A stretch of DNA of 64,000 nucleotides, taken from positions 186,001 through 250,000 of the forward strand of contig NZ_CP127832.1 in NCBI RefSeq assembly GCF_030389495.1, in the 5' to 3' direction. Numbering within the stretch: the first letter of the stretch is position 1; every line of letters begins with the position of its first letter. A program made the position numbers and the translations under genes. The stretch comes from Ligilactobacillus cholophilus. GTDB taxonomy: Bacteria > Bacillota > Bacilli > Lactobacillales > Lactobacillaceae. The notes under the pieces are model-generated. The model was not told where the DNA came from. It saw only the letters and a program-made list of their open reading frames with translations, and did no database searches. Below are positions 1 to 64,000 of the stretch, one piece after another.

Positions 1-1956
1 GTTGCTCCATATAAACCAACAGGAGATCAGCCTAAAGCGATAAAAGAATTATCAGATGGATTAAAAAAGGGAGAAAAATCTCAAATTTTATTAGGAGCAA
101 CAGGTACAGGTAAAACGTTTACTATTGCAAATGTTATTAAAAATAATAATAAGCCAACATTAGTTTTGGCTCATAATAAAACTTTAGCAGGGCAATTATA
201 TGGGGAATTAAAAGAGTTTTTCCCACATAATGCAGTAGAATATTTTGTTAGTTACTATGATTTTTACCAACCTGAAGCATACGTACCATCTAGTGATACG
301 TATATTGAAAAAGATTCAAGTATTAATGATGAAATAGATAAATTGCGGCATTCAGCTACAAGTGCATTACTTGAAAGAAATGATGTAATAGTAGTTGCTT
401 CAGTATCATCAATATTTGGATTGGGTAGTCCTTTTGAATACCAGAAACATACAATCTCATTACGTGTGGGACAAGAAATTAACCGAGATGAATTATTAAA
501 AAATTTAGTAGATATTCAATATGATCGAAATGATATAGATTTTCAACGTGGAAGATTCAGAGTACATGGGGATATTGTTGAGATTTTCCCTGCTGCACAT
601 GATGAACGAGCATTAAGAATTGAATTTTTTGGTGATGAAATAGATCGTATACGTGAAATTGATCCACTGACTGGCCAAGTATTTGGTGATCGAAAGCATG
701 TTGCGATTTTCCCAGCAACTCATTTTATGACAAATGATGAACAATTAAAACATGCAATTAAGAGTATTGAATCAGAATTAGATAAGCGCACGAAAGAATT
801 GCATAAAGAAGGTAAATTACTAGAAGAACAACGATTAAAACAACGAACCACATATGACATTGAAATGCTTAAAGAGATGGGATATACGAATGGTATTGAA
901 AATTATTCACGTCATATGGATGGAAGAAAAGCTGGTGAACCACCATACACATTACTAGATTTCTTCCCCAAAGATTTTTTAATTGTTGTAGATGAATCAC
1001 ATGTAACAATGCCACAAGTACGTGGAATGTACAATGCCGATATTTCTAGAAAGCAAATGCTAGTTGATTATGGATTCAGGTTACCTAGTGCTTTAGATAA
1101 TCGCCCATTAAAATTAGCTGAGTTTGAAAAACATGTGCATCAAATTATTTATATGTCAGCAACCCCTGGCCCTTACGAAAAAGATCAAACAAACCATATT
1201 GTTGAACAAATTATTCGACCTACTGGATTACTAGATCCAACAATAGAAGTTCGACCAGTTATGGGGCAAATGGATGACTTAGTTGGTGAAATTAACAAGC
1301 GTGTAGAGCGACATGAAAGAGTTTTTGTAACAACCTTAACGAAGAAGATGGCTGAAGATTTAACTGATTACTTTAAAGAATTGGGGATTAAGGTAAAGTA
1401 TTTGCATTCAGATATTAAAACTTTAGAGCGGACGCAAATTATTCGAGACTTAAGATTAGGAAAATTCGATGTTTTAGTTGGAATTAATTTACTTCGTGAA
1501 GGAATTGATGTTCCTGAAGTATCTTTAGTTGCTATCCTTGATGCAGATAAGGAAGGATTTTTAAGAAATGAGCGTTCCTTAATTCAGACAATTGGACGAG
1601 CTGCTCGAAATGCTAATGGTCATGTAATAATGTATGCAGATGAAATTACAGATTCAATGCAAAAGGCAATTGATGAAACTAAAAGACGGCGAAAAATTCA
1701 AGAAGAATACAATAAAAAGCATCACATTGTTCCGAAAACAATTCAAAAAGACATTCGTGCAGAAATTAAAGCTACTGAAAATGATGAACAAACAGACAAT
1801 ACAAATATAGATTTTGAAAAGATGAATAAAGCTGAAAAACAAGAAATGATAAAACGTCTAAAAGAACAAATGAATCAAGCATCAAAAGATTTAAACTTCG
1901 AAGAAGCAGCATCTTTACGTGATACAATTTTAGAATTACAAGCACAAATAAGTTAG
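1..1956 (+). CDS. uvrB: Excinuclease ABC subunit B, 5'-truncated by the window edge
   Basis: UvrB is the damage-verifying helicase-like subunit of nucleotide excision repair; it is loaded by UvrA and recruits UvrC. The reading frame is open from base 1 and runs 651 codons, so only about the first 10-20 residues are missing. Walker A (GATGTGKT) is at bases 94-117. The aromatic beta-hairpin region ([12 protein letters not shown]) follows at about bases 247-285, the helicase motif SATPGPYE at about 1156-1180, and the QTIGRAAR motif near 1585-1610. A C-terminal UVR motif, which contacts UvrC, ends the protein. uvrA starts 12 nt after the stop, so the two genes form one operon. Confidence 0.97.
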
Positions 1957-1968
1957 GAGGTAGATAAA

Positions 1969-4797
1969 TTGGTTCAAAATAAAATTGAAATTCATGGGGC
2001 ACGTGCACATAATTTAAAAAATATAGATGTAACAATACCTAAAAATAAACTTGTTGTTATTACTGGATTATCTGGTTCTGGAAAGAGTTCATTGGCGTTT
2101 GATACTTTATATGCAGAAGGACAAAGACGTTATGTAGAAAGTTTATCATCATATGCACGACAATTTTTAGGACAAATGGAAAAGCCTGATGTTGATTCGA
2201 TTGAAGGACTTTCGCCAGCAATTTCAATTAATCAAAAAACAACTTCAAATAATCCAAGGTCAACAGTCGGTACAGTTACAGAAATAACTGATTATTTAAG
2301 ATTGTTATGGGCCCGAATTGGAGTACCAATTTGTCCTAATGATGGTCATAAAATTACAAGCCAATCGCCTCAACAAATTGTGGATCGAATATTAAAACTT
2401 GAAGATCGAACAAGAATTCAAATTTTAGCACCAGTAGTTCAAAATAAAAAAGGTCAACATAAAGAAATATTTAAAAAGATTCAACGTAAAGGTTTCGTTC
2501 GAATGATTGTTGATGGAGAACAACATGAGATTAGTGATGAAATTGAGTTAGATAAAAATAAAAAACATTCTATATCTATTGTTGTAGATCGGATTATTAT
2601 CAAAGAAGGAATTCGATCACGTTTATTTGATTCAGTGGAAGCAGCATTAAAATTGACAAATGGCTATGTTTCAGTAGATGTGATAGATGGTAAAACATTA
2701 CAGTTTTCTGAAAAATTAGCATGTCCATATTGTGGATTTTCGATTAAAGAACTTGAACCTAGACTTTTTTCATTTAACGCACCTTTTGGAGCTTGCCCGG
2801 ATTGTGATGGATTAGGAGAAAAGATTGAAGTAGATCCAGATTTAATAATTCCAGATAAAAATAAGTCTATACAAGAAGGTGCAATTGTTCCATGGAGAGC
2901 TGAAAGTTCAAAATATTATTACTCTTTACTAGAACAATTTTGTATTCTTAATAAGATTGATATTACAAAACCATATAAAAAATTAACTAAGAAACAGCAG
3001 GAAAAATTATTATATGGTGATGCTTCAAAAGAATTTCATTTTAATTTAAAAAGTGAATTTGGGAAAGTAAGAACTGTTGATATGAAATTTGAAGGAGTAA
3101 TTCCAAATATTGAGAGAAGATATCGTGACACTTCAAGTGCTTTCAATCGAAATATTTTACGGCGGTTTATGACTAGTCAAATTTGTAAAATGTGCCATGG
3201 ATATCGCCTAAATCAGCAGGCATTAGCGGTGAAAATTAATGGCATGCATATTGGGGAAGTTTCAGATTTACCAGTTGATCAATTAGTTGATTTTTTTGAT
3301 AATTTAACATTTACTGAACAAAAGAAACAAATTGCTGAACCAATCATTAAGGAACTTCATGATCGGCTCACATTTTTAAAAAATGTTGGATTAGATTATT
3401 TAACATTGTCTCGTTCTGCACGCACTCTTTCTGGTGGAGAAGCTCAACGAATTCGATTAGCTACACAAATTGGTTCTAATTTATCGGGGATAATTTATGT
3501 TTTAGATGAGCCATCAATTGGACTACACCAACGTGATAATGATCGTTTAATAGAATCATTAAAAAAGATGCGTGATTTAGGGAATACATTGATTGTTGTT
3601 GAACATGATGAAGACACAATGAAAGCTGCAGACTATTTGATTGATATTGGCCCGGGTGCAGGAGCGAATGGTGGACATATAATGGCCGCAGGAACTCCAA
3701 AACAAGTTATGCGAAATAAAAATTCACTCACAGGTCAGTATCTATCAGGAAAAAAGATAATCCCTATACCTTCTGAACGTCGGTTGGGAAATGGAAAAAG
3801 TATTAAATTATTTGGGGTTAGTGAAAATAATTTAAAAAATATTAATGTAGAATTTCCTTTAGGTAAATTTATTGCAGTAACTGGAGTTTCTGGATCTGGA
3901 AAATCTACTTTAGTTAATCAAGTATTAGAAAGAATTTTAGCTCAAAAACTAAACAATAATACGACAGATCGTCCGGGAAGATATCAAAAAATTACTGGAA
4001 TAAAAAATTTAGATAAGGTAATTAATATTGATCAATCTCCTATTGGACGTACCCCAAGAAGTAATCCAGCTACCTATACTGGAGTTTTTGATGATATCAG
4101 AGGATTGTTTGCACAAACAAATCAAGCGAAAATCAGAGGATATAATAAAGGCCGTTTTAGTTTTAATGTTAAAGGTGGCAGATGTGAAACATGTAAAGGC
4201 GATGGCATTATTAAAATTGAAATGAATTTCTTGCCAGATATTTACGTTGATTGTGAGGTTTGTCATGGTTCTAGGTTTAATTCAGAAACTTTAGAGATTG
4301 AATATAAGGGGAAAAACATTGCCGAAGTATTAAAAATGACAGTTGATGAGGCTTTGAAATTCTTTGATGCAATTCCTAAAATTAGACGTAAACTTCAAAC
4401 AATTTCAGATGTTGGATTAGGTTATGTTCAATTAGGACAATCGGCAACAACATTATCAGGTGGAGAAGCTCAAAGAATGAAATTGGCTTCAGAATTGCAT
4501 AAAAAGGCCACGGGAAAAACTTTATATATACTAGATGAACCTACAACTGGATTACATGCAGATGATATAAATAGGTTATTAAAGGTGTTACAACGTTTAG
4601 TTGATAAAGGTAATACAGTATTAGTAATTGAACATAATTTAGATGTTATAAAAAATGCAGATCATATAATTGATTTAGGCCCAGAAGGTGGAGAAAATGG
4701 TGGGAATGTTGTAGTAACAGGTACGCCAGAAGAAGTTGCTTTATGTAAAGAAAGTTATACTGGCCAATATTTAAAACAATTATTAAATAAGCAATAG
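1969..4797 (+). CDS. uvrA: Excinuclease ABC subunit A
   Basis: UvrA is the DNA-damage sensor ATPase of excision repair. The protein has 942 residues, normal for Gram-positive UvrA, with two ABC ATPase modules. The first Walker A is GLSGSGKSS near residue 32 and the second is GVSGSGKST near residue 641; each module has an LSGGEAQR signature. Two CxxC...CxxC zinc fingers are visible (CPYCGF...CPDCDG and CETCKG...CEVCHG). The start is TTG at 1969, chosen because AGGAGG lies 5-7 nt upstream and the N-terminus matches the family. It is co-transcribed with uvrB. No clear terminator follows in the 84-bp gap before rapZ. Confidence 0.97.
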
Positions 4798-4881
4798 CAA
4801 TATATGATAATATGAAATATATAAGTAATGGAAATTAATAATTTAGTATAGCAGATATATTGAGGTGAGGGAGGAAATTAC

Positions 4882-5766
4882 ATGAATGAACCTTATGAAT
4901 TAGTAATTGTCACCGGAATGAGTGGTGCTGGGAAAACAGTTGCAATGCAAAGTTTTGAAGATTTAGGTTATTTTTGTGTTGATAATATGCCACCAAAATT
5001 ATTGCCTAAACTCTGGGAATTAGTAATGGAAACTGGGAAAATTCATAAAGTTGCATTAGTAATTGATTTACGTGCACGTAATTTTTATGATGAAATAAAT
5101 GAGATTTTACCAAAACTACAAAAGCAGCATGTAATTAAGACTAGAATTTTATTTTTAGATGCCTCAGATGAAGAATTGGTTGCACGATACAAGGAAACTA
5201 GAAGATCACATCCATTATCACGTGATAGTCGACCTTTAGAGGGAATAAAATGCGAGCGCAAGCTTCTAGCTGATATAAAATCTCAAGCACAATTAGTAGT
5301 GGATACAACAAATATTTCACCACGGAAATTACGTGAAGAAATATTTCACAATTTTGAAACAAATAGTGACTATCCATTTAGAATCGATGTAATGTCATTT
5401 GGATTTAAATATGGATTGCCAATCGATGCTGATATTGTTATGGATGTGCGATTTCTACCTAATCCATACTATATTCCAGAACTTCGAGATAAGACCGGAT
5501 TAGATAAAGTAGTATATGATTATGTGATGAATTCTAAAGACACAGAAGCTTTTGTTAAGCAATTTAAAGGATTACTAAAGACAGTAATTCCAGGTTATAT
5601 CAAAGAAGGAAAAACTAATGTTGTGATTGCAATTGGCTGCACTGGCGGACAACATCGATCAGTTGCATTAACAGAACGAATTGGCAATTATTTGAAAAAA
5701 GATTATCAAGTGTCAATCTCACATCGTGATATAAATCGAAGAAAGGAGACAGTTAATCGCTCATGA
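4882..5766 (+). CDS. rapZ: RNase adapter RapZ-family P-loop protein (YvcJ)
   Basis: The 294-residue protein has an N-terminal P-loop (GMSGAGKT, residues 12-19) and the conserved C-terminal [13 protein letters not shown] segment of the RapZ/YvcJ family. In E. coli RapZ binds GlcN6P and controls GlmZ RNA decay. In Firmicutes YvcJ is a nucleotide-hydrolysing protein linked to competence, and no GlmZ system is known there. It is the first gene of the classic rapZ-yvcK-whiA cluster and overlaps yvcK by 4 nt (ATGA), which indicates translational coupling. AGGGAGG upstream of the ATG supports the start. Confidence 0.95.
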
Positions 5767-6755
5767 GTAGATTACGACCAAAAATAGTAATGATTGGTGG
5801 CGGAACAGGATTACCAGTAATTTTAAAGGGATTACGTAAACAAAATGTAGACATCACTGCTGTCGTTACAGTCGCAGATGATGGTGGATCATCAGGAATT
5901 ATTCGTGATTATATTAATGTTGTTCCACCAGGCGATATTCGGAACACAATGGTCGCTCTTTCAAATATTCCAGAGTTAAGAAAAGAAATTTTTCAATATC
6001 GTTTTAAAACTGATGATCAATTTTTCTCTGGACATGCGATAGGTAATTTGATAATTGCTGCTCTATCAGAAATGAATAATGATAATATTTTTGAAGCAGT
6101 CCAGCAGTTGTCAAAAATGATGGATGTACAAGGACATGTGTATCCAGCATCTAACATTCCTTTAATTTTAAATGCTAAATTTAGTGATGGGACACAACTC
6201 GCAGGTGAGTCAGAAATTTCTGCTGCAGGTAAAACGATAAAAGAAGTCTGGGTAACAGCAATTGATGATACTAAACCTAAAGCGGTACCTGAAGTCATAG
6301 ATGCTATTTTAGATGCAGATCAGATTGTATTAGGACCAGGTAGCTTATTTACAAGTATTTTGCCTAATTTGATGATTAGTAATGTTGGACAAGCAGTTTT
6401 ACAAAGTAAAGCCGAGGTTGTATATATTTGTAATATAATGACTCAAAAAGGTGAAACAGAACGTTTTACTGATGCTCAACACGTAAAAGTTTTACACCGC
6501 CATTTACATCAGAAATTTATTAATACAGTTTTAGTTAATACTGAACCAGTTCCAGCTGATTATATGGATCGACAAAAATATGATGAGTATTTATATCAAG
6601 TTAAACATGATTTTAAAGGCCTTAGAGCAGAGGGCTGTCGAGTTATTTCTGATAACTTTTTAAAATTAAAAGATCATGGTGTATTTCATAATGGAAATCG
6701 AGTGGTTGAAGAATTAATGCAATTAATTGGACGACCAAATTCTTGGATTGATTAA
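5763..6755 (+). CDS. yvcK: Gluconeogenesis/cell-wall regulator GlmR (YvcK, CofD-like)
   Basis: This 330-residue CofD-like Rossmann protein opens with [14 protein letters not shown], the family's nucleotide-sugar binding loop. In Bacillus, YvcK/GlmR binds UDP-GlcNAc and stimulates GlmS, steering carbon into wall precursors; homologues are needed for growth on gluconeogenic carbon. The start ATG overlaps the rapZ stop. glmM and glmS lie in the same window (29-32.7 kb), so the presumed target enzyme is encoded about 25 kb away. Assignment rests on family resemblance and on the conserved rapZ-yvcK-whiA order. Confidence 0.95.
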
Positions 6756-6779
6756 TTCAAAAAGAAGGGATAGATTGCA

Positions 6780-7718
6780 TTGTCTTATGCAAGTGATGTA
6801 AAAAAAGAACTAACAATGCTTGAAGTTCATGATGAAGGAAATGGAAAAGCAGAATTAATGGCACTTCTTCGAATGAATGGATCTTTAAGTATTGAACACC
6901 ATCATTTTGTATTATCAGTACAAACTGAAAATCCTGCAACTGCACGTAGAATATATAAGTTATTAAAACAATTTTATAATATTGAAAGTGAACTTTTAGT
7001 TAGGCGCAAAATGAAATTGAAGAAAAATAATTTATATATTGTAAAATTAAGACATGATAGTGAAAAGGTATTAAATGATTTAAATATTTTAGAAGGTTTT
7101 CAAATACAACAAACCGTTCCTTTAAATTTTTTAGATAATGATTTAAAAGTACGTTCATATTTAAGAGGTGCTTTTTTAGCAACAGGGTCTGTGAATAATC
7201 CAGAAACAGGACGATATCATTTGGAAATTTATTCATTATATGAAGAACATAATGACACTATTTGTGAAATGTTGAATCGTTATCATCTTAATGCTAGGAA
7301 AACGCAGCGTCGAAGTGGATATATCACATATTTAAAAGAAGCTGAAAAAATTGCTGATTTTTTATCTTTAATTGGTGCAACGAATTCAATGTTGAAGTTT
7401 GAAGATATTAGAATTGTCCGTGATATGAGAAATTCAGTTAATAGGATTGTTAATTGCGAAACTGCAAATTTAAATAAAGTTGCAGATGCAGCTAATAAGC
7501 AAATAGAAAATATTAAATATTTAGATGAACACTTAGGCTTAGATAAAATTCCAAGTAAATTGCAAGAAGTTGCATTGGTTAGAGTAGCTCATCCTGAATT
7601 AAGTTTGAAAGAATTGGGAGAGTTAGTACCAGGAGGGCCCATTTCTAAATCTGGAATAAATCATCGACTTAGAAAAATAAATGAAATGGCTGAAAAAGTA
7701 CGTCAAGGTGGTAAATAA
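6780..7718 (+). CDS. whiA: DNA-binding protein WhiA
   Basis: WhiA combines a degenerate LAGLIDADG homing-endonuclease fold (N-terminal two thirds) with a C-terminal helix-turn-helix; here the C-terminal stretch includes [16 protein letters not shown]. In Bacillus it influences division and chromosome segregation; in actinomycetes it controls sporulation. The protein has 312 residues, the usual length. The start is TTG at 6780, preceded by AAAGAAGGG about 10 nt upstream. It is the last gene of the rapZ-yvcK-whiA operon and is followed directly by a strong terminator. Confidence 0.95.
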
Positions 7719-7720
7719 AA

Positions 7721-7757
7721 AAAACATCAAATCGATTATTCGATTTGATGTTTTTTT
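7721..7757. terminator. Bidirectional terminator between whiA and clpP
   Basis: An 11-bp perfect stem (7725-7735 with 7740-7750, loop TTAT) is flanked by an A-tract on the left and seven T residues on the right. It can end both whiA (+) and clpP (-), which converge here with a 52-bp gap. Confidence 0.93.
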
Positions 7758-7770
7758 ATGTTTTCAAGAA

Positions 7771-8367
7771 TTATTTATCCATCTTTTTCTTGTTTTCCAT
7801 AATTTGATCAATCAAGCCATATTTAAGTGCTTCTTCAGCAGTCATGAAATTATCACGATCAGTATCATTATTAATTTTTTCGATAGGTTGACCAGTGTGA
7901 TCAGCTAAGATTTCATTAATCAAATTACGAGTTTTTAAAATATGTTCTGCAGCAATTTGAATTTCAGTTGACTGTCCTTGTGCACCACCAAGTGGTTGGT
8001 GAATCATTATTTCTGAATGAGGTAAAGCAAAACGTTTTCCTTTTGTACCAGCAGTAGCTAAAATTGATGCCATTGAAGCAGCCATGCCCATCACAATTGT
8101 TTGAACATCAGCATTAACAAAGTTCATTGTATCGTAAATTGCTAAACCAGCTGAAACGGACCCACCTGGAGAATTGATGTACATGTAAATATCTTTTTCT
8201 GAATCTTGTGCATCTAAGAAAAGCAACTGCGCAATGATTGCATTTGCCATATCATCATTGATTTCACCAGATACCATAATAATTCGATCTTTTAATAAAC
8301 GTGAGTAAATATCGTATGCACGTTCTCCTTGACTTGATTGTTCAATAACTGTAGGTATTAAAGCCAT
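7771..8367 (-). CDS. clpP: ATP-dependent Clp protease proteolytic subunit
   Basis: ClpP is the serine peptidase core of Clp protease. The protein is 198 residues, with the catalytic triad exactly at the family positions: Ser98 in GMAAS, His123 in MIHQPLGG and Asp172 in TDRDNF. The start ATG at 8367 is preceded by AAGGAGG. It is transcribed alone, away from rpoN's end, from a promoter overlapped by a CtsR operator. It therefore belongs to the class III heat-shock regulon, and a ctsR gene should exist elsewhere in the genome. Confidence 0.98.
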
Positions 8368-8435
8368 AATTAAATAGCCTCCTTAAATATATAAAAGTTA
8401 TTAACTTGAGTTTAACATATAAAACTTACAAATTC

Positions 8436-8465
8436 ATTTTATAATAATGGTCAACAAAGGTCAAA
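8436..8465 (-). promoter_or_regulatory. clpP promoter with overlapping CtsR operator
   Basis: Reading the minus strand, -35 TTGACC (8464-8459) and -10 TAAAAT (8441-8436) are 17 nt apart. On the plus strand, 8449-8465 reads GGTCAAC-AAA-GGTCAAA. This matches the CtsR tandem heptad consensus GGTCAAA-NAN-GGTCAAA at all but one heptad base, and it covers the -35 box. Repression by CtsR at normal temperature follows from the known mechanism. Confidence 0.88.
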
Positions 8466-8469
8466 TTAA

Positions 8470-9750
8470 CTATAATGTTTTGCGTTCTTTTGAAGATGGA
8501 ATATTCATTATTGAACGATATTTTGCAACAGTTCTTCTTGAAATTTGGATTTTTTTAGTTTGGAGTAATTCTACAATTTTCTGATCTGATAAAGGATTAT
8601 TTTTATCTTCATCACTAATTAATTTTTTTATATTTTGTTGTACAGTATTGACACTAATAGAACAGTTTTCAGCATAACTAGCAGCTGTTGTGAAAAACGA
8701 TTTTAATTCAAATATACCAAAATCACATTTTAAATATTTGCCACTGATGGCTCTACTAATTGTAGATTCATGTAATTGTAATTGGTGAGCAATATCACGT
8801 AATAAAAGTGGTTTTAATGGATGAGAATCTTCAAGAAAAAATGAAGATTGTTTTTTTACGATTGCTTGACCAACTTTTAAAATTGTTGCTTCACGTTGTG
8901 ATAGTTCAGCAGTTAATTGTTCATATTCAATTTCTTTCTCTTTAAGATACTTTTGAACATCGTTATTTGTATTTTTTGAAAAATTATTAAAATATGCTTT
9001 TTTAAATAAAATTTTAGGAGTATTAGATGTAGTAAATTGAACTGATAGTGTGTTTTTATCTTGTTTAACTATCAAATCGGGATATATAAATTCAGTTTCA
9101 TTATTTTGATATCCAGCACCAGGAGCAGGGGATAATGTACGCACATATTTAAGAACTTTTTTGATATGTGCACAATCAGTTTTATATTTTTTAGCTAATT
9201 TATTCCATTTTTTTTCTGTAAAATCGATAAAATCATTTTGTAAAATTGGCAAAGCAAGTTGAGGTGCAGAAGGATTATCTTGTGTTTGTAAAATTAGACA
9301 TTCTTGTAAGTCACGTGCACCAATTCCAGGTGGATCAAGGCGTTGCAATAGAGTTAAAGCATCTAAAACTAATGTTTTATTAAATTTTTGTTCTTTGTAT
9401 AGTTTGTCAATATCAATACTTAAATATCCGTTATCATCTAAATTTTCGATAAAATAAATTACTAGAGTTCTAATTGGGGTATTACGCATAGTCAAATGAA
9501 CCTGTTCTAATAGATAATCGTCAAGGGAAACTTGATGTTTGCTTTGAATAAATTGATTTATATCATAATCTTTTGAGTTCAAATTTGAGTGAAATTCTAT
9601 ATCAATAAAAGGATTTTCTAATGCTTTTTGTTTTAAATATGAGTACAGTTCATCATTTGTAGATTTTAAAATTTTAATCGATTGTTGCATTTGTTGAGTC
9701 ATTGCTAATTTTTGTAATTGCTTTTGATTGATATTTTGAGAAAGAGTCAT
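8470..9750 (-). CDS. rpoN: RNA polymerase sigma-54 factor
   Basis: The 426-residue protein has the three sigma-54 regions. Region I is glutamine-rich (residues 1-50, with QKQLQKLAMTQQMQQS), which contacts activators. The core-binding domain is in the middle. The C-terminal RpoN box is SRRTVAKYR (residues 404-412), which reads the -24 element. In lactobacilli sigma-54 usually serves mannose-type PTS operons switched on by ManR/LevR-like activators; no such activator or PTS gene is in this window. The start ATG has GAGGG upstream. clpP lies 102 bp downstream of rpoN on the same strand, in an arrangement shared with other lactobacilli. Confidence 0.95.
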   Translation of the reverse strand: MTLSQNINQKQLQKLAMTQQMQQSIKILKSTNDELYSYLKQKALENPFIDIEFHSNLNSKDYDINQFIQSKHQVSLDDYLLEQVHLTMRNTPIRTLVIYFIENLDDNGYLSIDIDKLYKEQKFNKTLVLDALTLLQRLDPPGIGARDLQECLILQTQDNPSAPQLALPILQNDFIDFTEKKWNKLAKKYKTDCAHIKKVLKYVRTLSPAPGAGYQNNETEFIYPDLIVKQDKNTLSVQFTTSNTPKILFKKAYFNNFSKNTNNDVQKYLKEKEIEYEQLTAELSQREATILKVGQAIVKKQSSFFLEDSHPLKPLLLRDIAHQLQLHESTISRAISGKYLKCDFGIFELKSFFTTAASYAENCSISVNTVQQNIKKLISDEDKNNPLSDQKIVELLQTKKIQISRRTVAKYRSIMNIPSSKERKTL

Positions 9751-9776
9751 AATATTCCCTCGTTAATTTATTTCTG

Positions 9777-9805
9777 TTGCAATTTATACTTTTATAAGAT
9801 AATAT
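9777..9805 (+). promoter_or_regulatory. Promoter of the tRNA-Arg gene
   Basis: -35 TTGCAA at 9777-9782 and -10 TAATAT at 9800-9805, spaced 17 nt, end 13 nt before the mature tRNA. The element faces the tRNA and diverges from rpoN. Confidence 0.65.
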
Positions 9806-9818
9806 AATAAAAGTAAAT

Positions 9819-9890
9819 GCGCCGATAGTGTAATGGATCGCACACAAGATTCCGGTTCTTGTAATCTGGGTTCGACTCCCAGTTGGCGCA
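9819..9890 (+). tRNA. tRNA-Arg (anticodon CCG)
   Basis: A complete cloverleaf can be folded. Acceptor GCGCCGA pairs with TTGGCGC. The D-stem is GTGT/GCAC. The anticodon stem is CAAGA/TCTTG with loop TTCCGGT, giving anticodon CCG. The T-arm is CTGGG-TTCGACT-CCCAG and the discriminator is A. CCA is not encoded. It reads the CGG arginine codon, which is infrequent in this AT-rich sequence. The gene stands alone with its own promoter and terminator. Confidence 0.93.
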
Positions 9891-9895
9891 TTTTT

Positions 9896-9923
9896 GCCGT
9901 GATCAATGATCACGGCTTTTTTT
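9896..9923 (+). terminator. Terminator of tRNA-Arg
   Basis: A 9-bp GC-containing stem (9896-9904 with 9908-9916, loop AAT) is followed by seven T residues. Confidence 0.92.
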
Positions 9924-10063
9924 ATTAAAAATACATAAGTAAGTGTGCTTAATAAAGTATTTTCTAAAGTAAATATTACTAGATTATTTCAATAAATGAA
10001 AGCGCAATCTAAAAGCGCTTATAATTAATAAGATTAATTTAGGATCTTATAAGTTGAATATGC

Positions 10064-10092
10064 TTGCACGTGTCAATTTTTACTGATATAAT
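10064..10092 (+). promoter_or_regulatory. gapA promoter
   Basis: -35 TTGCAC (10064-10069) and a perfect -10 TATAAT (10087-10092) are 17 nt apart, giving a leader of about 70 nt before gapA. A weak cre-like sequence (12 of 14 consensus positions) lies further upstream at 9997-10010, and a short palindrome AAGCGCTT lies at 10013-10020. The rest of the 9924-10167 gap holds no ORF or other recognised element. Confidence 0.8.
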
Positions 10093-10167
10093 TCAAAGGT
10101 GTTAAGGGTAGTTAAAATTTATTAACGATCCTTTAGTATAAATTTACCTTTTAGGAGGAATATTAAT

Positions 10168-11181
10168 ATGACTACAAAAGTAGGTATTAATGGTTTTGGT
10201 CGTATCGGCCGTTTAGCATTCCGTCGGATTGCTGAAGTATCAGATGATTTGGAAATCGTTGCTATCAACGACTTAACATCACCAGCTATGTTAGCTCACT
10301 TATTGAAGTATGACACAGCTCATGGTCAATTTGATGCAGAAGTATCTGCAACAGATCACTCACTTATCGTAAACGGTAAGGAAATCCCTGTATATGCAGA
10401 AGCAGATGCAACAAACATTCCTTGGGTTAAGAACGATGGTGTTGATTTAGTACTTGAATCAACAGGTTTCTACACATCAGAAGAAAAGGCATCAGCACAC
10501 TTGAAGGCTGGCGCAAAGAAAGTTCTTGTATCAGCACCAGCAGGTGACATGCCAACAGTTGTTTACGGTGTAAACGATGACATCATCACACCAGATGCAA
10601 ACATCATTTCAGCTGCATCATGTACAACAAACTGCTTAGCACCAATGGCAAAGGCTGTTAACGATGCATTTGGTATCAAAGCAGGTACAATGACAACAAC
10701 ACACGCATACACAGCAACACAACACTTACAAGACGGTCCAGACCGCAAAGGTAATGTACGTAACGCACGTGCTGCTGCACAAAACATCATTCCTCACTCA
10801 ACAGGTGCTGCAAAGGCCTTAGGTAAGGTAGTTCCAGAATTAGACGGCAAGTTAGATGGACACGCATTACGTGTACCAACAATCACAGGTTCAGTAACAG
10901 AATTAGTTGTAACATTAGACAAAGCAGTTACAGCTGAAGAAGTAAACGAAGCTGTTAAGAAGGTAACAGATGGTAACGAATCATTTGGTTACAACGCAGA
11001 CGAAATCGTATCAAGCGATATCATCGGTACATCATTTGGTTCAGTATTTGACCCATCACAAACACAAGTTGTCGGTGAAGGCGAAGGCCAAGTAGTAAAA
11101 GTTGCTGCATGGTATGACAACGAATCAGGCTTCACAGCTCAAATGATCCGTACATTAGAAAAATTCGCAAGCATGCTTTAA
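10168..11181 (+). CDS. gapA: Glyceraldehyde-3-phosphate dehydrogenase (NAD-dependent)
   Basis: This catalyses the oxidative phosphorylation step of glycolysis. The 337-residue protein has the Rossmann start [15 protein letters not shown] and the catalytic Cys152 in ASCTTNC. Codons are strongly biased to the C-ending preferred forms (AAC, TTC, ATC), unlike most neighbours, as expected for a very highly expressed gene. TTAGGAGG lies close upstream. It heads gapA-pgk-tpiA-eno, but a cggR repressor gene, frequently found just upstream, is absent here. A strong hairpin after gapA probably lets it be transcribed in excess over pgk. Confidence 0.98.
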
Positions 11182-11215
11182 GATAAAGCATTAAAAATCT
11201 AATTTGATTTTTGGA

Positions 11216-11248
11216 GGCGGGTGGAGGTAAGCCTTCTCCTGCCTTTTT
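11216..11248 (+). terminator. Terminator/attenuator between gapA and pgk
   Basis: A GC-rich 12-bp stem with one mismatch (11216-11227 with 11232-11243, loop TAAG) is followed by TTTTT. It lies 34 nt after the gapA stop. No convincing promoter could be placed between it and pgk, so partial read-through is likely. Confidence 0.85.
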
Positions 11249-11319
11249 AATTATAGTTAAAATTGGCTGACAACAACCGATTTGACTACCAATAATATAT
11301 TTTATGGAGGTACTACATA

Positions 11320-12528
11320 ATGGCTAAACTTATGGTTTCAGACTTAAAAGATGACCTTAAAGGTAAAAAAGTTTTAGTTCGTGTAGATTTCAATGTTCCA
11401 TTGAAAGATGGCGAAATTACAGATGATAACCGTATGACTGCTGCTTTGCCAACAATCAACTACATCATCGATAACGGTGGAAAGGCAATTCTATTTTCAC
11501 ACCTTGGACGTGTTAAAACAGAAGAAGATAAAAAGGCTTTAACATTAAAACCTGTTGCTAAACATTTAGCTGAATTATTAAATAAACCAGTTACATTTGT
11601 TCCAGTAACACGTGGTCCACAATTAGAAGAAGCAATTGACAACATGAAAGACGGCGACGTTTTACTTGTTGAAAACACTCGTTTCGAAGATTTAGATGGC
11701 AAGAAAGAATCAGGTAATGACCCTGAATTAGGTAAGTACTGGGCTTCATTAGGTGATATCTATGTAAACGATGCATTCGGTACAGCTCACCGTGAACATG
11801 CTTCAAACGTTGGTATTGCTAAGAACATGGAAGCAGAAGGTAAGAAAGCTGCTGCTGGTTTCTTATTAGAAAAAGAAATTAAATTCTTAGGTAATGCAGT
11901 AGATAATCCTGCACATCCATTTGTTGCAATCTTAGGTGGTGCAAAAGTATCAGATAAGATTGGTGTTATCAACCACTTATTAGACAAAGCTGATAAGATT
12001 ATCGTTGGTGGTGGTATGGCATATACATTCTACGCTGCTAAGGGTATTAAGATTGGTAATTCATTAGTTGAAAAAGACAAGATTGAATTAGCTAAAGAAA
12101 TTATGGATAAAGCTGGCGACAAGTTAGTTCTTCCAGTTGATAATGTTTGTGCAGAAAAATTTGATAATGATGCACCAAGCAAAGTTATTGAAGGCGACAT
12201 TCCAGATGGTTGGATGGCATTAGATATTGGACCTAAATCTGTAGAATTGTTTGAAAGTGTATTGAAAGATGCTAAAACAGTTGTATGGAATGGACCAATG
12301 GGTGTATTCGAAATGCCAAACTTTGCTAAGGGTACATTAGAAATTGGTAAGTTCTTAGGAACATTAACAGATGCTACAACAATTGTTGGTGGTGGTGACT
12401 CAACAGCTGCTGTTAAGAAATTAGGCGTTGCTGATAAGTTAACACACATCTCAACTGGTGGTGGCGCATCACTTGAATATCTTGAAGGTAAGACATTACC
12501 AGGTATCGCCGCTGTATCTGACAAATAA
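11320..12528 (+). CDS. pgk: Phosphoglycerate kinase
   Basis: This transfers phosphate from 1,3-bisphosphoglycerate to ADP in glycolysis. The 402-residue protein has the signature [13 protein letters not shown] (residues 15-27), the substrate-binding HLGR segment and the C-terminal GGGDSTAAV nucleotide loop. TATGGAGG precedes the ATG by 8-9 nt. It is the second gene of the gapA-pgk-tpiA-eno cluster and lies between two hairpins (11216-11248 and 12543-12568), so its expression may be set by read-through from gapA. Confidence 0.98.
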
Positions 12529-12542
12529 TTAATTTTTTAATG

Positions 12543-12568
12543 ATAGGGAGGTTTTTCCTCCCTATTTT
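12543..12568 (+). terminator. Hairpin between pgk and tpiA
   Basis: A 9-bp perfect stem (12543-12551 with 12557-12565, loop TTTTT) is followed by only four T residues. It is probably a leaky terminator or an RNA-stabilising hairpin rather than a full stop. Confidence 0.7.
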
Positions 12569-12570
12569 AA

Positions 12571-13344
<774 letters not shown>

Positions 13345-13369
13345 TTTTCAACAGATTAGCGTTTTAACG

Positions 13370-13398
13370 TTGAAACTTAATCGTAAAACAATTAAAAT
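13370..13398 (+). promoter_or_regulatory. Probable eno promoter
   Basis: -35 TTGAAA (13370-13375) and -10 TAAAAT (13393-13398) have 17-nt spacing. An imperfect inverted repeat TTTCAAC...GTTGAAA overlaps the -35 side. Confidence 0.6.
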
Positions 13399-13437
13399 AT
13401 AATTTGAAGACAATTTCTAATTGTTTATCAAAGTTAA

Positions 13438-14778
<1,341 letters not shown>

Positions 14779-14800
14779 TTTTATTGGTTTTGCTAAGAAG

Positions 14801-14833
14801 AAAGAGAGAAATTAATATTTCTCTCTTTTTTTT
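14801..14833 (+). terminator. Terminator of eno
   Basis: An 11-bp perfect stem (14801-14811 with 14818-14828, loop TTAATA) is followed by a long T-run. It closes the glycolytic cluster. Confidence 0.92.
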
Positions 14834-14892
14834 GTTTAAAAAAAATATTATAATTTTTTAAGTAATTAAAATAAAAGAGGAAACGTTTAACG

Positions 14893-16461
14893 ATGAAAAA
14901 AGGCGAAGCTTTAGATTTAACGCGATTTAAATTTATTGCAAAGGGACTATTTGTTGGAATTATTGTAGGCTTTGTAGTAAGTTTATTTCGCTATTTTATT
15001 GAATTAAATTTACATTTTGTGTTAATTGCATATAAATATATGCGAGAACATATATTTTTTATAATACCGTGGATAATATTATCAATTTTAATTTGCTTAA
15101 TTAATGGATTATTAATAAAAAAAGAACCTAATATAAAAGGATCTGGTATACCACAAGTTGAAGGACAATTAGCTGGAGAACTTGAAATGAATTGGTGGAG
15201 TGTTCTTTGGCGTAAATGGGTTGGAGGAGTATTATCTATTTCTTCTGGATTATTTTTAGGGAGAGAAGGCCCTTCAATTCAATTAGGAGCAGCTGTTGGA
15301 CAAGCCTTTGCAGAAAAAACTAAACATAAAGGTGCTGGCCGAAGAGTTTTAATTGCTGGAGGAGCAGCTGCCGGATTATCTGCAGCATTTAATGCACCAA
15401 TAGCTTCTTCTCTTTTTGTATTAGAAGAAGTTTATCATAATTTTTCACCTTTAATTTGGACAACTGCATTGAGTTCTGCAATAACTTCTGATTTTATTTC
15501 AATGAACTTTTTTGGTTTGACGCCAGTTCTTCATTTGCGTTATTTTGAATCATTTCCGATTAAGTACTATTTTTTATTAATATTTTTAGGAATAATACTC
15601 GGATTTTTAGGCAAACTTTATTCATATATGACATTGAATATTGATAAAGTTTATTTGAAAATAAAAAAATTGCCACAGTATTTTGATTCAATTGTTCCAT
15701 TAATTTTAGTGATTCCAATTGGAATCTTTTGGCCAGAAGTTTTAGGTGGCGGAAATACTGTTGTTTTAGGAATAAGTCATTTTTGGTCAAATATTTGGAT
15801 CCTTATAGTTTTATTTATAGTTAGATTAGTATTTTCTACAATTTCGTACGGATCTGGATTGCCAGGTGGAATATTTTTGCCAATTTTAACATTAGGTGCG
15901 GTTTTAGGTGCATTATTTGGAAAAATATGTGTACTATTAGGATTAATGCCAAAATGCTTAATTATTAATTGTGTTATATATTCAATGGCTGGGTATTTTG
16001 CTTGCATTGGAAAAGCTCCATTTACTGCAATTTTATTAATTACAGAAATGGTAGGATCTTTAAGTCACTTAATGCCACTTGCGGTAGTTTCTTTAATTTC
16101 ATATACTGTTGTGGATATATTGCACGGAAGACCAATTTATGAAGCTATGTTGGATACTTTGATACCTGAACCAGAGAAAGAATCGCAATTGTCATCATTT
16201 CAAGATAAAATTGAAATACCTGTATTTGCTGGTTCATTATTGCAAGATAAGCAAGTCCGAGATTTTCAATGGCCAAAACAAAGCTTATTAATAGCGATTC
16301 GCCGCGGTGAAAAGGAACTCATTCCACATGGGGATACTCTAATTCGAAGTGGAGATACATTAATAATTTTAACATCACATGAAAATTGTGCTTGGGTAAG
16401 ACATCAGATTGAGAAAATTGCAAAAAAGAGTTCAGAAAAAGAAACAACTGGAAAAATTTGA
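14893..16461 (+). CDS. ClC-family chloride transporter with C-terminal RCK_C-like domain
   Basis: The ClC membrane domain spans about residues 15-420. The conserved selectivity motifs are present: GSGIP (83-87), GREGP (123-127) and GLPGGIFLP. Glu125 in GREGP is the gating glutamate that marks proton-coupled exchangers. After residue 440 a cytosolic segment (GEKELIPHGDTLIRSGDTLI) resembles the TrkA/RCK C-terminal ligand-binding domain. The likely role is Cl-/H+ exchange in acid resistance or ion balance. RCK_C domains bind c-di-AMP in some transporters; that is only a possibility here. It lies between eno and secG, without a terminator before secG. Confidence 0.9.
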   Translation: MKKGEALDLTRFKFIAKGLFVGIIVGFVVSLFRYFIELNLHFVLIAYKYMREHIFFIIPWIILSILICLINGLLIKKEPNIKGSGIPQVEGQLAGELEMNWWSVLWRKWVGGVLSISSGLFLGREGPSIQLGAAVGQAFAEKTKHKGAGRRVLIAGGAAAGLSAAFNAPIASSLFVLEEVYHNFSPLIWTTALSSAITSDFISMNFFGLTPVLHLRYFESFPIKYYFLLIFLGIILGFLGKLYSYMTLNIDKVYLKIKKLPQYFDSIVPLILVIPIGIFWPEVLGGGNTVVLGISHFWSNIWILIVLFIVRLVFSTISYGSGLPGGIFLPILTLGAVLGALFGKICVLLGLMPKCLIINCVIYSMAGYFACIGKAPFTAILLITEMVGSLSHLMPLAVVSLISYTVVDILHGRPIYEAMLDTLIPEPEKESQLSSFQDKIEIPVFAGSLLQDKQVRDFQWPKQSLLIAIRRGEKELIPHGDTLIRSGDTLIILTSHENCAWVRHQIEKIAKKSSEKETTGKI

Positions 16462-16521
16462 TGACAAATGATAAAATATAAATTGGTTTTATATAACGGG
16501 AGAGTGAGGAGGATAAGTGAA

Positions 16522-16758
16522 TTGTATAATACGCTCTTAACGTTACTTGTAATTATATCAATTTTGATTATCATTGCAGTTATGATGCAACCTGCAAAGA
16601 CTGATAATGCATCATCAGCACTTTCTGGAGGTGCAGCTGATCTTTTCAGTAAGCAAAAGCCAAGAGGATTCGAAGCCTTTATGCAAAAGGTAACTGTTGT
16701 ATTAGGAATCCTTTTCTTTGCGATTGCTTTAGGCTTAGTTTATATTTCATCAAATTAG
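16522..16758 (+). CDS. secG: Preprotein translocase subunit SecG
   Basis: This small subunit of the SecYEG channel has 78 residues and two transmembrane helices (about 4-24 and 52-75), joined by a loop containing the SecG-like SSALSGGAADLFSKQKPRG. The TTG at 16522 is chosen because AGGAGGA sits 8 nt before it and the resulting N-terminus (LYNTLLTLL) is typical. Upstream in-frame codons would add a non-homologous extension. It is followed by a terminator and then rnr-smpB, the usual Gram-positive order. Confidence 0.93.
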   Translation: MYNTLLTLLVIISILIIIAVMMQPAKTDNASSALSGGAADLFSKQKPRGFEAFMQKVTVVLGILFFAIALGLVYISSN

Positions 16759-16768
16759 CCAATAAGAC

Positions 16769-16798
16769 AGGCTGTGACCTCGGTCGCGGTCTTTTTTT
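16769..16798 (+). terminator. Terminator of secG
   Basis: A 9-bp stem including several G-U pairs (16769-16777 with 16784-16792, loop CCTCGG) is followed by seven T residues. Confidence 0.85.
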
Positions 16799-16845
16799 AC
16801 ATAAAAATTCGATATAAAATTTTCGTAAAGATGATGAGGAAACTA

Positions 16846-19209
16846 ATGGAAAAACAAGAAATTATTAATCAATTATATAAAAAGTTTAATGAAGAACCAA
16901 ATAAACATTTTACAGTAAAGCAATTGGCTGAATATCTAAATATGGATAAGGGTGCTCAATTTAAATTTGTTGTACAAGCATTAACCCAAATGGAACATGA
17001 AGATCAATTAGGATTCGATGATGATAATCGTTTTTTCTTAAAGAAAGAAATGCCTCATTTTGATGGAATTTTCCATGCTAATGATCGAGGATTTGGATTT
17101 GTAACTGTAGATCCAGAACAACCTGATTATTTTATTAATCCGCTAAACACTTTATCTGCATTAAATGGCGATGAAGTTGAAATTCAAATGGTAACTCCTG
17201 GGGATCCAGCACATGAAGTTCGTCCTGAAGGTAAGGTTGTTGAAATTAAAGGACATGCTTTAACTCAAGTTGTAGGTGAATTTAAAAATGACGATGAGTC
17301 AAATTTGCCTGCAGGAATTATTGGAACTTTGCACTTAACTGATAAAAAAATGACAAATTTACAAGTTTTAGTGGAAGATAAAGGATTACATCCAGTTCCT
17401 GGGGAAGTAGTATTAGCTGATATTACTGCATATCCAAGTTCAAATTTACCTGGCATTTTAAAGGTAATTCCAATTAAAGTTATTGGAAATGTTAATGATC
17501 CTGGCGTAGATATTCTTCAAGTTGTTTACAAACATGATATTCCAACTGAATTTCCAGATGATGTTTTAGATGAAATTAGTCATATTCCTGATTATGTTAC
17601 TGAAGAAGAAAAAGAAGGTCGTGTTGATTTAACTGATCAACATTTAGTAACGATTGATAGTATTGAATCTAAAGACTTAGATGATGCGGTTAATGTTTGG
17701 AAATTACCAAATGGAAATTTCCACTTAGGGGTTCACATTGCTGATGTTTCGCATTATGTAACACCCGGAAGTCCATTGGATAAGGAAGCCTTTGAAAGAG
17801 GGATATCTGTTTATTTAACTGATCGTGTCATTCCAATGCTTCCACATAAACTATCAAATGGAATTTGTTCATTAAATCCACATGTAGAACGTTTAGCAAT
17901 GACATGTGAAATGGAAATTAATTCTGAAGGAGAAGTTGTAAATCATAAAATTTTTCCAAGTATAATTAAATCAACGGAACGAATGACATATATTGATGTT
18001 AATAAAATTGTTGAATCACATGATGAAAAAACAATGAAAAGATATGAAGAATTAGTTCCTATGTTTGAAGATATGGCGGAATTACACAAAATTTTATTAA
18101 AAATGCGTAAAAGACGTGGAGCAATTGAATTTGAAGATGACGAAGCAAAAATTATCTTAGATGATGACGGTCATCCAATTGATATTCAATTAAGAAATCG
18201 TGGAACTAGTGAACGAATGATCGAATCATTTATGTTAGCAGCAAATGAAACTGTTGCTGCACACTATAACAATTTGAATGTTCCATTTGTATATCGGATT
18301 CATGAACAACCTAAAGAGGAAAAGATTACAACCTTTTTAGAGACCCTTTCTGCATTAGGAATTCAAGTTACTGGTCAAAAGGGTGATGTAAAGCCTAAAA
18401 TGTTACAAAATATTTTAAAGAAAGTAGTTGGAAAACCAGAAGAAGCAATGGTTTCAACAATGCTACTTAGATCAATGCAACAAGCTAAATATGATGATCA
18501 TCCAATTGGTCATTTCGGATTAGCCGCAACTGATTATACTCACTTTACATCTCCAATTCGTCGTTATCCTGATTTAACTGTCCATCGTTTAATAAGATTT
18601 TACGCAGAAAATGGTACAGATGAAGCAGCTCAAGCTAAGTATAAAGATAAACTTCCTGAAATTACTAAACATAGTTCTGAAATGGAACGTCGAGCAATTG
18701 ATGCTGAACGTGAAACAGATGATTTGAAGAAAGCCGAATATATGGCAGACCATGTAGGGGAAGAATTTGATGCAGTAGTAAGTTCAGTAACAAAATTTGG
18801 AATGTTTATTTCATTACCAAATACAGTTGAAGGCTTGATTCATATTAGTGAATTAAAAGATGATTATTACGTATATGTTGAAAAGCAAATGGCTTTGGTT
18901 GGTCGAAGATATAAGAGAACATTTAGAATTGGACAAGAAGTACGTGTTAAATTAATGGATGTAAACGTTGAGTTACATGAGATTAATTTTAAATTGTTGA
19001 ATCCTAAAGATGCTCCAAAGAGTGATTTGCTTAAAGATGTAGAATTACCAGATATGCATAAGCGTTTTAATCGTGATGGAAAAAAGAAGAATAAGTTTAA
19101 TGGTAATAAAAACCGTCGGAAAAATAATTTTAAGCGTAATAAAGATTCAATAAATGGACATAAAAGAAAAAATCAAAAGAAAAATGAAAATAATCGCTAT
19201 CACCATTAA
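16846..19209 (+). CDS. rnr: Ribonuclease R (3'-5' exoribonuclease)
   Basis: RNase R degrades structured RNA and works with tmRNA/SmpB in clearing non-stop messages. The 787-residue protein has an N-terminal winged helix, cold-shock OB domains, the RNB catalytic domain (IESKDLDDAVNVW with the metal-binding aspartates; HFTSPIRRYPDL) and an S1 domain near residues 640-720. It ends in an extremely basic Lys/Asn-rich tail. ATG 16846 is chosen for GAGGA 5 nt upstream and the family start MEKQEII; the frame extends 24 codons further 5' without support. smpB follows after 15 nt. Confidence 0.96.
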   Translation: MEKQEIINQLYKKFNEEPNKHFTVKQLAEYLNMDKGAQFKFVVQALTQMEHEDQLGFDDDNRFFLKKEMPHFDGIFHANDRGFGFVTVDPEQPDYFINPLNTLSALNGDEVEIQMVTPGDPAHEVRPEGKVVEIKGHALTQVVGEFKNDDESNLPAGIIGTLHLTDKKMTNLQVLVEDKGLHPVPGEVVLADITAYPSSNLPGILKVIPIKVIGNVNDPGVDILQVVYKHDIPTEFPDDVLDEISHIPDYVTEEEKEGRVDLTDQHLVTIDSIESKDLDDAVNVWKLPNGNFHLGVHIADVSHYVTPGSPLDKEAFERGISVYLTDRVIPMLPHKLSNGICSLNPHVERLAMTCEMEINSEGEVVNHKIFPSIIKSTERMTYIDVNKIVESHDEKTMKRYEELVPMFEDMAELHKILLKMRKRRGAIEFEDDEAKIILDDDGHPIDIQLRNRGTSERMIESFMLAANETVAAHYNNLNVPFVYRIHEQPKEEKITTFLETLSALGIQVTGQKGDVKPKMLQNILKKVVGKPEEAMVSTMLLRSMQQAKYDDHPIGHFGLAATDYTHFTSPIRRYPDLTVHRLIRFYAENGTDEAAQAKYKDKLPEITKHSSEMERRAIDAERETDDLKKAEYMADHVGEEFDAVVSSVTKFGMFISLPNTVEGLIHISELKDDYYVYVEKQMALVGRRYKRTFRIGQEVRVKLMDVNVELHEINFKLLNPKDAPKSDLLKDVELPDMHKRFNRDGKKKNKFNGNKNRRKNNFKRNKDSINGHKRKNQKKNENNRYHH

Positions 19210-19224
19210 AGAAGGTGAGAATTA

Positions 19225-19689
19225 ATGAAAAAACAGGTAAAAAATGCCTCATTAGCTCAAAATAAGAAAGCATATCATGATTATAATATTTTAGAAACAA
19301 TTGAAGCTGGGATTGTGTTAACTGGAACGGAAATTAAATCAGTTCGTGCAAGTCGAATAAACTTAAAAGATGGGTATGCTCAAATTCGAAATGGCGAAGC
19401 TTGGTTAATGAATGTTCATATTTCTGAGTATGATCAAGGAAATCGATTTAATCATGATCCTTTGAGAGCAAGAAAATTATTATTGCATAAAAAAGAAATT
19501 AATAAATTAATTGGTGAGACAGGTCAGCAAGGAATTACGCTTGTACCTTTAAAAGTGTATTTAAAAAATGGATTTGCAAAGGTGCTTTTAGGAGTTGCAA
19601 AAGGTAAGCACGAATACGATAAGCGTGAAACAATTAAACGAAGAGACCAAGAACGAGAAATTAGAAGGACTCTTAAGAATTATAGGTAA
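19225..19689 (+). CDS. smpB: SsrA-binding protein SmpB
   Basis: SmpB delivers tmRNA to stalled ribosomes. The 154-residue protein has the typical central segment [24 protein letters not shown]... and ends with the basic tail [20 protein letters not shown] that mimics mRNA in the decoding site. AAGGTGAG precedes the ATG. It shares an operon with rnr. Its RNA partner ssrA is 19 kb away at 38.5 kb. Confidence 0.97.
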
Positions 19690-19693
19690 AATA

Positions 19694-19730
19694 ATAAGCT
19701 CAGTAACCAATGGTTGCTGAGCTTATTTAT
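19694..19730. terminator. Bidirectional terminator after smpB
   Basis: A roughly 14-bp stem (19694-19709 with 19711-19726, one G-U pair, very tight loop) is flanked by A/T tracts. It serves smpB (+) and the converging YxjI-like gene (-). Confidence 0.85.
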
Positions 19731-19731
19731 T

Positions 19732-20253
19732 TTATAACAAATCATGAGCAAGATATTTTTCGCATAATTCATTTTTTTCTAAATTCATTTTATCTTTTGC
19801 CCAAAAGTTTAAAATTGCAATGATACATAAACATAATGGTTCATTTTCTAGAGTATTTATTGAAATTTTTAAACGCTTGGGAACTTTTTTTACAAGTTTT
19901 GTTTTAAGAATTTCTTGATTAAATAATCTAATTTTGTAATTCATTTTTAATAAATTGCCATATACAAGCCAGTGTAACCTAGATAAATAGAATATCTCAT
20001 TTGAAAAATTCAATGGACGCAAAAATTTGCTAATTAATTTGTTATTTTGAATTAATTTATACTGTGGTATTATTCCAGCATTGATTTGAGTAATGCGTGC
20101 TAATTCATCACCATATAGAGAATTAATAATAAAACATTCTGCATCGTTTTTTAATTGGTTTGTAATTAAATATTCAACTTTTGATTCTTTATTTCTAACG
20201 GTTAAAGTACTATTTGTAATTAAAGATTCATAATTGATATATAACACACGCAT
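19732..20253 (-). CDS. YxjI/LURP-one-related family protein (DUF567-like), tentative
   Basis: The 173-residue protein has no signal peptide or membrane segment. Alternating short beta-strand-like stretches (ESLITNSTLTVRNKES, ECFIINSLYGDELARI) and a late hydrophobic helix (CLCIIAILNFWA) suggest the tubby-like barrel of the LURP-one/YxjI family, found in many lactobacilli with no known function. It lies 22 nt downstream of the HAD phosphatase on the same strand, so the two are probably co-transcribed. The family call is from pattern recognition only. The upstream Shine-Dalgarno (CAGGTGT) is weak. Confidence 0.5.
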   Translation of the reverse strand: MRVLYINYESLITNSTLTVRNKESKVEYLITNQLKNDAECFIINSLYGDELARITQINAGIIPQYKLIQNNKLISKFLRPLNFSNEIFYLSRLHWLVYGNLLKMNYKIRLFNQEILKTKLVKKVPKRLKISINTLENEPLCLCIIAILNFWAKDKMNLEKNELCEKYLAHDLL

Positions 20254-20275
20254 ATTTTACACCTGATTCTTATAA

Positions 20276-21136
20276 TTAGTTAAGTTCTTGTAAAATAGCT
20301 TTGCCTACTCCATCATTAAAGTTTGTATCAGCAATATGGTTTGCGATTTTTTTAACTTCATCAGTTCCATTTCCCATTGCATAACTTACGCCAGCAACTT
20401 TTAACATTGGAACATCATTGTTATTATCACCAATCGCCATTACATTATCTAAAGGTATATTTAGAGAATCTGCATATTTTTGTAATGCAATACCTTTAGT
20501 GGCATTTGCATGATTAATTTCAATATTTCTTTCACCGGATGAAGTTACTACTAATTCTGGATTAGCATCAAATTTTTCACGTAAAGGATCTAGGACTTTA
20601 GGTCCATCTTGACTAAATGCAACTATTTTATATATAGGATTGTGAACATCAGAGAGAATTTCTTGATAATCATCAACATATTGAATATTTACCAGTTCCA
20701 TTCGTGCAGAGGCTAAACTTACAGCGAGTTTAAATGGAGTATCAGGTTGAATTGAAGCTAATAATTCTGCAAAATTTTCAATTCTTTTTGATTTATCATC
20801 TGAGCAAACACCATCTTTAGTTACAACTTCAAAATATAAATGAGCTTTTTTTAAAGTTGTCATAATTTGGCTGGCAAGTTCTTTGGGAATTGGAGTTGAT
20901 TCAATTGTATTTCCGTTTTCATCTAAAATTAATCCACCATTAATTGAAATCATTGGACATTTAATACCAAATTTATCAAGTAGTGGTTTCACTTCATAAT
21001 ATGAACGTCCAGATGAGACAATAAAGTGAACTCCCTTCTCTTGTGCGGCTTTTATTGCATTGGCATTAAATGATGAAACAGTCATTTCGCCATTTAATAA
21101 AGTTCCATCCATGTCAGAAGCTATAATTTGAATCAT
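20276..21136 (-). CDS. Cof-type HAD-superfamily phosphatase (YidA-like)
   Basis: This 286-residue HAD hydrolase with a C2-type cap has motif I DMDGT at residues 8-12 (nucleophile Asp8), motif II SSGRS near residues 41-45 and motif IV GDNNNDVPML near the C-terminus. Family members dephosphorylate sugar phosphates or flavin precursors with broad specificity, so the exact substrate cannot be read from sequence. AAAGGGAAAG precedes the ATG. It is the first gene of a two-gene minus-strand unit with the YxjI-like gene. Confidence 0.9.
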   Translation of the reverse strand: MIQIIASDMDGTLLNGEMTVSSFNANAIKAAQEKGVHFIVSSGRSYYEVKPLLDKFGIKCPMISINGGLILDENGNTIESTPIPKELASQIMTTLKKAHLYFEVVTKDGVCSDDKSKRIENFAELLASIQPDTPFKLAVSLASARMELVNIQYVDDYQEILSDVHNPIYKIVAFSQDGPKVLDPLREKFDANPELVVTSSGERNIEINHANATKGIALQKYADSLNIPLDNVMAIGDNNNDVPMLKVAGVSYAMGNGTDEVKKIANHIADTNFNDGVGKAILQELN

Positions 21137-21222
21137 AAAATACTTTCCCTTTCTATTCGTTTATTATATTTTATCATAAGTCAACATTGCAAAATACTTG
21201 TTTGTTGAAAGTTTTGAAAATA

Positions 21223-21231
21223 TGATAAAAT
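21223..21231 (+). promoter_or_regulatory. Extended -10 promoter of ung-pta-tsaE
   Basis: TGA-TAAAAT at 21223-21231 is an extended -10 element 19 nt before the ung start codon. The -35 region is poorly conserved. Confidence 0.5.
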
Positions 21232-21249
21232 ACCAGTGAGGTGGCAGAA

Positions 21250-21957
21250 ATGAAGACGTTAATTCATAATGATTGGCAAAATGTATTAGAAAGTGAATTT
21301 CAAAAACCATACTATGCTAATTTACATAAATTTTTAAAAAATGAATATCAAAATTATTTAATACATCCTGATATGTATCATATTTTTCAAGCATTTGAAT
21401 GGACGCCTTTTTCAAAGGTAAAAGTCGTTATTTTAGGACAAGATCCATACCATGAACCTCATCAAGCTCATGGATTAAGTTTTTCAGTTCAACCAGGTGT
21501 TCCTGTTCCACCATCATTAAAAAATATTTATAAAGAATTATATAATGATTTAGGAATCAAACCAGTTAACCATGGATACTTAAAAAAATGGGCACAACAG
21601 GGAGTATTATTACTTAATTCGGTCTTAACTGTACGCAATGGACAAGCATTTTCTCATAGGGGAAAAGGATGGGAAAGATTAACAGATGTTGCCATTCAAA
21701 AATTATCAGAACGACCTAAACCGGTAGTTTTTATTTTATGGGGAAAAGCGGCTCAGGCTAAAGAAAAGTATATTGATACAACAAAAAATGTTGTGATAAA
21801 ATCAGCACATCCAAGTCCATTATCAGCAAACCGAGGTTTCTTTGGATCTAAACCTTTTTCTAAAGCAAATGCAGCTTTAGAGGCAATGGGGGAAAAGCCA
21901 ATTGATTGGCAGTTGCCAGAACATGTGGCATTGGATGAGAAGGAGGATAAATCATGA
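21250..21957 (+). CDS. ung: Uracil-DNA glycosylase
   Basis: This removes uracil from DNA to start base excision repair. The 235-residue family 1 enzyme has the water-activating motif GQDPYH and the DNA-binding loop [11 protein letters not shown]. The ATG at 21250 is preferred over the in-frame GTG at 21241, because GAGGTGG overlaps the latter and is 5-6 nt from the former. Its stop overlaps the pta start by 4 nt (ATGA), so it is translationally coupled to pta and tsaE, an arrangement common in lactobacilli. Confidence 0.96.
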
Positions 21958-22946
21958 ATTTGATGGATAACTTAAAGGGAAAAATTAAAAACAAGGGCAT
22001 TCGCATTGTTTTTCCTGAAGGAAGCGATGAAAGAATTGTAAAGGCGGCAGTTAGATTAGCAAAGGATAATTTAGCTGATCCTATTATTTTAGGAACTAAT
22101 GAAGAAGTAAAGAATATCTTAGAACAAAATGGGTTAGATTTACCTGATAATATCGAAATTATAGACCCTAAAACATATCCAAATGAAGATTTTGATGAAA
22201 TGTTAATGAGTTTTTTAGAACGACGTGCAGGTAAAAATACTGAAGGAGAAGCACGTGAATGGTTACGAAATGTAAATAATTATTTTGGAACTATGCTAGT
22301 TTATATGAAAAAAGCAGATTGTATGGTTTCAGGTGCAATTAGTCCTACTGGTGATACAGTACGCCCAGCTTTGCAAATAATTAAAACCAAACCTGGTGTA
22401 TCTCGTACGAGTGGTTCATTCATTATGACACGAAATGATGGAAAAGAGACATATGTTTTTGCTGATTGTGCGATCAATATTAATCCAAATGCACAAGAAT
22501 TAGCTGAAATTGCAGTAGAAAGTATTAAAACAGCAAGACTATTTGATATTGATCCTAAAGTTGCAATGTTGAGCTTTTCAACAAAAGGCTCAGGTCAATC
22601 TGAAGAAGTAACAAAGGTAATGGAAGCTACAAAAATTGCGCAAGAGATGGCACCAAATGAAATGATTGATGGAGAATTGCAATTTGATGCCGCTTTGGTA
22701 CCAAGCGTAGGGAAGAGTAAAGCTCCAGGATCAAAAGTTGCTGGAAATGCAAATGTATTTATATTCCCTGATTTACAATCTGGAAATATTGGATATAAAA
22801 TAGCTCAACGTTTAGGTAATTTCACTGCTATTGGACCAATTTTGCAAGGCTTAAATCAACCTGTATCTGATTTATCACGCGGAGCTTCTGAAGATGATGC
22901 ATATCAAGTAGGTATTATTACAGCCGCACAAACGACAATGGAGTAA
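21954..22946 (+). CDS. pta: Phosphate acetyltransferase
   Basis: This interconverts acetyl-CoA and acetyl phosphate. The 330-residue protein is a single PTA domain without the regulatory N-terminal extension of enteric enzymes. Conserved segments include [27 protein letters not shown] and the C-terminal [26 protein letters not shown] lies 5-6 nt before ATG 21954; a second in-frame ATG is at 21963. The partner acetate kinase gene is not in this window, although it often follows the comG-linked methyltransferase in related genomes. Confidence 0.96.
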
Positions 22947-22952
22947 TAAAAA

Positions 22953-23417
22953 ATGGAAATAGTAGTTAATTCAGCAACTGAGATGCAAGAAATAGCAAAG
23001 AAAATTGCTAGTAAACTAGAAGCTAGTGATGTTATATTGCTCGATGGTGATTTAGGTGCTGGTAAAACAACTTTTACTAAAGGATTAGCAGAAGGACTTG
23101 GGATTAAGCGAAATATTAAAAGTCCAACTTTTACTATAATTCGTGAATATCAACAGGGACGACTACCACTTTACCATATGGATGTTTATCGGTTAGAAGA
23201 AACTGGTGGCGAAGGTATGGGATTAGAAGAGTATTTTAATGGAAATGGTGTTTCTGTAGTAGAATGGTCTCAATTTATTTCTGAAGAACTTCCTTTAGAT
23301 AATCTTCTTATACATATTAAAAAAGATGAAAAAGATATGAATGTGCGTTATTTAGATTTTGAAGCACATGGTGAGAGATATAATACTTTATTGAAAGAAA
23401 TTAAAACTTTAATTTAA
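22953..23417 (+). CDS. tsaE: tRNA threonylcarbamoyladenosine biosynthesis ATPase TsaE
   Basis: TsaE is the ATPase that works with TsaB/TsaD to make t6A37 in ANN-decoding tRNAs. The 154-residue protein contains the P-loop GDLGAGKTTFTKGLA and the conserved SPTFTIIREY and HMDVYRL stretches. It starts 6 nt after pta. It ends the ung-pta-tsaE operon at a strong terminator. Confidence 0.95.
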   Translation: MEIVVNSATEMQEIAKKIASKLEASDVILLDGDLGAGKTTFTKGLAEGLGIKRNIKSPTFTIIREYQQGRLPLYHMDVYRLEETGGEGMGLEEYFNGNGVSVVEWSQFISEELPLDNLLIHIKKDEKDMNVRYLDFEAHGERYNTLLKEIKTLI

Positions 23418-23424
23418 TAAAGAA

Positions 23425-23461
23425 AAATAAAGAGGTTGAGAGTAACTCAACCTCTTTATTT
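23425..23461. terminator. Bidirectional terminator between tsaE and the exonuclease gene
   Basis: A perfect 16-bp stem (23425-23440 with 23446-23461, loop AGTAA) is flanked by A- and T-rich runs. Its right arm overlaps the last two bases of the minus-strand exonuclease gene. Confidence 0.93.
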
Positions 23462-23993
23462 AAACTTCTCTAACATAAGGCTTAATTGCTTGTGCAACAA
23501 AATTTTCTACTTGGTTAAGGAGAATGTTTGCACAAGCTTCACAATCATCTAATGCATTATGATGATGATCTAATCGAATGTTTAATTTATCACAAATAGT
23601 ATTTAACTTATAATTTGTTAATCCTTTATAAAATGCACGACTAGTAGCTAAAGTATCAATTGATAGAAATTCAGGATTTGGAATTTGATAATGTGCTAAA
23701 GTTTTTTGTAAAACACTATTATCAAAACGAGCATTATGGGCAACAATAATTTTATTAGGTTCAAAAAAATCTTTAATATGTGGCCATAATTCATTAAACT
23801 TGGGCGCGTTTTTTACTCTTTCTGGTGTAATGCCATGTATTTGGATATTACGGTATGAAAATGCCATATCGGGATTGATTAATGAATAAAACTCATCTAC
23901 AATTTTATTTTCTTTTACTACGGTTAGTGCTAAGGAACAGGCACTATCTCTTTTGCCACTAGCAGTTTCAAAATCAATGGCTACAAAATTCAT
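23460..23993 (-). CDS. DnaQ-like 3'-5' exonuclease
   Basis: This 177-residue DEDDh exonuclease domain protein has Exo I FVAIDFETA (Asp/Glu), Exo II HNARFDNSVL and Exo III HNALDDCEAC. It resembles the proofreading domain of PolC/DnaQ but is free-standing; related stand-alone exonucleases act in repair or RNA turnover. The ATG at 23993 is selected because AAGGAG lies 7 nt upstream and the product starts directly with the exonuclease fold. The longer open frame 5' of it has no such support. Confidence 0.9.
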   Translation of the reverse strand: MNFVAIDFETASGKRDSACSLALTVVKENKIVDEFYSLINPDMAFSYRNIQIHGITPERVKNAPKFNELWPHIKDFFEPNKIIVAHNARFDNSVLQKTLAHYQIPNPEFLSIDTLATSRAFYKGLTNYKLNTICDKLNIRLDHHHNALDDCEACANILLNQVENFVAQAIKPYVREV

Positions 23994-24064
23994 AACTAAT
24001 CTCCTTACTAAAAACTTGCTTGCAACCATTGTATCATTTTGATGCAGAATTATCAGCATAAACA

Positions 24065-24073
24065 TGGTAAAAT
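24065..24073 (+). promoter_or_regulatory. Extended -10 promoter of murB
   Basis: TGG-TAAAAT at 24065-24073 lies 34 nt upstream of the chosen murB start. No clear -35 box is visible. Confidence 0.45.
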
Positions 24074-24107
24074 ATAAATGGACGTATAAAATTAAGGAAT
24101 GTTGAAA

Positions 24108-25013
24108 ATGAATTTTGAAAGATTACAAGTAAAAAAAGAACTTCAAGGAATTGAACTTTATTTTGATAAATCATTATCTAGTTATACTAATACATGTACT
24201 GGAGGACCAGCTGATATATTAGCTTTGCCTAAGTCAATTAAAGAGGTCCGTAAAGTAATAGAATGGACTAATCAAAAAAATGTTCCAATGACAGTATTAG
24301 GAAATGCTAGCAATTTAATTGTAAAAAATGGTGGTATTCGTGGATTAGTTATGATTTTAACTAATTTAGATGAGATTAAGGTTATTAAAAATCAAATTAT
24401 TGCACAATCTGGTGCACTTTTAATTGATGTTGCACAAATTGCTGGAGAACAAAGTTTATCTGGAATGGAACCACTTTCTGGAATTCCTGGAAGCGTTGGT
24501 GGAGCAGTATTTATGAATGCTGGTGCATATGGCGGTGAAATTTCTCAAGTTGTCAAAACAGTTGAAGTCATTACTCGTAAAGGTGAATTAAAGACATATC
24601 GTGGAAATGAATTGCGATTTGGATATCGTCATAGCAGATTACAAGATGAAGATGAGATTGTATTACAAGCAACATTCTCATTAAGTTATGGTAATCAAGA
24701 AGAAATTATGAATGATATGCGTGAGTATAGTTTCCTTCGTGCTTCAAAACAACCACTTGAATATCCATCATGTGGAAGTGTATTTAAGAGACCAGAAGGA
24801 CATTATACTGGAAAATTAATTCATGATGCAGGACTACAAGGATTTCAAATTGGTGGAGCTCAAGTATCTAAAAAGCATGCAGGATTTATTGTAAATGTTG
24901 ATCATGCAACAGCAACAGATTATATGAATGTAATTCATCATATTCAAAAAACAATTAAAGAACAATTTGATGTAGATTTAGAAACAGAAGTTCGAATAAT
25001 TGGTGAAGATTAA
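24108..25013 (+). CDS. murB: UDP-N-acetylenolpyruvoylglucosamine reductase
   Basis: This FAD enzyme reduces the enolpyruvyl group to make UDP-MurNAc for peptidoglycan. The 301-residue type II MurB carries NTCTGGPAD, the FAD loop [36 protein letters not shown] and the catalytic serine in [14 protein letters not shown] 24108 is preferred: AAGGA is 9 nt upstream of it but abuts the alternative ATG at 24099. Confidence 0.97.
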
Positions 25014-25050
25014 TAAATAGGAGGTCAATTGACCTCCTATTTATTTTATT
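25012..25050. terminator. Bidirectional terminator after murB (perfect palindrome)
   Basis: Bases 25012-25045 form a perfect 34-bp palindrome (17 bp each arm, centre AATT), rich in G/C near its middle and ending in T runs on both strands. It serves murB (+) and the DUF1361 gene (-). Confidence 0.9.
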
Positions 25051-25070
25051 TAAATATAATACTATTATTT

Positions 25071-25748
25071 TTAAAGATTATGGTTTTTTTCCTCATAATT
25101 AATTGCAGAACGGTAAACGTTCATTGCAAGCCATATTGAAAGTTGTAAGATAGTAATCATTACAACAAAAGTAAGCATACGAGCATTCCACATTTGGATT
25201 AATTCATTTATAACTCCATTGGGATCGATAAATAAATAAACCGTATGTAGACGTAAGAAACGTCCAACATAAACGCCAACTGATGAAGTAATTGTTAAAA
25301 TAACTGTAACTAAGACTTTAAAAAAGGGTTTAGTTAAATGTAAACGATTGGCAAATACATCAGAGACATGTGATAAGCTCCAAATTCCAAATAAACTGCT
25401 TATCAAAGCGCTAAAAACTAAGTTTCCAAAATGCCACCAATTTTTTAGACTAAAAACCATTAATCCAGTTGCCGAATCGTACGGATTAATTTTGGCTAAA
25501 TGAAATAGATCAGTAAGGACATATGGAGCATTTGGATAAAATAGCATCCATAAGATAAACATAATGATAAATCCCCATTTTGTTTGATGAACATTTATAT
25601 GCATAGCTATTTCAATTGGAATATATGCTAGGAAAGTATTTAATAATAAAAAGCCAAATACAGCATGATTAGAAGCAATAGTACAGGCGATATAAAGCAT
25701 GTAAATTAAAAATAATAGTCGCACAATCCAACGTGTCTTCTTTTCCAT
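25071..25748 (-). CDS. DUF1361 family membrane protein
   Basis: The 225-residue protein has about six hydrophobic helices and the family-typical segment FYPNAPYVLTDLFHL near residues 70-85. DUF1361 proteins are found across Firmicutes and cyanobacteria without a known function. AGGTGAT precedes the ATG. It is a single gene with a terminator shared with murB; nothing in the neighbourhood specifies its role. Confidence 0.85.
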   Translation of the reverse strand: MEKKTRWIVRLLFLIYMLYIACTIASNHAVFGFLLLNTFLAYIPIEIAMHINVHQTKWGFIIMFILWMLFYPNAPYVLTDLFHLAKINPYDSATGLMVFSLKNWWHFGNLVFSALISSLFGIWSLSHVSDVFANRLHLTKPFFKVLVTVILTITSSVGVYVGRFLRLHTVYLFIDPNGVINELIQMWNARMLTFVVMITILQLSIWLAMNVYRSAINYEEKNHNL

Positions 25749-25891
25749 TTAAATCACCTAGTTATATTCACTTTATTATAATATTCTTATTGTAACAATT
25801 TTATCCTATGAATGCGAAGAATTGTAAAATATTTATCAAGAGTTAATGAATAAGAAAAAATATTAAAAAATAATACTTGAGTCATTTTTCA

Positions 25892-25900
25892 TGATAAAAT
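25892..25900 (+). promoter_or_regulatory. Extended -10 promoter of cdaA
   Basis: TGA-TAAAAT at 25892-25900 lies 30 nt before the cdaA start. TTGAGT lies upstream but only 12 nt from the -10, so the extended -10 is the more likely functional element. Confidence 0.5.
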
Positions 25901-25930
25901 ATCTATATATGTTGAATTTAGGAGGATTTC

Positions 25931-26806
25931 ATGGAGTTTTTAAGTAATATTTTTACTTGGCAACATTTTATCAATTTATTAGATATTTGTGTTGTTTGGT
26001 TTGCAATTTATAAGTTAATGATGCTTCTACGTGGCACTAAAGCAGTTCAACTTTTTAAAGGTGTCATTGTAATTATAATTATTAAGTTAATAAGTTGGTA
26101 CCTTGGATTAAGAACTGTATCGTGGATTACAGATCAAATAATTAACTGGGGAATTATTGCATGTATTGTTATTTTTCAACCGGAGATTAGACGTGGTTTG
26201 GAACATCTTGGGCGTGGTTCGCTGTTCTTTAATAATAATAAAAAGCAAAATGAAACACAGGAAAAGATGATTTTGGCATTAGATAAGGCAATTCAATATA
26301 TGTCGAAACGTAGAATAGGTGCACTAATTACGTTAGAAATGAATACAGGATTAGAAGATTATATTGAAACCGGAATTCCATTGGATGCAGATGTGAGTGG
26401 GGAATTATTAATTAACATTTTTATTCCTAATACCCCATTGCATGATGGCGCAGTGATTATTAAAGATAATCGAATTGCTGTTGCTGCAGCATATTTACCA
26501 TTATCTGAAAGTAATTTAATTCCTAAAGAACTAGGAACTAGACATAGAGCAGCAGTAGGGATTAGTGAAGTAACAGATGCATTAACAATTGTTGTTTCAG
26601 AAGAAACTGGATCAGTTACGATAACTAAAAATAATGAATTAATTCGTAATCTAACTCGACAAGATTATCTAAAACTATTGAGAAATGAATTAATTCCGAC
26701 TGAAGAAAGTGCAAAGAAAAATGCTTTTGTACGTTTTTTAGAAAGAGTAAAACAAAAACGACAAAAAAAGAATAGTCATGCACGAAAAGGAGGAAGGAAA
26801 CATTGA
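25931..26806 (+). CDS. cdaA: Diadenylate cyclase CdaA
   Basis: CdaA makes the second messenger c-di-AMP from two ATP and is the main cyclase in most Firmicutes. The 291-residue protein has three N-terminal membrane helices (about 10-33, 38-58, 68-85) and a DAC domain with the catalytic motifs DGA (172-174) and RHR (204-206). TTAGGAGG precedes the ATG. The stop overlaps the cdaR start by 4 nt. Together with cdaR and glmM it forms the conserved c-di-AMP/wall-precursor module, here split by a surface-protein gene. Confidence 0.97.
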   Translation: MEFLSNIFTWQHFINLLDICVVWFAIYKLMMLLRGTKAVQLFKGVIVIIIIKLISWYLGLRTVSWITDQIINWGIIACIVIFQPEIRRGLEHLGRGSLFFNNNKKQNETQEKMILALDKAIQYMSKRRIGALITLEMNTGLEDYIETGIPLDADVSGELLINIFIPNTPLHDGAVIIKDNRIAVAAAYLPLSESNLIPKELGTRHRAAVGISEVTDALTIVVSEETGSVTITKNNELIRNLTRQDYLKLLRNELIPTEESAKKNAFVRFLERVKQKRQKKNSHARKGGRKH

Positions 26807-27903
26807 AAGTAAATAATGTTTTTAATACTAAATTTGTATATGCAATTACCTCCTTACTTATTGCCGTTTGTTTGTTTGGATATGTAACTACTGATACAGG
26901 AATTAACACAAATAATAATGACAAATCAGCATTAATGTCACAAAAATCAGTTACTATGACAGCTCCATTGAAAATTAATGTTAGTTCAAAGTATTTTGTT
27001 GAAGGATATCCTGAAAATGTAAAGGTTAAAGTGAATGGACCATCTGCTTTGGTTCAAACAGTACAAAATACTCAAAATTTTGAAGTATATGCTAATTTAA
27101 AAGGATTAAAACCAGGTAAGCATAAAGTAAAACTAAAGGTGTCTGGTATAAATCGTGAATTAACTGTAAATGTTGAACCAGAAACAATTAATGTAAAAAT
27201 TAGTAAACGTGAGACAAAAACAATGCCTGTTCAAGTAAGATTTGATTCTACTTTAATTGGTGATGATTATGCTGCGGGAATTCCAAGTAGTAATTACAGT
27301 AAGGTAAAAGTTACAGGAGCAAAAAGTACTGTAAAAAAGGTATCTAATGTTGTTGCAGATGTTTCTCTTCCAGAAGGTGTTGAGCATTCTGTATCTCAAA
27401 ATGTTACTTTACAAGCATTAGATTCAAACGGAAAACCTCTTAATGTCGTGATTGAACCTTCTACAGTTAAAGCAACAGTACCAATTTATGCGGCTACAAC
27501 TTCAAAGAAGGTAAGTGTTCATTTAATAGAAAGTGGAAGTGAGGTAAATGGTAAAAGTTATAGTTTATCAACAGATACAAAGACAGTAACTGTTACAGGA
27601 ACAAAGCAAGCATTAAGTAGATTGAAAACACTTAATGTAGCAGTCCCAATTGATGACGTTACCTCAACAACAACTAAGACCGTTCCAATTGATGTAAACC
27701 AAAATGGAGTAATTTCCGTAAATCCAAGTACTATTACAGTACAAATTTTAGTTGATAATAGTACTAATTCAGATTCAACAAGTAAAGACCAAGATGAATC
27801 TAGTTCAATTCAGAATACTTCAACAACTGAAAAGCAAAATAATGAGAATTCAAATTCTCAAAGTGCTTCGTCACAATCTTTGATACAAAGTTCAAGCAAA
27901 TAA
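26803..27903 (+). CDS. cdaR: CdaA regulatory protein CdaR (YbbR domains)
   Basis: CdaR binds CdaA in the membrane and tunes c-di-AMP synthesis. The 366-residue protein has an N-terminal membrane anchor (about residues 8-28) and an extracellular region of consecutive YbbR beta-domains to about residue 315. It ends in a Ser/Thr/Asn/Gln-rich low-complexity tail. The start is TTG at 26803, with AAAGGAGGAAGG upstream and overlapping cdaA. In relatives glmM follows immediately; here a terminator and a surface-protein gene intervene. Confidence 0.95.
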   Translation: MKVNNVFNTKFVYAITSLLIAVCLFGYVTTDTGINTNNNDKSALMSQKSVTMTAPLKINVSSKYFVEGYPENVKVKVNGPSALVQTVQNTQNFEVYANLKGLKPGKHKVKLKVSGINRELTVNVEPETINVKISKRETKTMPVQVRFDSTLIGDDYAAGIPSSNYSKVKVTGAKSTVKKVSNVVADVSLPEGVEHSVSQNVTLQALDSNGKPLNVVIEPSTVKATVPIYAATTSKKVSVHLIESGSEVNGKSYSLSTDTKTVTVTGTKQALSRLKTLNVAVPIDDVTSTTTKTVPIDVNQNGVISVNPSTITVQILVDNSTNSDSTSKDQDESSSIQNTSTTEKQNNENSNSQSASSQSLIQSSSK

Positions 27904-27932
27904 AAAGATGTGTATTTAATACACATCTTTTT
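27902..27932 (+). terminator. Terminator of cdaA-cdaR
   Basis: A perfect 13-bp stem (27902-27914 with 27920-27932, loop TTTAA) whose 3' arm ends in a T-run. Confidence 0.92.
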
Positions 27933-28086
27933 ATTTTAATTGGGCAATTTGTTTTATTTATTTTAAATTTTTACTTTAACAATTGATTTTATATAATATC
28001 GTGATAGATTTAATTACATGATTATTTGTACAATATAAGAATATATAATTTTAATTTTTAGAAAGCACTTTAAAAGGTAGTTATAT

Positions 28087-29139
28087 ATGAAAAAAATAAT
28101 CTTAACTTTTTTGACGTCAGTATCTATTTTATGCGGACTAAAAAGTTTAGCGTTTGGAGATGATGTTTCTTCGATGACATCTAGCTCAAGCCAACAATCG
28201 CAAACTGTGGAAATAAGTAGTGAAGAAAATGTTGATGATTACTTTTTAAATCATGGGCATCATACTCACCCAGAAGTTCAAACTGAAACATATACTGAAA
28301 CAATCAATTACTATTTAGTTGGAACAAATAAAAAAATTGCTCCATCAACTGTTAAAGAAATCACTTTTAAAAGAGAAGGATATCGACAAGTTCCTTCTCA
28401 AGAAATAGTTTGGTTAGAATGGGATCATGATTCAGAAAGTTTTGAATCAATTGTTTCGCCAACTATTAAAGGTTATACTACTAATACTTATTGCACTCCT
28501 CAAATTACAATTGTTCCAGGACAAGGTAGTCAACGTAATTATGAATATAATATTTATTATACGCCTGAAAGTAACGGTGAAATTAATGGTTCTTCAGGGT
28601 CAATCCAAAGTTCTAGTTCATCAAAAATGTCTAGTTCAAGTTTAATAAAAAATAATGATAATAAATTAACGGCTAAAAAAAATGTGCAAAAAGAAAAAAA
28701 GATTTCATCATATTCTGAAAAGAATCAGTTATCGGGTGAAATGAATAGTAGAAAATTGCAAACTAATAAGGCAAAAAATAAGAGAATTCAATCTGTTCAA
28801 AATAGTTCTGAAAAGCAGAAATCAAATATTAAACAATCTGCAAAAAATAATTCTTATAACTCTAATTTTGTGAATTCTAAAAGTAAAAATAATATTAAAA
28901 TTCAAAATAGATCTGTTAATACAAATAGTAAATCACAACAATCAAGTAGTTCAATTGCTTCCAATAATAAACATGTGATGAAAAATAGCTTAAAAAATTT
29001 ACGTCAAAAAAATAGTAAAATAGAAAATAAATTTAATTTAATTACAGACATAGAAAAGAAACCAATTTTAATGATTAGTGGGCTAGTTGCTACTATAGCA
29101 ATTGTTTTCGAATTATTTGATCAACGTAAAAGTAAATAA
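28087..29139 (+). CDS. Secreted/membrane-anchored Ser-Asn-Lys-rich protein with one Mub-B2-like domain
   Basis: The protein has 350 residues. It begins with a signal peptide (residues 1-25) and a Ser-rich spacer. Residues about 65-155 resemble one Mub-B2/MucBP repeat of lactobacillus adhesins, with TETINYYLVGTNK, SPTIKGYTTN and a closing YEYNIYYTP strand. A long Ser/Asn/Lys/Gln low-complexity stalk follows (about 160-325). A hydrophobic C-terminal helix is followed by DQRKSK. No LPxTG motif precedes that helix, so sortase anchoring is not evident and it may be held by the membrane helix. It interrupts the usual cdaR-glmM linkage and probably has its own promoter. Confidence 0.75.
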   Translation: MKKIILTFLTSVSILCGLKSLAFGDDVSSMTSSSSQQSQTVEISSEENVDDYFLNHGHHTHPEVQTETYTETINYYLVGTNKKIAPSTVKEITFKREGYRQVPSQEIVWLEWDHDSESFESIVSPTIKGYTTNTYCTPQITIVPGQGSQRNYEYNIYYTPESNGEINGSSGSIQSSSSSKMSSSSLIKNNDNKLTAKKNVQKEKKISSYSEKNQLSGEMNSRKLQTNKAKNKRIQSVQNSSEKQKSNIKQSAKNNSYNSNFVNSKSKNNIKIQNRSVNTNSKSQQSSSSIASNNKHVMKNSLKNLRQKNSKIENKFNLITDIEKKPILMISGLVATIAIVFELFDQRKSK

Positions 29140-29273
29140 TTCATATAGACATAAAAGTTTATGTTAAAATTAATTAATGTGAGTTTCATTTATTTAAGAA
29201 TTTAAAAAAAATCTTTATAAATATTCGAAAATGTTATAATTAAACTAGTTAAATTATGAAATGAGGATATAAA

Positions 29274-30626
29274 ATGAAATATTTTGGTACGGACGGTGTT
29301 AGAGGTATTGCAAATGCCTCTCTAAGTCCAGAATTAGCTTTCAAATTAGGACGTTGTGGAGGATATGTACTAACACAACATGCTACAAATAAGGAACGTG
29401 CTCCACGTGTTTTAGTTGCTCGTGATACACGGATTTCAGGACAAATGTTGGAAAGTGCATTAATAGCAGGACTATTATCTGTTGGTATTGAAGTTTTTGA
29501 TTTAGGAGTAGTTACTACACCTGGAGTCGCTTATTTGGTTCGTTTACAAGATGCAGATGCAGGTGTTATGATTTCGGCCTCACATAATCCTGTACAAGAT
29601 AATGGAATTAAATTCTTCGGTGGAGATGGATATAAATTATCTGATGAAAAGGAAGAAGAAATTGAAGAATTACTAGAAAAAGAAAAAGATACGCTTCCAC
29701 GTCCTTCTGCAGAAGGCTTAGGAACAATGAGTGATTTTAAAGAGGGAACTCTAAAATATACTCAATTTTTAGAACAAACTATTCCAGATGATTTATCAGG
29801 CATGCATATCTGCGTTGATGGTGCTAATGGTGCAACTAGTGCATTAGTTTCAAGATTATTCGCTGATTTAGGTGCAGATTTTGAGACAATGGCAACAAAT
29901 CCAGATGGACTAAATATTAATAAAAATGTAGGATCAACGCATCCTGAAGCATTAGCTAAATTCGTAGTAGAACAAGGCGCACAAGTTGGTGTTGCATTTG
30001 ATGGTGACGGGGATCGTTGTATTGCAGTTGATGAACAAGGAAATATCGTCGATGGTGATAAGATAATGTATATTTGTGGTAAATATATGAATGAACGTGG
30101 ACGATTAAAGAAAGATACAATTGTTACAACTGTCATGAGTAATCTTGGAATGTATAAAGCAATGGAAAAGGCTGGCTTGAAGTCTGTTAAGACAAAGGTC
30201 GGTGACCGTTATGTTGTAGAAGCAATGCGTAAAGATGGTTATAACCTTGGTGGTGAACAATCTGGTCACGTTGTATTTTTAGATTTTAATACTACTGGCG
30301 ATGGTATGTTAACTGCATTGCAATTATTAAATGTAATGAAACAAACTGGTAAAAAATTATCAGAATTAGCTGCTGAGGTGAAAACATATCCACAAGAATT
30401 AGTTAATGTGCGAGTAACAGATAAGAAAGCAGCATTAAATAATGAAGCAGTGAAAAAGGTTATTGCTGATGTAGAAGCTAAAATGGATGGTGAAGGTCGA
30501 GTTTTAGTTCGACCAAGTGGTACAGAGGATTTATTGCGGATAATGTGTGAAGCAGCTACTCCAGAATTAGTACATGATTATGTAATGGAAATTGCTGATG
30601 TAGTAAAACAACAAATGGGTGTTTAA
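29274..30626 (+). CDS. glmM: Phosphoglucosamine mutase
   Basis: This converts GlcN-6-P to GlcN-1-P for UDP-GlcNAc synthesis. The 450-residue protein has the phosphoserine loop ISASHNP (catalytic Ser103), the metal loop DGDGDR and the phosphate-binding loop [19 protein letters not shown] precedes the ATG. A -10-like TATAAT is at about 29235-29240, consistent with a separate promoter. GlmM activity is restrained by CdaA contact in some Firmicutes; the CdaA gene lies 3 kb upstream. Confidence 0.97.
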
Positions 30627-30627
30627 T

Positions 30628-30666
30628 AAAAAAGTGGTTATGATATAAAATCATAACCACTTTTTT
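30628..30666 (+). terminator. Terminator of glmM
   Basis: A 16-bp stem (30628-30643 with 30651-30666, loop TATAAAA) ending in six T residues. Confidence 0.93.
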
Positions 30667-30671
30667 ATTTC

Positions 30672-30695
30672 AATTGGTATAGGACTATACCAATT
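30672..30695. promoter_or_regulatory. NagR/DasR-like operator upstream of the glmS promoter
   Basis: Perfect inverted repeat AATTGGTATA-GGAC-TATACCAATT, ending 15 nt before the -35 box. The half-site ATTGGTATA matches the left half of the dre sites bound by GntR-type NagR/DasR regulators of amino-sugar genes. A related sequence lies downstream at 30770-30786. Confidence 0.65.
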
Positions 30696-30710
30696 ATAAG
30701 AAACAAAAAT

Positions 30711-30739
30711 TTGACATTAATATAAAAAGTGTATATATT
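30711..30739 (+). promoter_or_regulatory. glmS promoter
   Basis: A consensus -35 TTGACA (30711-30716) and -10 TATATT (30734-30739) are spaced 17 nt apart. The leader of about 88 nt holds the second operator-like sequence but no glmS ribozyme. Confidence 0.85.
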
Positions 30740-30769
30740 AATAATTGCAATGGATAATTGATGATTTAT

Positions 30770-30786
30770 TAATCTATACCAATTAT
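30770..30786. promoter_or_regulatory. Second NagR-like site in the glmS leader
   Basis: On the minus strand this reads ATAATTGGTATAGATTA. It shares the ATTGGTATA core with the upstream operator and resembles the Bacillus NagR site, which begins ATTGGTATAGAT. It lies about 25-40 nt after the predicted transcription start, a position suited to a roadblock or DNA loop with the upstream site. Confidence 0.55.
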
Positions 30787-30833
30787 CGTATTTTATAATT
30801 GATAAATCTAAAATCAGAAAGAAGTTTCTAATT

Positions 30834-32651
30834 ATGTGTGGAATTGTCGGAGAAGTTGGAAATGATAATGCAGTTGAATTATTAATTCATGGATTAAAAA
30901 AATTAGAATATCGTGGATATGATTCAGCAGGAATTTATGTAAATGATGAAAAAGGCAATGATTACCTAATTAAAACTAAGGGAAGAATTGCGGAATTAGA
31001 AAAGAAAATTACAGATGATGTACATGGAAAGATTGGAATTGCACATACTAGATGGGCAACTCATGGAATTCCAAGTGCTGCAAATGCACACCCACATGTA
31101 TCAGAAGATGGACGTTTTTACATGGTACATAATGGTGTAATTACAAACTTCAAAGAATTAAAAAATGAATATTTAAGTGATGTACATTTTGAAAGTGAAA
31201 CAGATTCTGAAGTTGTAGTTCAATTAGTAGGCAAGTTTGCAAGTGAAGGATTATCTGCTTTAGAAGCATTTAAAAAAGCAATTAGTTTATTAGGAGAAGG
31301 GGCATCATATGCACTCTTAATGATTGATCGTGAAAATCCAGAGACATTGTATGTTGCTAAAAAGAAATCACCATTATTAATCGGGGTATGTGATGGATTT
31401 AATGTTGTTTGTTCAGATGCAATGGCAATGTTGAATGTAACTCATGATTTTATTGAATTACACGATGGTGAAATTGTAGAGTTAACAGAAAATCAAATTA
31501 AAATCCAAGATAAAGACGGTAATCCAGTAGAACGTAAACCATTTCATGTTAGTCAAGATGCCAGTGCTTCAGAAAAAGGCGCATATGAACATTTTATGTT
31601 AAAAGAAATTGACGAACAACCTGCAGTAATGCGTAAATTAGTTCAAGAATATGTAAATGAAAATGGAAAAGTTGAAATTGATGAAAAATTAATTAAGACA
31701 ATTGAAGAATCTGATCGTATTTATGTTGTTGCAGCTGGTACAAGTTATCATGCAGGTTTAGTTGGACATGAATTAATTGAAAAATTTGCAGGAATACCAA
31801 CTGAAGTACATGTTGCTTCTGAATTTGCTTATAATCGACCACTATTATCGAAGAAACCATTCTTTATTTTCTTAACACAAAGTGGAGAAACTGCTGATAG
31901 TCGTCAAGTATTAAATCAGGTAAATGAATTAGGTTATCCAAGTTTAACAATTACAAATGTTCCAAATTCAACATTGTCACGTGAAGCAACATTTACTTTA
32001 TTATTGTATGCAGGTCCTGAAATTGCTGTTGCATCAACTAAGGCATATACAGCTCAAATTGCGGTTGAAGCATTATTAGCAAAAGCAATCGGTGACGATT
32101 TAGGTTTTGAAGATTCAAAAGCATTTGATATTCGTCAAGAGTTATCTACTGTAGCAAATGGAATGCAAACATTAGTTGATGAAAAAGAAAAAATTGAAGC
32201 TTTGGCACAAAAATATCTTGCTAAAGCACATAATGCATTTTATATTGGACGTGCAATTGATTATGATACAGCAATTGAAGCTGCTTTGAAATTAAAAGAA
32301 GTATCATATATACAAACTGAAGGATTTGCAGCTGGTGAATTAAAACACGGTACGATTGCTTTGATTGAAGAGGGAACACCAGTTATCTCAATTATAACTG
32401 ATCAAACAATTGCTGCTCATACACGTAGCAATGAAGAAGAAGTTGTTGCAAGAGGTGCTAATTTAATTTCAATTGTATCTGAAAAATTAGCTACAAAGAA
32501 AGATCAAATTGTTTTACCAACGGTACATCCGTTATTGACATCTTTAGTTGCAATAATACCTGCTCAATTACTTGCATATTATGCGAGTGAGCAAAGAGGA
32601 TATGATGTTGATAAGCCACGTAACTTGGCTAAAAGTGTAACAGTAGAATAG
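30834..32651 (+). CDS. glmS: Glutamine-fructose-6-phosphate aminotransferase (isomerizing)
   Basis: GlmS makes GlcN-6-P from fructose-6-P and glutamine, the entry step to wall amino sugars. The 605-residue protein has the N-terminal nucleophile Cys2 (MCGIVG), the glutaminase loop RWATHG, two SIS sugar-binding domains (SGETADS; STKAYTAQ) and the C-terminal DKPRNLAKSVTVE. Its Shine-Dalgarno (AGAAAGAAG) is weak. The promoter is flanked by NagR-like sites, and GlmR/YvcK encoded at 5.8 kb is a candidate activator of the enzyme. Confidence 0.98.
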   Translation: MCGIVGEVGNDNAVELLIHGLKKLEYRGYDSAGIYVNDEKGNDYLIKTKGRIAELEKKITDDVHGKIGIAHTRWATHGIPSAANAHPHVSEDGRFYMVHNGVITNFKELKNEYLSDVHFESETDSEVVVQLVGKFASEGLSALEAFKKAISLLGEGASYALLMIDRENPETLYVAKKKSPLLIGVCDGFNVVCSDAMAMLNVTHDFIELHDGEIVELTENQIKIQDKDGNPVERKPFHVSQDASASEKGAYEHFMLKEIDEQPAVMRKLVQEYVNENGKVEIDEKLIKTIEESDRIYVVAAGTSYHAGLVGHELIEKFAGIPTEVHVASEFAYNRPLLSKKPFFIFLTQSGETADSRQVLNQVNELGYPSLTITNVPNSTLSREATFTLLLYAGPEIAVASTKAYTAQIAVEALLAKAIGDDLGFEDSKAFDIRQELSTVANGMQTLVDEKEKIEALAQKYLAKAHNAFYIGRAIDYDTAIEAALKLKEVSYIQTEGFAAGELKHGTIALIEEGTPVISIITDQTIAAHTRSNEEEVVARGANLISIVSEKLATKKDQIVLPTVHPLLTSLVAIIPAQLLAYYASEQRGYDVDKPRNLAKSVTVE

Positions 32652-32652
32652 T

Positions 32653-32686
32653 AAATAAGGATCGCATTTATGCGATCCTTATTTTT
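32653..32686. terminator. Bidirectional terminator after glmS
   Basis: A perfect 14-bp stem (32653-32666 with 32671-32684, loop TTTA) with T-runs on the plus strand and A-runs upstream. It sits between glmS and the converging small membrane protein gene. Confidence 0.9.
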
Positions 32687-32933
32687 ATCGATTTTTAAAA
32701 TTTAAAATATAATTTATAACTCTAAAAATTAAATATATACTTCCACAAATTACAAACAAGCGTAATAAAAAATATAAAATAGGCACATACCAAATTGCAG
32801 TATGAAATAAATCAAAAATTGGAGTAAAAGTTTTATGTAAACCAGTACTTGGGATTAAACTTAAAAGAAGTTGGAATGCCATTATTATAGTCCCGATTGT
32901 AATGCTTGTTTTTAATTGGATGTGATTAACCAT
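32685..32933 (-). CDS. Small two-helix membrane protein, unknown
   Basis: The 82-residue protein has hydrophobic stretches at about residues 10-26 and 48-75 and a basic C-terminus (NYILNFKNR). I do not recognise a family. A strong Shine-Dalgarno GAGGAGGAG lies 7 nt before the ATG, which supports real translation. It converges on glmS and diverges from the small RNA promoter at 33009. Confidence 0.6.
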   Translation of the reverse strand: MVNHIQLKTSITIGTIIMAFQLLLSLIPSTGLHKTFTPIFDLFHTAIWYVPILYFLLRLFVICGSIYLIFRVINYILNFKNR

Positions 32934-33008
32934 AAAAACTCCTCCTCTGTTTCTATTATAGTATGAATAGATAAAAAAATGAATAAAATAAATTTTAACA
33001 CTTTTGTG

Positions 33009-33037
33009 TTGACAGCGTTTACATTTGAATATATAGT
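33009..33037 (+). promoter_or_regulatory. Strong promoter with overlapping cre (CcpA) site
   Basis: A consensus -35 TTGACA (33009-33014), 17-nt spacer and -10 TATAGT (33032-33037). Bases 33010-33023, TGACAGCGTTTACA, match the cre consensus TGWAANCGNTNWCA at 13 of 14 positions and cover the -35 box. CcpA binding there would block RNA polymerase. Confidence 0.85.
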
Positions 33038-33043
33038 AAAGAT

Positions 33044-33134
33044 GTAAGGTATTTAATATTTACCTTCTAATCAATTCTCTTTCTCTCTTATGCCGAGGTT
33101 ATGACTTATTAGTCATAACCTCTGTTTTATTATT
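33044..33134 (+). ncRNA. Candidate CcpA-controlled small RNA
   Basis: The predicted transcript begins about 33044 and ends in the T-run after a 12-bp hairpin (33095-33106 with 33111-33122, loop TATT). That gives roughly 85-90 nt. A short 5' hairpin (AAGGTA...TACCTT, about 33046-33066) is followed by an unpaired CU-rich segment (33064-33090, including TTCTCTTTCTCTCTT) that could pair with purine-rich ribosome binding sites. No credible ORF lies in it. The next gene has its own TTGACA/TAAAAT promoter downstream of the terminator. The RNA nature is inferred from promoter and terminator placement; it matches no family I know. Confidence 0.6.
33095..33134 (+). terminator. Terminator of the candidate small RNA
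   Basis: A perfect 12-bp stem with tetraloop TATT, followed by TGTTTTATTATTTT. It lies between two promoters, with no protein gene ending before it on this strand. Confidence 0.9.
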
Positions 33135-33163
33135 TTGACATCTAACTTAAAGCTCGTTAAAAT
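33135..33163 (+). promoter_or_regulatory. Promoter of the 33196 gene
   Basis: A consensus -35 TTGACA (33135-33140) and -10 TAAAAT (33158-33163) at 17-nt spacing, 32 nt before the start codon. Confidence 0.82.
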
Positions 33164-33195
33164 TGATATGATTTAATTATTGTGAGGGATAAATA

Positions 33196-33504
33196 ATGAA
33201 AAGTCATGAAGTGCTAACACTTATTGAAGAAATTACTAGAAATGATGGTTCGCGTTATTTTGAAATATCTAATATAGTTCAAAATGGTCGTGCAGAATTA
33301 GCTGCTAATCGCGGATTTATTAAACAAGTACGAATTATACAACTAAATATTCCAAGATCTAAAAATGTAATAAAATATGAAAAATATATAAATCAAAATT
33401 TTGAAATGCCAAGTGAAGATTTTGATCATTTTGAAGAGTGGAAACGAACTGATGAAATGGAAAAAGTTGTAGAAAATATTTTACATGAAAATCATGTTGC
33501 TTAA
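33196..33504 (+). CDS. Hypothetical 102-residue protein
   Basis: A soluble, acidic small protein with no signal peptide or membrane helix and no family I recognise. A basic patch (GRAELAANRGFIKQVR) precedes an acidic C-terminal half (EDFDHFEEWKRTDEMEKVVENILHE). GTGAGGGA lies 8 nt before the ATG and a consensus promoter lies upstream, so expression is likely. It is a single gene between the candidate small RNA and fba. No clear terminator separates it from fba, but fba has its own extended -10 promoter. Confidence 0.65.
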   Translation: MKSHEVLTLIEEITRNDGSRYFEISNIVQNGRAELAANRGFIKQVRIIQLNIPRSKNVIKYEKYINQNFEMPSEDFDHFEEWKRTDEMEKVVENILHENHVA

Positions 33505-33557
33505 TTAATGATTTTTTAGAAATTCTAAAATGTACATTACATTCTTACTATAAAATG

Positions 33558-33589
33558 TGGTAAAATAAAGCCGTACTCAATAATGAGTA
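33558..33589 (+). promoter_or_regulatory. fba promoter with inverted repeat at the start site
   Basis: The extended -10 TGG-TAAAAT (33558-33566) lies before an inverted repeat TACTCA-ATAA-TGAGTA at 33574-33589. The repeat would cover the transcription start, so it could be a repressor operator or a 5'-end stabilising hairpin. Confidence 0.5.
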
Positions 33590-33620
33590 ATATATGTAAA
33601 CATTTTTAGGAGGCTGTTTT

Positions 33621-34487
33621 ATGTCAGTATTCGTAAACGGTAACGCAATCTACAACGATGCTCGTAAGGGTCATTATGCTGTTGGTGCGTTCAACACAAA
33701 TAACTTGGAATGGACACGTGCAATTCTTCAAGCTGCTGAAGAAACAAATACACCCGTTTTAATCCAAGTATCAATGGGTGCAGCTACATACATGGGTGAC
33801 TACAAGTTAGTTAAGAACTTAGTAGAAAATGAAATGCGTGTTATGAACATTACTGTTCCTGTAATTATGCACTTAGACCACGGTAACTATGAAGCTGCTA
33901 AGGAATGCATTAAGTTAGGTTACTCATCAGTTATGTTTGATGGTCACGACTTACCATTCGAAGAAAACTTAGAAAAGACAAAAGAAATTGTTAAGTTAGC
34001 TCACGAAAAAGGTATCTCAGTTGAAGCAGAAGTTGGTTCAATCGGTGGTACAGAAGATGGTATTACAGGTGCTGGTGAATTAGCTAGTGTTGAAGAAGCT
34101 AAAACAATGGCTGCTACAGGTGTTGACTACTTAGCTTGTGGTATTGGTAACATTCATGGTAAATACCCAGAAGACTGGCAAGGACTTAACTTTGAACGCT
34201 TACAAGAAATTGCTGATGCTGTAGATACACCATTAGTATTACACGGTGGTTCAGGTATTCCTCAAGAACAAATTGAAAAAGCAATTAGCATGGGTATTTC
34301 AAAAGTTAACATCAACACAGAAAACCAAATTGCATTTGCTGAAGCTACACGTAAGTACATTGAAGCAGGTAAAGACCAAGAAGGTAAAGGTTATGACCCT
34401 CGTAAATTACTTGCACCAGGTACACAAGCAATTGTTGATACAGTTAAAGAAATTATTGGTTGGCTTGGTACACCATCAATCGACTAA
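33621..34487 (+). CDS. fba: Class II fructose-1,6-bisphosphate aldolase
   Basis: This splits fructose-1,6-bisphosphate into triose phosphates. The 288-residue zinc-dependent class II enzyme has the metal-binding HLDHGNYE segment, GGTEDGI, the catalytic-loop GNIHGKYP and LHGGSGIP. TAGGAGG lies 9 nt before the ATG. Codon use is the C-ending optimised type shared with gapA, pgk and eno. It is a single gene with its own terminator. Confidence 0.97.
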   Translation: MSVFVNGNAIYNDARKGHYAVGAFNTNNLEWTRAILQAAEETNTPVLIQVSMGAATYMGDYKLVKNLVENEMRVMNITVPVIMHLDHGNYEAAKECIKLGYSSVMFDGHDLPFEENLEKTKEIVKLAHEKGISVEAEVGSIGGTEDGITGAGELASVEEAKTMAATGVDYLACGIGNIHGKYPEDWQGLNFERLQEIADAVDTPLVLHGGSGIPQEQIEKAISMGISKVNINTENQIAFAEATRKYIEAGKDQEGKGYDPRKLLAPGTQAIVDTVKEIIGWLGTPSID

Positions 34488-34506
34488 TATTGATATTTTT
34501 GTATCT

Positions 34507-34539
34507 AAAAAAGAGATTGGATATTCCAATCTCTTTTTT
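34507..34539. terminator. Bidirectional terminator after fba
   Basis: A perfect 15-bp stem (34507-34521 with 34525-34539, loop TAT) with A and T runs at both ends. It also serves the converging DUF1836 gene. Confidence 0.92.
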
Positions 34540-34553
34540 ATTATTAAAAAATA

Positions 34554-35048
34554 CTAATTTTGATCATATTCTTTAATAAGTTTTTCGCTAATTAATTTTG
34601 AAATTACAGTTTGAATAATTAAGTTTAAAATAAAATCGTCTTTTGAAGAAATATGATTATTTAAATTTAAATTGAATTGTTTTTGGTTAATTTGAGTAAT
34701 CGATTGATTAAAAAAGTTGCTAAATTTATTATAGTTTTCTTCGGGTGATTCCTTTAAAGTATTGTTTAACCAAAGTCGTATATCATCTAAAGAATATACT
34801 TGTTTTAATAATGTAATTAATATAATTGAAACAAGATGTTTTTGTGAATATTTTTTTCTATTGGGCTTTGGCATTAGATTTTTTTTAACGTAGCTATTTA
34901 CCATTGATGGGGTAATTTGACCATTAACAATAAATTCTAAGTAACGATTAGCTAAACTTACTAATTGGTCCATATAGAGTTCAATATCTGGTAAATCTTG
35001 CCATAAAGGAAGTTTAGGGACAGAATTAACCCATTCTTCTAATTCCAT
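34554..35048 (-). CDS. DUF1836 domain protein, putative MerR-like DNA-binding regulator
   Basis: The 164-residue protein has the DUF1836 pattern: an N-terminal LPxWQDLPDIELYMDQ segment, then a MerR-like helix-turn-helix (ITPSMVNSYVKKNLMPKPNRKKYSQKHL, about residues 61-88). The family is widespread in Firmicutes and of unknown target. GAAAGGAA precedes the ATG. The gene diverges from the hemolysin III-like gene, and the shared intergenic region contains three copies of TCTAGATAA. It may therefore control itself and its neighbour; that is inference. Confidence 0.85.
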   Translation of the reverse strand: MELEEWVNSVPKLPLWQDLPDIELYMDQLVSLANRYLEFIVNGQITPSMVNSYVKKNLMPKPNRKKYSQKHLVSIILITLLKQVYSLDDIRLWLNNTLKESPEENYNKFSNFFNQSITQINQKQFNLNLNNHISSKDDFILNLIIQTVISKLISEKLIKEYDQN

Positions 35049-35102
35049 TTTAAAAATTCCTTTCTTTTAATTTTATTATAATTATACCATAAATAAGTAA
35101 AT

Positions 35103-35177
35103 TCTAGATAATTGTATTCGTTTATCAAAATCAATAACTGTTTTATCTAGACTTTATATCTAGATAAAGTGTATAAT
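35103..35177. promoter_or_regulatory. Divergent control region with three TCTAGATAA repeats and the hlyIII promoter
   Basis: TCTAGATAA occurs at 35103-35111, inverted at 35143-35151 and again at 35159-35167; the last two form a perfect 9-bp inverted repeat with a 7-nt spacer. The -10 TATAAT is at 35172-35177, with TAGACT as a weak -35 inside the repeat, so a bound protein would occlude the promoter. Confidence 0.65.
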
Positions 35178-35208
35178 GTAATCATAAGATGTGAAAAGGG
35201 TGATGAAA

Positions 35209-35838
35209 TTGAGTAAAAAAGAACGTCTTATGAACGAGATATTAAGTGCATTAACACATGCAGTTGGGATTGGTTTAAGTATTTGGGGACTAATTTTATT
35301 GATTTTGAAGGGAATTCATACAAATTCAAATATTGAGTTAATCTCAATGATTATTTATGGTGTATCACTTGTAATGCTATATTTATTCTCTACACTTTTT
35401 CATACTTTTTATTTTACAAAATGTAAAAGATTGTTTCAGTGTTTAGATCACTGTGGAATAAATTTATTAATCGCGGGAACATATACTCCATATTGTTTAT
35501 TAGCAATTAAAGGTAAATTAGGAATATTAATTTTAATTTCAATTTGGACTTTAGCTTTTGGTGGAATAATATATCATCTATTTGCTAAAAATCGAAAACA
35601 AGTTATTGAAACAGTATTATATTTAATTATGGGATGGTTTTGTATTCTTGGTGGAAGACCATTAATTTCAAATTTAGGTTCCACAGGGAGTGCATTATTA
35701 ATTTCAGGGGGAATTATTTTTACATTAGGTGCACTGATCTATAGTATAAAGAATTTAAAATTTACACATGTTATTTGGCATATTTTAGTAATGGGAGGAA
35801 CAATTTGTATGTTTTTATCAATTTATATTTTTATCTAA
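35209..35838 (+). CDS. Hemolysin III family (PAQR-like) seven-helix membrane protein
   Basis: The 209-residue protein has seven hydrophobic helices. The family's putative metal-site residues are visible: the Ser/His in YLFSTLFHTFYF, the Asp in FQCLDHCGINLLIAGTYTPY, and the late His pair in FTHVIWHILVMGG. Named for a Bacillus hemolysin, most members are better seen as membrane-homeostasis proteins. TTG 35209 is preferred: GGGTGAT lies 5-6 nt upstream, whereas earlier in-frame GTG/ATG codons overlap that site. It diverges from the DUF1836 regulator. Confidence 0.88.
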   Translation: MSKKERLMNEILSALTHAVGIGLSIWGLILLILKGIHTNSNIELISMIIYGVSLVMLYLFSTLFHTFYFTKCKRLFQCLDHCGINLLIAGTYTPYCLLAIKGKLGILILISIWTLAFGGIIYHLFAKNRKQVIETVLYLIMGWFCILGGRPLISNLGSTGSALLISGGIIFTLGALIYSIKNLKFTHVIWHILVMGGTICMFLSIYIFI

Positions 35839-35861
35839 AACAATATTAAGCAATTAATATG

Positions 35862-35910
35862 TGTAAACGCTTGCCGTCATTTATCGAAAATGCTACTCTA
35901 TAACTAGAGT
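35862..35910. promoter_or_regulatory. cre-like site and ArsR-type operator before the arsR-family gene
   Basis: TGTAAACGCTTGCC at 35862-35875 matches the cre consensus at 12 of 14 positions. A perfect inverted repeat ACTCTA-TAAC-TAGAGT at 35895-35910 is the form of operator usually bound by ArsR-family dimers. The two lie 23-71 nt upstream of the ArsR gene. The core promoter boxes are not clear. Confidence 0.5.
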
Positions 35911-35932
35911 CAGGTTTTGAAAGAAGTGGGGA

Positions 35933-36271
35933 ATGATGGTAACTAAAAGATTTAATAAACAGCAAGAAGCAGCAGTTAAGTCATTTGAAAGTAATTTCAA
36001 TATTATGCATGCTTTAGCTGATAAAAATCGGCAAAGAATTATTGTATTATTAGCACATCATCTAGATGATGGTTTGACGGTTACAGCAATTACTGAAAAT
36101 ATGGCAATTACTCAACCAGCTGTATCACATCATTTAAAAATTTTGCGTGATGCTGGAATTGTGTCTTTTCGGAAAAGAGGATTGCAAAGCATGTATTATC
36201 TGACTCTAAAAGAGCCGCTTAAAGATCTTGAAAAGTCATTAAAAGATTTGCGAACAAAATTTGAATGTTAA
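35933..36271 (+). CDS. ArsR-family transcriptional regulator
   Basis: A 112-residue winged helix-turn-helix protein with the recognition region MAITQPAVSHHLKILRDAGIVSFRKRGLQSMYYL. No Cys-based ArsR/SmtB metal motif (such as ELCVCDL) is present; the single Cys is the last residue. Its signal may therefore be something other than a soft metal ion. The start is ATG 35933, with a second in-frame ATG three bases later; GAAAGAAGTGGGG lies just upstream. It is followed by its own terminator, so no target is co-transcribed. Confidence 0.85.
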   Translation: MMVTKRFNKQQEAAVKSFESNFNIMHALADKNRQRIIVLLAHHLDDGLTVTAITENMAITQPAVSHHLKILRDAGIVSFRKRGLQSMYYLTLKEPLKDLEKSLKDLRTKFEC

Positions 36272-36289
36272 TGAATATAATTATTTTTG

Positions 36290-36324
36290 TGGTAAACTAC
36301 ATTTATTGTGGTTTACCATTTTTT
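36290..36324 (+). terminator. Terminator of the arsR-family gene
   Basis: An 8-bp stem TGGTAAAC/GTTTACCA (36290-36297 with 36311-36318), a 13-nt loop and then six T residues. Confidence 0.8.
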
Positions 36325-36354
36325 ATTTAAAAATGAAGGGAGATGAAATGGAAG

Positions 36355-37002
36355 ATGAAATATTATGCAGTTAAACGCGGAAGAATTCCTGGAATATATG
36401 AAAATTGGCAAGAATGTCAAAAGCAAATTACTAAATTTCCTGATGCAGAATTTAAGAGTTTTTCTAATATTAATGAAGCAAAGGAATATTTAGAAAAAAA
36501 AGCATCACAAGATATTTGGAAAGAGCCTGATATATTATTGTTTTCAGATGGTGGTTCAAGAAACCATGGAAATTATAAAGGCGGTCATGTTAAAGAAGAT
36601 GATAAAGCTGCATGGGCATTTTTGATCCATAGGGGCACACATAATGTTCGGGGAACAGGTGGAGAGTTTGGAGCTACTAATAATAGAATGGAATTAATGG
36701 CATTAAGAAATTCATTGATGATAATAGGAAGAAGAAAATGGAACAATGAAAAAATTAATGCGATACTAGATTCGAAATATGTTTTAGATGCAATAAGAAA
36801 TGGTTGGCTAGAGTCATGGTATAAGAATGGTTGGAAAAAATCAAATGGAAAAGAAGTTATTAATGTAGATTTATGGAAAGATATTTATAATTTATTAAAG
36901 TATTTTCCTAATTTAAAATTTCAGTGGACAAAAGGTCATGCTGATAATAAAGGAAATAACATTGTTGATAAATTATTAAATGAGACAATGGATAAAATGT
37001 GA
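36355..37002 (+). CDS. rnhA: Ribonuclease HI with N-terminal hybrid-binding domain
   Basis: This cleaves RNA in RNA-DNA hybrids. The 215-residue protein has an N-terminal hybrid-binding domain (MKYYAVKRGRIPGIYENW..., residues 1-50), as in eukaryotic RNase H1 and some Firmicutes. The catalytic domain carries Asp65 (FSDGGS), Glu113 (NNRMEL), Asp139 (ILDSKY), His195 (TKGHAD) and Asp205. ATG 36355 gives the conserved domain start. The in-frame ATG at 36343 abuts the AAGGGAG Shine-Dalgarno, so it is less likely, though the spacing to 36355 is long. Confidence 0.92.
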   Translation: MKYYAVKRGRIPGIYENWQECQKQITKFPDAEFKSFSNINEAKEYLEKKASQDIWKEPDILLFSDGGSRNHGNYKGGHVKEDDKAAWAFLIHRGTHNVRGTGGEFGATNNRMELMALRNSLMIIGRRKWNNEKINAILDSKYVLDAIRNGWLESWYKNGWKKSNGKEVINVDLWKDIYNLLKYFPNLKFQWTKGHADNKGNNIVDKLLNETMDKM

Positions 37003-37036
37003 TTTCTATAAACAGCATTTTTATGAATTTTGTTGA

Positions 37037-37064
37037 TTGAAAATCATTTTGTAACAGTTATAAT
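37037..37064 (+). promoter_or_regulatory. Promoter of the L,D-transpeptidase gene
   Basis: -35 TTGAAA (37037-37042) and a perfect -10 TATAAT (37059-37064), 16 nt apart. Confidence 0.7.
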
Positions 37065-37100
37065 AAATATGAATTAAAGAGTAAGGGTTGTAGCTATCAT

Positions 37101-38477
37101 ATGAAAAAGAAATATATTTTTATTACAGTGATTAGTGTTATTTTAATTGTTTTAATTGGTGGAACTATTACTTACCAAGCAAAACATTTTAATAAAGGGA
37201 TTTCAATCGATGGAGTTGATGTTGGTGGGCTTACAGCAGAACAAGCTGCTAAAAAATTACAACAAGCTAAATTTACTAATAATGTTTATTTAGATGGGAA
37301 ACTTTTTGTTCAAGGAAAAGCATCCTCAAGTAATTATAATAAAAGTGATAATGAAAAAATAAAGCAGGCCTTGAAGGATCAATTTACAGTTTTTCCAATG
37401 CATAAAGATAAAAATTTTAGTATTTTAAAACAAAACAATCAATATCGAACATCTGAGTTAAAAAATGCAGTTGAACAGAAACTTAATAATGAAAATCAAT
37501 CACGAAAGCCTTCACAAGATGCATATGCAGAGTTAAGTGATGGGCAAGTTAAAGTAATTAATGCTCAACAGGGTGATCGTTATAACGTGAAACAAATGAT
37601 GAAACAATATAATAAGCAACTTAACAACGATAGTATTAAGTTAAAAGCTGTTATTGATAAACCATTAAGTGAAACGAGTCAAAAAGTACAAAACGAAAAA
37701 AGCAAATTAGAAAAATTGGCAAATGCTACTGTTGATTACAAAGTGGAAAACCAAATATATCAATTGAAAGCATCAGATATGATTAATTCTGCAAAATATA
37801 AAAATGGAAAATATGAAATTGATTCGCAAAACTTAAAAAATAAAATTGATCAGATAAATAATGAAAAGGCCACTTTAAATAAAAAATTTAAATTCAAAAC
37901 CACTTCAGGAAAAGAAATTGAAGTTCAAGGTAAAACATATGGATGGGCTTTATCAACTAATTTAGCTGAAAAAAGCATTATTAATGCATTTAAAAACGGA
38001 ACAAAAGAATTGAATGCAGAAAATGATATTTATGGTGTTGGTTATAACGAAAATGGGACAGGATATGGTGTAACTTCAAATGACGGAATTGGAGATACAT
38101 ATGCTGAACTTTCTCTTTCAGATCAACATGCATGGTTTTATAAAGATGGTAAGTTAGTTGCTGATGTAGATGTTGTTACTGGAGATGTAAAAACAAAAGC
38201 AGAGACACCAAAGGGCGTATATTATATTATGTATAAAGAATCACCATCAACATTGAAGGGAACACATCCTGATGGATCAAAATATGAATGTAAAGTAACT
38301 TATTGGGCACAATTTACAAATGATGGATGTGGTTTCCACGATGCAAGTTGGCGAACAAACTGGGCTAAAGATGCCTATTTAACTGAAGGTTCTAACGGAT
38401 GTGCTAATATTAAACCTGCAGAAATGAAAAAGGTTTATGATGCACTATCTGTAAATGAACCAGTTATTGTGTATTAA
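37101..38477 (+). CDS. Membrane-anchored L,D-transpeptidase (YkuD domain)
   Basis: The 458-residue protein has an N-terminal membrane anchor (about residues 5-25), then a long region related to the PG_binding_4 substrate-recognition repeats. The C-terminal YkuD catalytic domain has His413 (GFHDASW) and the nucleophile Cys434 (SNGCANI). It is organised like Enterococcus faecium Ldt(fm), which makes 3->3 peptidoglycan cross-links that beta-lactams other than carbapenems do not block. Whether it cross-links or attaches proteins here is not decidable from sequence. It has its own promoter. Confidence 0.92.
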   Translation: MKKKYIFITVISVILIVLIGGTITYQAKHFNKGISIDGVDVGGLTAEQAAKKLQQAKFTNNVYLDGKLFVQGKASSSNYNKSDNEKIKQALKDQFTVFPMHKDKNFSILKQNNQYRTSELKNAVEQKLNNENQSRKPSQDAYAELSDGQVKVINAQQGDRYNVKQMMKQYNKQLNNDSIKLKAVIDKPLSETSQKVQNEKSKLEKLANATVDYKVENQIYQLKASDMINSAKYKNGKYEIDSQNLKNKIDQINNEKATLNKKFKFKTTSGKEIEVQGKTYGWALSTNLAEKSIINAFKNGTKELNAENDIYGVGYNENGTGYGVTSNDGIGDTYAELSLSDQHAWFYKDGKLVADVDVVTGDVKTKAETPKGVYYIMYKESPSTLKGTHPDGSKYECKVTYWAQFTNDGCGFHDASWRTNWAKDAYLTEGSNGCANIKPAEMKKVYDALSVNEPVIVY

Positions 38478-38499
38478 TTATTTAAATAAGCAGTTGATT

Positions 38500-38527
38500 T
38501 TGAATTTCAAATTTGTTGTGTTAAGAT
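38500..38527 (+). promoter_or_regulatory. Probable ssrA promoter
   Basis: -35 TTGAAT (38500-38505) and -10 TAAGAT (38522-38527) are 16 nt apart, ending 17 nt before the mature 5' end of tmRNA. Confidence 0.55.
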
Positions 38528-38544
38528 ATTAATGTAACGAATTT

Positions 38545-38909
38545 GGGGATGTTTAGGATTCGACAGGTATAGGTTGAGCCTAAACTGCGTTTAGTAGGTT
38601 GCGTCTACTTTAAAACGCTCAGTTAAATATAACTGCAAAAAATAACAATAACTCATACGCTTTAGCTGCCTAAACGCAGTGAGCGTATAATCTTGATTAA
38701 TATCGTCCATGTATTAGTTAAGGTTTTATATGTAGTGGACTACGTTGCTAATTGCAACCTGAGATTAGCAAAAGAGACTTTCGGGTTAGCTAATAACAAC
38801 TGCCATGTTGCACGGCGAGGTTATTAGTGAATTTTAAATAGTGCAACTATGAACGTAGATGTTTAGGTGGCAATATGCTTGGACGCGGGTTCAATTCCCG
38901 CCATCTCCA
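38545..38909 (+). ncRNA. ssrA: Transfer-messenger RNA
   Basis: tmRNA rescues stalled ribosomes. The tRNA-like ends pair (GGGGATG at the 5' end with CATCTCC at the 3' end, discriminator A), with the T-arm GCGGGTTCAATTCCCGC. The tag frame starts at GCA 38635 and reads AKNNNNSYALAA before TAA at 38671-38673, a typical lactobacillus degradation tag ending in ALAA. CCA is not encoded. SmpB is encoded at 19.2 kb. Confidence 0.96.
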
Positions 38910-38915
38910 TATAGG

Positions 38916-38962
38916 GCTGAAGGTATGAGAATAGTGATTACTATTTTCCTTCAGCTTTTTTT
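38916..38962 (+). terminator. Terminator of ssrA
   Basis: An 8-bp GC-containing outer stem (38916-38923 with 38948-38955), an inner AATAGT/ACTATT stem, then seven T residues. Confidence 0.9.
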
Positions 38963-38983
38963 ATTAGATTGTAGGTGAATATA

Positions 38984-39700
38984 TTGAAAATATTAATGGT
39001 AGAAGATAACAAATCTGTTTGTGAAATGATGTCAATGTTCTTTGAAAAAGAAGGTTGGGACGCTATATATGCATATGATGGAAAAGATGCATTAGTTAAA
39101 TTTAATGAAGATCCTAAAAGTTGGGATATGATTACGTTGGATTTAAATTTACCCGAAATGGATGGAATGCAGGTAAATGCTGAAATTAGAAAAGTATCAA
39201 AAACAGTTCCAATTATCATTTTAACAGCAAGAGATTCAGAAAGTGATCAAGTTTTAGGTTTGGAAATGGGAGCAGATGATTATGTAGTAAAACCATTTTC
39301 ACCAATTACATTGATTGCAAGAATGAAGGCTTTATATAGAAGAGCTAATTTAGTTAATAATGAAGAAAACGAAGAAGAAAAAAATGAAAAATATGATATT
39401 GTAACTGATCATTTGAAACTAAGTACAAAAACGCGTGAAGTTTATTTGGATGATAAACCATTAAATAATTTAACACCAAAGGAATTTGATTTACTTAAAA
39501 CTTTAGCTCAAAAACCTCGACAAGTTTTTTCTCGTGAACAGCTATTGCAATTAGTTTGGGATTATGAATATTATGGCGATGAAAGAACCGTTGATGCTCA
39601 TATTAAAAAAATTAGACAAAAAATTGAAAAGGTCGGACCTCAAGTTATTCAAACAGTTTGGGGCGTCGGTTATAAATTTGATGATTCAGAGGTAGATTAA
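38984..39700 (+). CDS. OmpR/PhoB-family response regulator
   Basis: The 238-residue protein has a receiver domain with acidic pocket (MVEDNK), phosphorylation site Asp53 (TLDLNLPEMDG), Thr in ILTARD and Lys in VVKPFSP. A winged-helix DNA-binding domain follows (LTPKEFDLLKTLAQKPRQVFSREQLL...DERTVDAHIKKIRQKI). TTG 38984 is chosen: AGGTGA lies 5 nt upstream, while the in-frame GTG at 38975 overlaps that Shine-Dalgarno. The histidine kinase gene overlaps its stop by one base. The stimulus and targets are unknown. Confidence 0.93.
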   Translation: MKILMVEDNKSVCEMMSMFFEKEGWDAIYAYDGKDALVKFNEDPKSWDMITLDLNLPEMDGMQVNAEIRKVSKTVPIIILTARDSESDQVLGLEMGADDYVVKPFSPITLIARMKALYRRANLVNNEENEEEKNEKYDIVTDHLKLSTKTREVYLDDKPLNNLTPKEFDLLKTLAQKPRQVFSREQLLQLVWDYEYYGDERTVDAHIKKIRQKIEKVGPQVIQTVWGVGYKFDDSEVD

Positions 39701-41187
39701 TGAAGTTCAAATTTAAGCTTTTGTATCAACAAATGCTCATGTTTTTTGTTATGATTCTATGTTTTTTGACAATTGTAGGGGTTTCATTATTTCATTTAAC
39801 CAAGGAAAGTGTATATCAAGATTCATGGAATCGAATGGAAGGATATGCTCAGAGTATTCGAAAAAATGCTTTAAAATTAACTACAAATGAAAATGGGCAA
39901 ACAGAAATTACTTTAGATGCGCAGGAGCTTCAAAATAGCGAATTAGTGTTAGAAAATAGTGATGTCCATTTTACTATTTATACTTCAAGAAATCAGATTT
40001 TGTATCCTCAATATGGATTCAAATCTAAAATTTCTAAAAGTGATTGGGAGAAATTAGAAAATGGTGAAATTTTAAAGCGACGTGATGATTTAGGTGGAAT
40101 GGGGCATGTTGGGAAAAAATCTCCACATCTCGATCCCGACCATATGCTTACAAAGCATCGAATGACAGATATATTTATGCCATGTTTTGATGTCAATGGA
40201 CAATTAGTAGCCGTTATTTCAGTTGCTTCTGCTGTTTCTAATGTACATAATGATTTTGAAAAAATGAAACAGAATTTATTAGTTGCATTATTAATTTGTG
40301 CAATTATTGGGGCATTTATCAGTTATATTATTGCTCATTACATTACAAAGAGAATTAAAAAAATGCAACTTGCTACAAGACAAGTTGCAGATGGTAATTT
40401 CAATGTACAAATAGAACATGGTGATCATGATGAATTAGATGAACTTGCGAAAGATTTTAATCAAATGGCAAAATCTTTAAAGTCATCTAATGAAGAGATT
40501 AAAAGACAAGAGCAACGGCGGAAGGAATTTTTTGCAAATGCAGCTCATGAGATGAGGACTCCATTAACTACAATAAATGGAATATTGGAAGGATTAAAGT
40601 ATGATGCTATTCCTGAAAGTAAGAAAAAAGAAAGTATTGATTTAATGCATAATGAAACTAAGCGATTGATTCGTTTAGTAAATGAAAATTTAGACTATGA
40701 ACGAATTCGTTCGGGACAATTGAAGTTAAATCGGACATCATTTAATGCTGTGGAATCAATACAGAAAATTGTAAAACAGTTAACGCCTAAAGCTAAAAAT
40801 GAAAATGATAAATTTGTTATTAATGCAGAACCAAGAGTCATGGTTTATGCTGATTATGATCGATTTGTACAAATTTTTTATAATATTATTCAAAATGCAA
40901 TTCAATTTACAAATGATGGTAAGATTACGATAGACATAAAGAATTGTAAAAATGAAAAGGGAACTTTAATTTCTGTATCAGATACAGGGATTGGAATGAG
41001 TCAAGATCAGTTAGATAATATTTGGGAAAGATATTATAAAGCAGATCAGTCGAGAGTGCAAACTAAGGGTGAGTCTGGATTAGGACTTGCAATAGTTCAC
41101 CAATTAATTCAACAACATCATGGGAAAATTGAAGTAACAAGTAAAGAAGGAAAAGGAACAACGTTTAAGTTATTTTTCCCTTCGTAA
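39700..41187 (+). CDS. Sensor histidine kinase
   Basis: The 495-residue protein has two membrane helices (about 11-32 and 192-212) around an extracellular sensor of about 160 residues. A HAMP linker (213-263), HisKA with phospho-acceptor His283 (NAAHEMRTPLTTI) and an HATPase domain (N box NIIQNAIQF; DTGIGMS; GESGLGLAIV) follow. The sensor region contains a His/Asp/Lys-rich stretch (MGHVGKKSPHLDPDHMLTKHR) that could bind a metal or respond to charge; this is speculation. The TAATG overlap couples it to the response regulator. Confidence 0.93.
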   Translation: MKFKFKLLYQQMLMFFVMILCFLTIVGVSLFHLTKESVYQDSWNRMEGYAQSIRKNALKLTTNENGQTEITLDAQELQNSELVLENSDVHFTIYTSRNQILYPQYGFKSKISKSDWEKLENGEILKRRDDLGGMGHVGKKSPHLDPDHMLTKHRMTDIFMPCFDVNGQLVAVISVASAVSNVHNDFEKMKQNLLVALLICAIIGAFISYIIAHYITKRIKKMQLATRQVADGNFNVQIEHGDHDELDELAKDFNQMAKSLKSSNEEIKRQEQRRKEFFANAAHEMRTPLTTINGILEGLKYDAIPESKKKESIDLMHNETKRLIRLVNENLDYERIRSGQLKLNRTSFNAVESIQKIVKQLTPKAKNENDKFVINAEPRVMVYADYDRFVQIFYNIIQNAIQFTNDGKITIDIKNCKNEKGTLISVSDTGIGMSQDQLDNIWERYYKADQSRVQTKGESGLGLAIVHQLIQQHHGKIEVTSKEGKGTTFKLFFPS

Positions 41188-41190
41188 AAT

Positions 41191-41224
41191 AAAAATGCGA
41201 TTGCTTAGTAGCAATCGCATTTTT
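41191..41224. terminator. Bidirectional terminator between the kinase gene and ltaS
   Basis: A perfect 15-bp stem (41191-41205 with 41210-41224, loop TAGT) with A/T runs on both sides. Confidence 0.93.
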
Positions 41225-43447
41225 TTAATTTGAAGAACTTGAGGAACTTAAAGAACTTTCGCTCTCTTGTTCAGAATCTAATTTAGACATTATACTTTCT
41301 TGATTCAATTGTTTTAAATACTTCTTTGCTGACGAATTTGCACTTGATACATTACTTTCATTTTTATCTGTAGTTTGTAATTCAGGTGCATCGCTATTAT
41401 ATTTATCAATTGTTGTCTTATCATGATTTAATGACCAAAGACTATCAGAATGTGTACCTAATTTATTTTCTTGTTCAAGTAATTTAGCATAACCATTATG
41501 ATAATCATAGTTTGATGGATCTACAGGTTTAAAACCTTCTGGAACATAGTAACGAAGTAAATTTTTATTATTCAATGAATCTGACAATGAAAGTTGTTCT
41601 GTAACATGTTTTCGAGCCTTATTAATTTCTTCTTTAACAGTTTTTGAAGGATGTGTAATAATCTTTCCAGTACTGTTTTCATATATAGTATTTCCAATTA
41701 CTGTATATTTAGGTGTTACAAAATTATCATTGCGGAATGCAACAACTTGATTATGTTCTGGAGAGAATAAATCCGTACCAAATTGAATATATTTTTCCGA
41801 GTTAATTCCTAGTAAATGTAATAGTGTTGGTAGGAAATCAATTTCTCCACCATATTGATGTTGAACACCACCATTGTTATCACCAGGAATATGAATCATT
41901 AATGGGACACGTTGCATTTGTGCATCATCAAAACTATCCCAGGTTGATGCAGACTTACCTAACAATGGAGCTAATTTTAGATTACGAGTATCTGAAATGC
42001 CATAGTGATCACCATATAAAATAATCAAGGAATTATCATACAAACCACTTTTTTTCAAATAATCAAAGAATTCTTGGAGCGCTTGATCCAAATAATGAGC
42101 AGTAACAAAATAATTGTTTACGGAACTATCATCTGTATTGGCAGCATCAAATGATTTATTTTTTTGATCAATTACAAATGGAAAATGGTTAGATAAAGTA
42201 ATATATTTTACATAAAATGGTTGTTGCATATGTTCAAGATATTTAATTGAATCGTGGAACATTAATTTATCTTTCATTCCATATTCAGTTAAGTTATTCG
42301 AGTTTGTGTTGAAATAACTTGAATCAAAGAAATATTGGTATCCTAAATTCTTATATACATTATCTCGATTCCAAAATGAACCATTATTTCCATGAAATAC
42401 GCCAGTAGTATAGCCTTCAGTTTGGTTTAAAATGGCAGGCGCACCTTCAAATGTATTATCTGATCCTAATGCAGAAAATAATGAACCTTGTGGTAAACCG
42501 AATGTTCCAGTTTCTAGCATATTTTCAGCATCAGAAGTTTTACCTTGTCCAACTTGATTAAAGAAGTTATCAAAACTATAAAACTCTTTTCCATTATATA
42601 AACTATTTAGAAAAGGAGTAACTTCTTTATCGTTTAATTTGAAATTAATCAAAAACTGTTCAAAACTTTCTAAATGAATAATAATGACGTTTTTATTTTT
42701 TGCTACCCCAAACATTTTTGAATTAGGCTGAGCATAATTCTCTTGATTAAATTTAAGAATTTTATTCAAGTCTGAACTTTCTGCACTATTACGAGCATGA
42801 TTATTTTTTGCAGTTTTAATTGCATCATACACTGTAAAGGTATCTAGTCCTAAATATTTAACTAAATATTCTCTATCAAAAGTTCTAGTTAATAATTGAG
42901 GACGATCAATTTCACCTAAAACAATATTAAAAAGCAACATGAATAATGAAAAAGAAGTCATTGCAACAGCTTGTTTTTTAGGAATTGGATTTGGATCAAC
43001 TTTCAGAAATTTAGTTATAAAACCAATAGCAATTAAAATTAAGTCACTAACTATAATTAAATCTTGAGGTTTAAGTAAAGCAAATGAGCTTGTGCTTAAT
43101 CCTTCTGAAACAGTTGAATATCCAAGTATTACGTTCATTGTCATAAAATCAGTGAATTCACGATAATAAATTACATTGAACATTAATAAAGCAGTGTTAG
43201 CAATATAAATTAATGTCATAAAAATATATGCAGGGACACCACGTTTTATATATAACGCTATTCCTAATAGTAAAAGCGTAGTTGCGATTGGGTTAATTAA
43301 AAGAACAAAATATTGATACAGTCCTTTAACACCCAGATGAAAATCGATGAAGTAAACTAAAATAGTTTTTAACCAGAAAAGAAAGGTTAAAAGTGTGAAA
43401 TAACCCCACCGAGTGTTTAAAAACTGATGTATTTTTTTGAAATGCAC
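41225..43447 (-). CDS. ltaS: Lipoteichoic acid synthase (LtaS-type polyglycerolphosphate polymerase)
   Basis: LtaS polymerises glycerol phosphate from phosphatidylglycerol onto the glycolipid anchor outside the membrane. The 740-residue protein has five N-terminal helices (up to about residue 178) and an extracellular sulfatase-fold domain. Metal-binding Glu260 (IIIHLESFEQ) and nucleophile Thr304 (GQGKTSDAENM) are in place, plus YGDHYG and the late His. The C-terminus is an unusual Ser-rich tail. AAAGAAAGGA lies upstream of the ATG on the minus strand. It is a single gene. Confidence 0.95.
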   Translation of the reverse strand: MHFKKIHQFLNTRWGYFTLLTFLFWLKTILVYFIDFHLGVKGLYQYFVLLINPIATTLLLLGIALYIKRGVPAYIFMTLIYIANTALLMFNVIYYREFTDFMTMNVILGYSTVSEGLSTSSFALLKPQDLIIVSDLILIAIGFITKFLKVDPNPIPKKQAVAMTSFSLFMLLFNIVLGEIDRPQLLTRTFDREYLVKYLGLDTFTVYDAIKTAKNNHARNSAESSDLNKILKFNQENYAQPNSKMFGVAKNKNVIIIHLESFEQFLINFKLNDKEVTPFLNSLYNGKEFYSFDNFFNQVGQGKTSDAENMLETGTFGLPQGSLFSALGSDNTFEGAPAILNQTEGYTTGVFHGNNGSFWNRDNVYKNLGYQYFFDSSYFNTNSNNLTEYGMKDKLMFHDSIKYLEHMQQPFYVKYITLSNHFPFVIDQKNKSFDAANTDDSSVNNYFVTAHYLDQALQEFFDYLKKSGLYDNSLIILYGDHYGISDTRNLKLAPLLGKSASTWDSFDDAQMQRVPLMIHIPGDNNGGVQHQYGGEIDFLPTLLHLLGINSEKYIQFGTDLFSPEHNQVVAFRNDNFVTPKYTVIGNTIYENSTGKIITHPSKTVKEEINKARKHVTEQLSLSDSLNNKNLLRYYVPEGFKPVDPSNYDYHNGYAKLLEQENKLGTHSDSLWSLNHDKTTIDKYNSDAPELQTTDKNESNVSSANSSAKKYLKQLNQESIMSKLDSEQESESSLSSSSSSN

Positions 43448-43575
43448 GGCTTATAACCGTCCTTTCTTTTAAAAATTAAACCAAACATACAAAGTATATA
43501 ATAAACTAGAAGTGCTTGTTAAGTTAAGTGTTTTTTATATTTATTAATAATTAATTTGAGTTTTTATGAAAGCCC

Positions 43576-43604
43576 TTGCAAAAAATAAAGAAATCGTTTA
43601 CAAT
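43576..43604 (+). promoter_or_regulatory. Sugar-carrier promoter with cre site
   Basis: -35 TTGCAA (43576-43581), 17-nt spacer, -10 TACAAT (43599-43604). AGAAATCGTTTACA at 43589-43602 matches the cre consensus at 13 of 14 positions and overlaps the -10, a repressing geometry for CcpA. Confidence 0.78.
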
Positions 43605-43644
43605 ACATAATTGTTATGAATAAAGAGAAGAAAGAGGTATGAAT

Positions 43645-44514
43645 ATGTTTATTGCACTTATTCCTGCATTAGCATGGGGAAGTATTGGATTAATTAGTGG
43701 AAAATTAGGTGGAACAGCAAATCAACAAACTTTAGGAATGACGTGGGGAGCATTGCTTTTCGCGATTGTAATGACTTTATCAAATTGGAATCATTTTATT
43801 TCTATTAGTTCCTGGAAGTTATGGTTAGTTGGATTAATTTCAGGATTATTTTGGAGTTTAGGGCAAAATCAACAATTTCATGCGATGAAATCAGTAGGAA
43901 TTTCTAAAACCGTTCCAATTTCTACTGGAGCACAGTTAGTTACAAATGCTTTAGCAGGTGTAATATTGTTTCATGAGTGGAAAACAACAAGACAGTTATC
44001 AATTGGATCAGTAGCAATTATTATATTAGTAATTGGTGCAACGTTAACAGCGTTGAGAGATAAAAAGAATAAAGAAGTAAACAGTGAACGTATTCACGAA
44101 GATTGGCGAGCAGGCTCAAGAGCTTTAATTTTATCTACATTAGGATATTTAGGATATACAGTAGTTGTTACAGCAACTGGAGTAGATACGAAAGCAATGG
44201 TTCTGCCACAAGCTTTAGGAATGGTAATTGGTGCTTCAATGTTTGCTTTAGGTAAAAAAGCATTTGAAAAAGAAACTTATAAAAATATAATCACTGGGTT
44301 AGTATGGGGAACCGGTAATTTCTTTATGTTCGAAGCAACTACGTTAGTAGGATTAGCAGTTAGTTTTTCATTTTCACAAATGGGAATAGTTATTTCAACT
44401 TTTGGTTCAATTCTATTTTTAGGTGAAAAGAAAACTAAAAAAGAATGGGTATATGTAATTTTAGGTTCTTTAATGGTTATTGTTGGTGGATTTTTACTTG
44501 GATTATTAAAATAA
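43645..44514 (+). CDS. GlcU/RbsU-family sugar uptake permease
   Basis: This 289-residue drug/metabolite-superfamily carrier has about ten hydrophobic helices, starting with LIPALAWGSIGLISGKLGG and including LGYLGYTVVV and VWGTGNFFMFEA. In Firmicutes this family comprises GlcU (proton-coupled glucose uptake) and RbsU (ribose). Substrate cannot be told from sequence; rbsK at 52.2 kb makes ribose possible. ATG 43645 is preferred to 43639 because AGAAAGAGG ends 7 nt before it. A cre site on its promoter implies repression by preferred sugars. Confidence 0.85.
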   Translation: MFIALIPALAWGSIGLISGKLGGTANQQTLGMTWGALLFAIVMTLSNWNHFISISSWKLWLVGLISGLFWSLGQNQQFHAMKSVGISKTVPISTGAQLVTNALAGVILFHEWKTTRQLSIGSVAIIILVIGATLTALRDKKNKEVNSERIHEDWRAGSRALILSTLGYLGYTVVVTATGVDTKAMVLPQALGMVIGASMFALGKKAFEKETYKNIITGLVWGTGNFFMFEATTLVGLAVSFSFSQMGIVISTFGSILFLGEKKTKKEWVYVILGSLMVIVGGFLLGLLK

Positions 44515-44529
44515 AAATATTAATTTACT

Positions 44530-44559
44530 TAACTATGACGACTGTCATAGTTATTTTTA
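44530..44559 (+). terminator. Terminator of the sugar permease gene
   Basis: A perfect 10-bp stem (44530-44539 with 44544-44553, loop GACT), then a T-rich run. Confidence 0.88.
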
Positions 44560-44700
44560 TTGTGATTAAAAGATATATTATTATTGTTTAAGGGTTTATA
44601 AGTAAAAATAATAATTTATCTTGTTTTTTATGTGCCATTTAAGCAAATTTATTGTATAATGATAGCGTACAAAATATTGATAGCAAAAGGAGATATTACG

Positions 44701-46053
44701 ATGGCTCATATTAAATTTGATAGCTCAAACTTAGGCAAGTTTGTTAATGATTACGAACTTGGTCAAATGCAAGCAATGGTTAATGCTGCAGACGAAGAAT
44801 TACGTCAAGGCACAGGTGCTGGTAATGATTTCTTAGGTTGGATGGATTTACCAGTAGATTATGATAAGGATGAATTTGATCGCATTAAAAAAGCAGCTAA
44901 AAAAATTCAATCAGATTCAGAAGTTTTAGTTGTTTTAGGAATCGGTGGTTCATACTTAGGTGCACGTGCTGCAATTGAATTCTTAAATAATAACTTCTTT
45001 AACATTATTGGTGCAGATAAGCGCAATGCTCCACAAATTTTCTTTGCTGGTGATTCATTATCTTCATCATATTTATATGATTTATTAGATGTTATTGGCG
45101 ATCGTGATTTTTCAGTTAACGTAATTTCTAAATCAGGTACAACTCTTGAACCTGCCATGGCATTCAGAATTTTCAAAGAAAAATTGGAAGAAAAGTATGG
45201 TAAGGAAGGCGCACGTGAACGTATTTATGCAACAACAGACCGTGCTCGTGGAGCTTTAAAGACATTAGCTGATGATGAAGGATATGAAGAATTTATTATT
45301 CCTGATGACATTGGTGGACGTTTCTCAGTATTAACACCTGTTGGATTATTACCAATCGCTGCTTCAGGTGTAGATATTGATCAATTGATGAAGGGTGCTG
45401 CAGATGCACGTGAAGCATACTCAGATCCTGATTTGACAAAGAATGAAGCATACCAATATGCTGCATTACGTAATATCTTATTCCGTAAAGGATACAATAT
45501 TGAATTACTTGAAAATTATGAACCATCATTAATGTACTTCACAGAATGGTGGAAACAATTAATGGGTGAATCAGAAGGTAAAGATGGCAAAGGAATTTAT
45601 CCATCATCAGCTAACTTTACAACTGACTTACACTCATTAGGTCAATACATCCAAGAAGGTCGTCGTGTATTAATGGAAACAGTTATCAGTGTTGATAAAC
45701 CAAACCATGATATTGATGTACCAATGGATGATAAGAACTTAGATGGTTTGAACTATTTGAAGGGCAAGACAATGGATTATGCAAATAAAAAAGCATGTCA
45801 AGGTGTTGTATTAGCCCACACAGATGGTGGAGTGCCACAAATGTTGATTAACATTCCAGATCAAACAGAATATACATTAGGTTACTTAATGTACTTCTTT
45901 GAAATTGCTGTAGCTATTTCTGGATACTTAAATGGTGTAAATCCATTTAATCAACCAGGTGTTGAAGCATACAAACAAAACATGTTTGCTTTATTAGGTC
46001 GTCCTGGATATGAAGAAAAAACTAAAGAATTAGACGAACGTTTAAACAAATAG
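44701..46053 (+). CDS. pgi: Glucose-6-phosphate isomerase
   Basis: This interconverts glucose-6-P and fructose-6-P. The 450-residue protein has [11 protein letters not shown], the SIS phosphate loop [11 protein letters not shown], the [14 protein letters not shown] signature and C-terminal [19 protein letters not shown] 44701 follows AAAGGAGAT by 6 nt; the frame stays open upstream without a ribosome site. The -10 TATAAT is at 44655-44660, but its -35 is weak. It closes the upper glycolytic branch together with fba. Confidence 0.97.
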
Positions 46054-46073
46054 TTTTTAATATTTAAGATTGT

Positions 46074-46108
46074 AAAAAAAGAGACTATATCATATAGTCT
46101 CTTTTTTT
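46074..46108 (+). terminator. Terminator of pgi
   Basis: A perfect 16-bp stem (46074-46089 with 46093-46108, loop TCA) ending in seven T residues. Confidence 0.92.
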
Positions 46109-46242
46109 ATTTATGAAGTTTAAATTAGAAAAAGTAAAACAATAACTACAAAAAGTAACATTTCACTAATAAAACTAACAAAATTCATGAAAATACTTTA
46201 CAATAGAAAGAAAGGAAGAAAATTCTGAAGGGAGATAAATGC

Positions 46243-46719
46243 ATGATTGCTAAATCTGCAGCAGATTTAATCAATAAACAAAAAGAACATTTTTTAATTT
46301 CTGCTGATCAAGTTGCTAATGTTTTTGAAAAAAATCATTTAGACCATGCTTTTTTAGTGTTAACTAAAATTGGTTATTCGAAAATTCCGGTTTTAGATAA
46401 AGATCAACATTTTAAAGGATTAATTTCTTTATCAATGATTACTGAATCAATGTTAGGATTGAATGGCATTGACCCAAGTAATTTAAGTCAACGACAAGTT
46501 TGTGAAGTAATGCAAAAAGATGTCCCTGTTATAACTGATAATGATTCGTTAGAAGAAGTTCTTCATTTGTTAGTTGATCAGCCATTCTTAGTTGTAGTAG
46601 ATAGTGAAAATATTTTTAAGGGGATTATTACTAGACGAGAGTTAATGAAAGCTATCAATTACATGGTACATGAATTAGATAAAAAATATGAAGTGAATTT
46701 AAGAGAAAATCTTAGTTAA
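46243..46719 (+). CDS. cbpB: CBS-domain c-di-AMP-binding protein CbpB (YkuL/DarB-like)
   Basis: The 158-residue protein consists of two CBS domains (about residues 10-70 and 80-145) and nothing else. In Bacillus (DarB/YkuL) and Listeria (CbpB) such proteins bind c-di-AMP and, when unliganded, activate Rel or pyruvate carboxylase. The motif GYSKIPVLDKDQHFKGLISLSMI marks the first domain. GAAGGGAG lies upstream of the ATG. The c-di-AMP cyclase CdaA is in the same window, so ligand and receptor are both accounted for. Confidence 0.85.
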   Translation: MIAKSAADLINKQKEHFLISADQVANVFEKNHLDHAFLVLTKIGYSKIPVLDKDQHFKGLISLSMITESMLGLNGIDPSNLSQRQVCEVMQKDVPVITDNDSLEEVLHLLVDQPFLVVVDSENIFKGIITRRELMKAINYMVHELDKKYEVNLRENLS

Positions 46720-46758
46720 AAAAATGCAAGCAAGAATTTTTCTTGCTTGCATTTTTTT
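46718..46758. terminator. Bidirectional terminator between cbpB and the mscS-type gene
   Basis: A 19-bp perfect stem (46718-46736 with 46740-46758, loop TTT) that includes the stop codons of both converging genes. Confidence 0.93.
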
Positions 46759-47665
46759 ATTTTTCGCTTTGATTCATTGATAATTCAAGTGGGCTAGTTG
46801 GAACTGTAATTCCTGCATCTTTTAAAGCTTCAAGATATGCATGAAGGAACTCTCTTTGAATAATCGCTTGAGATCCATTTTTTACCATGATTACAACTCT
46901 AAAAACAAGTTCTCCTTTTCCTATATCAACAGGTCCTTGAATAATAGGACCAGATGTAATATCGTCATTTTTTAAAGTTTTATTGACTTTTTCAATAATC
47001 TTGGTCATTTTTTCAATATTAGTTGTGGGTTCTATTCTTATATTAATAACAGCTCTCATAGGATTACGGGACATATTTAAAACAATTGTAATATTTCTAT
47101 TTGGAACAAAATTTAGGGTTCCATCTGCACTTAAAATTTGAGTAGTACGTAAACCAATTGCATATACAGTTCCTTCTATATTAGAAACTTTTACATTATC
47201 TCCAACAACAAATTGTTGTTCAAGTAAAATAAAAAATCCAGTAACTACATCAGTAACAAATCCTTGAGCTCCAAGGCCTAAAGCAACACTTGCAATTCCG
47301 GCACCAGCAAGTAATGTTCCTACCGGAATGCCAAATAATGATAAAATTGCATAAATAAGGAAGAAGAGCATAACGTAATGGAAAATATTATTTACTAGTG
47401 TATATATTGTTCGAATGCGTCCATCCGAAATTTGAGTTTGTTTTTTTGAAGTATGTAAAATTAATTTGCGAATAAGTTTTTTTCCTAAAGAATTAATTAA
47501 TGCAAATGTTATACAAATTAAAATAAAAGTAATAGATTTACTAATGATAATTGAAATTATTTTATCCCAATCAATATTATTAATAAAATTTGAAATAATA
47601 TTTTTTTTAGCTATATTTGCATGTTGTTGAATGGTTAAGTTTAAAATTGTAAAAGTGTTATACAA
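46757..47665 (-). CDS. Small-conductance mechanosensitive channel (MscS family)
   Basis: The 302-residue protein has about three membrane helices (35-60, 85-115 and the pore helix near 120-140). The pore has the GAGIASVALGLGAQGFVTDVVTGFFILLE glycine/alanine packing typical of MscS TM3, then the beta-domain FVVGDNVKVSNIEGTV. It releases osmolytes on hypo-osmotic shock. TTG 47665 is favoured, since GGAGGG is 7 nt upstream; the longer frame starts inside that Shine-Dalgarno. Confidence 0.9.
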   Translation of the reverse strand: MYNTFTILNLTIQQHANIAKKNIISNFINNIDWDKIISIIISKSITFILICITFALINSLGKKLIRKLILHTSKKQTQISDGRIRTIYTLVNNIFHYVMLFFLIYAILSLFGIPVGTLLAGAGIASVALGLGAQGFVTDVVTGFFILLEQQFVVGDNVKVSNIEGTVYAIGLRTTQILSADGTLNFVPNRNITIVLNMSRNPMRAVINIRIEPTTNIEKMTKIIEKVNKTLKNDDITSGPIIQGPVDIGKGELVFRVVIMVKNGSQAIIQREFLHAYLEALKDAGITVPTSPLELSMNQSEK

Positions 47666-47877
47666 AATATATCCCTCCACTAATTAATAGTTAGTATTAT
47701 AACAAATAATTAAGATCTATTTGCATTGATTATTAAAATGAGTTATATTTTTTGAGTGATTGATATCTGTTATAATATAAAGATAAGCTGTTTATTATAT
47801 CTAGAATGTATATTATTGCCCTTTTATTTATTAAATGATATTCTAAAATTATAGACAGTCAGACAGGAGGGATTTAC

Positions 47878-48300
47878 TTGGCGATGACATTTGGACAATT
47901 AGCCGGTATTATTGCGGCAATTGCTTTTTTAATTTTAGTAGTGTTCTTGTGTCGGGTATTGGCAAAGTTAGTTAAAACAGTATCTCAATTAACAAGTACA
48001 TTGAATTCTGTAACTAAAGATGCAGATAATATTTCTGACCAAGTCGAGAAACTTTTAGATAAGACTAATATTTTAATGGCTGATATAAATGAAAAATCAC
48101 AAAAAGTAGAACCACTTTTTGATACAATTGCGGATTTAAGTGAGAGTGTTTCTGATTTAAATGCGGCAAGTAGAAATATGGCAGTAAAAATATCAGAATC
48201 GGCCAAAGATTCATCAAAGATAAAAAAAGCTTCAACTTTATTTAGTGTTGGGAAACATGCATTTGGTGCAGTAAATAAAGCAAAAGCAAAAAAGAAATAA
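47878..48300 (+). CDS. DUF948 membrane-anchored coiled-coil protein
   Basis: The 140-residue protein has one N-terminal membrane helix (about residues 8-30), then a long amphipathic coiled coil (LTSTLNSVTKDADNISDQVEKLL...) and a basic C-terminus. DUF948 proteins are small stress-associated membrane proteins of unknown function. TTG 47878 is chosen, with AGGAGGG 6 nt upstream; ATG 47884 is an alternative. A TATAAT -10 is at about 47771-47776, leaving a leader of about 100 nt. It is co-transcribed with the YtxH-like gene. Confidence 0.85.
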   Translation: MAMTFGQLAGIIAAIAFLILVVFLCRVLAKLVKTVSQLTSTLNSVTKDADNISDQVEKLLDKTNILMADINEKSQKVEPLFDTIADLSESVSDLNAASRNMAVKISESAKDSSKIKKASTLFSVGKHAFGAVNKAKAKKK

Positions 48301-48318
48301 TTTAGGAGGGTTTTTATT

Positions 48319-48807
48319 ATGAAGAAAGGTTTTTTAGTAGGGTTAGGTGCAGTTGCTGCAAGTGCATTTGTGATTTCAAAGAAATTAACTGAATCACAAA
48401 AGGATAAAATTGCGATGAAAGTAGATGAGTTAATGCTTAATATGCGTGATACAGCAGTTAAGTATGATAAATATGCTCATGAATATTTAGATGAAAATCG
48501 TGATACTATTAACCATTTTAAAGAAAATGTAAACGAAAAAATTAATCATGTAAAAAATAATTCAGCTGTTTCTGATGCTTTTTCATCCTTAAAAAAGGCA
48601 ACATCTGATTTAAAAGACTACATGAATGAAAGTCAAAATGAAATTAACGATTCTGATGATGATGCAGTTATGCAAGATGATATTATCATTGATGGAACAG
48701 ACTTGCATGATTTTGAAGATTCAGAATTAGAAACACAAGTTTTCTATCCAGAAGGTTGGCGTGAACCAGCTAAAAGTTTAGATGATAATAGCGAACCACA
48801 ATTATAA
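48319..48807 (+). CDS. YtxH-like stress protein
   Basis: The 162-residue protein has a short hydrophobic N-terminus (MKKGFLVGLGAVAASAFVIS), then a charged helical region and a very acidic C-terminal third rich in Asp/Glu. It fits the YtxH general-stress family, whose members often accompany DUF948 proteins. GGAGGG precedes the ATG. The pair lies just before pepQ-ccpA, an arrangement found in other lactobacilli. No enzymatic motif is visible. Confidence 0.75.
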   Translation: MKKGFLVGLGAVAASAFVISKKLTESQKDKIAMKVDELMLNMRDTAVKYDKYAHEYLDENRDTINHFKENVNEKINHVKNNSAVSDAFSSLKKATSDLKDYMNESQNEINDSDDDAVMQDDIIIDGTDLHDFEDSELETQVFYPEGWREPAKSLDDNSEPQL

Positions 48808-48828
48808 TCTTTACTAATTATATTGTTT

Positions 48829-48881
48829 AAATAAAAAGTGTTATGTTGAAACAGTTAAGTTCAACATAACACTTTTTATTT
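48829..48881. terminator. Bidirectional terminator between the ytxH-like gene and pepQ
   Basis: A perfect 22-bp stem (48829-48850 with 48860-48881, loop ACAGTTAAG). Its right arm covers the pepQ stop codon. Confidence 0.92.
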
Positions 48882-49979
48882 AATAGGAATAATTTTTAAA
48901 TCTTTTGAAGTGTGAGTGAAAGGTTTGCATCCATTTTCAGTAACATGAACACAGTCTTCAATTCTAACTCCAGCAAAGCCAGGAATGTAAATTCCAGGTT
49001 CGATTGAGAAACACATACCAGGTTTTAATTCCATATCGTTGCCTTCCATAATTGATGGAAATTCGTGTTCACTTTGTCCCATTCCATGACCTAATCGATG
49101 AATAAAGTATTCACCATATCCGGCTTTATCAATTATATTTCGTGCTATTTCATCTAATTTAGATGCTGGAATTCCAGGTTTAACAGCATCTTGAGCAGCC
49201 AATTGAGCTTCTAAACATACTTTATAAATGTCTTTTTGTTTGTCATCGATTTCTCCAAAAGCAACTGTTCGAGTCGCATCAGAAATATAACCATCATACA
49301 CAACCCCTAAATCAAATAAAACCATTTCATGAGGTTGAATTAAATCTTTTGTTGGGGCACCATGAGGATCAGCGGCATTTTTTCCACTTTTAATAATGGT
49401 ATCGAAACTCATATGCATTATTCCTTTTTTCATTAATGCATATTGAATTTCAGCAACAATATCTTGTTCACTTAAATTTTTCTTTAATGCATTAAATCCA
49501 GTTTCAAATGCAAAATCAGCCCATTGACCAGCGATTTCTAATTTTTTAATTTCATCTGGAGTTTTAATCAATTTTTCTTTTTCAATTATTGGAGTTAAAT
49601 CACCAATAAATTTTGCATTTGGATATTGATTTTTTATGGATTCATAACGTTCGACTGTTAAGTTTCCTTTTTCAATAGCCCAATTTTCAGGATTTTTATT
49701 AATTTTATCAATGTGCTCCTTAATTAAAGCATATGGGTTTTCATGATCTAAATAACCATATACGGGATATTTCCAGCCGACTTTCTTTACTGACTCAACT
49801 TCCAAAGCGGGAGCAAAAATAAATGGTTCATGATCAGGAAAAATGAATAATGCTAATACACGTTCAATAGGATCGCTTTCGAATCCTGTAAAATAGGCAA
49901 TGTTGCGAAAATCACTAATATATGCAATATCAAGATGCTTTTCAACTAACCATTGTTGGATTTCGTCTAAATGTGACAA
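48876..49979 (-). CDS. pepQ: Xaa-Pro dipeptidase
   Basis: PepQ splits X-Pro dipeptides, the last step in using casein-type peptides. The 367-residue 'pita-bread' metallopeptidase has metal ligands in FDLGVVYDGYISDATRT (two Asp), HRLGHGMGQSEHEFP (His), FSIEPGIY (Glu) and RIEDCVHV (Glu). The start is TTG at 49979 with AAAGGGATGA upstream. It is divergent from ccpA, the classic lactobacillus pepQ-ccpA arrangement. Confidence 0.96.
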   Translation of the reverse strand: MSHLDEIQQWLVEKHLDIAYISDFRNIAYFTGFESDPIERVLALFIFPDHEPFIFAPALEVESVKKVGWKYPVYGYLDHENPYALIKEHIDKINKNPENWAIEKGNLTVERYESIKNQYPNAKFIGDLTPIIEKEKLIKTPDEIKKLEIAGQWADFAFETGFNALKKNLSEQDIVAEIQYALMKKGIMHMSFDTIIKSGKNAADPHGAPTKDLIQPHEMVLFDLGVVYDGYISDATRTVAFGEIDDKQKDIYKVCLEAQLAAQDAVKPGIPASKLDEIARNIIDKAGYGEYFIHRLGHGMGQSEHEFPSIMEGNDMELKPGMCFSIEPGIYIPGFAGVRIEDCVHVTENGCKPFTHTSKDLKIIPIK

Positions 49980-50194
49980 TTAAATTCATCCCTTTCAAAT
50001 AACTTATTTTAAGTATAGCATAGGTTATAGCTAATTAAAGAATGATTAAAAAATAATATTAAATATTTTCATTTTGTGAGATGAATTTTATAAACAGATT
50101 ATAAATGGAAAATGAAAAAACATGAAAAAAGTTACAACTTAAATAATAATATTTACAATGAATAAAATGGCTAAAAATAACTAAATAATAACTA

Positions 50195-50232
50195 TTGAAA
50201 CGCTTGCATTTTTTTGAAAACTTTGTTAAATT
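50195..50232 (+). promoter_or_regulatory. ccpA promoter with cre-like site
   Basis: -35 TTGCAT (50204-50209), 17-nt spacer, -10 TAAATT (50227-50232). TTGAAACGCTTGCA at 50195-50208 resembles a cre site (11 of 14 strict-consensus positions, intact central ACGCTT) and overlaps the -35. This suggests autoregulation, as described for other ccpA genes. A minus-strand -10 TATACT for pepQ lies near 50014-50019. The rest of the 49980-50278 gap is plain AT-rich sequence. Confidence 0.65.
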
Positions 50233-50278
50233 AATAGTGGTTTAATGAAAATGAATTAAAAATGGAAGGAGAATTATA

Positions 50279-51283
50279 ATGGAAAAACAATCAATTACAA
50301 TTTATGATGTTGCTAAAAAAGCAGGCGTATCAATGGCAACTGTTTCACGTGTAGTAAATGGTAATCCAAATGTTAAGCCTGACACACGTAAGAAAGTTAT
50401 GGAAGTTATTGATGAGTTGGATTATCGTCCAAATGCAGTTGCTCGTGGATTAGCAAGTAAGAAAACCACAACAGTGGGTGTTATTATTCCAGATGTAACA
50501 AATGTATATTTTGCATCTCTTGCACGTGGAATTGATGATGTTGCTACAATGTATAAATATAATATTATTTTAGCTAATTCTGATGGTGATAAAAATAAAG
50601 AAATTCAAGTATTTAATACCTTATTAGCAAAACAAGTTGATGGGATAATTTATATGGGTACGCATTTAACAGATGTGCTTCGAGATCAAATTAAACGCTC
50701 TAAAACGCCGGTAGTTTTAGCCGGATCAGTGGATCATAAAGATGAAATTGTAAGTGTTCATGTAAATTACATTAAAGCGGTTAAAGAAGCAATAAATACG
50801 CTTATAGCACATGGAAATAAAAAAATTGCATTTATTTCAGGACCTTTAGAGTATCCAATTAATAGTGAATATCGACTAAAAGGATATAAGGAAGCTTTAA
50901 AAGAAAATGGAATTGATTATAATTCTGATTTAATTTTTGAGACAAATGAAACATATCGTGTAGGAGAAACTTTGTGGCCTGCTTTGTCATCAGTAAATGC
51001 AGATGCTGCTTTTATTGCAGATGATGAATTAGCAGCTGGCGTGTTAAATGGCGCAAAAGATGCAGGAATTAAAGTACCAGAAGATTTTGAAATAATAACT
51101 GGAAATGATTCTAAATTGACTGAGATTGTACGTCCACAATTATCATCAATTACACAACCTTTATATGATATTGGGGCCGTTGCAATGCGTTGCTTAACGA
51201 AAATGATGAATAAAGAAGATAGCGAATTGCAACCTACTGTTGAATTACAATATGGTTTTATTAAGAGAGGTTCAACTCGATAA
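50279..51283 (+). CDS. ccpA: Catabolite control protein A
   Basis: CcpA is the LacI/GalR-family regulator that, with HPr-Ser-P, binds cre sites to repress or activate carbon genes. The 334-residue protein has an N-terminal helix-turn-helix TIYDVAKKAGVSMATVSRVVNG and hinge YRPNAVARGLASKKT, then a periplasmic-binding-like core. AAGGAGAAT lies just before the ATG. Its position opposite pepQ is diagnostic. Cre-type sites elsewhere in the window (33.0 and 43.6 kb) are its likely targets. Confidence 0.96.
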   Translation: MEKQSITIYDVAKKAGVSMATVSRVVNGNPNVKPDTRKKVMEVIDELDYRPNAVARGLASKKTTTVGVIIPDVTNVYFASLARGIDDVATMYKYNIILANSDGDKNKEIQVFNTLLAKQVDGIIYMGTHLTDVLRDQIKRSKTPVVLAGSVDHKDEIVSVHVNYIKAVKEAINTLIAHGNKKIAFISGPLEYPINSEYRLKGYKEALKENGIDYNSDLIFETNETYRVGETLWPALSSVNADAAFIADDELAAGVLNGAKDAGIKVPEDFEIITGNDSKLTEIVRPQLSSITQPLYDIGAVAMRCLTKMMNKEDSELQPTVELQYGFIKRGSTR

Positions 51284-51303
51284 TATAAGTTAGATTGTTT
51301 ACA

Positions 51304-51332
51304 TTGATAAATTATGTGATTTTTGTTATCAT
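51304..51332 (+). promoter_or_regulatory. Promoter of yebC
   Basis: -35 TTGATA (51304-51309) and -10 TATCAT (51327-51332), 17 nt apart. Confidence 0.6.
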
Positions 51333-51382
51333 CTAAAGTGACTGTAATTGTCAAATTCTAAAACTGGAAAGAGGTATCTGAA

Positions 51383-52111
51383 ATGTCAGGACATTCAAAA
51401 TGGCATAATATCCAAGGACGTAAAAACGCCCAGGATGCAAAACGTGGAAAAATTTTCCAAAAAATCTCACGAGAAATTTACATGGCTGCAAAAACTGGTG
51501 GTCCTGATCCAGATGGAAATCCACAATTACGGCTAGTTATGGATAAAGCTCGTGCAGCTAATATGCCAAAAGATAATATCAAACGTGCAATTGATAAAGC
51601 TACTGGTGCCGGTGGTGCCGATTATGAAGAAATTACTTATGAAGGTTATGGTCCAGCTGGTGTTGCAGTTTTAGTACATGCTTTAACTGATAACCGTAAT
51701 CGTACAGCATCAGCTGTCCGTGGTGATTTTAACCGAAATGGTGGTAATTTAGGTGAATCTGGTTCAGTTAGTTTCATGTTTAATCGAAAAGGATACATTG
51801 CAATTGCGCGCGAAGATTTAGATGTTGACGAAGATACAATGGAATTAGCTGCAATCGAAGCTGGCGCAGATGACGTTCAAACTTCAGATGAAGTTTTTGA
51901 AATATATACAGATCCAAAGGACTTTGAAAGTGTTCGTGACGAATTACAAAAAGAATATGATTTAGCTACTGCTGAATTAACTATGGTTCCAACTACCACT
52001 ACAGAAGTTCCTGAAAATAAAGTAGAACAACTTCAACGCTTAATTGATAAGTTGGAAGATGAAGATGACGTTTCTGAAGTATTCACATCAGCTGAATTTC
52101 CAGAAGATTAA
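51383..52111 (+). CDS. yebC: YebC/PmpR-family regulatory or translation factor
   Basis: The 242-residue protein begins [25 protein letters not shown], the invariant family start, and continues through the three YebC domains ([30 protein letters not shown]). YebC proteins were described as transcription regulators; recent work supports a role in translating difficult proline motifs. GAAAGAGG lies upstream. In lactic acid bacteria yebC usually directly precedes comGA; here rbsK has come between them. Confidence 0.95.
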
Positions 52112-52134
52112 TTTAAGATAAAAGAAAGTCGGAA

Positions 52135-52166
52135 ATTGGTCCGGCTTTTTCTTTTTAAAAGAGATA
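52135..52166 (+). terminator. Terminator of yebC
   Basis: A 9-bp stem with one G-U pair (52135-52143 with 52150-52158, loop AATTGG) followed by a T-rich run. Confidence 0.82.
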
Positions 52167-52204
52167 ACTTTTGAAATGTGACAATAGAAAAGTGAGGAAT
52201 TATT

Positions 52205-53125
52205 TTGAATAAAGTAACTGTTTTAGGTAGCTTAAACGTTGATACAATTTTACAAATTCCACGGTTGCCACAACCAGGTGAAACGTTAGCAATGTCTGAT
52301 AAGAGAAATGCTGGTGGTGGTAAAGGAGCAAACCAAGCCATTTCTGCAGCACGCTCAGGTGCAAAGACATCTTTTATTGGAAAAATTGGAGATGACGAAA
52401 ATGGCCGAATGATGCTTAGTTTTTTAAAGGATGCAGGAATAAATACTGATCAAGTAACAATTTCTGGTAAGGGTACTGGACAAGCTTTTATTTTATTACA
52501 AGATAGTGGTGAAAATAGTATCATTATTTTTGGTGGTGCAAATCAAGAAATTAAAGAAAAAGATATTGAAAATGCACGTGAAACGATTCAAAAATCAGAT
52601 TTTATCGTTACACAGTTTGAAACACCATCAGATCAAGCAAAAAATGCATTTAAAATTGCAAAGGCAGCAAATGTAGTTACTGTATTAAATCCAGCTCCTG
52701 CACATAAAAATGTAGATCCAGAATTGTTAAAAAATGTTGACTTAATTACTCCAAATGAAACAGAAGCAGAAATTTTAACAGAAATAAAAGTTGTTGATGA
52801 ATTAACAGCACATGAAGCTGCAACAAGGCTACAGGAATTAGGTGCTAAAAATGTTATTATTACATTAGGTGGGCATGGTGCATATTATAAAACACCAACA
52901 AACGAAAAATTAGTTAAAGCTTTTAAAGTTAATGCTGTAGATACTACTGCTGCGGGAGACACATTCTTAGGTGCTTTAGTAAGTCGTCTGAATAAAGATT
53001 TTAGCAATTTAGAAGAATCTATTATTTATGCAAGCAAAGCATCATCACTCGCAGTACAAAAAGTTGGTGCTATTCCATCAATCCCAACTGAAAAACAAGT
53101 TTTAGCTGCATTGAATGAAGAATAA
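52205..53125 (+). CDS. rbsK: Ribokinase
   Basis: This phosphorylates ribose. The 306-residue PfkB-family sugar kinase has the N-terminal GSLNVDTI strand, GGGGKGANQAISAARSG, and the catalytic signature VDTTAAGDTFLGALVSRL with the base Asp. The start is TTG at 52205, with GTGAGGA 7 nt upstream. No ribose transporter or rbsD is next to it; the GlcU/RbsU-type permease at 43.6 kb is a possible partner. It sits between yebC and comGA with its own terminator. Confidence 0.93.
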   Translation: MNKVTVLGSLNVDTILQIPRLPQPGETLAMSDKRNAGGGKGANQAISAARSGAKTSFIGKIGDDENGRMMLSFLKDAGINTDQVTISGKGTGQAFILLQDSGENSIIIFGGANQEIKEKDIENARETIQKSDFIVTQFETPSDQAKNAFKIAKAANVVTVLNPAPAHKNVDPELLKNVDLITPNETEAEILTEIKVVDELTAHEAATRLQELGAKNVIITLGGHGAYYKTPTNEKLVKAFKVNAVDTTAAGDTFLGALVSRLNKDFSNLEESIIYASKASSLAVQKVGAIPSIPTEKQVLAALNEE

Positions 53126-53142
53126 TACAATATTTAATTAAT

Positions 53143-53180
53143 AAAAGATCTTGTTAATAGTTAACAAGATCTTTTTTTTT
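53143..53180 (+). terminator. Terminator of rbsK
   Basis: A perfect 15-bp stem (53143-53157 with 53161-53175, loop TAG) ending in nine T residues. It isolates the comG operon from rbsK. Confidence 0.93.
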
Positions 53181-53231
53181 ATAAAAAAATGCAAAAAATT
53201 GCGTATATAAATAATGAGAGGAGGAAATAAA

Positions 53232-54215
53232 GTGCAAATAAAAAATAGTGCTTTAAAAATTTTAGATGCGGCAATTTCAAGTAAAAGTAGTGATATATAC
53301 TTTTTACCGTATAAAGGAGGTTATGAAATAAAGTTTTTTGCTAGCGGTAAATATTATCTATATATTCACTTATCTTTTGAAGAAGCAGATAAATGCATAA
53401 ATTATTTTAAATTTAAAGCTAATATGAACATTAGTGAAAAAAGACGTCCTCAGCTAGGAGCATGGCGTTATGCTGTGGATTCAAAAGTTGTTAATTGTCG
53501 CTTTTCTAGTGTAGGAAATTTTATGTCAAAAGAAAGTTTAGTTATTCGATTAATATATCAAATTGATGATTTAGAAAAGCAACGGTATTTCATTCCTTCA
53601 CAATGGGAAAAAATTGAGAAAACTTGTTTAAAACGAGGACTAATACTTTTTAGCGGACCAACAGGTTCTGGAAAAACCACTTCAATGTATGAATTAATAA
53701 AAAAGTATTCAGAGAAACAAATTTTATGTATTGAAGATCCAGTAGAAATTTTTCAACCAAATGTACTTCAACTTCAGGTGAATGAAGATGCTGGGATAAC
53801 TTATGAGCATCTTGCAAAAGTTGCTTTAAGACACCACCCAGAGATATTGGTTATTGGAGAAATAAGAGACTGCTTTACTGCAAAAATTGTAATTCAAGCT
53901 GCATTAAGCGGTCATTTAGTATTAAGTACAGTTCATGCATCAGATGCAAATGGAGTAGTAGCACGATTATTAAATTTAGGCATTAATGAAGTAGACCTGA
54001 GTCAAACTTTAAAAATGGTAAATTATCAAAGATTAATTTCCGATACAAATAATGAAATTAAGGTTTTATTTGATCAAATTGATTTCGATGAAACAACATT
54101 AGAAGAATGCTTAAATCAAAAAAATATCTCTAAGGAGTGGCAAAGTAATCTTGAAAAATTTAAAGAAGAAAGCAAAATCAGTACTGAAACATTTCAAAAA
54201 TACTATTGGGGATAA
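53232..54215 (+). CDS. comGA: Competence pseudopilus traffic ATPase ComGA
   Basis: ComGA powers assembly of the DNA-uptake pseudopilus. The 327-residue PulE/VirB11-type ATPase has Walker A GPTGSGKT (residues 142-149), the Asp box CIEDPVEIF, Walker B LVIGEIRD and the His box LVLSTVHASDA. GTG 53232 is chosen because AGAGGAGG lies 7-8 nt upstream; the longer frame reads through that Shine-Dalgarno. It is the first of seven overlapping comG genes. The promoter region (53181-53231) is A-rich with TATATAAAT but lacks a convincing -35, consistent with a competence sigma factor. Confidence 0.95.
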   Translation: MQIKNSALKILDAAISSKSSDIYFLPYKGGYEIKFFASGKYYLYIHLSFEEADKCINYFKFKANMNISEKRRPQLGAWRYAVDSKVVNCRFSSVGNFMSKESLVIRLIYQIDDLEKQRYFIPSQWEKIEKTCLKRGLILFSGPTGSGKTTSMYELIKKYSEKQILCIEDPVEIFQPNVLQLQVNEDAGITYEHLAKVALRHHPEILVIGEIRDCFTAKIVIQAALSGHLVLSTVHASDANGVVARLLNLGINEVDLSQTLKMVNYQRLISDTNNEIKVLFDQIDFDETTLEECLNQKNISKEWQSNLEKFKEESKISTETFQKYYWG

Positions 54216-55227
54216 CAAGTGGAAAATAAAATATCAAGCAGAATTTTTTGAAACGCTTGCGGATATGTTAAAAAGTGGATTTTCTTTAAAGCAGAGCATT
54301 AGCAATTTAATTATTTTATATCCTGAGCTAAGTAATGATTTAGAGAAAATATATTTGGATTTGGAAATGGGAAATGATTTTAGTCAAAGTATAAAGCCAT
54401 ATTTAAATGAAAATACATATAATCAAATATTTATTGCAGAACGACATGGACAACTAAAATTAAGCATAATGCAGTTGGGAAAATATATGCAACAACGATT
54501 AAGACAAAGAGAAAAGATAATAGGAACATTAACCTATCCTGTTATTTTGTTGCTTTTATTAATTTTAATGCTTATTATCTTTTTTTATTGGCTCAAACCT
54601 ACAATTTCATCATTTAGTATTGAGAATCAATCAAATTTAAATGAGAAAATATATGTTGTTTCTTTTGAATATTTATTATTGGCTATTTTTGTATTATTTT
54701 CTGTATATTTAATTAAAATTTTTATTTGGTGGAAAAAGCAATCATGTATTAACCGACATATTTGGTATAGTCAATTGCCTTTAGTAGGAAAAATTTATTG
54801 TTATTTTTCATTTTATTATTTAAGTTTTAATTTAGCTTTATTATTTAGAAGTGGATTAAATTTGCAAGAAATTTGTTTCTTTTTGAAAACCTTTAAAAGT
54901 AGTTCATTGATATATCAACTTGGAGAAATGTTAAATAGTCATTTGCAAAATGGAGAAGAAATTGCAATTTTTATTGATAAGTATCCATTTATTCCTGCAG
55001 AATTAAATGTTTTTATGAAGAAAGGCCATACTAATTATCAATTAAGTGAGGATTTATTAATTTATTCACAAACGATATATCAAAGGTTGTTAAATAAAAT
55101 TAATAATTTAATAAACCTAATTCAACCAATATCATTTTTGATTATTGCAATAATTATTATTTCAGTATATTTATCTATTTTGTTACCAATTTATTCAAAC
55201 TTAGGAGGAATTTATAATGAAAACTAA
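54151..55227 (+). CDS. comGB: Competence pseudopilus membrane platform ComGB
   Basis: ComGB is the polytopic inner-membrane protein of the pseudopilus, with two type II secretion F domains (EFFETLADMLKSGFSLKQSI and LSFNLALLFRSGLNLQEICF) and three membrane helices (about 130-150, 170-190 and 330-350). The annotated TTG at 54151 overlaps comGA by 65 nt, with TAAGGAG 13 nt upstream. The true start is uncertain and could lie later near 54190-54220, since the conserved part begins after residue 20. Confidence 0.88.
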   Translation: MKNLKKKAKSVLKHFKNTIGDNKWKIKYQAEFFETLADMLKSGFSLKQSISNLIILYPELSNDLEKIYLDLEMGNDFSQSIKPYLNENTYNQIFIAERHGQLKLSIMQLGKYMQQRLRQREKIIGTLTYPVILLLLLILMLIIFFYWLKPTISSFSIENQSNLNEKIYVVSFEYLLLAIFVLFSVYLIKIFIWWKKQSCINRHIWYSQLPLVGKIYCYFSFYYLSFNLALLFRSGLNLQEICFFLKTFKSSSLIYQLGEMLNSHLQNGEEIAIFIDKYPFIPAELNVFMKKGHTNYQLSEDLLIYSQTIYQRLLNKINNLINLIQPISFLIIAIIIISVYLSILLPIYSNLGGIYNEN

Positions 55228-55525
55228 AATCAAAGGATTTACATTAATTGAAATGGCGATTATATTATTTATTATTAGTTTATTAATTTTAATTATTGTC
55301 CCAAATATTAATCATCAGCGAAAAAATGCTTTAAAAATAAATAATGGTGCAATGAAAACAGAATTAAGAGCTCAAAGTCAATTATATTTATCTGAACATC
55401 CTAATATTGATGCTGGAAGATTAACAATTTCAACTTTAGTAAGTGATCATTATTTAACTACTGATCAAGCAAAAAAATTAAATGATGAAAAAATTACAAT
55501 TCAAGAAGTGCTAAATGAAAAATAA
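55217..55525 (+). CDS. comGC: Major competence pseudopilin ComGC
   Basis: The 102-residue protein has the type IV prepilin motif KGFTLIEM (cleavage after Gly, Glu at +5) and then a hydrophobic stalk helix IILFIISLLILIIVPNI. ComGC is the main pilus subunit and is cut by the prepilin peptidase ComC, which must be encoded elsewhere. TTAGGAGG lies 8 nt before the ATG, and the gene overlaps comGB by 11 nt. Confidence 0.93.
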   Translation: MKTKIKGFTLIEMAIILFIISLLILIIVPNINHQRKNALKINNGAMKTELRAQSQLYLSEHPNIDAGRLTISTLVSDHYLTTDQAKKLNDEKITIQEVLNEK

Positions 55526-55934
55526 AGGGTTTACGTTGTTTGAAACTATTGTTGTTTTATTACTTACAAGTTTAATTTTAATAATTAGTATTTGTATTTC
55601 TAAAAATACACAAAAGACGTTAGTTGAAGAACAATATATGCAAAATTTAACAGAAACAATGAACACACTTTTAATCGAAGGAAAAAATAAGCGTCAAGCG
55701 GTAGTTTTTCAATTTGGTCGAAATGAAGCTTCTTGTTATATTGGTGGAAAGTATATTCATCGACCATATCCAAATTCATTAACGGTATATGGTTATAAAT
55801 ATATATGGGTGTCATATAAAGGTATGACTAAACCTCAGACAATTGAAATTGTAGAAAAAAATCATCGCTATAGTTATCGAATAATTTATGAATTGAGTTT
55901 TGGAGGAGTTTTTCGTGTTGAAAAATCAAATTAA
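55515..55934 (+). CDS. comGD: Minor competence pseudopilin ComGD
   Basis: The 139-residue protein has prepilin motif NKGFTLFET followed by a hydrophobic helix (IVVLLLTSLILIISICIS). The position after comGC and the length fit ComGD. It overlaps comGC by 11 nt and the next gene by about 20 nt, so translation is coupled. Confidence 0.85.
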   Translation: MKNKGFTLFETIVVLLLTSLILIISICISKNTQKTLVEEQYMQNLTETMNTLLIEGKNKRQAVVFQFGRNEASCYIGGKYIHRPYPNSLTVYGYKYIWVSYKGMTKPQTIEIVEKNHRYSYRIIYELSFGGVFRVEKSN

Positions 55935-56172
55935 TGGATTTGTAATAGCTGATTCCATGGTTGGATTAATGATAATTTCAATTGCTATTATACTTTTTTG
56001 CTTTAATCAATCCTGTTATATCAAAATGGAAAATAAATTTTATATTAAAAATTTACTTGTTCATCAAGCATATGTAGAAAGTACAAAAATTCTATATCAA
56101 AATAGAAAAATTAAAAAGATTATTATTAGCGGAAAAAATGACAGATATGAAATATATAAAATTAAGAATTAA
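55915..56172 (+). CDS. comGE: Minor competence pseudopilin ComGE
   Basis: The 85-residue protein has a prepilin-like start (NQINGFVIADSMVGLMIISIAIILF), with Gly-Phe cleavage but Asp rather than Glu near +5. GTG 55915 is chosen with GGAGGAG 6 nt upstream; TTG 55918 is equally possible. Assigned by position and size; the sequence is weakly conserved in this family. Confidence 0.7.
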   Translation: MLKNQINGFVIADSMVGLMIISIAIILFCFNQSCYIKMENKFYIKNLLVHQAYVESTKILYQNRKIKKIIISGKNDRYEIYKIKN

Positions 56173-56602
56173 AGGTTTTACAATACTTGAAGTTATAATT
56201 GCACTAATGATTTCATCGATTGGTATTGGATTAATTTATATGACTTTATATCCAATTCATCGTAATTTAATCAATGAATCAGGTATAAAAGAGCGAATAC
56301 AGTGGGAAAAATGCATTTCAACAATTGGTTCTGAAAATAATAAGTTTTATTTTGTGAAGAATAAAAATCATCATTTTCCGATTAGATTATATAATAATAT
56401 TCAACATAAAACCTATGAAATGCATATAACTGCTAAGAAGGCTTTAATTTTAAGAAGTACTGATCATGAAGGATTTATGCCACTTATTTTGAATTGTATT
56501 GGATATAGGTTTTCATACAATGAGCCAATATTAAATTTTGAAATAGAATTGAGGAATCATCATCATTACCATCAAAAAATTATTTTGTTTGAAAAAAAAT
56601 AG
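56138..56602 (+). CDS. comGF: Minor competence pseudopilin ComGF
   Basis: The 154-residue protein has a good prepilin motif IKGFTILEVIIALMISSIGIGLIYM, and its length and place match ComGF. It overlaps comGE by 35 nt. The Shine-Dalgarno (AGCGGAAAA) is weak, as expected for coupled translation within the operon. Confidence 0.82.
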   Translation: MTDMKYIKLRIKGFTILEVIIALMISSIGIGLIYMTLYPIHRNLINESGIKERIQWEKCISTIGSENNKFYFVKNKNHHFPIRLYNNIQHKTYEMHITAKKALILRSTDHEGFMPLILNCIGYRFSYNEPILNFEIELRNHHHYHQKIILFEKK

Positions 56603-56885
56603 AATGCAAATTTCTGGGATGCTGTTATCAAGTGGTATGTTTTTTTTAATGTTTTTAGGAATGATTTTTTTAGGCCAATTATTATATTATCAACAGCATT
56701 TTCGCTTTTATGAAGAAGAAATATATTTTAATGAGGCGCGTATATTAAGAAATATTGCGCAAAATAATAAATTAGAAAACAATCAAACTTTAGTTTTAAA
56801 TATTGGAAATGTTACTTATAAAAATTCATTATATTATGTTGAATTAAATAATGGAAAGAAATATCAACTTGATGAACTAAAATAG
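56589..56885 (+). CDS. comGG: Minor competence pseudopilin ComGG-like
   Basis: The 98-residue protein has one hydrophobic helix (GMLLSSGMFFLMFLGMIFLG) but no clear Gly-Phe prepilin site, as is common in ComGG. Called from its position as the last comG gene. It starts at TTG 56589, overlapping comGF by 14 nt; ATG 56604 is an alternative. It may be named differently in automated annotation because the family is very divergent. Confidence 0.6.
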   Translation: MKKNRMQISGMLLSSGMFFLMFLGMIFLGQLLYYQQHFRFYEEEIYFNEARILRNIAQNNKLENNQTLVLNIGNVTYKNSLYYVELNNGKKYQLDELK

Positions 56886-56957
56886 TTAAACTTGCAATTA
56901 CTTAGTTATATCGGTAAACTGTTACACGAATATCAAACGATTGTGAGGATATTAATA

Positions 56958-57965
56958 TTGAAATTAAAAGAGATTGAAAATAATTATCAAATTTTGTCAC
57001 AAATTATTGAAATTTTGGAAAATAAATTAGAATTAAGTTATTTTGATGCATTATGTGAAGCATTAAGTAATATTTTAGATGAACATTTTAGCCAAATAGA
57101 TGAATTAGATCAGATAACGAAAGATAATTTAAATAAATTATATGGCGACTTAGATTTTAAGGAATTTAAAAGTGAAGACTATCGACAATTAATACAATTA
57201 TTGTTATTAAATTCATATAAAAAAGAAATAGTTCAAACAAATCATCAAATGACACCAGATTCAATTGGTTTTTTAGTTGCATTTTTAATTGAAAAATTAG
57301 TAAATAAGGAAAATGTTCATTCTATTCTTGATATTGGGGTAGGAACTGGGAACTTATTAACAACAGTTGTTAATAATTTAAATTACTCTGGATATAATAA
57401 TTTAAATTTATTTGGTATTGATAATGATGATACTCTATTAGAAATTTCAGATATTTCGCTCGCTTTGCAAAAACACAAGGAAGTACAGTTATATCACCAA
57501 GATGCGATTGAAAGTTTGATGGTTCCTAAAGTAGACATTGTTGTGAGTGATGTGCCAGTAGGTTATTATCCAATTGATGAAAATGTTGAAACTTTTAAAT
57601 CGAAATTAGAAAATGGCCATTCATATGCACATTATTTATTTATTGAACAAGCAATGAGACAATTAAAGGATGGAGCTTGGGGATTTTTTATTGTTCCTAG
57701 TGATATTTTCAGTAATAAAGAATCACAAAGATTAATAAATGCTATCAGGGAAAATGGATACTTGCAGGGAATGCTTAATTTACCAAAAGAAATGTTTGTA
57801 TCTGAGAAATCTAGAAAATCAATTTTATTTGTTCAAAAGAAAGGGAAACAAGCTAGACAAGCAAAGCAAGTACTATTAGGCGATTTTCCATCTTTGAAAG
57901 ATAAAAATGAATTTGAACAATTCTTAAATGAAATTAATATTTGGGCAAAAGAAAATATCATATAG
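56958..57965 (+). CDS. YtxK-like class I SAM-dependent methyltransferase
   Basis: The 335-residue protein has a helical N-terminal part, then an N6-adenine-type methyltransferase fold: SAM loop ILDIGVGTGNLLTTV and a catalytic region SDVPVGYYP, where DNA methylases carry (N/D)PPY. This YtxK family follows comG in many Firmicutes. Its substrate is unknown, and the altered NPPY motif makes ordinary adenine methylation uncertain. TTG 56958 is chosen, with GTGAGGAT 8-9 nt upstream. Acetate kinase, often the next gene in relatives, is missing; a terminator follows instead. Confidence 0.82.
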   Translation: MKLKEIENNYQILSQIIEILENKLELSYFDALCEALSNILDEHFSQIDELDQITKDNLNKLYGDLDFKEFKSEDYRQLIQLLLLNSYKKEIVQTNHQMTPDSIGFLVAFLIEKLVNKENVHSILDIGVGTGNLLTTVVNNLNYSGYNNLNLFGIDNDDTLLEISDISLALQKHKEVQLYHQDAIESLMVPKVDIVVSDVPVGYYPIDENVETFKSKLENGHSYAHYLFIEQAMRQLKDGAWGFFIVPSDIFSNKESQRLINAIRENGYLQGMLNLPKEMFVSEKSRKSILFVQKKGKQARQAKQVLLGDFPSLKDKNEFEQFLNEINIWAKENII

Positions 57966-57998
57966 ATAAAATAGCAATCTTAAAAAGATTGCTATTTT
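57964..57998 (+). terminator. Terminator of the comG operon/methyltransferase
   Basis: A perfect 16-bp stem (57964-57979 with 57983-57998, loop AAA) ending in a T-rich run. Confidence 0.9.
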
Positions 57999-58073
57999 AT
58001 TATGTACTTTGTCATTAGTGAATTTTTAGTGTAAAATTTACAGGAAGAAGAAAAATTAGGAGGTGAATCATTT

Positions 58074-58628
58074 TTGAATGATAAGAAACGCGAGAAATTA
58101 GAAGAACAGTTGGCAAAAAAAGCACATGCAATTGAAGAATACGCAAGTAAAGTGATTGTGCGAAATGAAACAGAAGTAATGATTGATGATGATTTATATG
58201 AGTTAGTAGAAAATTATCATGATGGATTTCAAATTGAAAAAGTCAAGGAAAGATTTAGTCCGGTATTGACTAAATTTGATTATATTGTAGGGGATATGGG
58301 ATATGATCAATTAAGATTGCGTGGATTTTATAAAAATAGTCGCAAAGTTTCAGCAACTAAAAAAATTGATCAATTGCAAGATTATTTATATGAATATTGC
58401 AATTTTGGATGTCCATATTTTATTTTAAAAAATTTAAATGTACATGAAAGTTTTCCAGTAATTCAAAAAAGAAAAACAAATAAAAAATATAATCGAAATA
58501 CAGAAAAGAAAAATCAGCCTAAAAAAGATAATAATAAGACGACAATTAAGGTCGTTAAATCTAAAAATAAAAGACAGGGAAGTCGTCATTTTGTAATTCG
58601 AAAGAAAAAAAGAAAGCAGAGGAAGTAA
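58074..58628 (+). CDS. yutD: YutD-family protein with long basic tail
   Basis: The first 120 residues match the YutD family (NYHDGFQIEKVKERFSPVLTKFDYIVGDMGYDQLRLRGFY; CNFGCPYFILKN), whose function is unknown. A C-terminal Lys/Arg/Asn tail of about 60 residues is added. Bacillus YutD is much shorter, so the tail is a lineage-specific extension that might bind RNA or DNA. The start is TTG 58074 behind a near-perfect AGGAGGTGA. It is first in a yutD-nagD-like-membrane protein operon. Confidence 0.85.
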   Translation: MNDKKREKLEEQLAKKAHAIEEYASKVIVRNETEVMIDDDLYELVENYHDGFQIEKVKERFSPVLTKFDYIVGDMGYDQLRLRGFYKNSRKVSATKKIDQLQDYLYEYCNFGCPYFILKNLNVHESFPVIQKRKTNKKYNRNTEKKNQPKKDNNKTTIKVVKSKNKRQGSRHFVIRKKKRKQRK

Positions 58629-58629
58629 A

Positions 58630-59409
58630 ATGTATAAGGGATATATGATTGATTTAGATGGAACGATTTACAGGGGAAAAGATAAAATTCCTGCAGCAAA
58701 ACGTTTTATTGAAAGGCTTCAACAATACGATATTCCATTTTTATTTGTAACAAATAATAGTACAAGATCACCACAAAAAATTGTAGACAATTTAGCTAAT
58801 AATTTTGATATACATGTTTCATTAGATAATGTATATAGTTCGGCTATAGCAACTGCAGATTATATTGCAGACCTAGATACTAAAAAAAGAAGTGTTTACG
58901 TAATTGGGGAGTTAGGATTAAAACAGGAAATATTAAAACGAGGTTTTGTTTTTGATGAAGAGCATCCTGATTATGTAGTAATTGGATTAGATTATGATGT
59001 AACATATCATAAATTGGAATTAGCGACTTTAGCAGTAAGAGCTGGTGCAAAATTAATTGGAACCAATCCAGATACTAATTTACCTAGCGAAAGAGGAATG
59101 ATTCCTAGTGCAGGAGCACTAATTGCAAGTGTAGAATATTCGACACAACAAAAAGCAACTATTATTGGAAAACCCGAAAGTATAATAATGGAAAAAGCTT
59201 TAGAAAAAATGAATTTAAATAAAAAAGATGTAGCAATGATTGGTGATAATTATCAAACTGATATTTTAGCAGGAATTAATTTTGGAATGGATACAATTAT
59301 TGTATATACAGGCTTATCAACACCAGAAGATATAAAAAAAGTTAAAATAAAACCAACACATGAAGTTGAATCATTGGATGAATGGCAAGTCTCAGAAAAT
59401 GAAAAATAA
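58630..59409 (+). CDS. HAD subfamily IIA sugar-phosphate phosphatase (NagD/YutF-like)
   Basis: The 259-residue protein has motif I MIDLDGTIYRG (nucleophile Asp8), motif II FVTNNSTRSP and motif IV MIGDNYQTDILAGINFGMDTI. Members of this group dephosphorylate nucleotides or sugar phosphates; the precise substrate is unknown. It begins 1 nt after the yutD stop and overlaps the next gene, so the three are one operon. Confidence 0.93.
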   Translation: MYKGYMIDLDGTIYRGKDKIPAAKRFIERLQQYDIPFLFVTNNSTRSPQKIVDNLANNFDIHVSLDNVYSSAIATADYIADLDTKKRSVYVIGELGLKQEILKRGFVFDEEHPDYVVIGLDYDVTYHKLELATLAVRAGAKLIGTNPDTNLPSERGMIPSAGALIASVEYSTQQKATIIGKPESIIMEKALEKMNLNKKDVAMIGDNYQTDILAGINFGMDTIIVYTGLSTPEDIKKVKIKPTHEVESLDEWQVSENEK

Positions 59410-60040
59410 TTTTATATTATTAAGAGATATAATTGTGATTTTTATTGCAATTATATCTTTTTCTATTATATTTGTGGTTAACTTTGTTCCACTTTATTAT
59501 TGGTTTGTATCTAAATTTGATTTAGCATCGTTAATTCATATATCTAAACATGAATTAATGATGAATTATATAAATTTATTGAAATATCTAAACTTTTTTT
59601 GGATTACAAAATGGGATAGAACAATTAAAGCATCTTATACAGGTTTAATTCATTTTGAAGAAGTAAAAATTTTAGTAGAAATTAACAACATTATTGGAAT
59701 AATATTTATACTTTTATCATACTTTATAATTCGAAAACGTATGAAAAATAAAACGTTATGGCAATTTATTATTCCGTTAAAATTAATAAGCTCAGGTCTA
59801 TTAATTTTCTTTTCGATTGTGTTTATTTATTTTTATCAGTTATTTATTTTATTTCATAAATTAATATTTGCTAATAATTATTGGATTTTTAATCCAACAA
59901 CTGATCCAATTATAAAAGTATTACCGATTGATTTTTTTGAAGCAAGTTTTATATTAATAGTTTTGATTGCATATTTATTTGGTCTGATTTTATATTTTAA
60001 ATGTCGGGATGAATTAAAAAAACTATCAACTAGTAGCTAG
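59399..60040 (+). CDS. TIGR01906 family integral membrane protein
   Basis: The 213-residue protein has about four membrane helices and a conserved-looking loop (ISKHELMMNYINLLKYLNFF, then TGLIHFEEVKILVEI) as in the TIGR01906/DUF1461 family that follows NagD-like genes in lactobacilli. Function unknown. ATG 59399 overlaps the preceding gene by 11 nt; the longer frame begins 39 nt earlier without ribosome-site support. Confidence 0.8.
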   Translation: MKNNFILLRDIIVIFIAIISFSIIFVVNFVPLYYWFVSKFDLASLIHISKHELMMNYINLLKYLNFFWITKWDRTIKASYTGLIHFEEVKILVEINNIIGIIFILLSYFIIRKRMKNKTLWQFIIPLKLISSGLLIFFSIVFIYFYQLFILFHKLIFANNYWIFNPTTDPIIKVLPIDFFEASFILIVLIAYLFGLILYFKCRDELKKLSTSS

Positions 60041-60054
60041 TTGATAGTTTTTTT
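60018..60054. terminator. Bidirectional terminator before the dedA-family gene
   Basis: A perfect 16-bp stem (60018-60033 with 60037-60052, loop TAG) between converging genes. Confidence 0.92.
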
Positions 60055-60056
60055 AA

Positions 60057-60701
60057 TTAATTTTTCTTTGATACTTTAGCCTTAATACCACTGATAACAG
60101 CAGGCAATAGTGAAATAACGATTATTCCAATTACAATCATTGAAAAATGTTCTTTTACGAATGGGAAATTTCCAAAGAAGTATCCGCCACCACAACATAA
60201 TGCAACCCATGCAAAAGCTCCAGCTACATTATAGCGAACAAATTTTGAATATTTAACTCCGCTTCCACCAGCAACAAATGGTGAAAAAGTTCTAATTATA
60301 GGCATAAAACGTGCAAGCGAAATGGCCATGCCACCATGCTTTTCAAAGAATGCTTCGGTTTTATTTAGATCGTCTTCTTTAATAAACTTTCCAAAAAAAG
60401 AATTTTTAGTTAATTTTCTGCCAACTGTTTTACCAATCCAAAAATTTAATGAATCACCTGTAATTGGTGCAATAAGGAATAATGTAACAAAAATCCAAAT
60501 ATTCAAATGATATTCAGGATTTGCAGCTAATGCACAGGCAGCAAATAGAAGTGAATCACCTGGTAAAAATGGCATTATTACTGCACCAGTTTCAATAAAA
60601 ATTATTAAAAATAAAATTAAGTAGGTCCAATCACCAAAACTATTTACGATTGAAACAAGGTGAGAATCTATATGTAATACAAAGTCAATAAATTGTGCCA
60701 A
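60057..60701 (-). CDS. DedA-family membrane protein (SNARE-associated/VTT domain)
   Basis: The 214-residue protein has the VTT-domain pattern (FIETGAVIMPFLPGDSLLF; FGKFIKEDDLNKTEAFFEKHGGMAISLARFMPIIRTFSPFVAGGS; FVRYNVAGAFAWV). DedA proteins affect membrane energetics, and some flip the carrier lipid undecaprenyl phosphate. TTG 60701 is chosen, with GGAGG 6 nt upstream; the longer frame runs through that site. Confidence 0.92.
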   Translation of the reverse strand: MAQFIDFVLHIDSHLVSIVNSFGDWTYLILFLIIFIETGAVIMPFLPGDSLLFAACALAANPEYHLNIWIFVTLFLIAPITGDSLNFWIGKTVGRKLTKNSFFGKFIKEDDLNKTEAFFEKHGGMAISLARFMPIIRTFSPFVAGGSGVKYSKFVRYNVAGAFAWVALCCGGGYFFGNFPFVKEHFSMIVIGIIVISLLPAVISGIKAKVSKKN

Positions 60702-60760
60702 ATCAAACCTCCAAATTGCGTTAATACTCAAATTATAATGCTTAAATTGGGGGATTACAA

Positions 60761-61768
60761 TTAATTTTTAAAATTCTTCATTAGTTGTGTACTATGAGTT
60801 GCTTGACGCTTGTCAGGATAAATAACATTCATAGCATGGTTAACGGCAATTGGTCCTGCTCCAAATCCAGTTGCAATTAAGTCTACTGCTCCTTCTTGAT
60901 ATGCATTATCACCAACTGCATAGACACCTTTAATTGATGTTTCTTGATTACTGTTAACTTTGATTTTACGATTTTCAATTTCTAAGTTCCATTTTTTTAA
61001 TAAACTTGTATCGGTCATAAATCCATAATTAACAATTAATGAATCAGTTACTATAGTTTTAAATTCATCTTTGGTTCTTGCTCGTTTTAATATCAATTTA
61101 AGTTTTTTATCTGTTGTTTCTTCCATTTGATCAATTATAAAAGGAGTAACAATTGAAACATTTTCTAATTTTTTAATTTGGGAAAGTGAACTTTCAAGTG
61201 CCCTAAACTGATCTCTTCGATGAATTAATGTAATATGATTAGCAATTTTCGATAATTCAAGAGTCCAATCAGTTGCGGAATCTCCACCACCAGCAATAAT
61301 AATATTCTTATTTTTAAATTTTGATATTTCAGAAACATTATAGAATAATGATTTGTTTTCAAAGTATTCTGCATTTTTGATTTTTAATTTTCTAGGTTCA
61401 AATGCACCTACTCCAGTTGCTAAAATAATTGTTTTAGAGTACGTAGTTCGTTTGTTTGTTTTTATTTTAAAAATATTTTTTTCTTTTTGAAAATTTATTA
61501 CTGTTTCATTTAGATGAATCTCAGGTTTGAAAAAATCTAATTGCTTTTCTAAATTAGTGATTAAATCTGTTCCAGAAATTTTAGGGAAGGCAGGAATATC
61601 GAATATTTGTTTTGAAGGAAACAATGCCGATACTTGACCGCCAATTTCGGATAAACTTTCAATTATTTGAACTTTACCTTGTCGCATTAATGCATATGTA
61701 GCAGTAAATAAACCAACTGGTCCGCCACCAACAATTGTTATATCATAAATATTTTTCTCTTTATTCAT
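60761..61768 (-). CDS. Thioredoxin reductase-like ferredoxin/flavodoxin-NADP+ reductase (YumC type)
   Basis: The 335-residue FAD protein has an N-terminal FAD loop IVGGGPVGLFTATYA, a central NADPH loop IIIAGGGDSATDWTLEL and a C-terminal VYAVGDNAYQEGAVDLIATGFGAG. The CxxC redox pair of true thioredoxin reductases is absent, which places it with YumC-type ferredoxin-NADP+ reductases. AGGTGAT precedes the ATG. It is a single gene on the minus strand next to the dedA-family gene. Confidence 0.92.
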   Translation of the reverse strand: MNKEKNIYDITIVGGGPVGLFTATYALMRQGKVQIIESLSEIGGQVSALFPSKQIFDIPAFPKISGTDLITNLEKQLDFFKPEIHLNETVINFQKEKNIFKIKTNKRTTYSKTIILATGVGAFEPRKLKIKNAEYFENKSLFYNVSEISKFKNKNIIIAGGGDSATDWTLELSKIANHITLIHRRDQFRALESSLSQIKKLENVSIVTPFIIDQMEETTDKKLKLILKRARTKDEFKTIVTDSLIVNYGFMTDTSLLKKWNLEIENRKIKVNSNQETSIKGVYAVGDNAYQEGAVDLIATGFGAGPIAVNHAMNVIYPDKRQATHSTQLMKNFKN

Positions 61769-61846
61769 ATATAATCACCTATTCTAAGTTTAAAACTGTT
61801 CTAATTTTGTTATACTACATATTAGAAGAATTTGAAGGAGATGTCC

Positions 61847-62434
61847 ATGATGAATTATCCACAATTAAATTTAAAAAATGAAAAAGGACCAAGAGCTATT
61901 TTTAATACAAATTATGGTGAAATGGAATTTCAATTATTTCCTAAGCAAGCTCCAAAAGCAGTTGAAAATTTTATTAGCTTATCCAAACAAGGATATTATG
62001 ATGGAGTTATATTTCATCGTGTAATTAAAGATTTTATGATTCAAGGGGGAGATCCAACAGGAACTGGAATGGGTGGTCAAAGTATTTGGAATAATTCATT
62101 TGAAGATGAATTTTCAAATGAATTATTTAATTTAAGAGGAGCATTATCAATGGCTAATGCAGGACCTAACACAAATGGAAGCCAATTCTTTATAGTTCAA
62201 AACGAAAATTTAGATCAAATGATGATTAAAGAAATGGAAGTAGCAAGTTATCCAGAAGAGATTATAAAAGAATATCAAAAGGGAGGTACTCCATGGTTAG
62301 ATCATCGTCATACTGTATTTGGTCAAATTATTGCTGGATATGATGTATTAGACGAAATTGCTAAAGTTAAGACACTATCAAATGATAAGCCAGAAAAAGA
62401 TGTTGTAATAAATAATATTCAAATTATAGAATAG
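61847..62434 (+). CDS. Cyclophilin-type peptidyl-prolyl cis-trans isomerase
   Basis: The 195-residue cytosolic cyclophilin has FHRVIKDFMIQGGDPTGTGMGG, NGSQFFIV and HTVFGQIIAGYDVLDEIAKV. There is no signal peptide, so it acts in the cytoplasm. An insert (residues about 125-150, MMIKEMEVASYPEEIIKEYQKGG) is typical of the lactobacillus forms. ATG 61847 is chosen, with AAGGAG 6 nt upstream. The S1-domain gene follows 8 nt later. Confidence 0.94.
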   Translation: MMNYPQLNLKNEKGPRAIFNTNYGEMEFQLFPKQAPKAVENFISLSKQGYYDGVIFHRVIKDFMIQGGDPTGTGMGGQSIWNNSFEDEFSNELFNLRGALSMANAGPNTNGSQFFIVQNENLDQMMIKEMEVASYPEEIIKEYQKGGTPWLDHRHTVFGQIIAGYDVLDEIAKVKTLSNDKPEKDVVINNIQIIE

Positions 62435-62442
62435 GTGAGTAA

Positions 62443-62853
62443 ATGGATTATCGTATTGGAATGATTTTATCTGGAAAAATTACAGGAATTCAACCTTATG
62501 GTGCTTTTGTAATGTTGGATGATAAAACACAGGGCTTGATCCATATCTCAGAATTAAAGCATGGATATATAAGCGATATTGAAAATTGTTTAAAAATTGG
62601 TCAATCTGTAAAAGTAATGATTATTGATATTGATGAATATACTAAAAAAATATCTTTATCATTAAGATGTATGGAAAAGCCATTTAATTTTAAATATAAT
62701 CGTGATGAAATTGCACATCAATATAAAAAATACTGGAGTAATAAACATTTAAATATTGGTTTCGAGCCAATTAAAAATCATTTAGATTTTTGGATTAATG
62801 AAGCTTTAAATGATATAGAAAAAAAAGATAAAAAAAATCTTGACCTTAACTAA
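62443..62853 (+). CDS. S1-domain RNA-binding protein (YugI/CvfD/GSP13-like)
   Basis: The 136-residue protein has one S1 domain at residues 1-75 (IGMILSGKITGIQPYGAFVMLDDKTQGLIHISEL) and a helical C-terminus. Homologues are the Bacillus general stress protein 13 (YugI) and streptococcal CvfD, a post-transcriptional regulator. TAGGTGAG precedes the ATG. It is co-transcribed with the cyclophilin gene and ends just before the rRNA promoters. Confidence 0.9.
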   Translation: MDYRIGMILSGKITGIQPYGAFVMLDDKTQGLIHISELKHGYISDIENCLKIGQSVKVMIIDIDEYTKKISLSLRCMEKPFNFKYNRDEIAHQYKKYWSNKHLNIGFEPIKNHLDFWINEALNDIEKKDKKNLDLN

Positions 62854-62907
62854 AAAATCAGATATTATAATAAACGTTGTTGAGTTACTTAATTCGTTTT
62901 ACAAATG

Positions 62908-63017
62908 AAAAAAGTTCTTGACAGGGTTTATTTTTTTCGATAAACTTTTAAGAGTCGTAAATAAGTGATAAGAAAAAATAAAAAAGTTCTTGACATTTAT
63001 TTATAACATGTTAAAAT
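62908..63017 (+). promoter_or_regulatory. Tandem rRNA promoters P1 and P2
   Basis: P1: -35 TTGACA (62918-62923), 17-nt spacer, -10 TAAACT (62941-62946). P2: -35 TTGACA (62990-62995), 16-nt spacer, -10 TAAAAT (63012-63017). Both are preceded by the identical sequence AAAAAAGTTC, giving a 16-nt exact repeat 72 bp apart, likely an UP-element. Within the 316-bp gap, 63054-63067 (TCTTTGAAAACTGA) resembles the antitermination boxA, and the remainder is leader that pairs in rRNA processing. Confidence 0.9.
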
Positions 63018-63169
63018 GATAAATGTTGTCGCTAAGATAACAAATAGATGTAGATCTTTGAAAACTGAATATGTTTCGATGAACAAATGTGCAGGGCAAT
63101 TCATGAAAATGAATGCAAAAACATTTGCGAAGTCAATTCGCTAGTAAAATTTATGAGTCACAAAACTTT

Positions 63170-64000
<831 letters not shown>

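Follow-up and report, generated by a model that had tools for sequence, protein, structure and literature searches.

The closest described counterpart of the RNA analysed here is RsaI of Staphylococcus aureus, a small RNA with a CU-rich unpaired region that is included in Rfam as RsaOG. According to a published review, this RNA is repressed by CcpA and released in the absence of glucose, blocks the translation of the glucose uptake gene glcU_2 at the Shine-Dalgarno sequence and has a length of 111 nt (PMC9266662). The regulatory RNAs of lactobacilli have been little studied, and the RNA described in this work has matches in about half of the genomes sampled from this family of food and probiotic bacteria. 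In Lactobacillus casei BL23, 307 putative sRNAs were reported, 86 of which intergenic; none of the sRNA names given in the consulted part of that paper, its supplements aside, could be matched to our locus (PMC8220740). A search of the open-access literature retrieved no paper describing the RNA by title or abstract, and an RNA-seq table may list it without a name.

The RNA gene is located at positions 33009-33134 of the window (that is, the whole stretch of 64,000 nucleotides that was analysed, belonging to the 1.59-Mb genome of Ligilactobacillus cholophilus), between glmS (30834-32651), accompanied by a small reverse ORF, and a gene coding for a protein of 102 amino acids (33196-33504), which is followed by the gene of fructose-bisphosphate aldolase (33621). 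A serine-rich protein with a Muc_B2-like domain is encoded at 28087-29139. The layout of promoter, cre box and terminator is confirmed as it was first described. Indeed, the promoter (33009-33037, forward strand) is composed of the -35 box TTGACA (33009-33014), a spacer of 17 nt and the -10 box TATAGT (33032-33037), with 11 of 12 consensus positions, and 9 to 11 of 12 are retained in all the 112 related loci. The -35 box is covered by a predicted CcpA site (33010-33023, same strand), whose sequence TGACAGCGTTTACA agrees with the cre consensus used for scoring, TGWAANCGNTNWCA, at 13 of 14 positions and at 10 of the 11 specified ones. The predicted transcript (33044-33130, forward strand, about 86 nt), whose 5' end was placed from the promoter and whose 3' end from the terminator, would comprise a 5' hairpin, AAGGTA...TACCTT (33046-33066), a CU-rich pairing segment of 28 nt (33067-33094) and, about 50 nt after the start, an intrinsic terminator (33095-33122) with 12 perfect pairs, a loop of 4 and a T-rich tail; one terminator of such quality was found in the stretch against 0.3 expected. 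The fold of 33043-33128 has a predicted energy of -24 kcal/mol (z = -7.1) and leaves the CU-rich run unpaired. No ORF of at least 40 amino acids overlaps 33009-33134, and across the 112 related loci the longest closed ORF has a median of 5 codons, reaching at least 15 codons in 11 of them; coding capacity is not retained. The 102-aa gene has a separate promoter, TTGACA-17-TAAAAT (33135-33163, forward strand, 11/12), outside the RNA, and a TATAAT-like box is present 3' of the terminator in 77 of the 112 loci versus 35% in shuffles. Hence, the consensus promoter, the cre over its -35, the perfect terminator, the lack of a credible ORF, the independent promoter of the next gene and the unpaired CU-rich middle, all claimed in the first-pass annotation, were recovered. 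The RNA gene possesses its own promoter and intrinsic terminator, apart from its neighbours, as is the case for trans-acting sRNAs. Taken together, the promoter-like sites of this AT-rich stretch are as frequent as expected by chance (8 found versus 9.4 expected), so that the single sequence alone is not decisive, and conservation was therefore taken as the test.

The comparative data settled the matter. A DNA search recovered the element in 22 of 24 further genomes of the genus, and 16 genomes from other families gave no match. A model of the hairpin and the core matched, with an E of 1e-3 or better, 189 of 397 Lactobacillaceae genomes, once in each, a distribution indicating that the RNA is not a chance pattern. 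These genomes represent 17 of the 40 genera counted, 14 of them firmly and the other three through a single weak match apiece (G251, G420 and G685); the core is absent from the G251 match (E 9.9e-4) on reading. Among 80 named loci gathered via the 102-aa gene, the core, scored as at most five mismatches in 24 nt, is present in 75, which belong to Ligilactobacillus, Liquorilactobacillus, Lentilactobacillus, Limosilactobacillus, Paucilactobacillus, Furfurilactobacillus, Latilactobacillus, Dellaglioa, Pediococcus and some unclassified Lactobacillaceae. The other five include two loci cut by contig ends (one of which, L096, retains part of the core) and three true absences, in two Weissella and in Lentilactobacillus laojiaonis. 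Loss of the promoter, the CU-rich stretch and the terminator in related species had been set in advance as the outcome that would count against the RNA; each of these elements is, however, retained in many genera. In an order-wide sample of 395 genomes, strong matches to the model were restricted to the family, the others scoring at most 27.5 bits. The matches outside the family were taken as chance: the nine stretches inspected by eye, from eight genomes, contain no complete promoter-hairpin-core-terminator unit, and four further genomes carry such matches. In two genomes from a different family of the order (L163 and L164), a hairpin followed by a stretch resembling ATCAATTCT reaches 27.5 bits; neither a terminator nor a cre was seen there, and the stretch may be due to chance or be a very distant relative.

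The 102-aa protein is nearly universal in the family (393 of 397 genomes, 39 of 40 genera) and, having no match in Pfam and NCBIfam, it has no function assigned by domain match. The RNA lies upstream of its gene in 150 of 152 loci (a count that includes duplicates between collections), at 87-531 nt from the matched stretch; the two exceptions are L015, where the gene is divergent, and L126, at a contig end. The presence of the gene in almost all genomes implies that the absence of the RNA does not mean absence of the locus, and in the ten RNA-less genomes that were read no core was seen upstream of it.

As regards the RNA itself, 18 nt (AUCAAUUCUCUUUCUCUC / ATCAATTCTCTTTCTCTC, 33070-33087) are identical in all of 50 aligned sequences picked for diversity from the set of 75 core-bearing named loci, and the TTATGC just after them is retained with exceptions mainly in Lentilactobacillus. 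The 19-nt core has a mean unpaired probability of 0.90 over the 112 distinct loci, which were selected by the exact core and are for this reason uninformative on the conservation of the core itself. A conserved single-stranded seed of this kind is a character of trans-acting base-pairing sRNAs. The terminator stem has at least 9 pairs in 110 of the 112 loci versus 5.7% of shuffles, with 70 different sequences of the arms; thus, its structure is kept while its sequence varies freely. The 5' hairpin, 96% of whose cells are paired in 46 distinct sequences, shows no double changes, is kept mostly by sequence and is built differently in some lineages. Another hairpin, with 87% identity to the terminator of the RNA over 37 nt, was observed after a different gene (L003 1501-1536; G000:C1:525189-525224).

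The cre box is conserved as well. A match is present in 112 of 112 loci, with all 11 specified positions in 93, 10 in 18 and 9 in one, a score that shuffles of the same promoter stretch reach 0.1% of the time on average. It covers the -35 box in 79 loci, the -10 box in 32 (e.g., in Limosilactobacillus) and neither in one; the shifting of the site within the promoter, together with its retention, is an argument for selection acting on CcpA repression. A ccpA gene was matched in all 36 genomes checked, whether or not they carry the RNA, and was above the family cut-off in 31; in the window, ccpA (50279-51280) is separated from the RNA gene by 17 kb and from glcU by 7 kb. The RNA gene is probably switched off when the preferred sugar is plentiful.

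A further question concerns the mRNAs with which the CU-rich segment might pair. Among the 60 ribosome-binding sites of the window, the best predicted duplexes were those of pta (-26.1 kcal/mol), of a gene for a 78-aa membrane protein (-18.5) and, third, of glcU (-18.0). Two candidates, pta and glcU, were taken into the relatives, the latter chosen partly because RsaI targets glcU_2. The glcU gene (43645-44514, forward strand) codes for a glucose uptake protein (PF06800, E 9.6e-98), and the proposed pairing site (43622-43643, same strand) covers its Shine-Dalgarno sequence, in agreement with the purine-rich type of target that had been predicted from the CU-rich run. The lookup included 26 genomes with a firm RNA match and 37 without (32 of the 37 having the PF06800 family). 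The median duplex energy of glcU, L339 and L369 having no usable start, was -15.1 with the RNA (n = 28) versus -10.3 without it (n = 29; p 9e-5), whereas that of the RbsU-type paralogs was -9.8 with the RNA (n = 15; p 7e-4 against glcU) and -10.1 without it (n = 20). A glcU site at -15 kcal/mol or better is found in 15 of 26 RNA genomes versus 0 of 29 RNA-less ones, and by genus in 9 of 14 versus 0 of 15 (p 2e-4); this cut was chosen after the energies had been seen, and cuts of -16, -18 and -20 separate the groups too. Since the genomes are related, these tests are not fully independent, an effect that counting by genus lessens. Exact complementary runs of at least 8 occur in 15 of 27 glcU leaders with the RNA versus 3 of 28 without it, in 1 of 15 and 2 of 20 RbsU-type paralogs, respectively, and in 6 of 108 leaders of the 102-aa gene; the count of runs omits L314, L324 and L368, whose start lies inside the gene, and adds G009 by hand, and the genus count omits the same three. 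The glcU copy of G009 (L339) is frame-broken in a draft genome, likely through an assembly error, and has a strong leader site (-18.6).

Most of the glcU sites precede the start codon and cover the Shine-Dalgarno sequence, and in some species nearly the whole segment is predicted to pair (positions 1-28 in G255), which would explain the conservation of the flanks of the CU tract; sites are weak despite the RNA in several genomes (G376, G430, G195, G407, G003 and G010). The reversed core pairs with the glcU leaders nearly as well (median -14.6 versus -15.1, p 0.08; runs of at least 8 in 12 of 27), since the CU tract is near-palindromic, and part of the pairing signal is thus GA-richness. The leaders of the 102-aa gene, with few exact runs, have a median of -13.4 and are at -15 or better in 31% of cases, the glcU energies being lower (p 0.011); the comparisons with the reversed core and with these leaders were also computed without L314, L324 and L368. 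The contrast between genomes is better evidence than the energies against the reversed core. By predicted pairing, glcU is the best-supported conserved target found.

It might be argued that the RNA is indeed a CcpA-controlled base-pairing RNA, whose main conserved targets are other mRNAs, with glcU being minor or coincidental. The invariance of 18 nt does suggest several targets, and lone strong sites exist elsewhere. In the window, the predicted duplex with the pta ribosome-binding site (21926-21953) uses both ends of the segment; in G391, a Limosilactobacillus by its RNA sequence (L227 near 1500), 14 nt at the beginning of an oxidoreductase gene are complementary to the 5' part of the core with one G-U pair. 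As a conserved target, pta (21954) was rejected, its site being seen in this genome only out of 19 with the RNA: the duplexes range from -14.8 to -5.6 kcal/mol in the 18 other RNA genomes and from -14.4 to -6.9 in 14 genomes without it. It could be a species-specific target. A screen for long sites in this genome, with a G-U-tolerant 15-mer, was equally discarded (10 matches, one of which is the RNA gene, versus 9 for the reversed control), and 13-mers in 13 genomes disclosed no recurring gene among the matches listed, to which 20 further stretches that were read are to be added. The glcU sites, on the contrary, are associated with the RNA at the level of genera, which those of pta are not, and we regard this alternative as rather unlikely. 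Much less probable still is that the RNA acts through a bound protein or through the titration of another RNA and not on mRNA leaders; a protein could recognise a long invariant tract that is single-stranded, but the association between the RNA and the glcU leader sites would not be expected. Lastly, despite the almost constant position of the core upstream of the 102-aa gene, the idea of a cis-acting leader or attenuator of that gene can hardly be entertained and was rejected, as it calls for transcription from a shared promoter, whereas the two are divided by a complete terminator and by a promoter of the gene's own, the gene is divergent in L015, and it occurs in far more genomes than the RNA, standing without it in two Weissella.

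On the whole, we consider it probable that this element is a trans-acting sRNA of much of the Lactobacillaceae, repressed by CcpA and pairing with the glcU leader to block translation; the sugar-controlled, trans-acting RNA proposed in the first-pass annotation thus finds support in the sequence comparison. We infer that, in the presence of the preferred sugar, CcpA would sit on the cre box of the promoter and block the RNA gene. When the sugar falls, the RNA would be made, and its unpaired segment would pair with GA-rich leaders at the Shine-Dalgarno sequence, preventing the translation of the target mRNAs, of which the conserved one found, glcU, would serve non-PTS glucose uptake. A cre-like box (43589-43602, forward strand, 10/11 specified positions) overlaps the -10 box of glcU, TACAAT; upstream cre matches of at least 10/11 were found in 8 of 28 glcU genes in RNA genomes and in 11 of 29 in RNA-less ones, versus about 1% of shuffles (1.3% for the RNA set). 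If so, glcU and the RNA that represses it would both be repressed by CcpA. Such an incoherent feed-forward loop might limit or pulse the synthesis of GlcU as sugar runs out. The RNA would then provide a precise prediction linking CcpA to glucose uptake and may tune the sugar uptake of gut and food bacteria; if this is true, RNA control would be part of catabolite repression in lactobacilli.

How does this locus compare with RsaI? At the gathering score, Rfam returned no family for the window element or for 12 related loci, in keeping with the initial statement that it matched no known RNA family, and the 18 weak matches obtained at an E of at most 10 do not include RsaOG. The element differs from RsaI also in its length (about 86 nt versus the 111 nt given in the review) and in belonging to another bacterial family; RsaI has other targets, too, namely fn3K and icaR. 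The likeness concerns the cre-bearing promoter, here and in all the related loci, which suggests CcpA control, and the predicted complementarity to the glcU ribosome-binding site, for which the support is comparative. Being a likeness in wiring with no detectable descent, it does not lead us to class the element as RsaI. It is tempting to go further and to speculate, in a proposal that we hold only tentatively and that could prove either right or wrong, that this is a family-wide RNA of sugar scarcity, with an RsaI-like circuit of independent origin, that is, a convergent RNA feed-forward loop, whose seed was frozen by a wider set of targets. If this idea was correct, then the three-part circuit of RsaI may have arisen twice.
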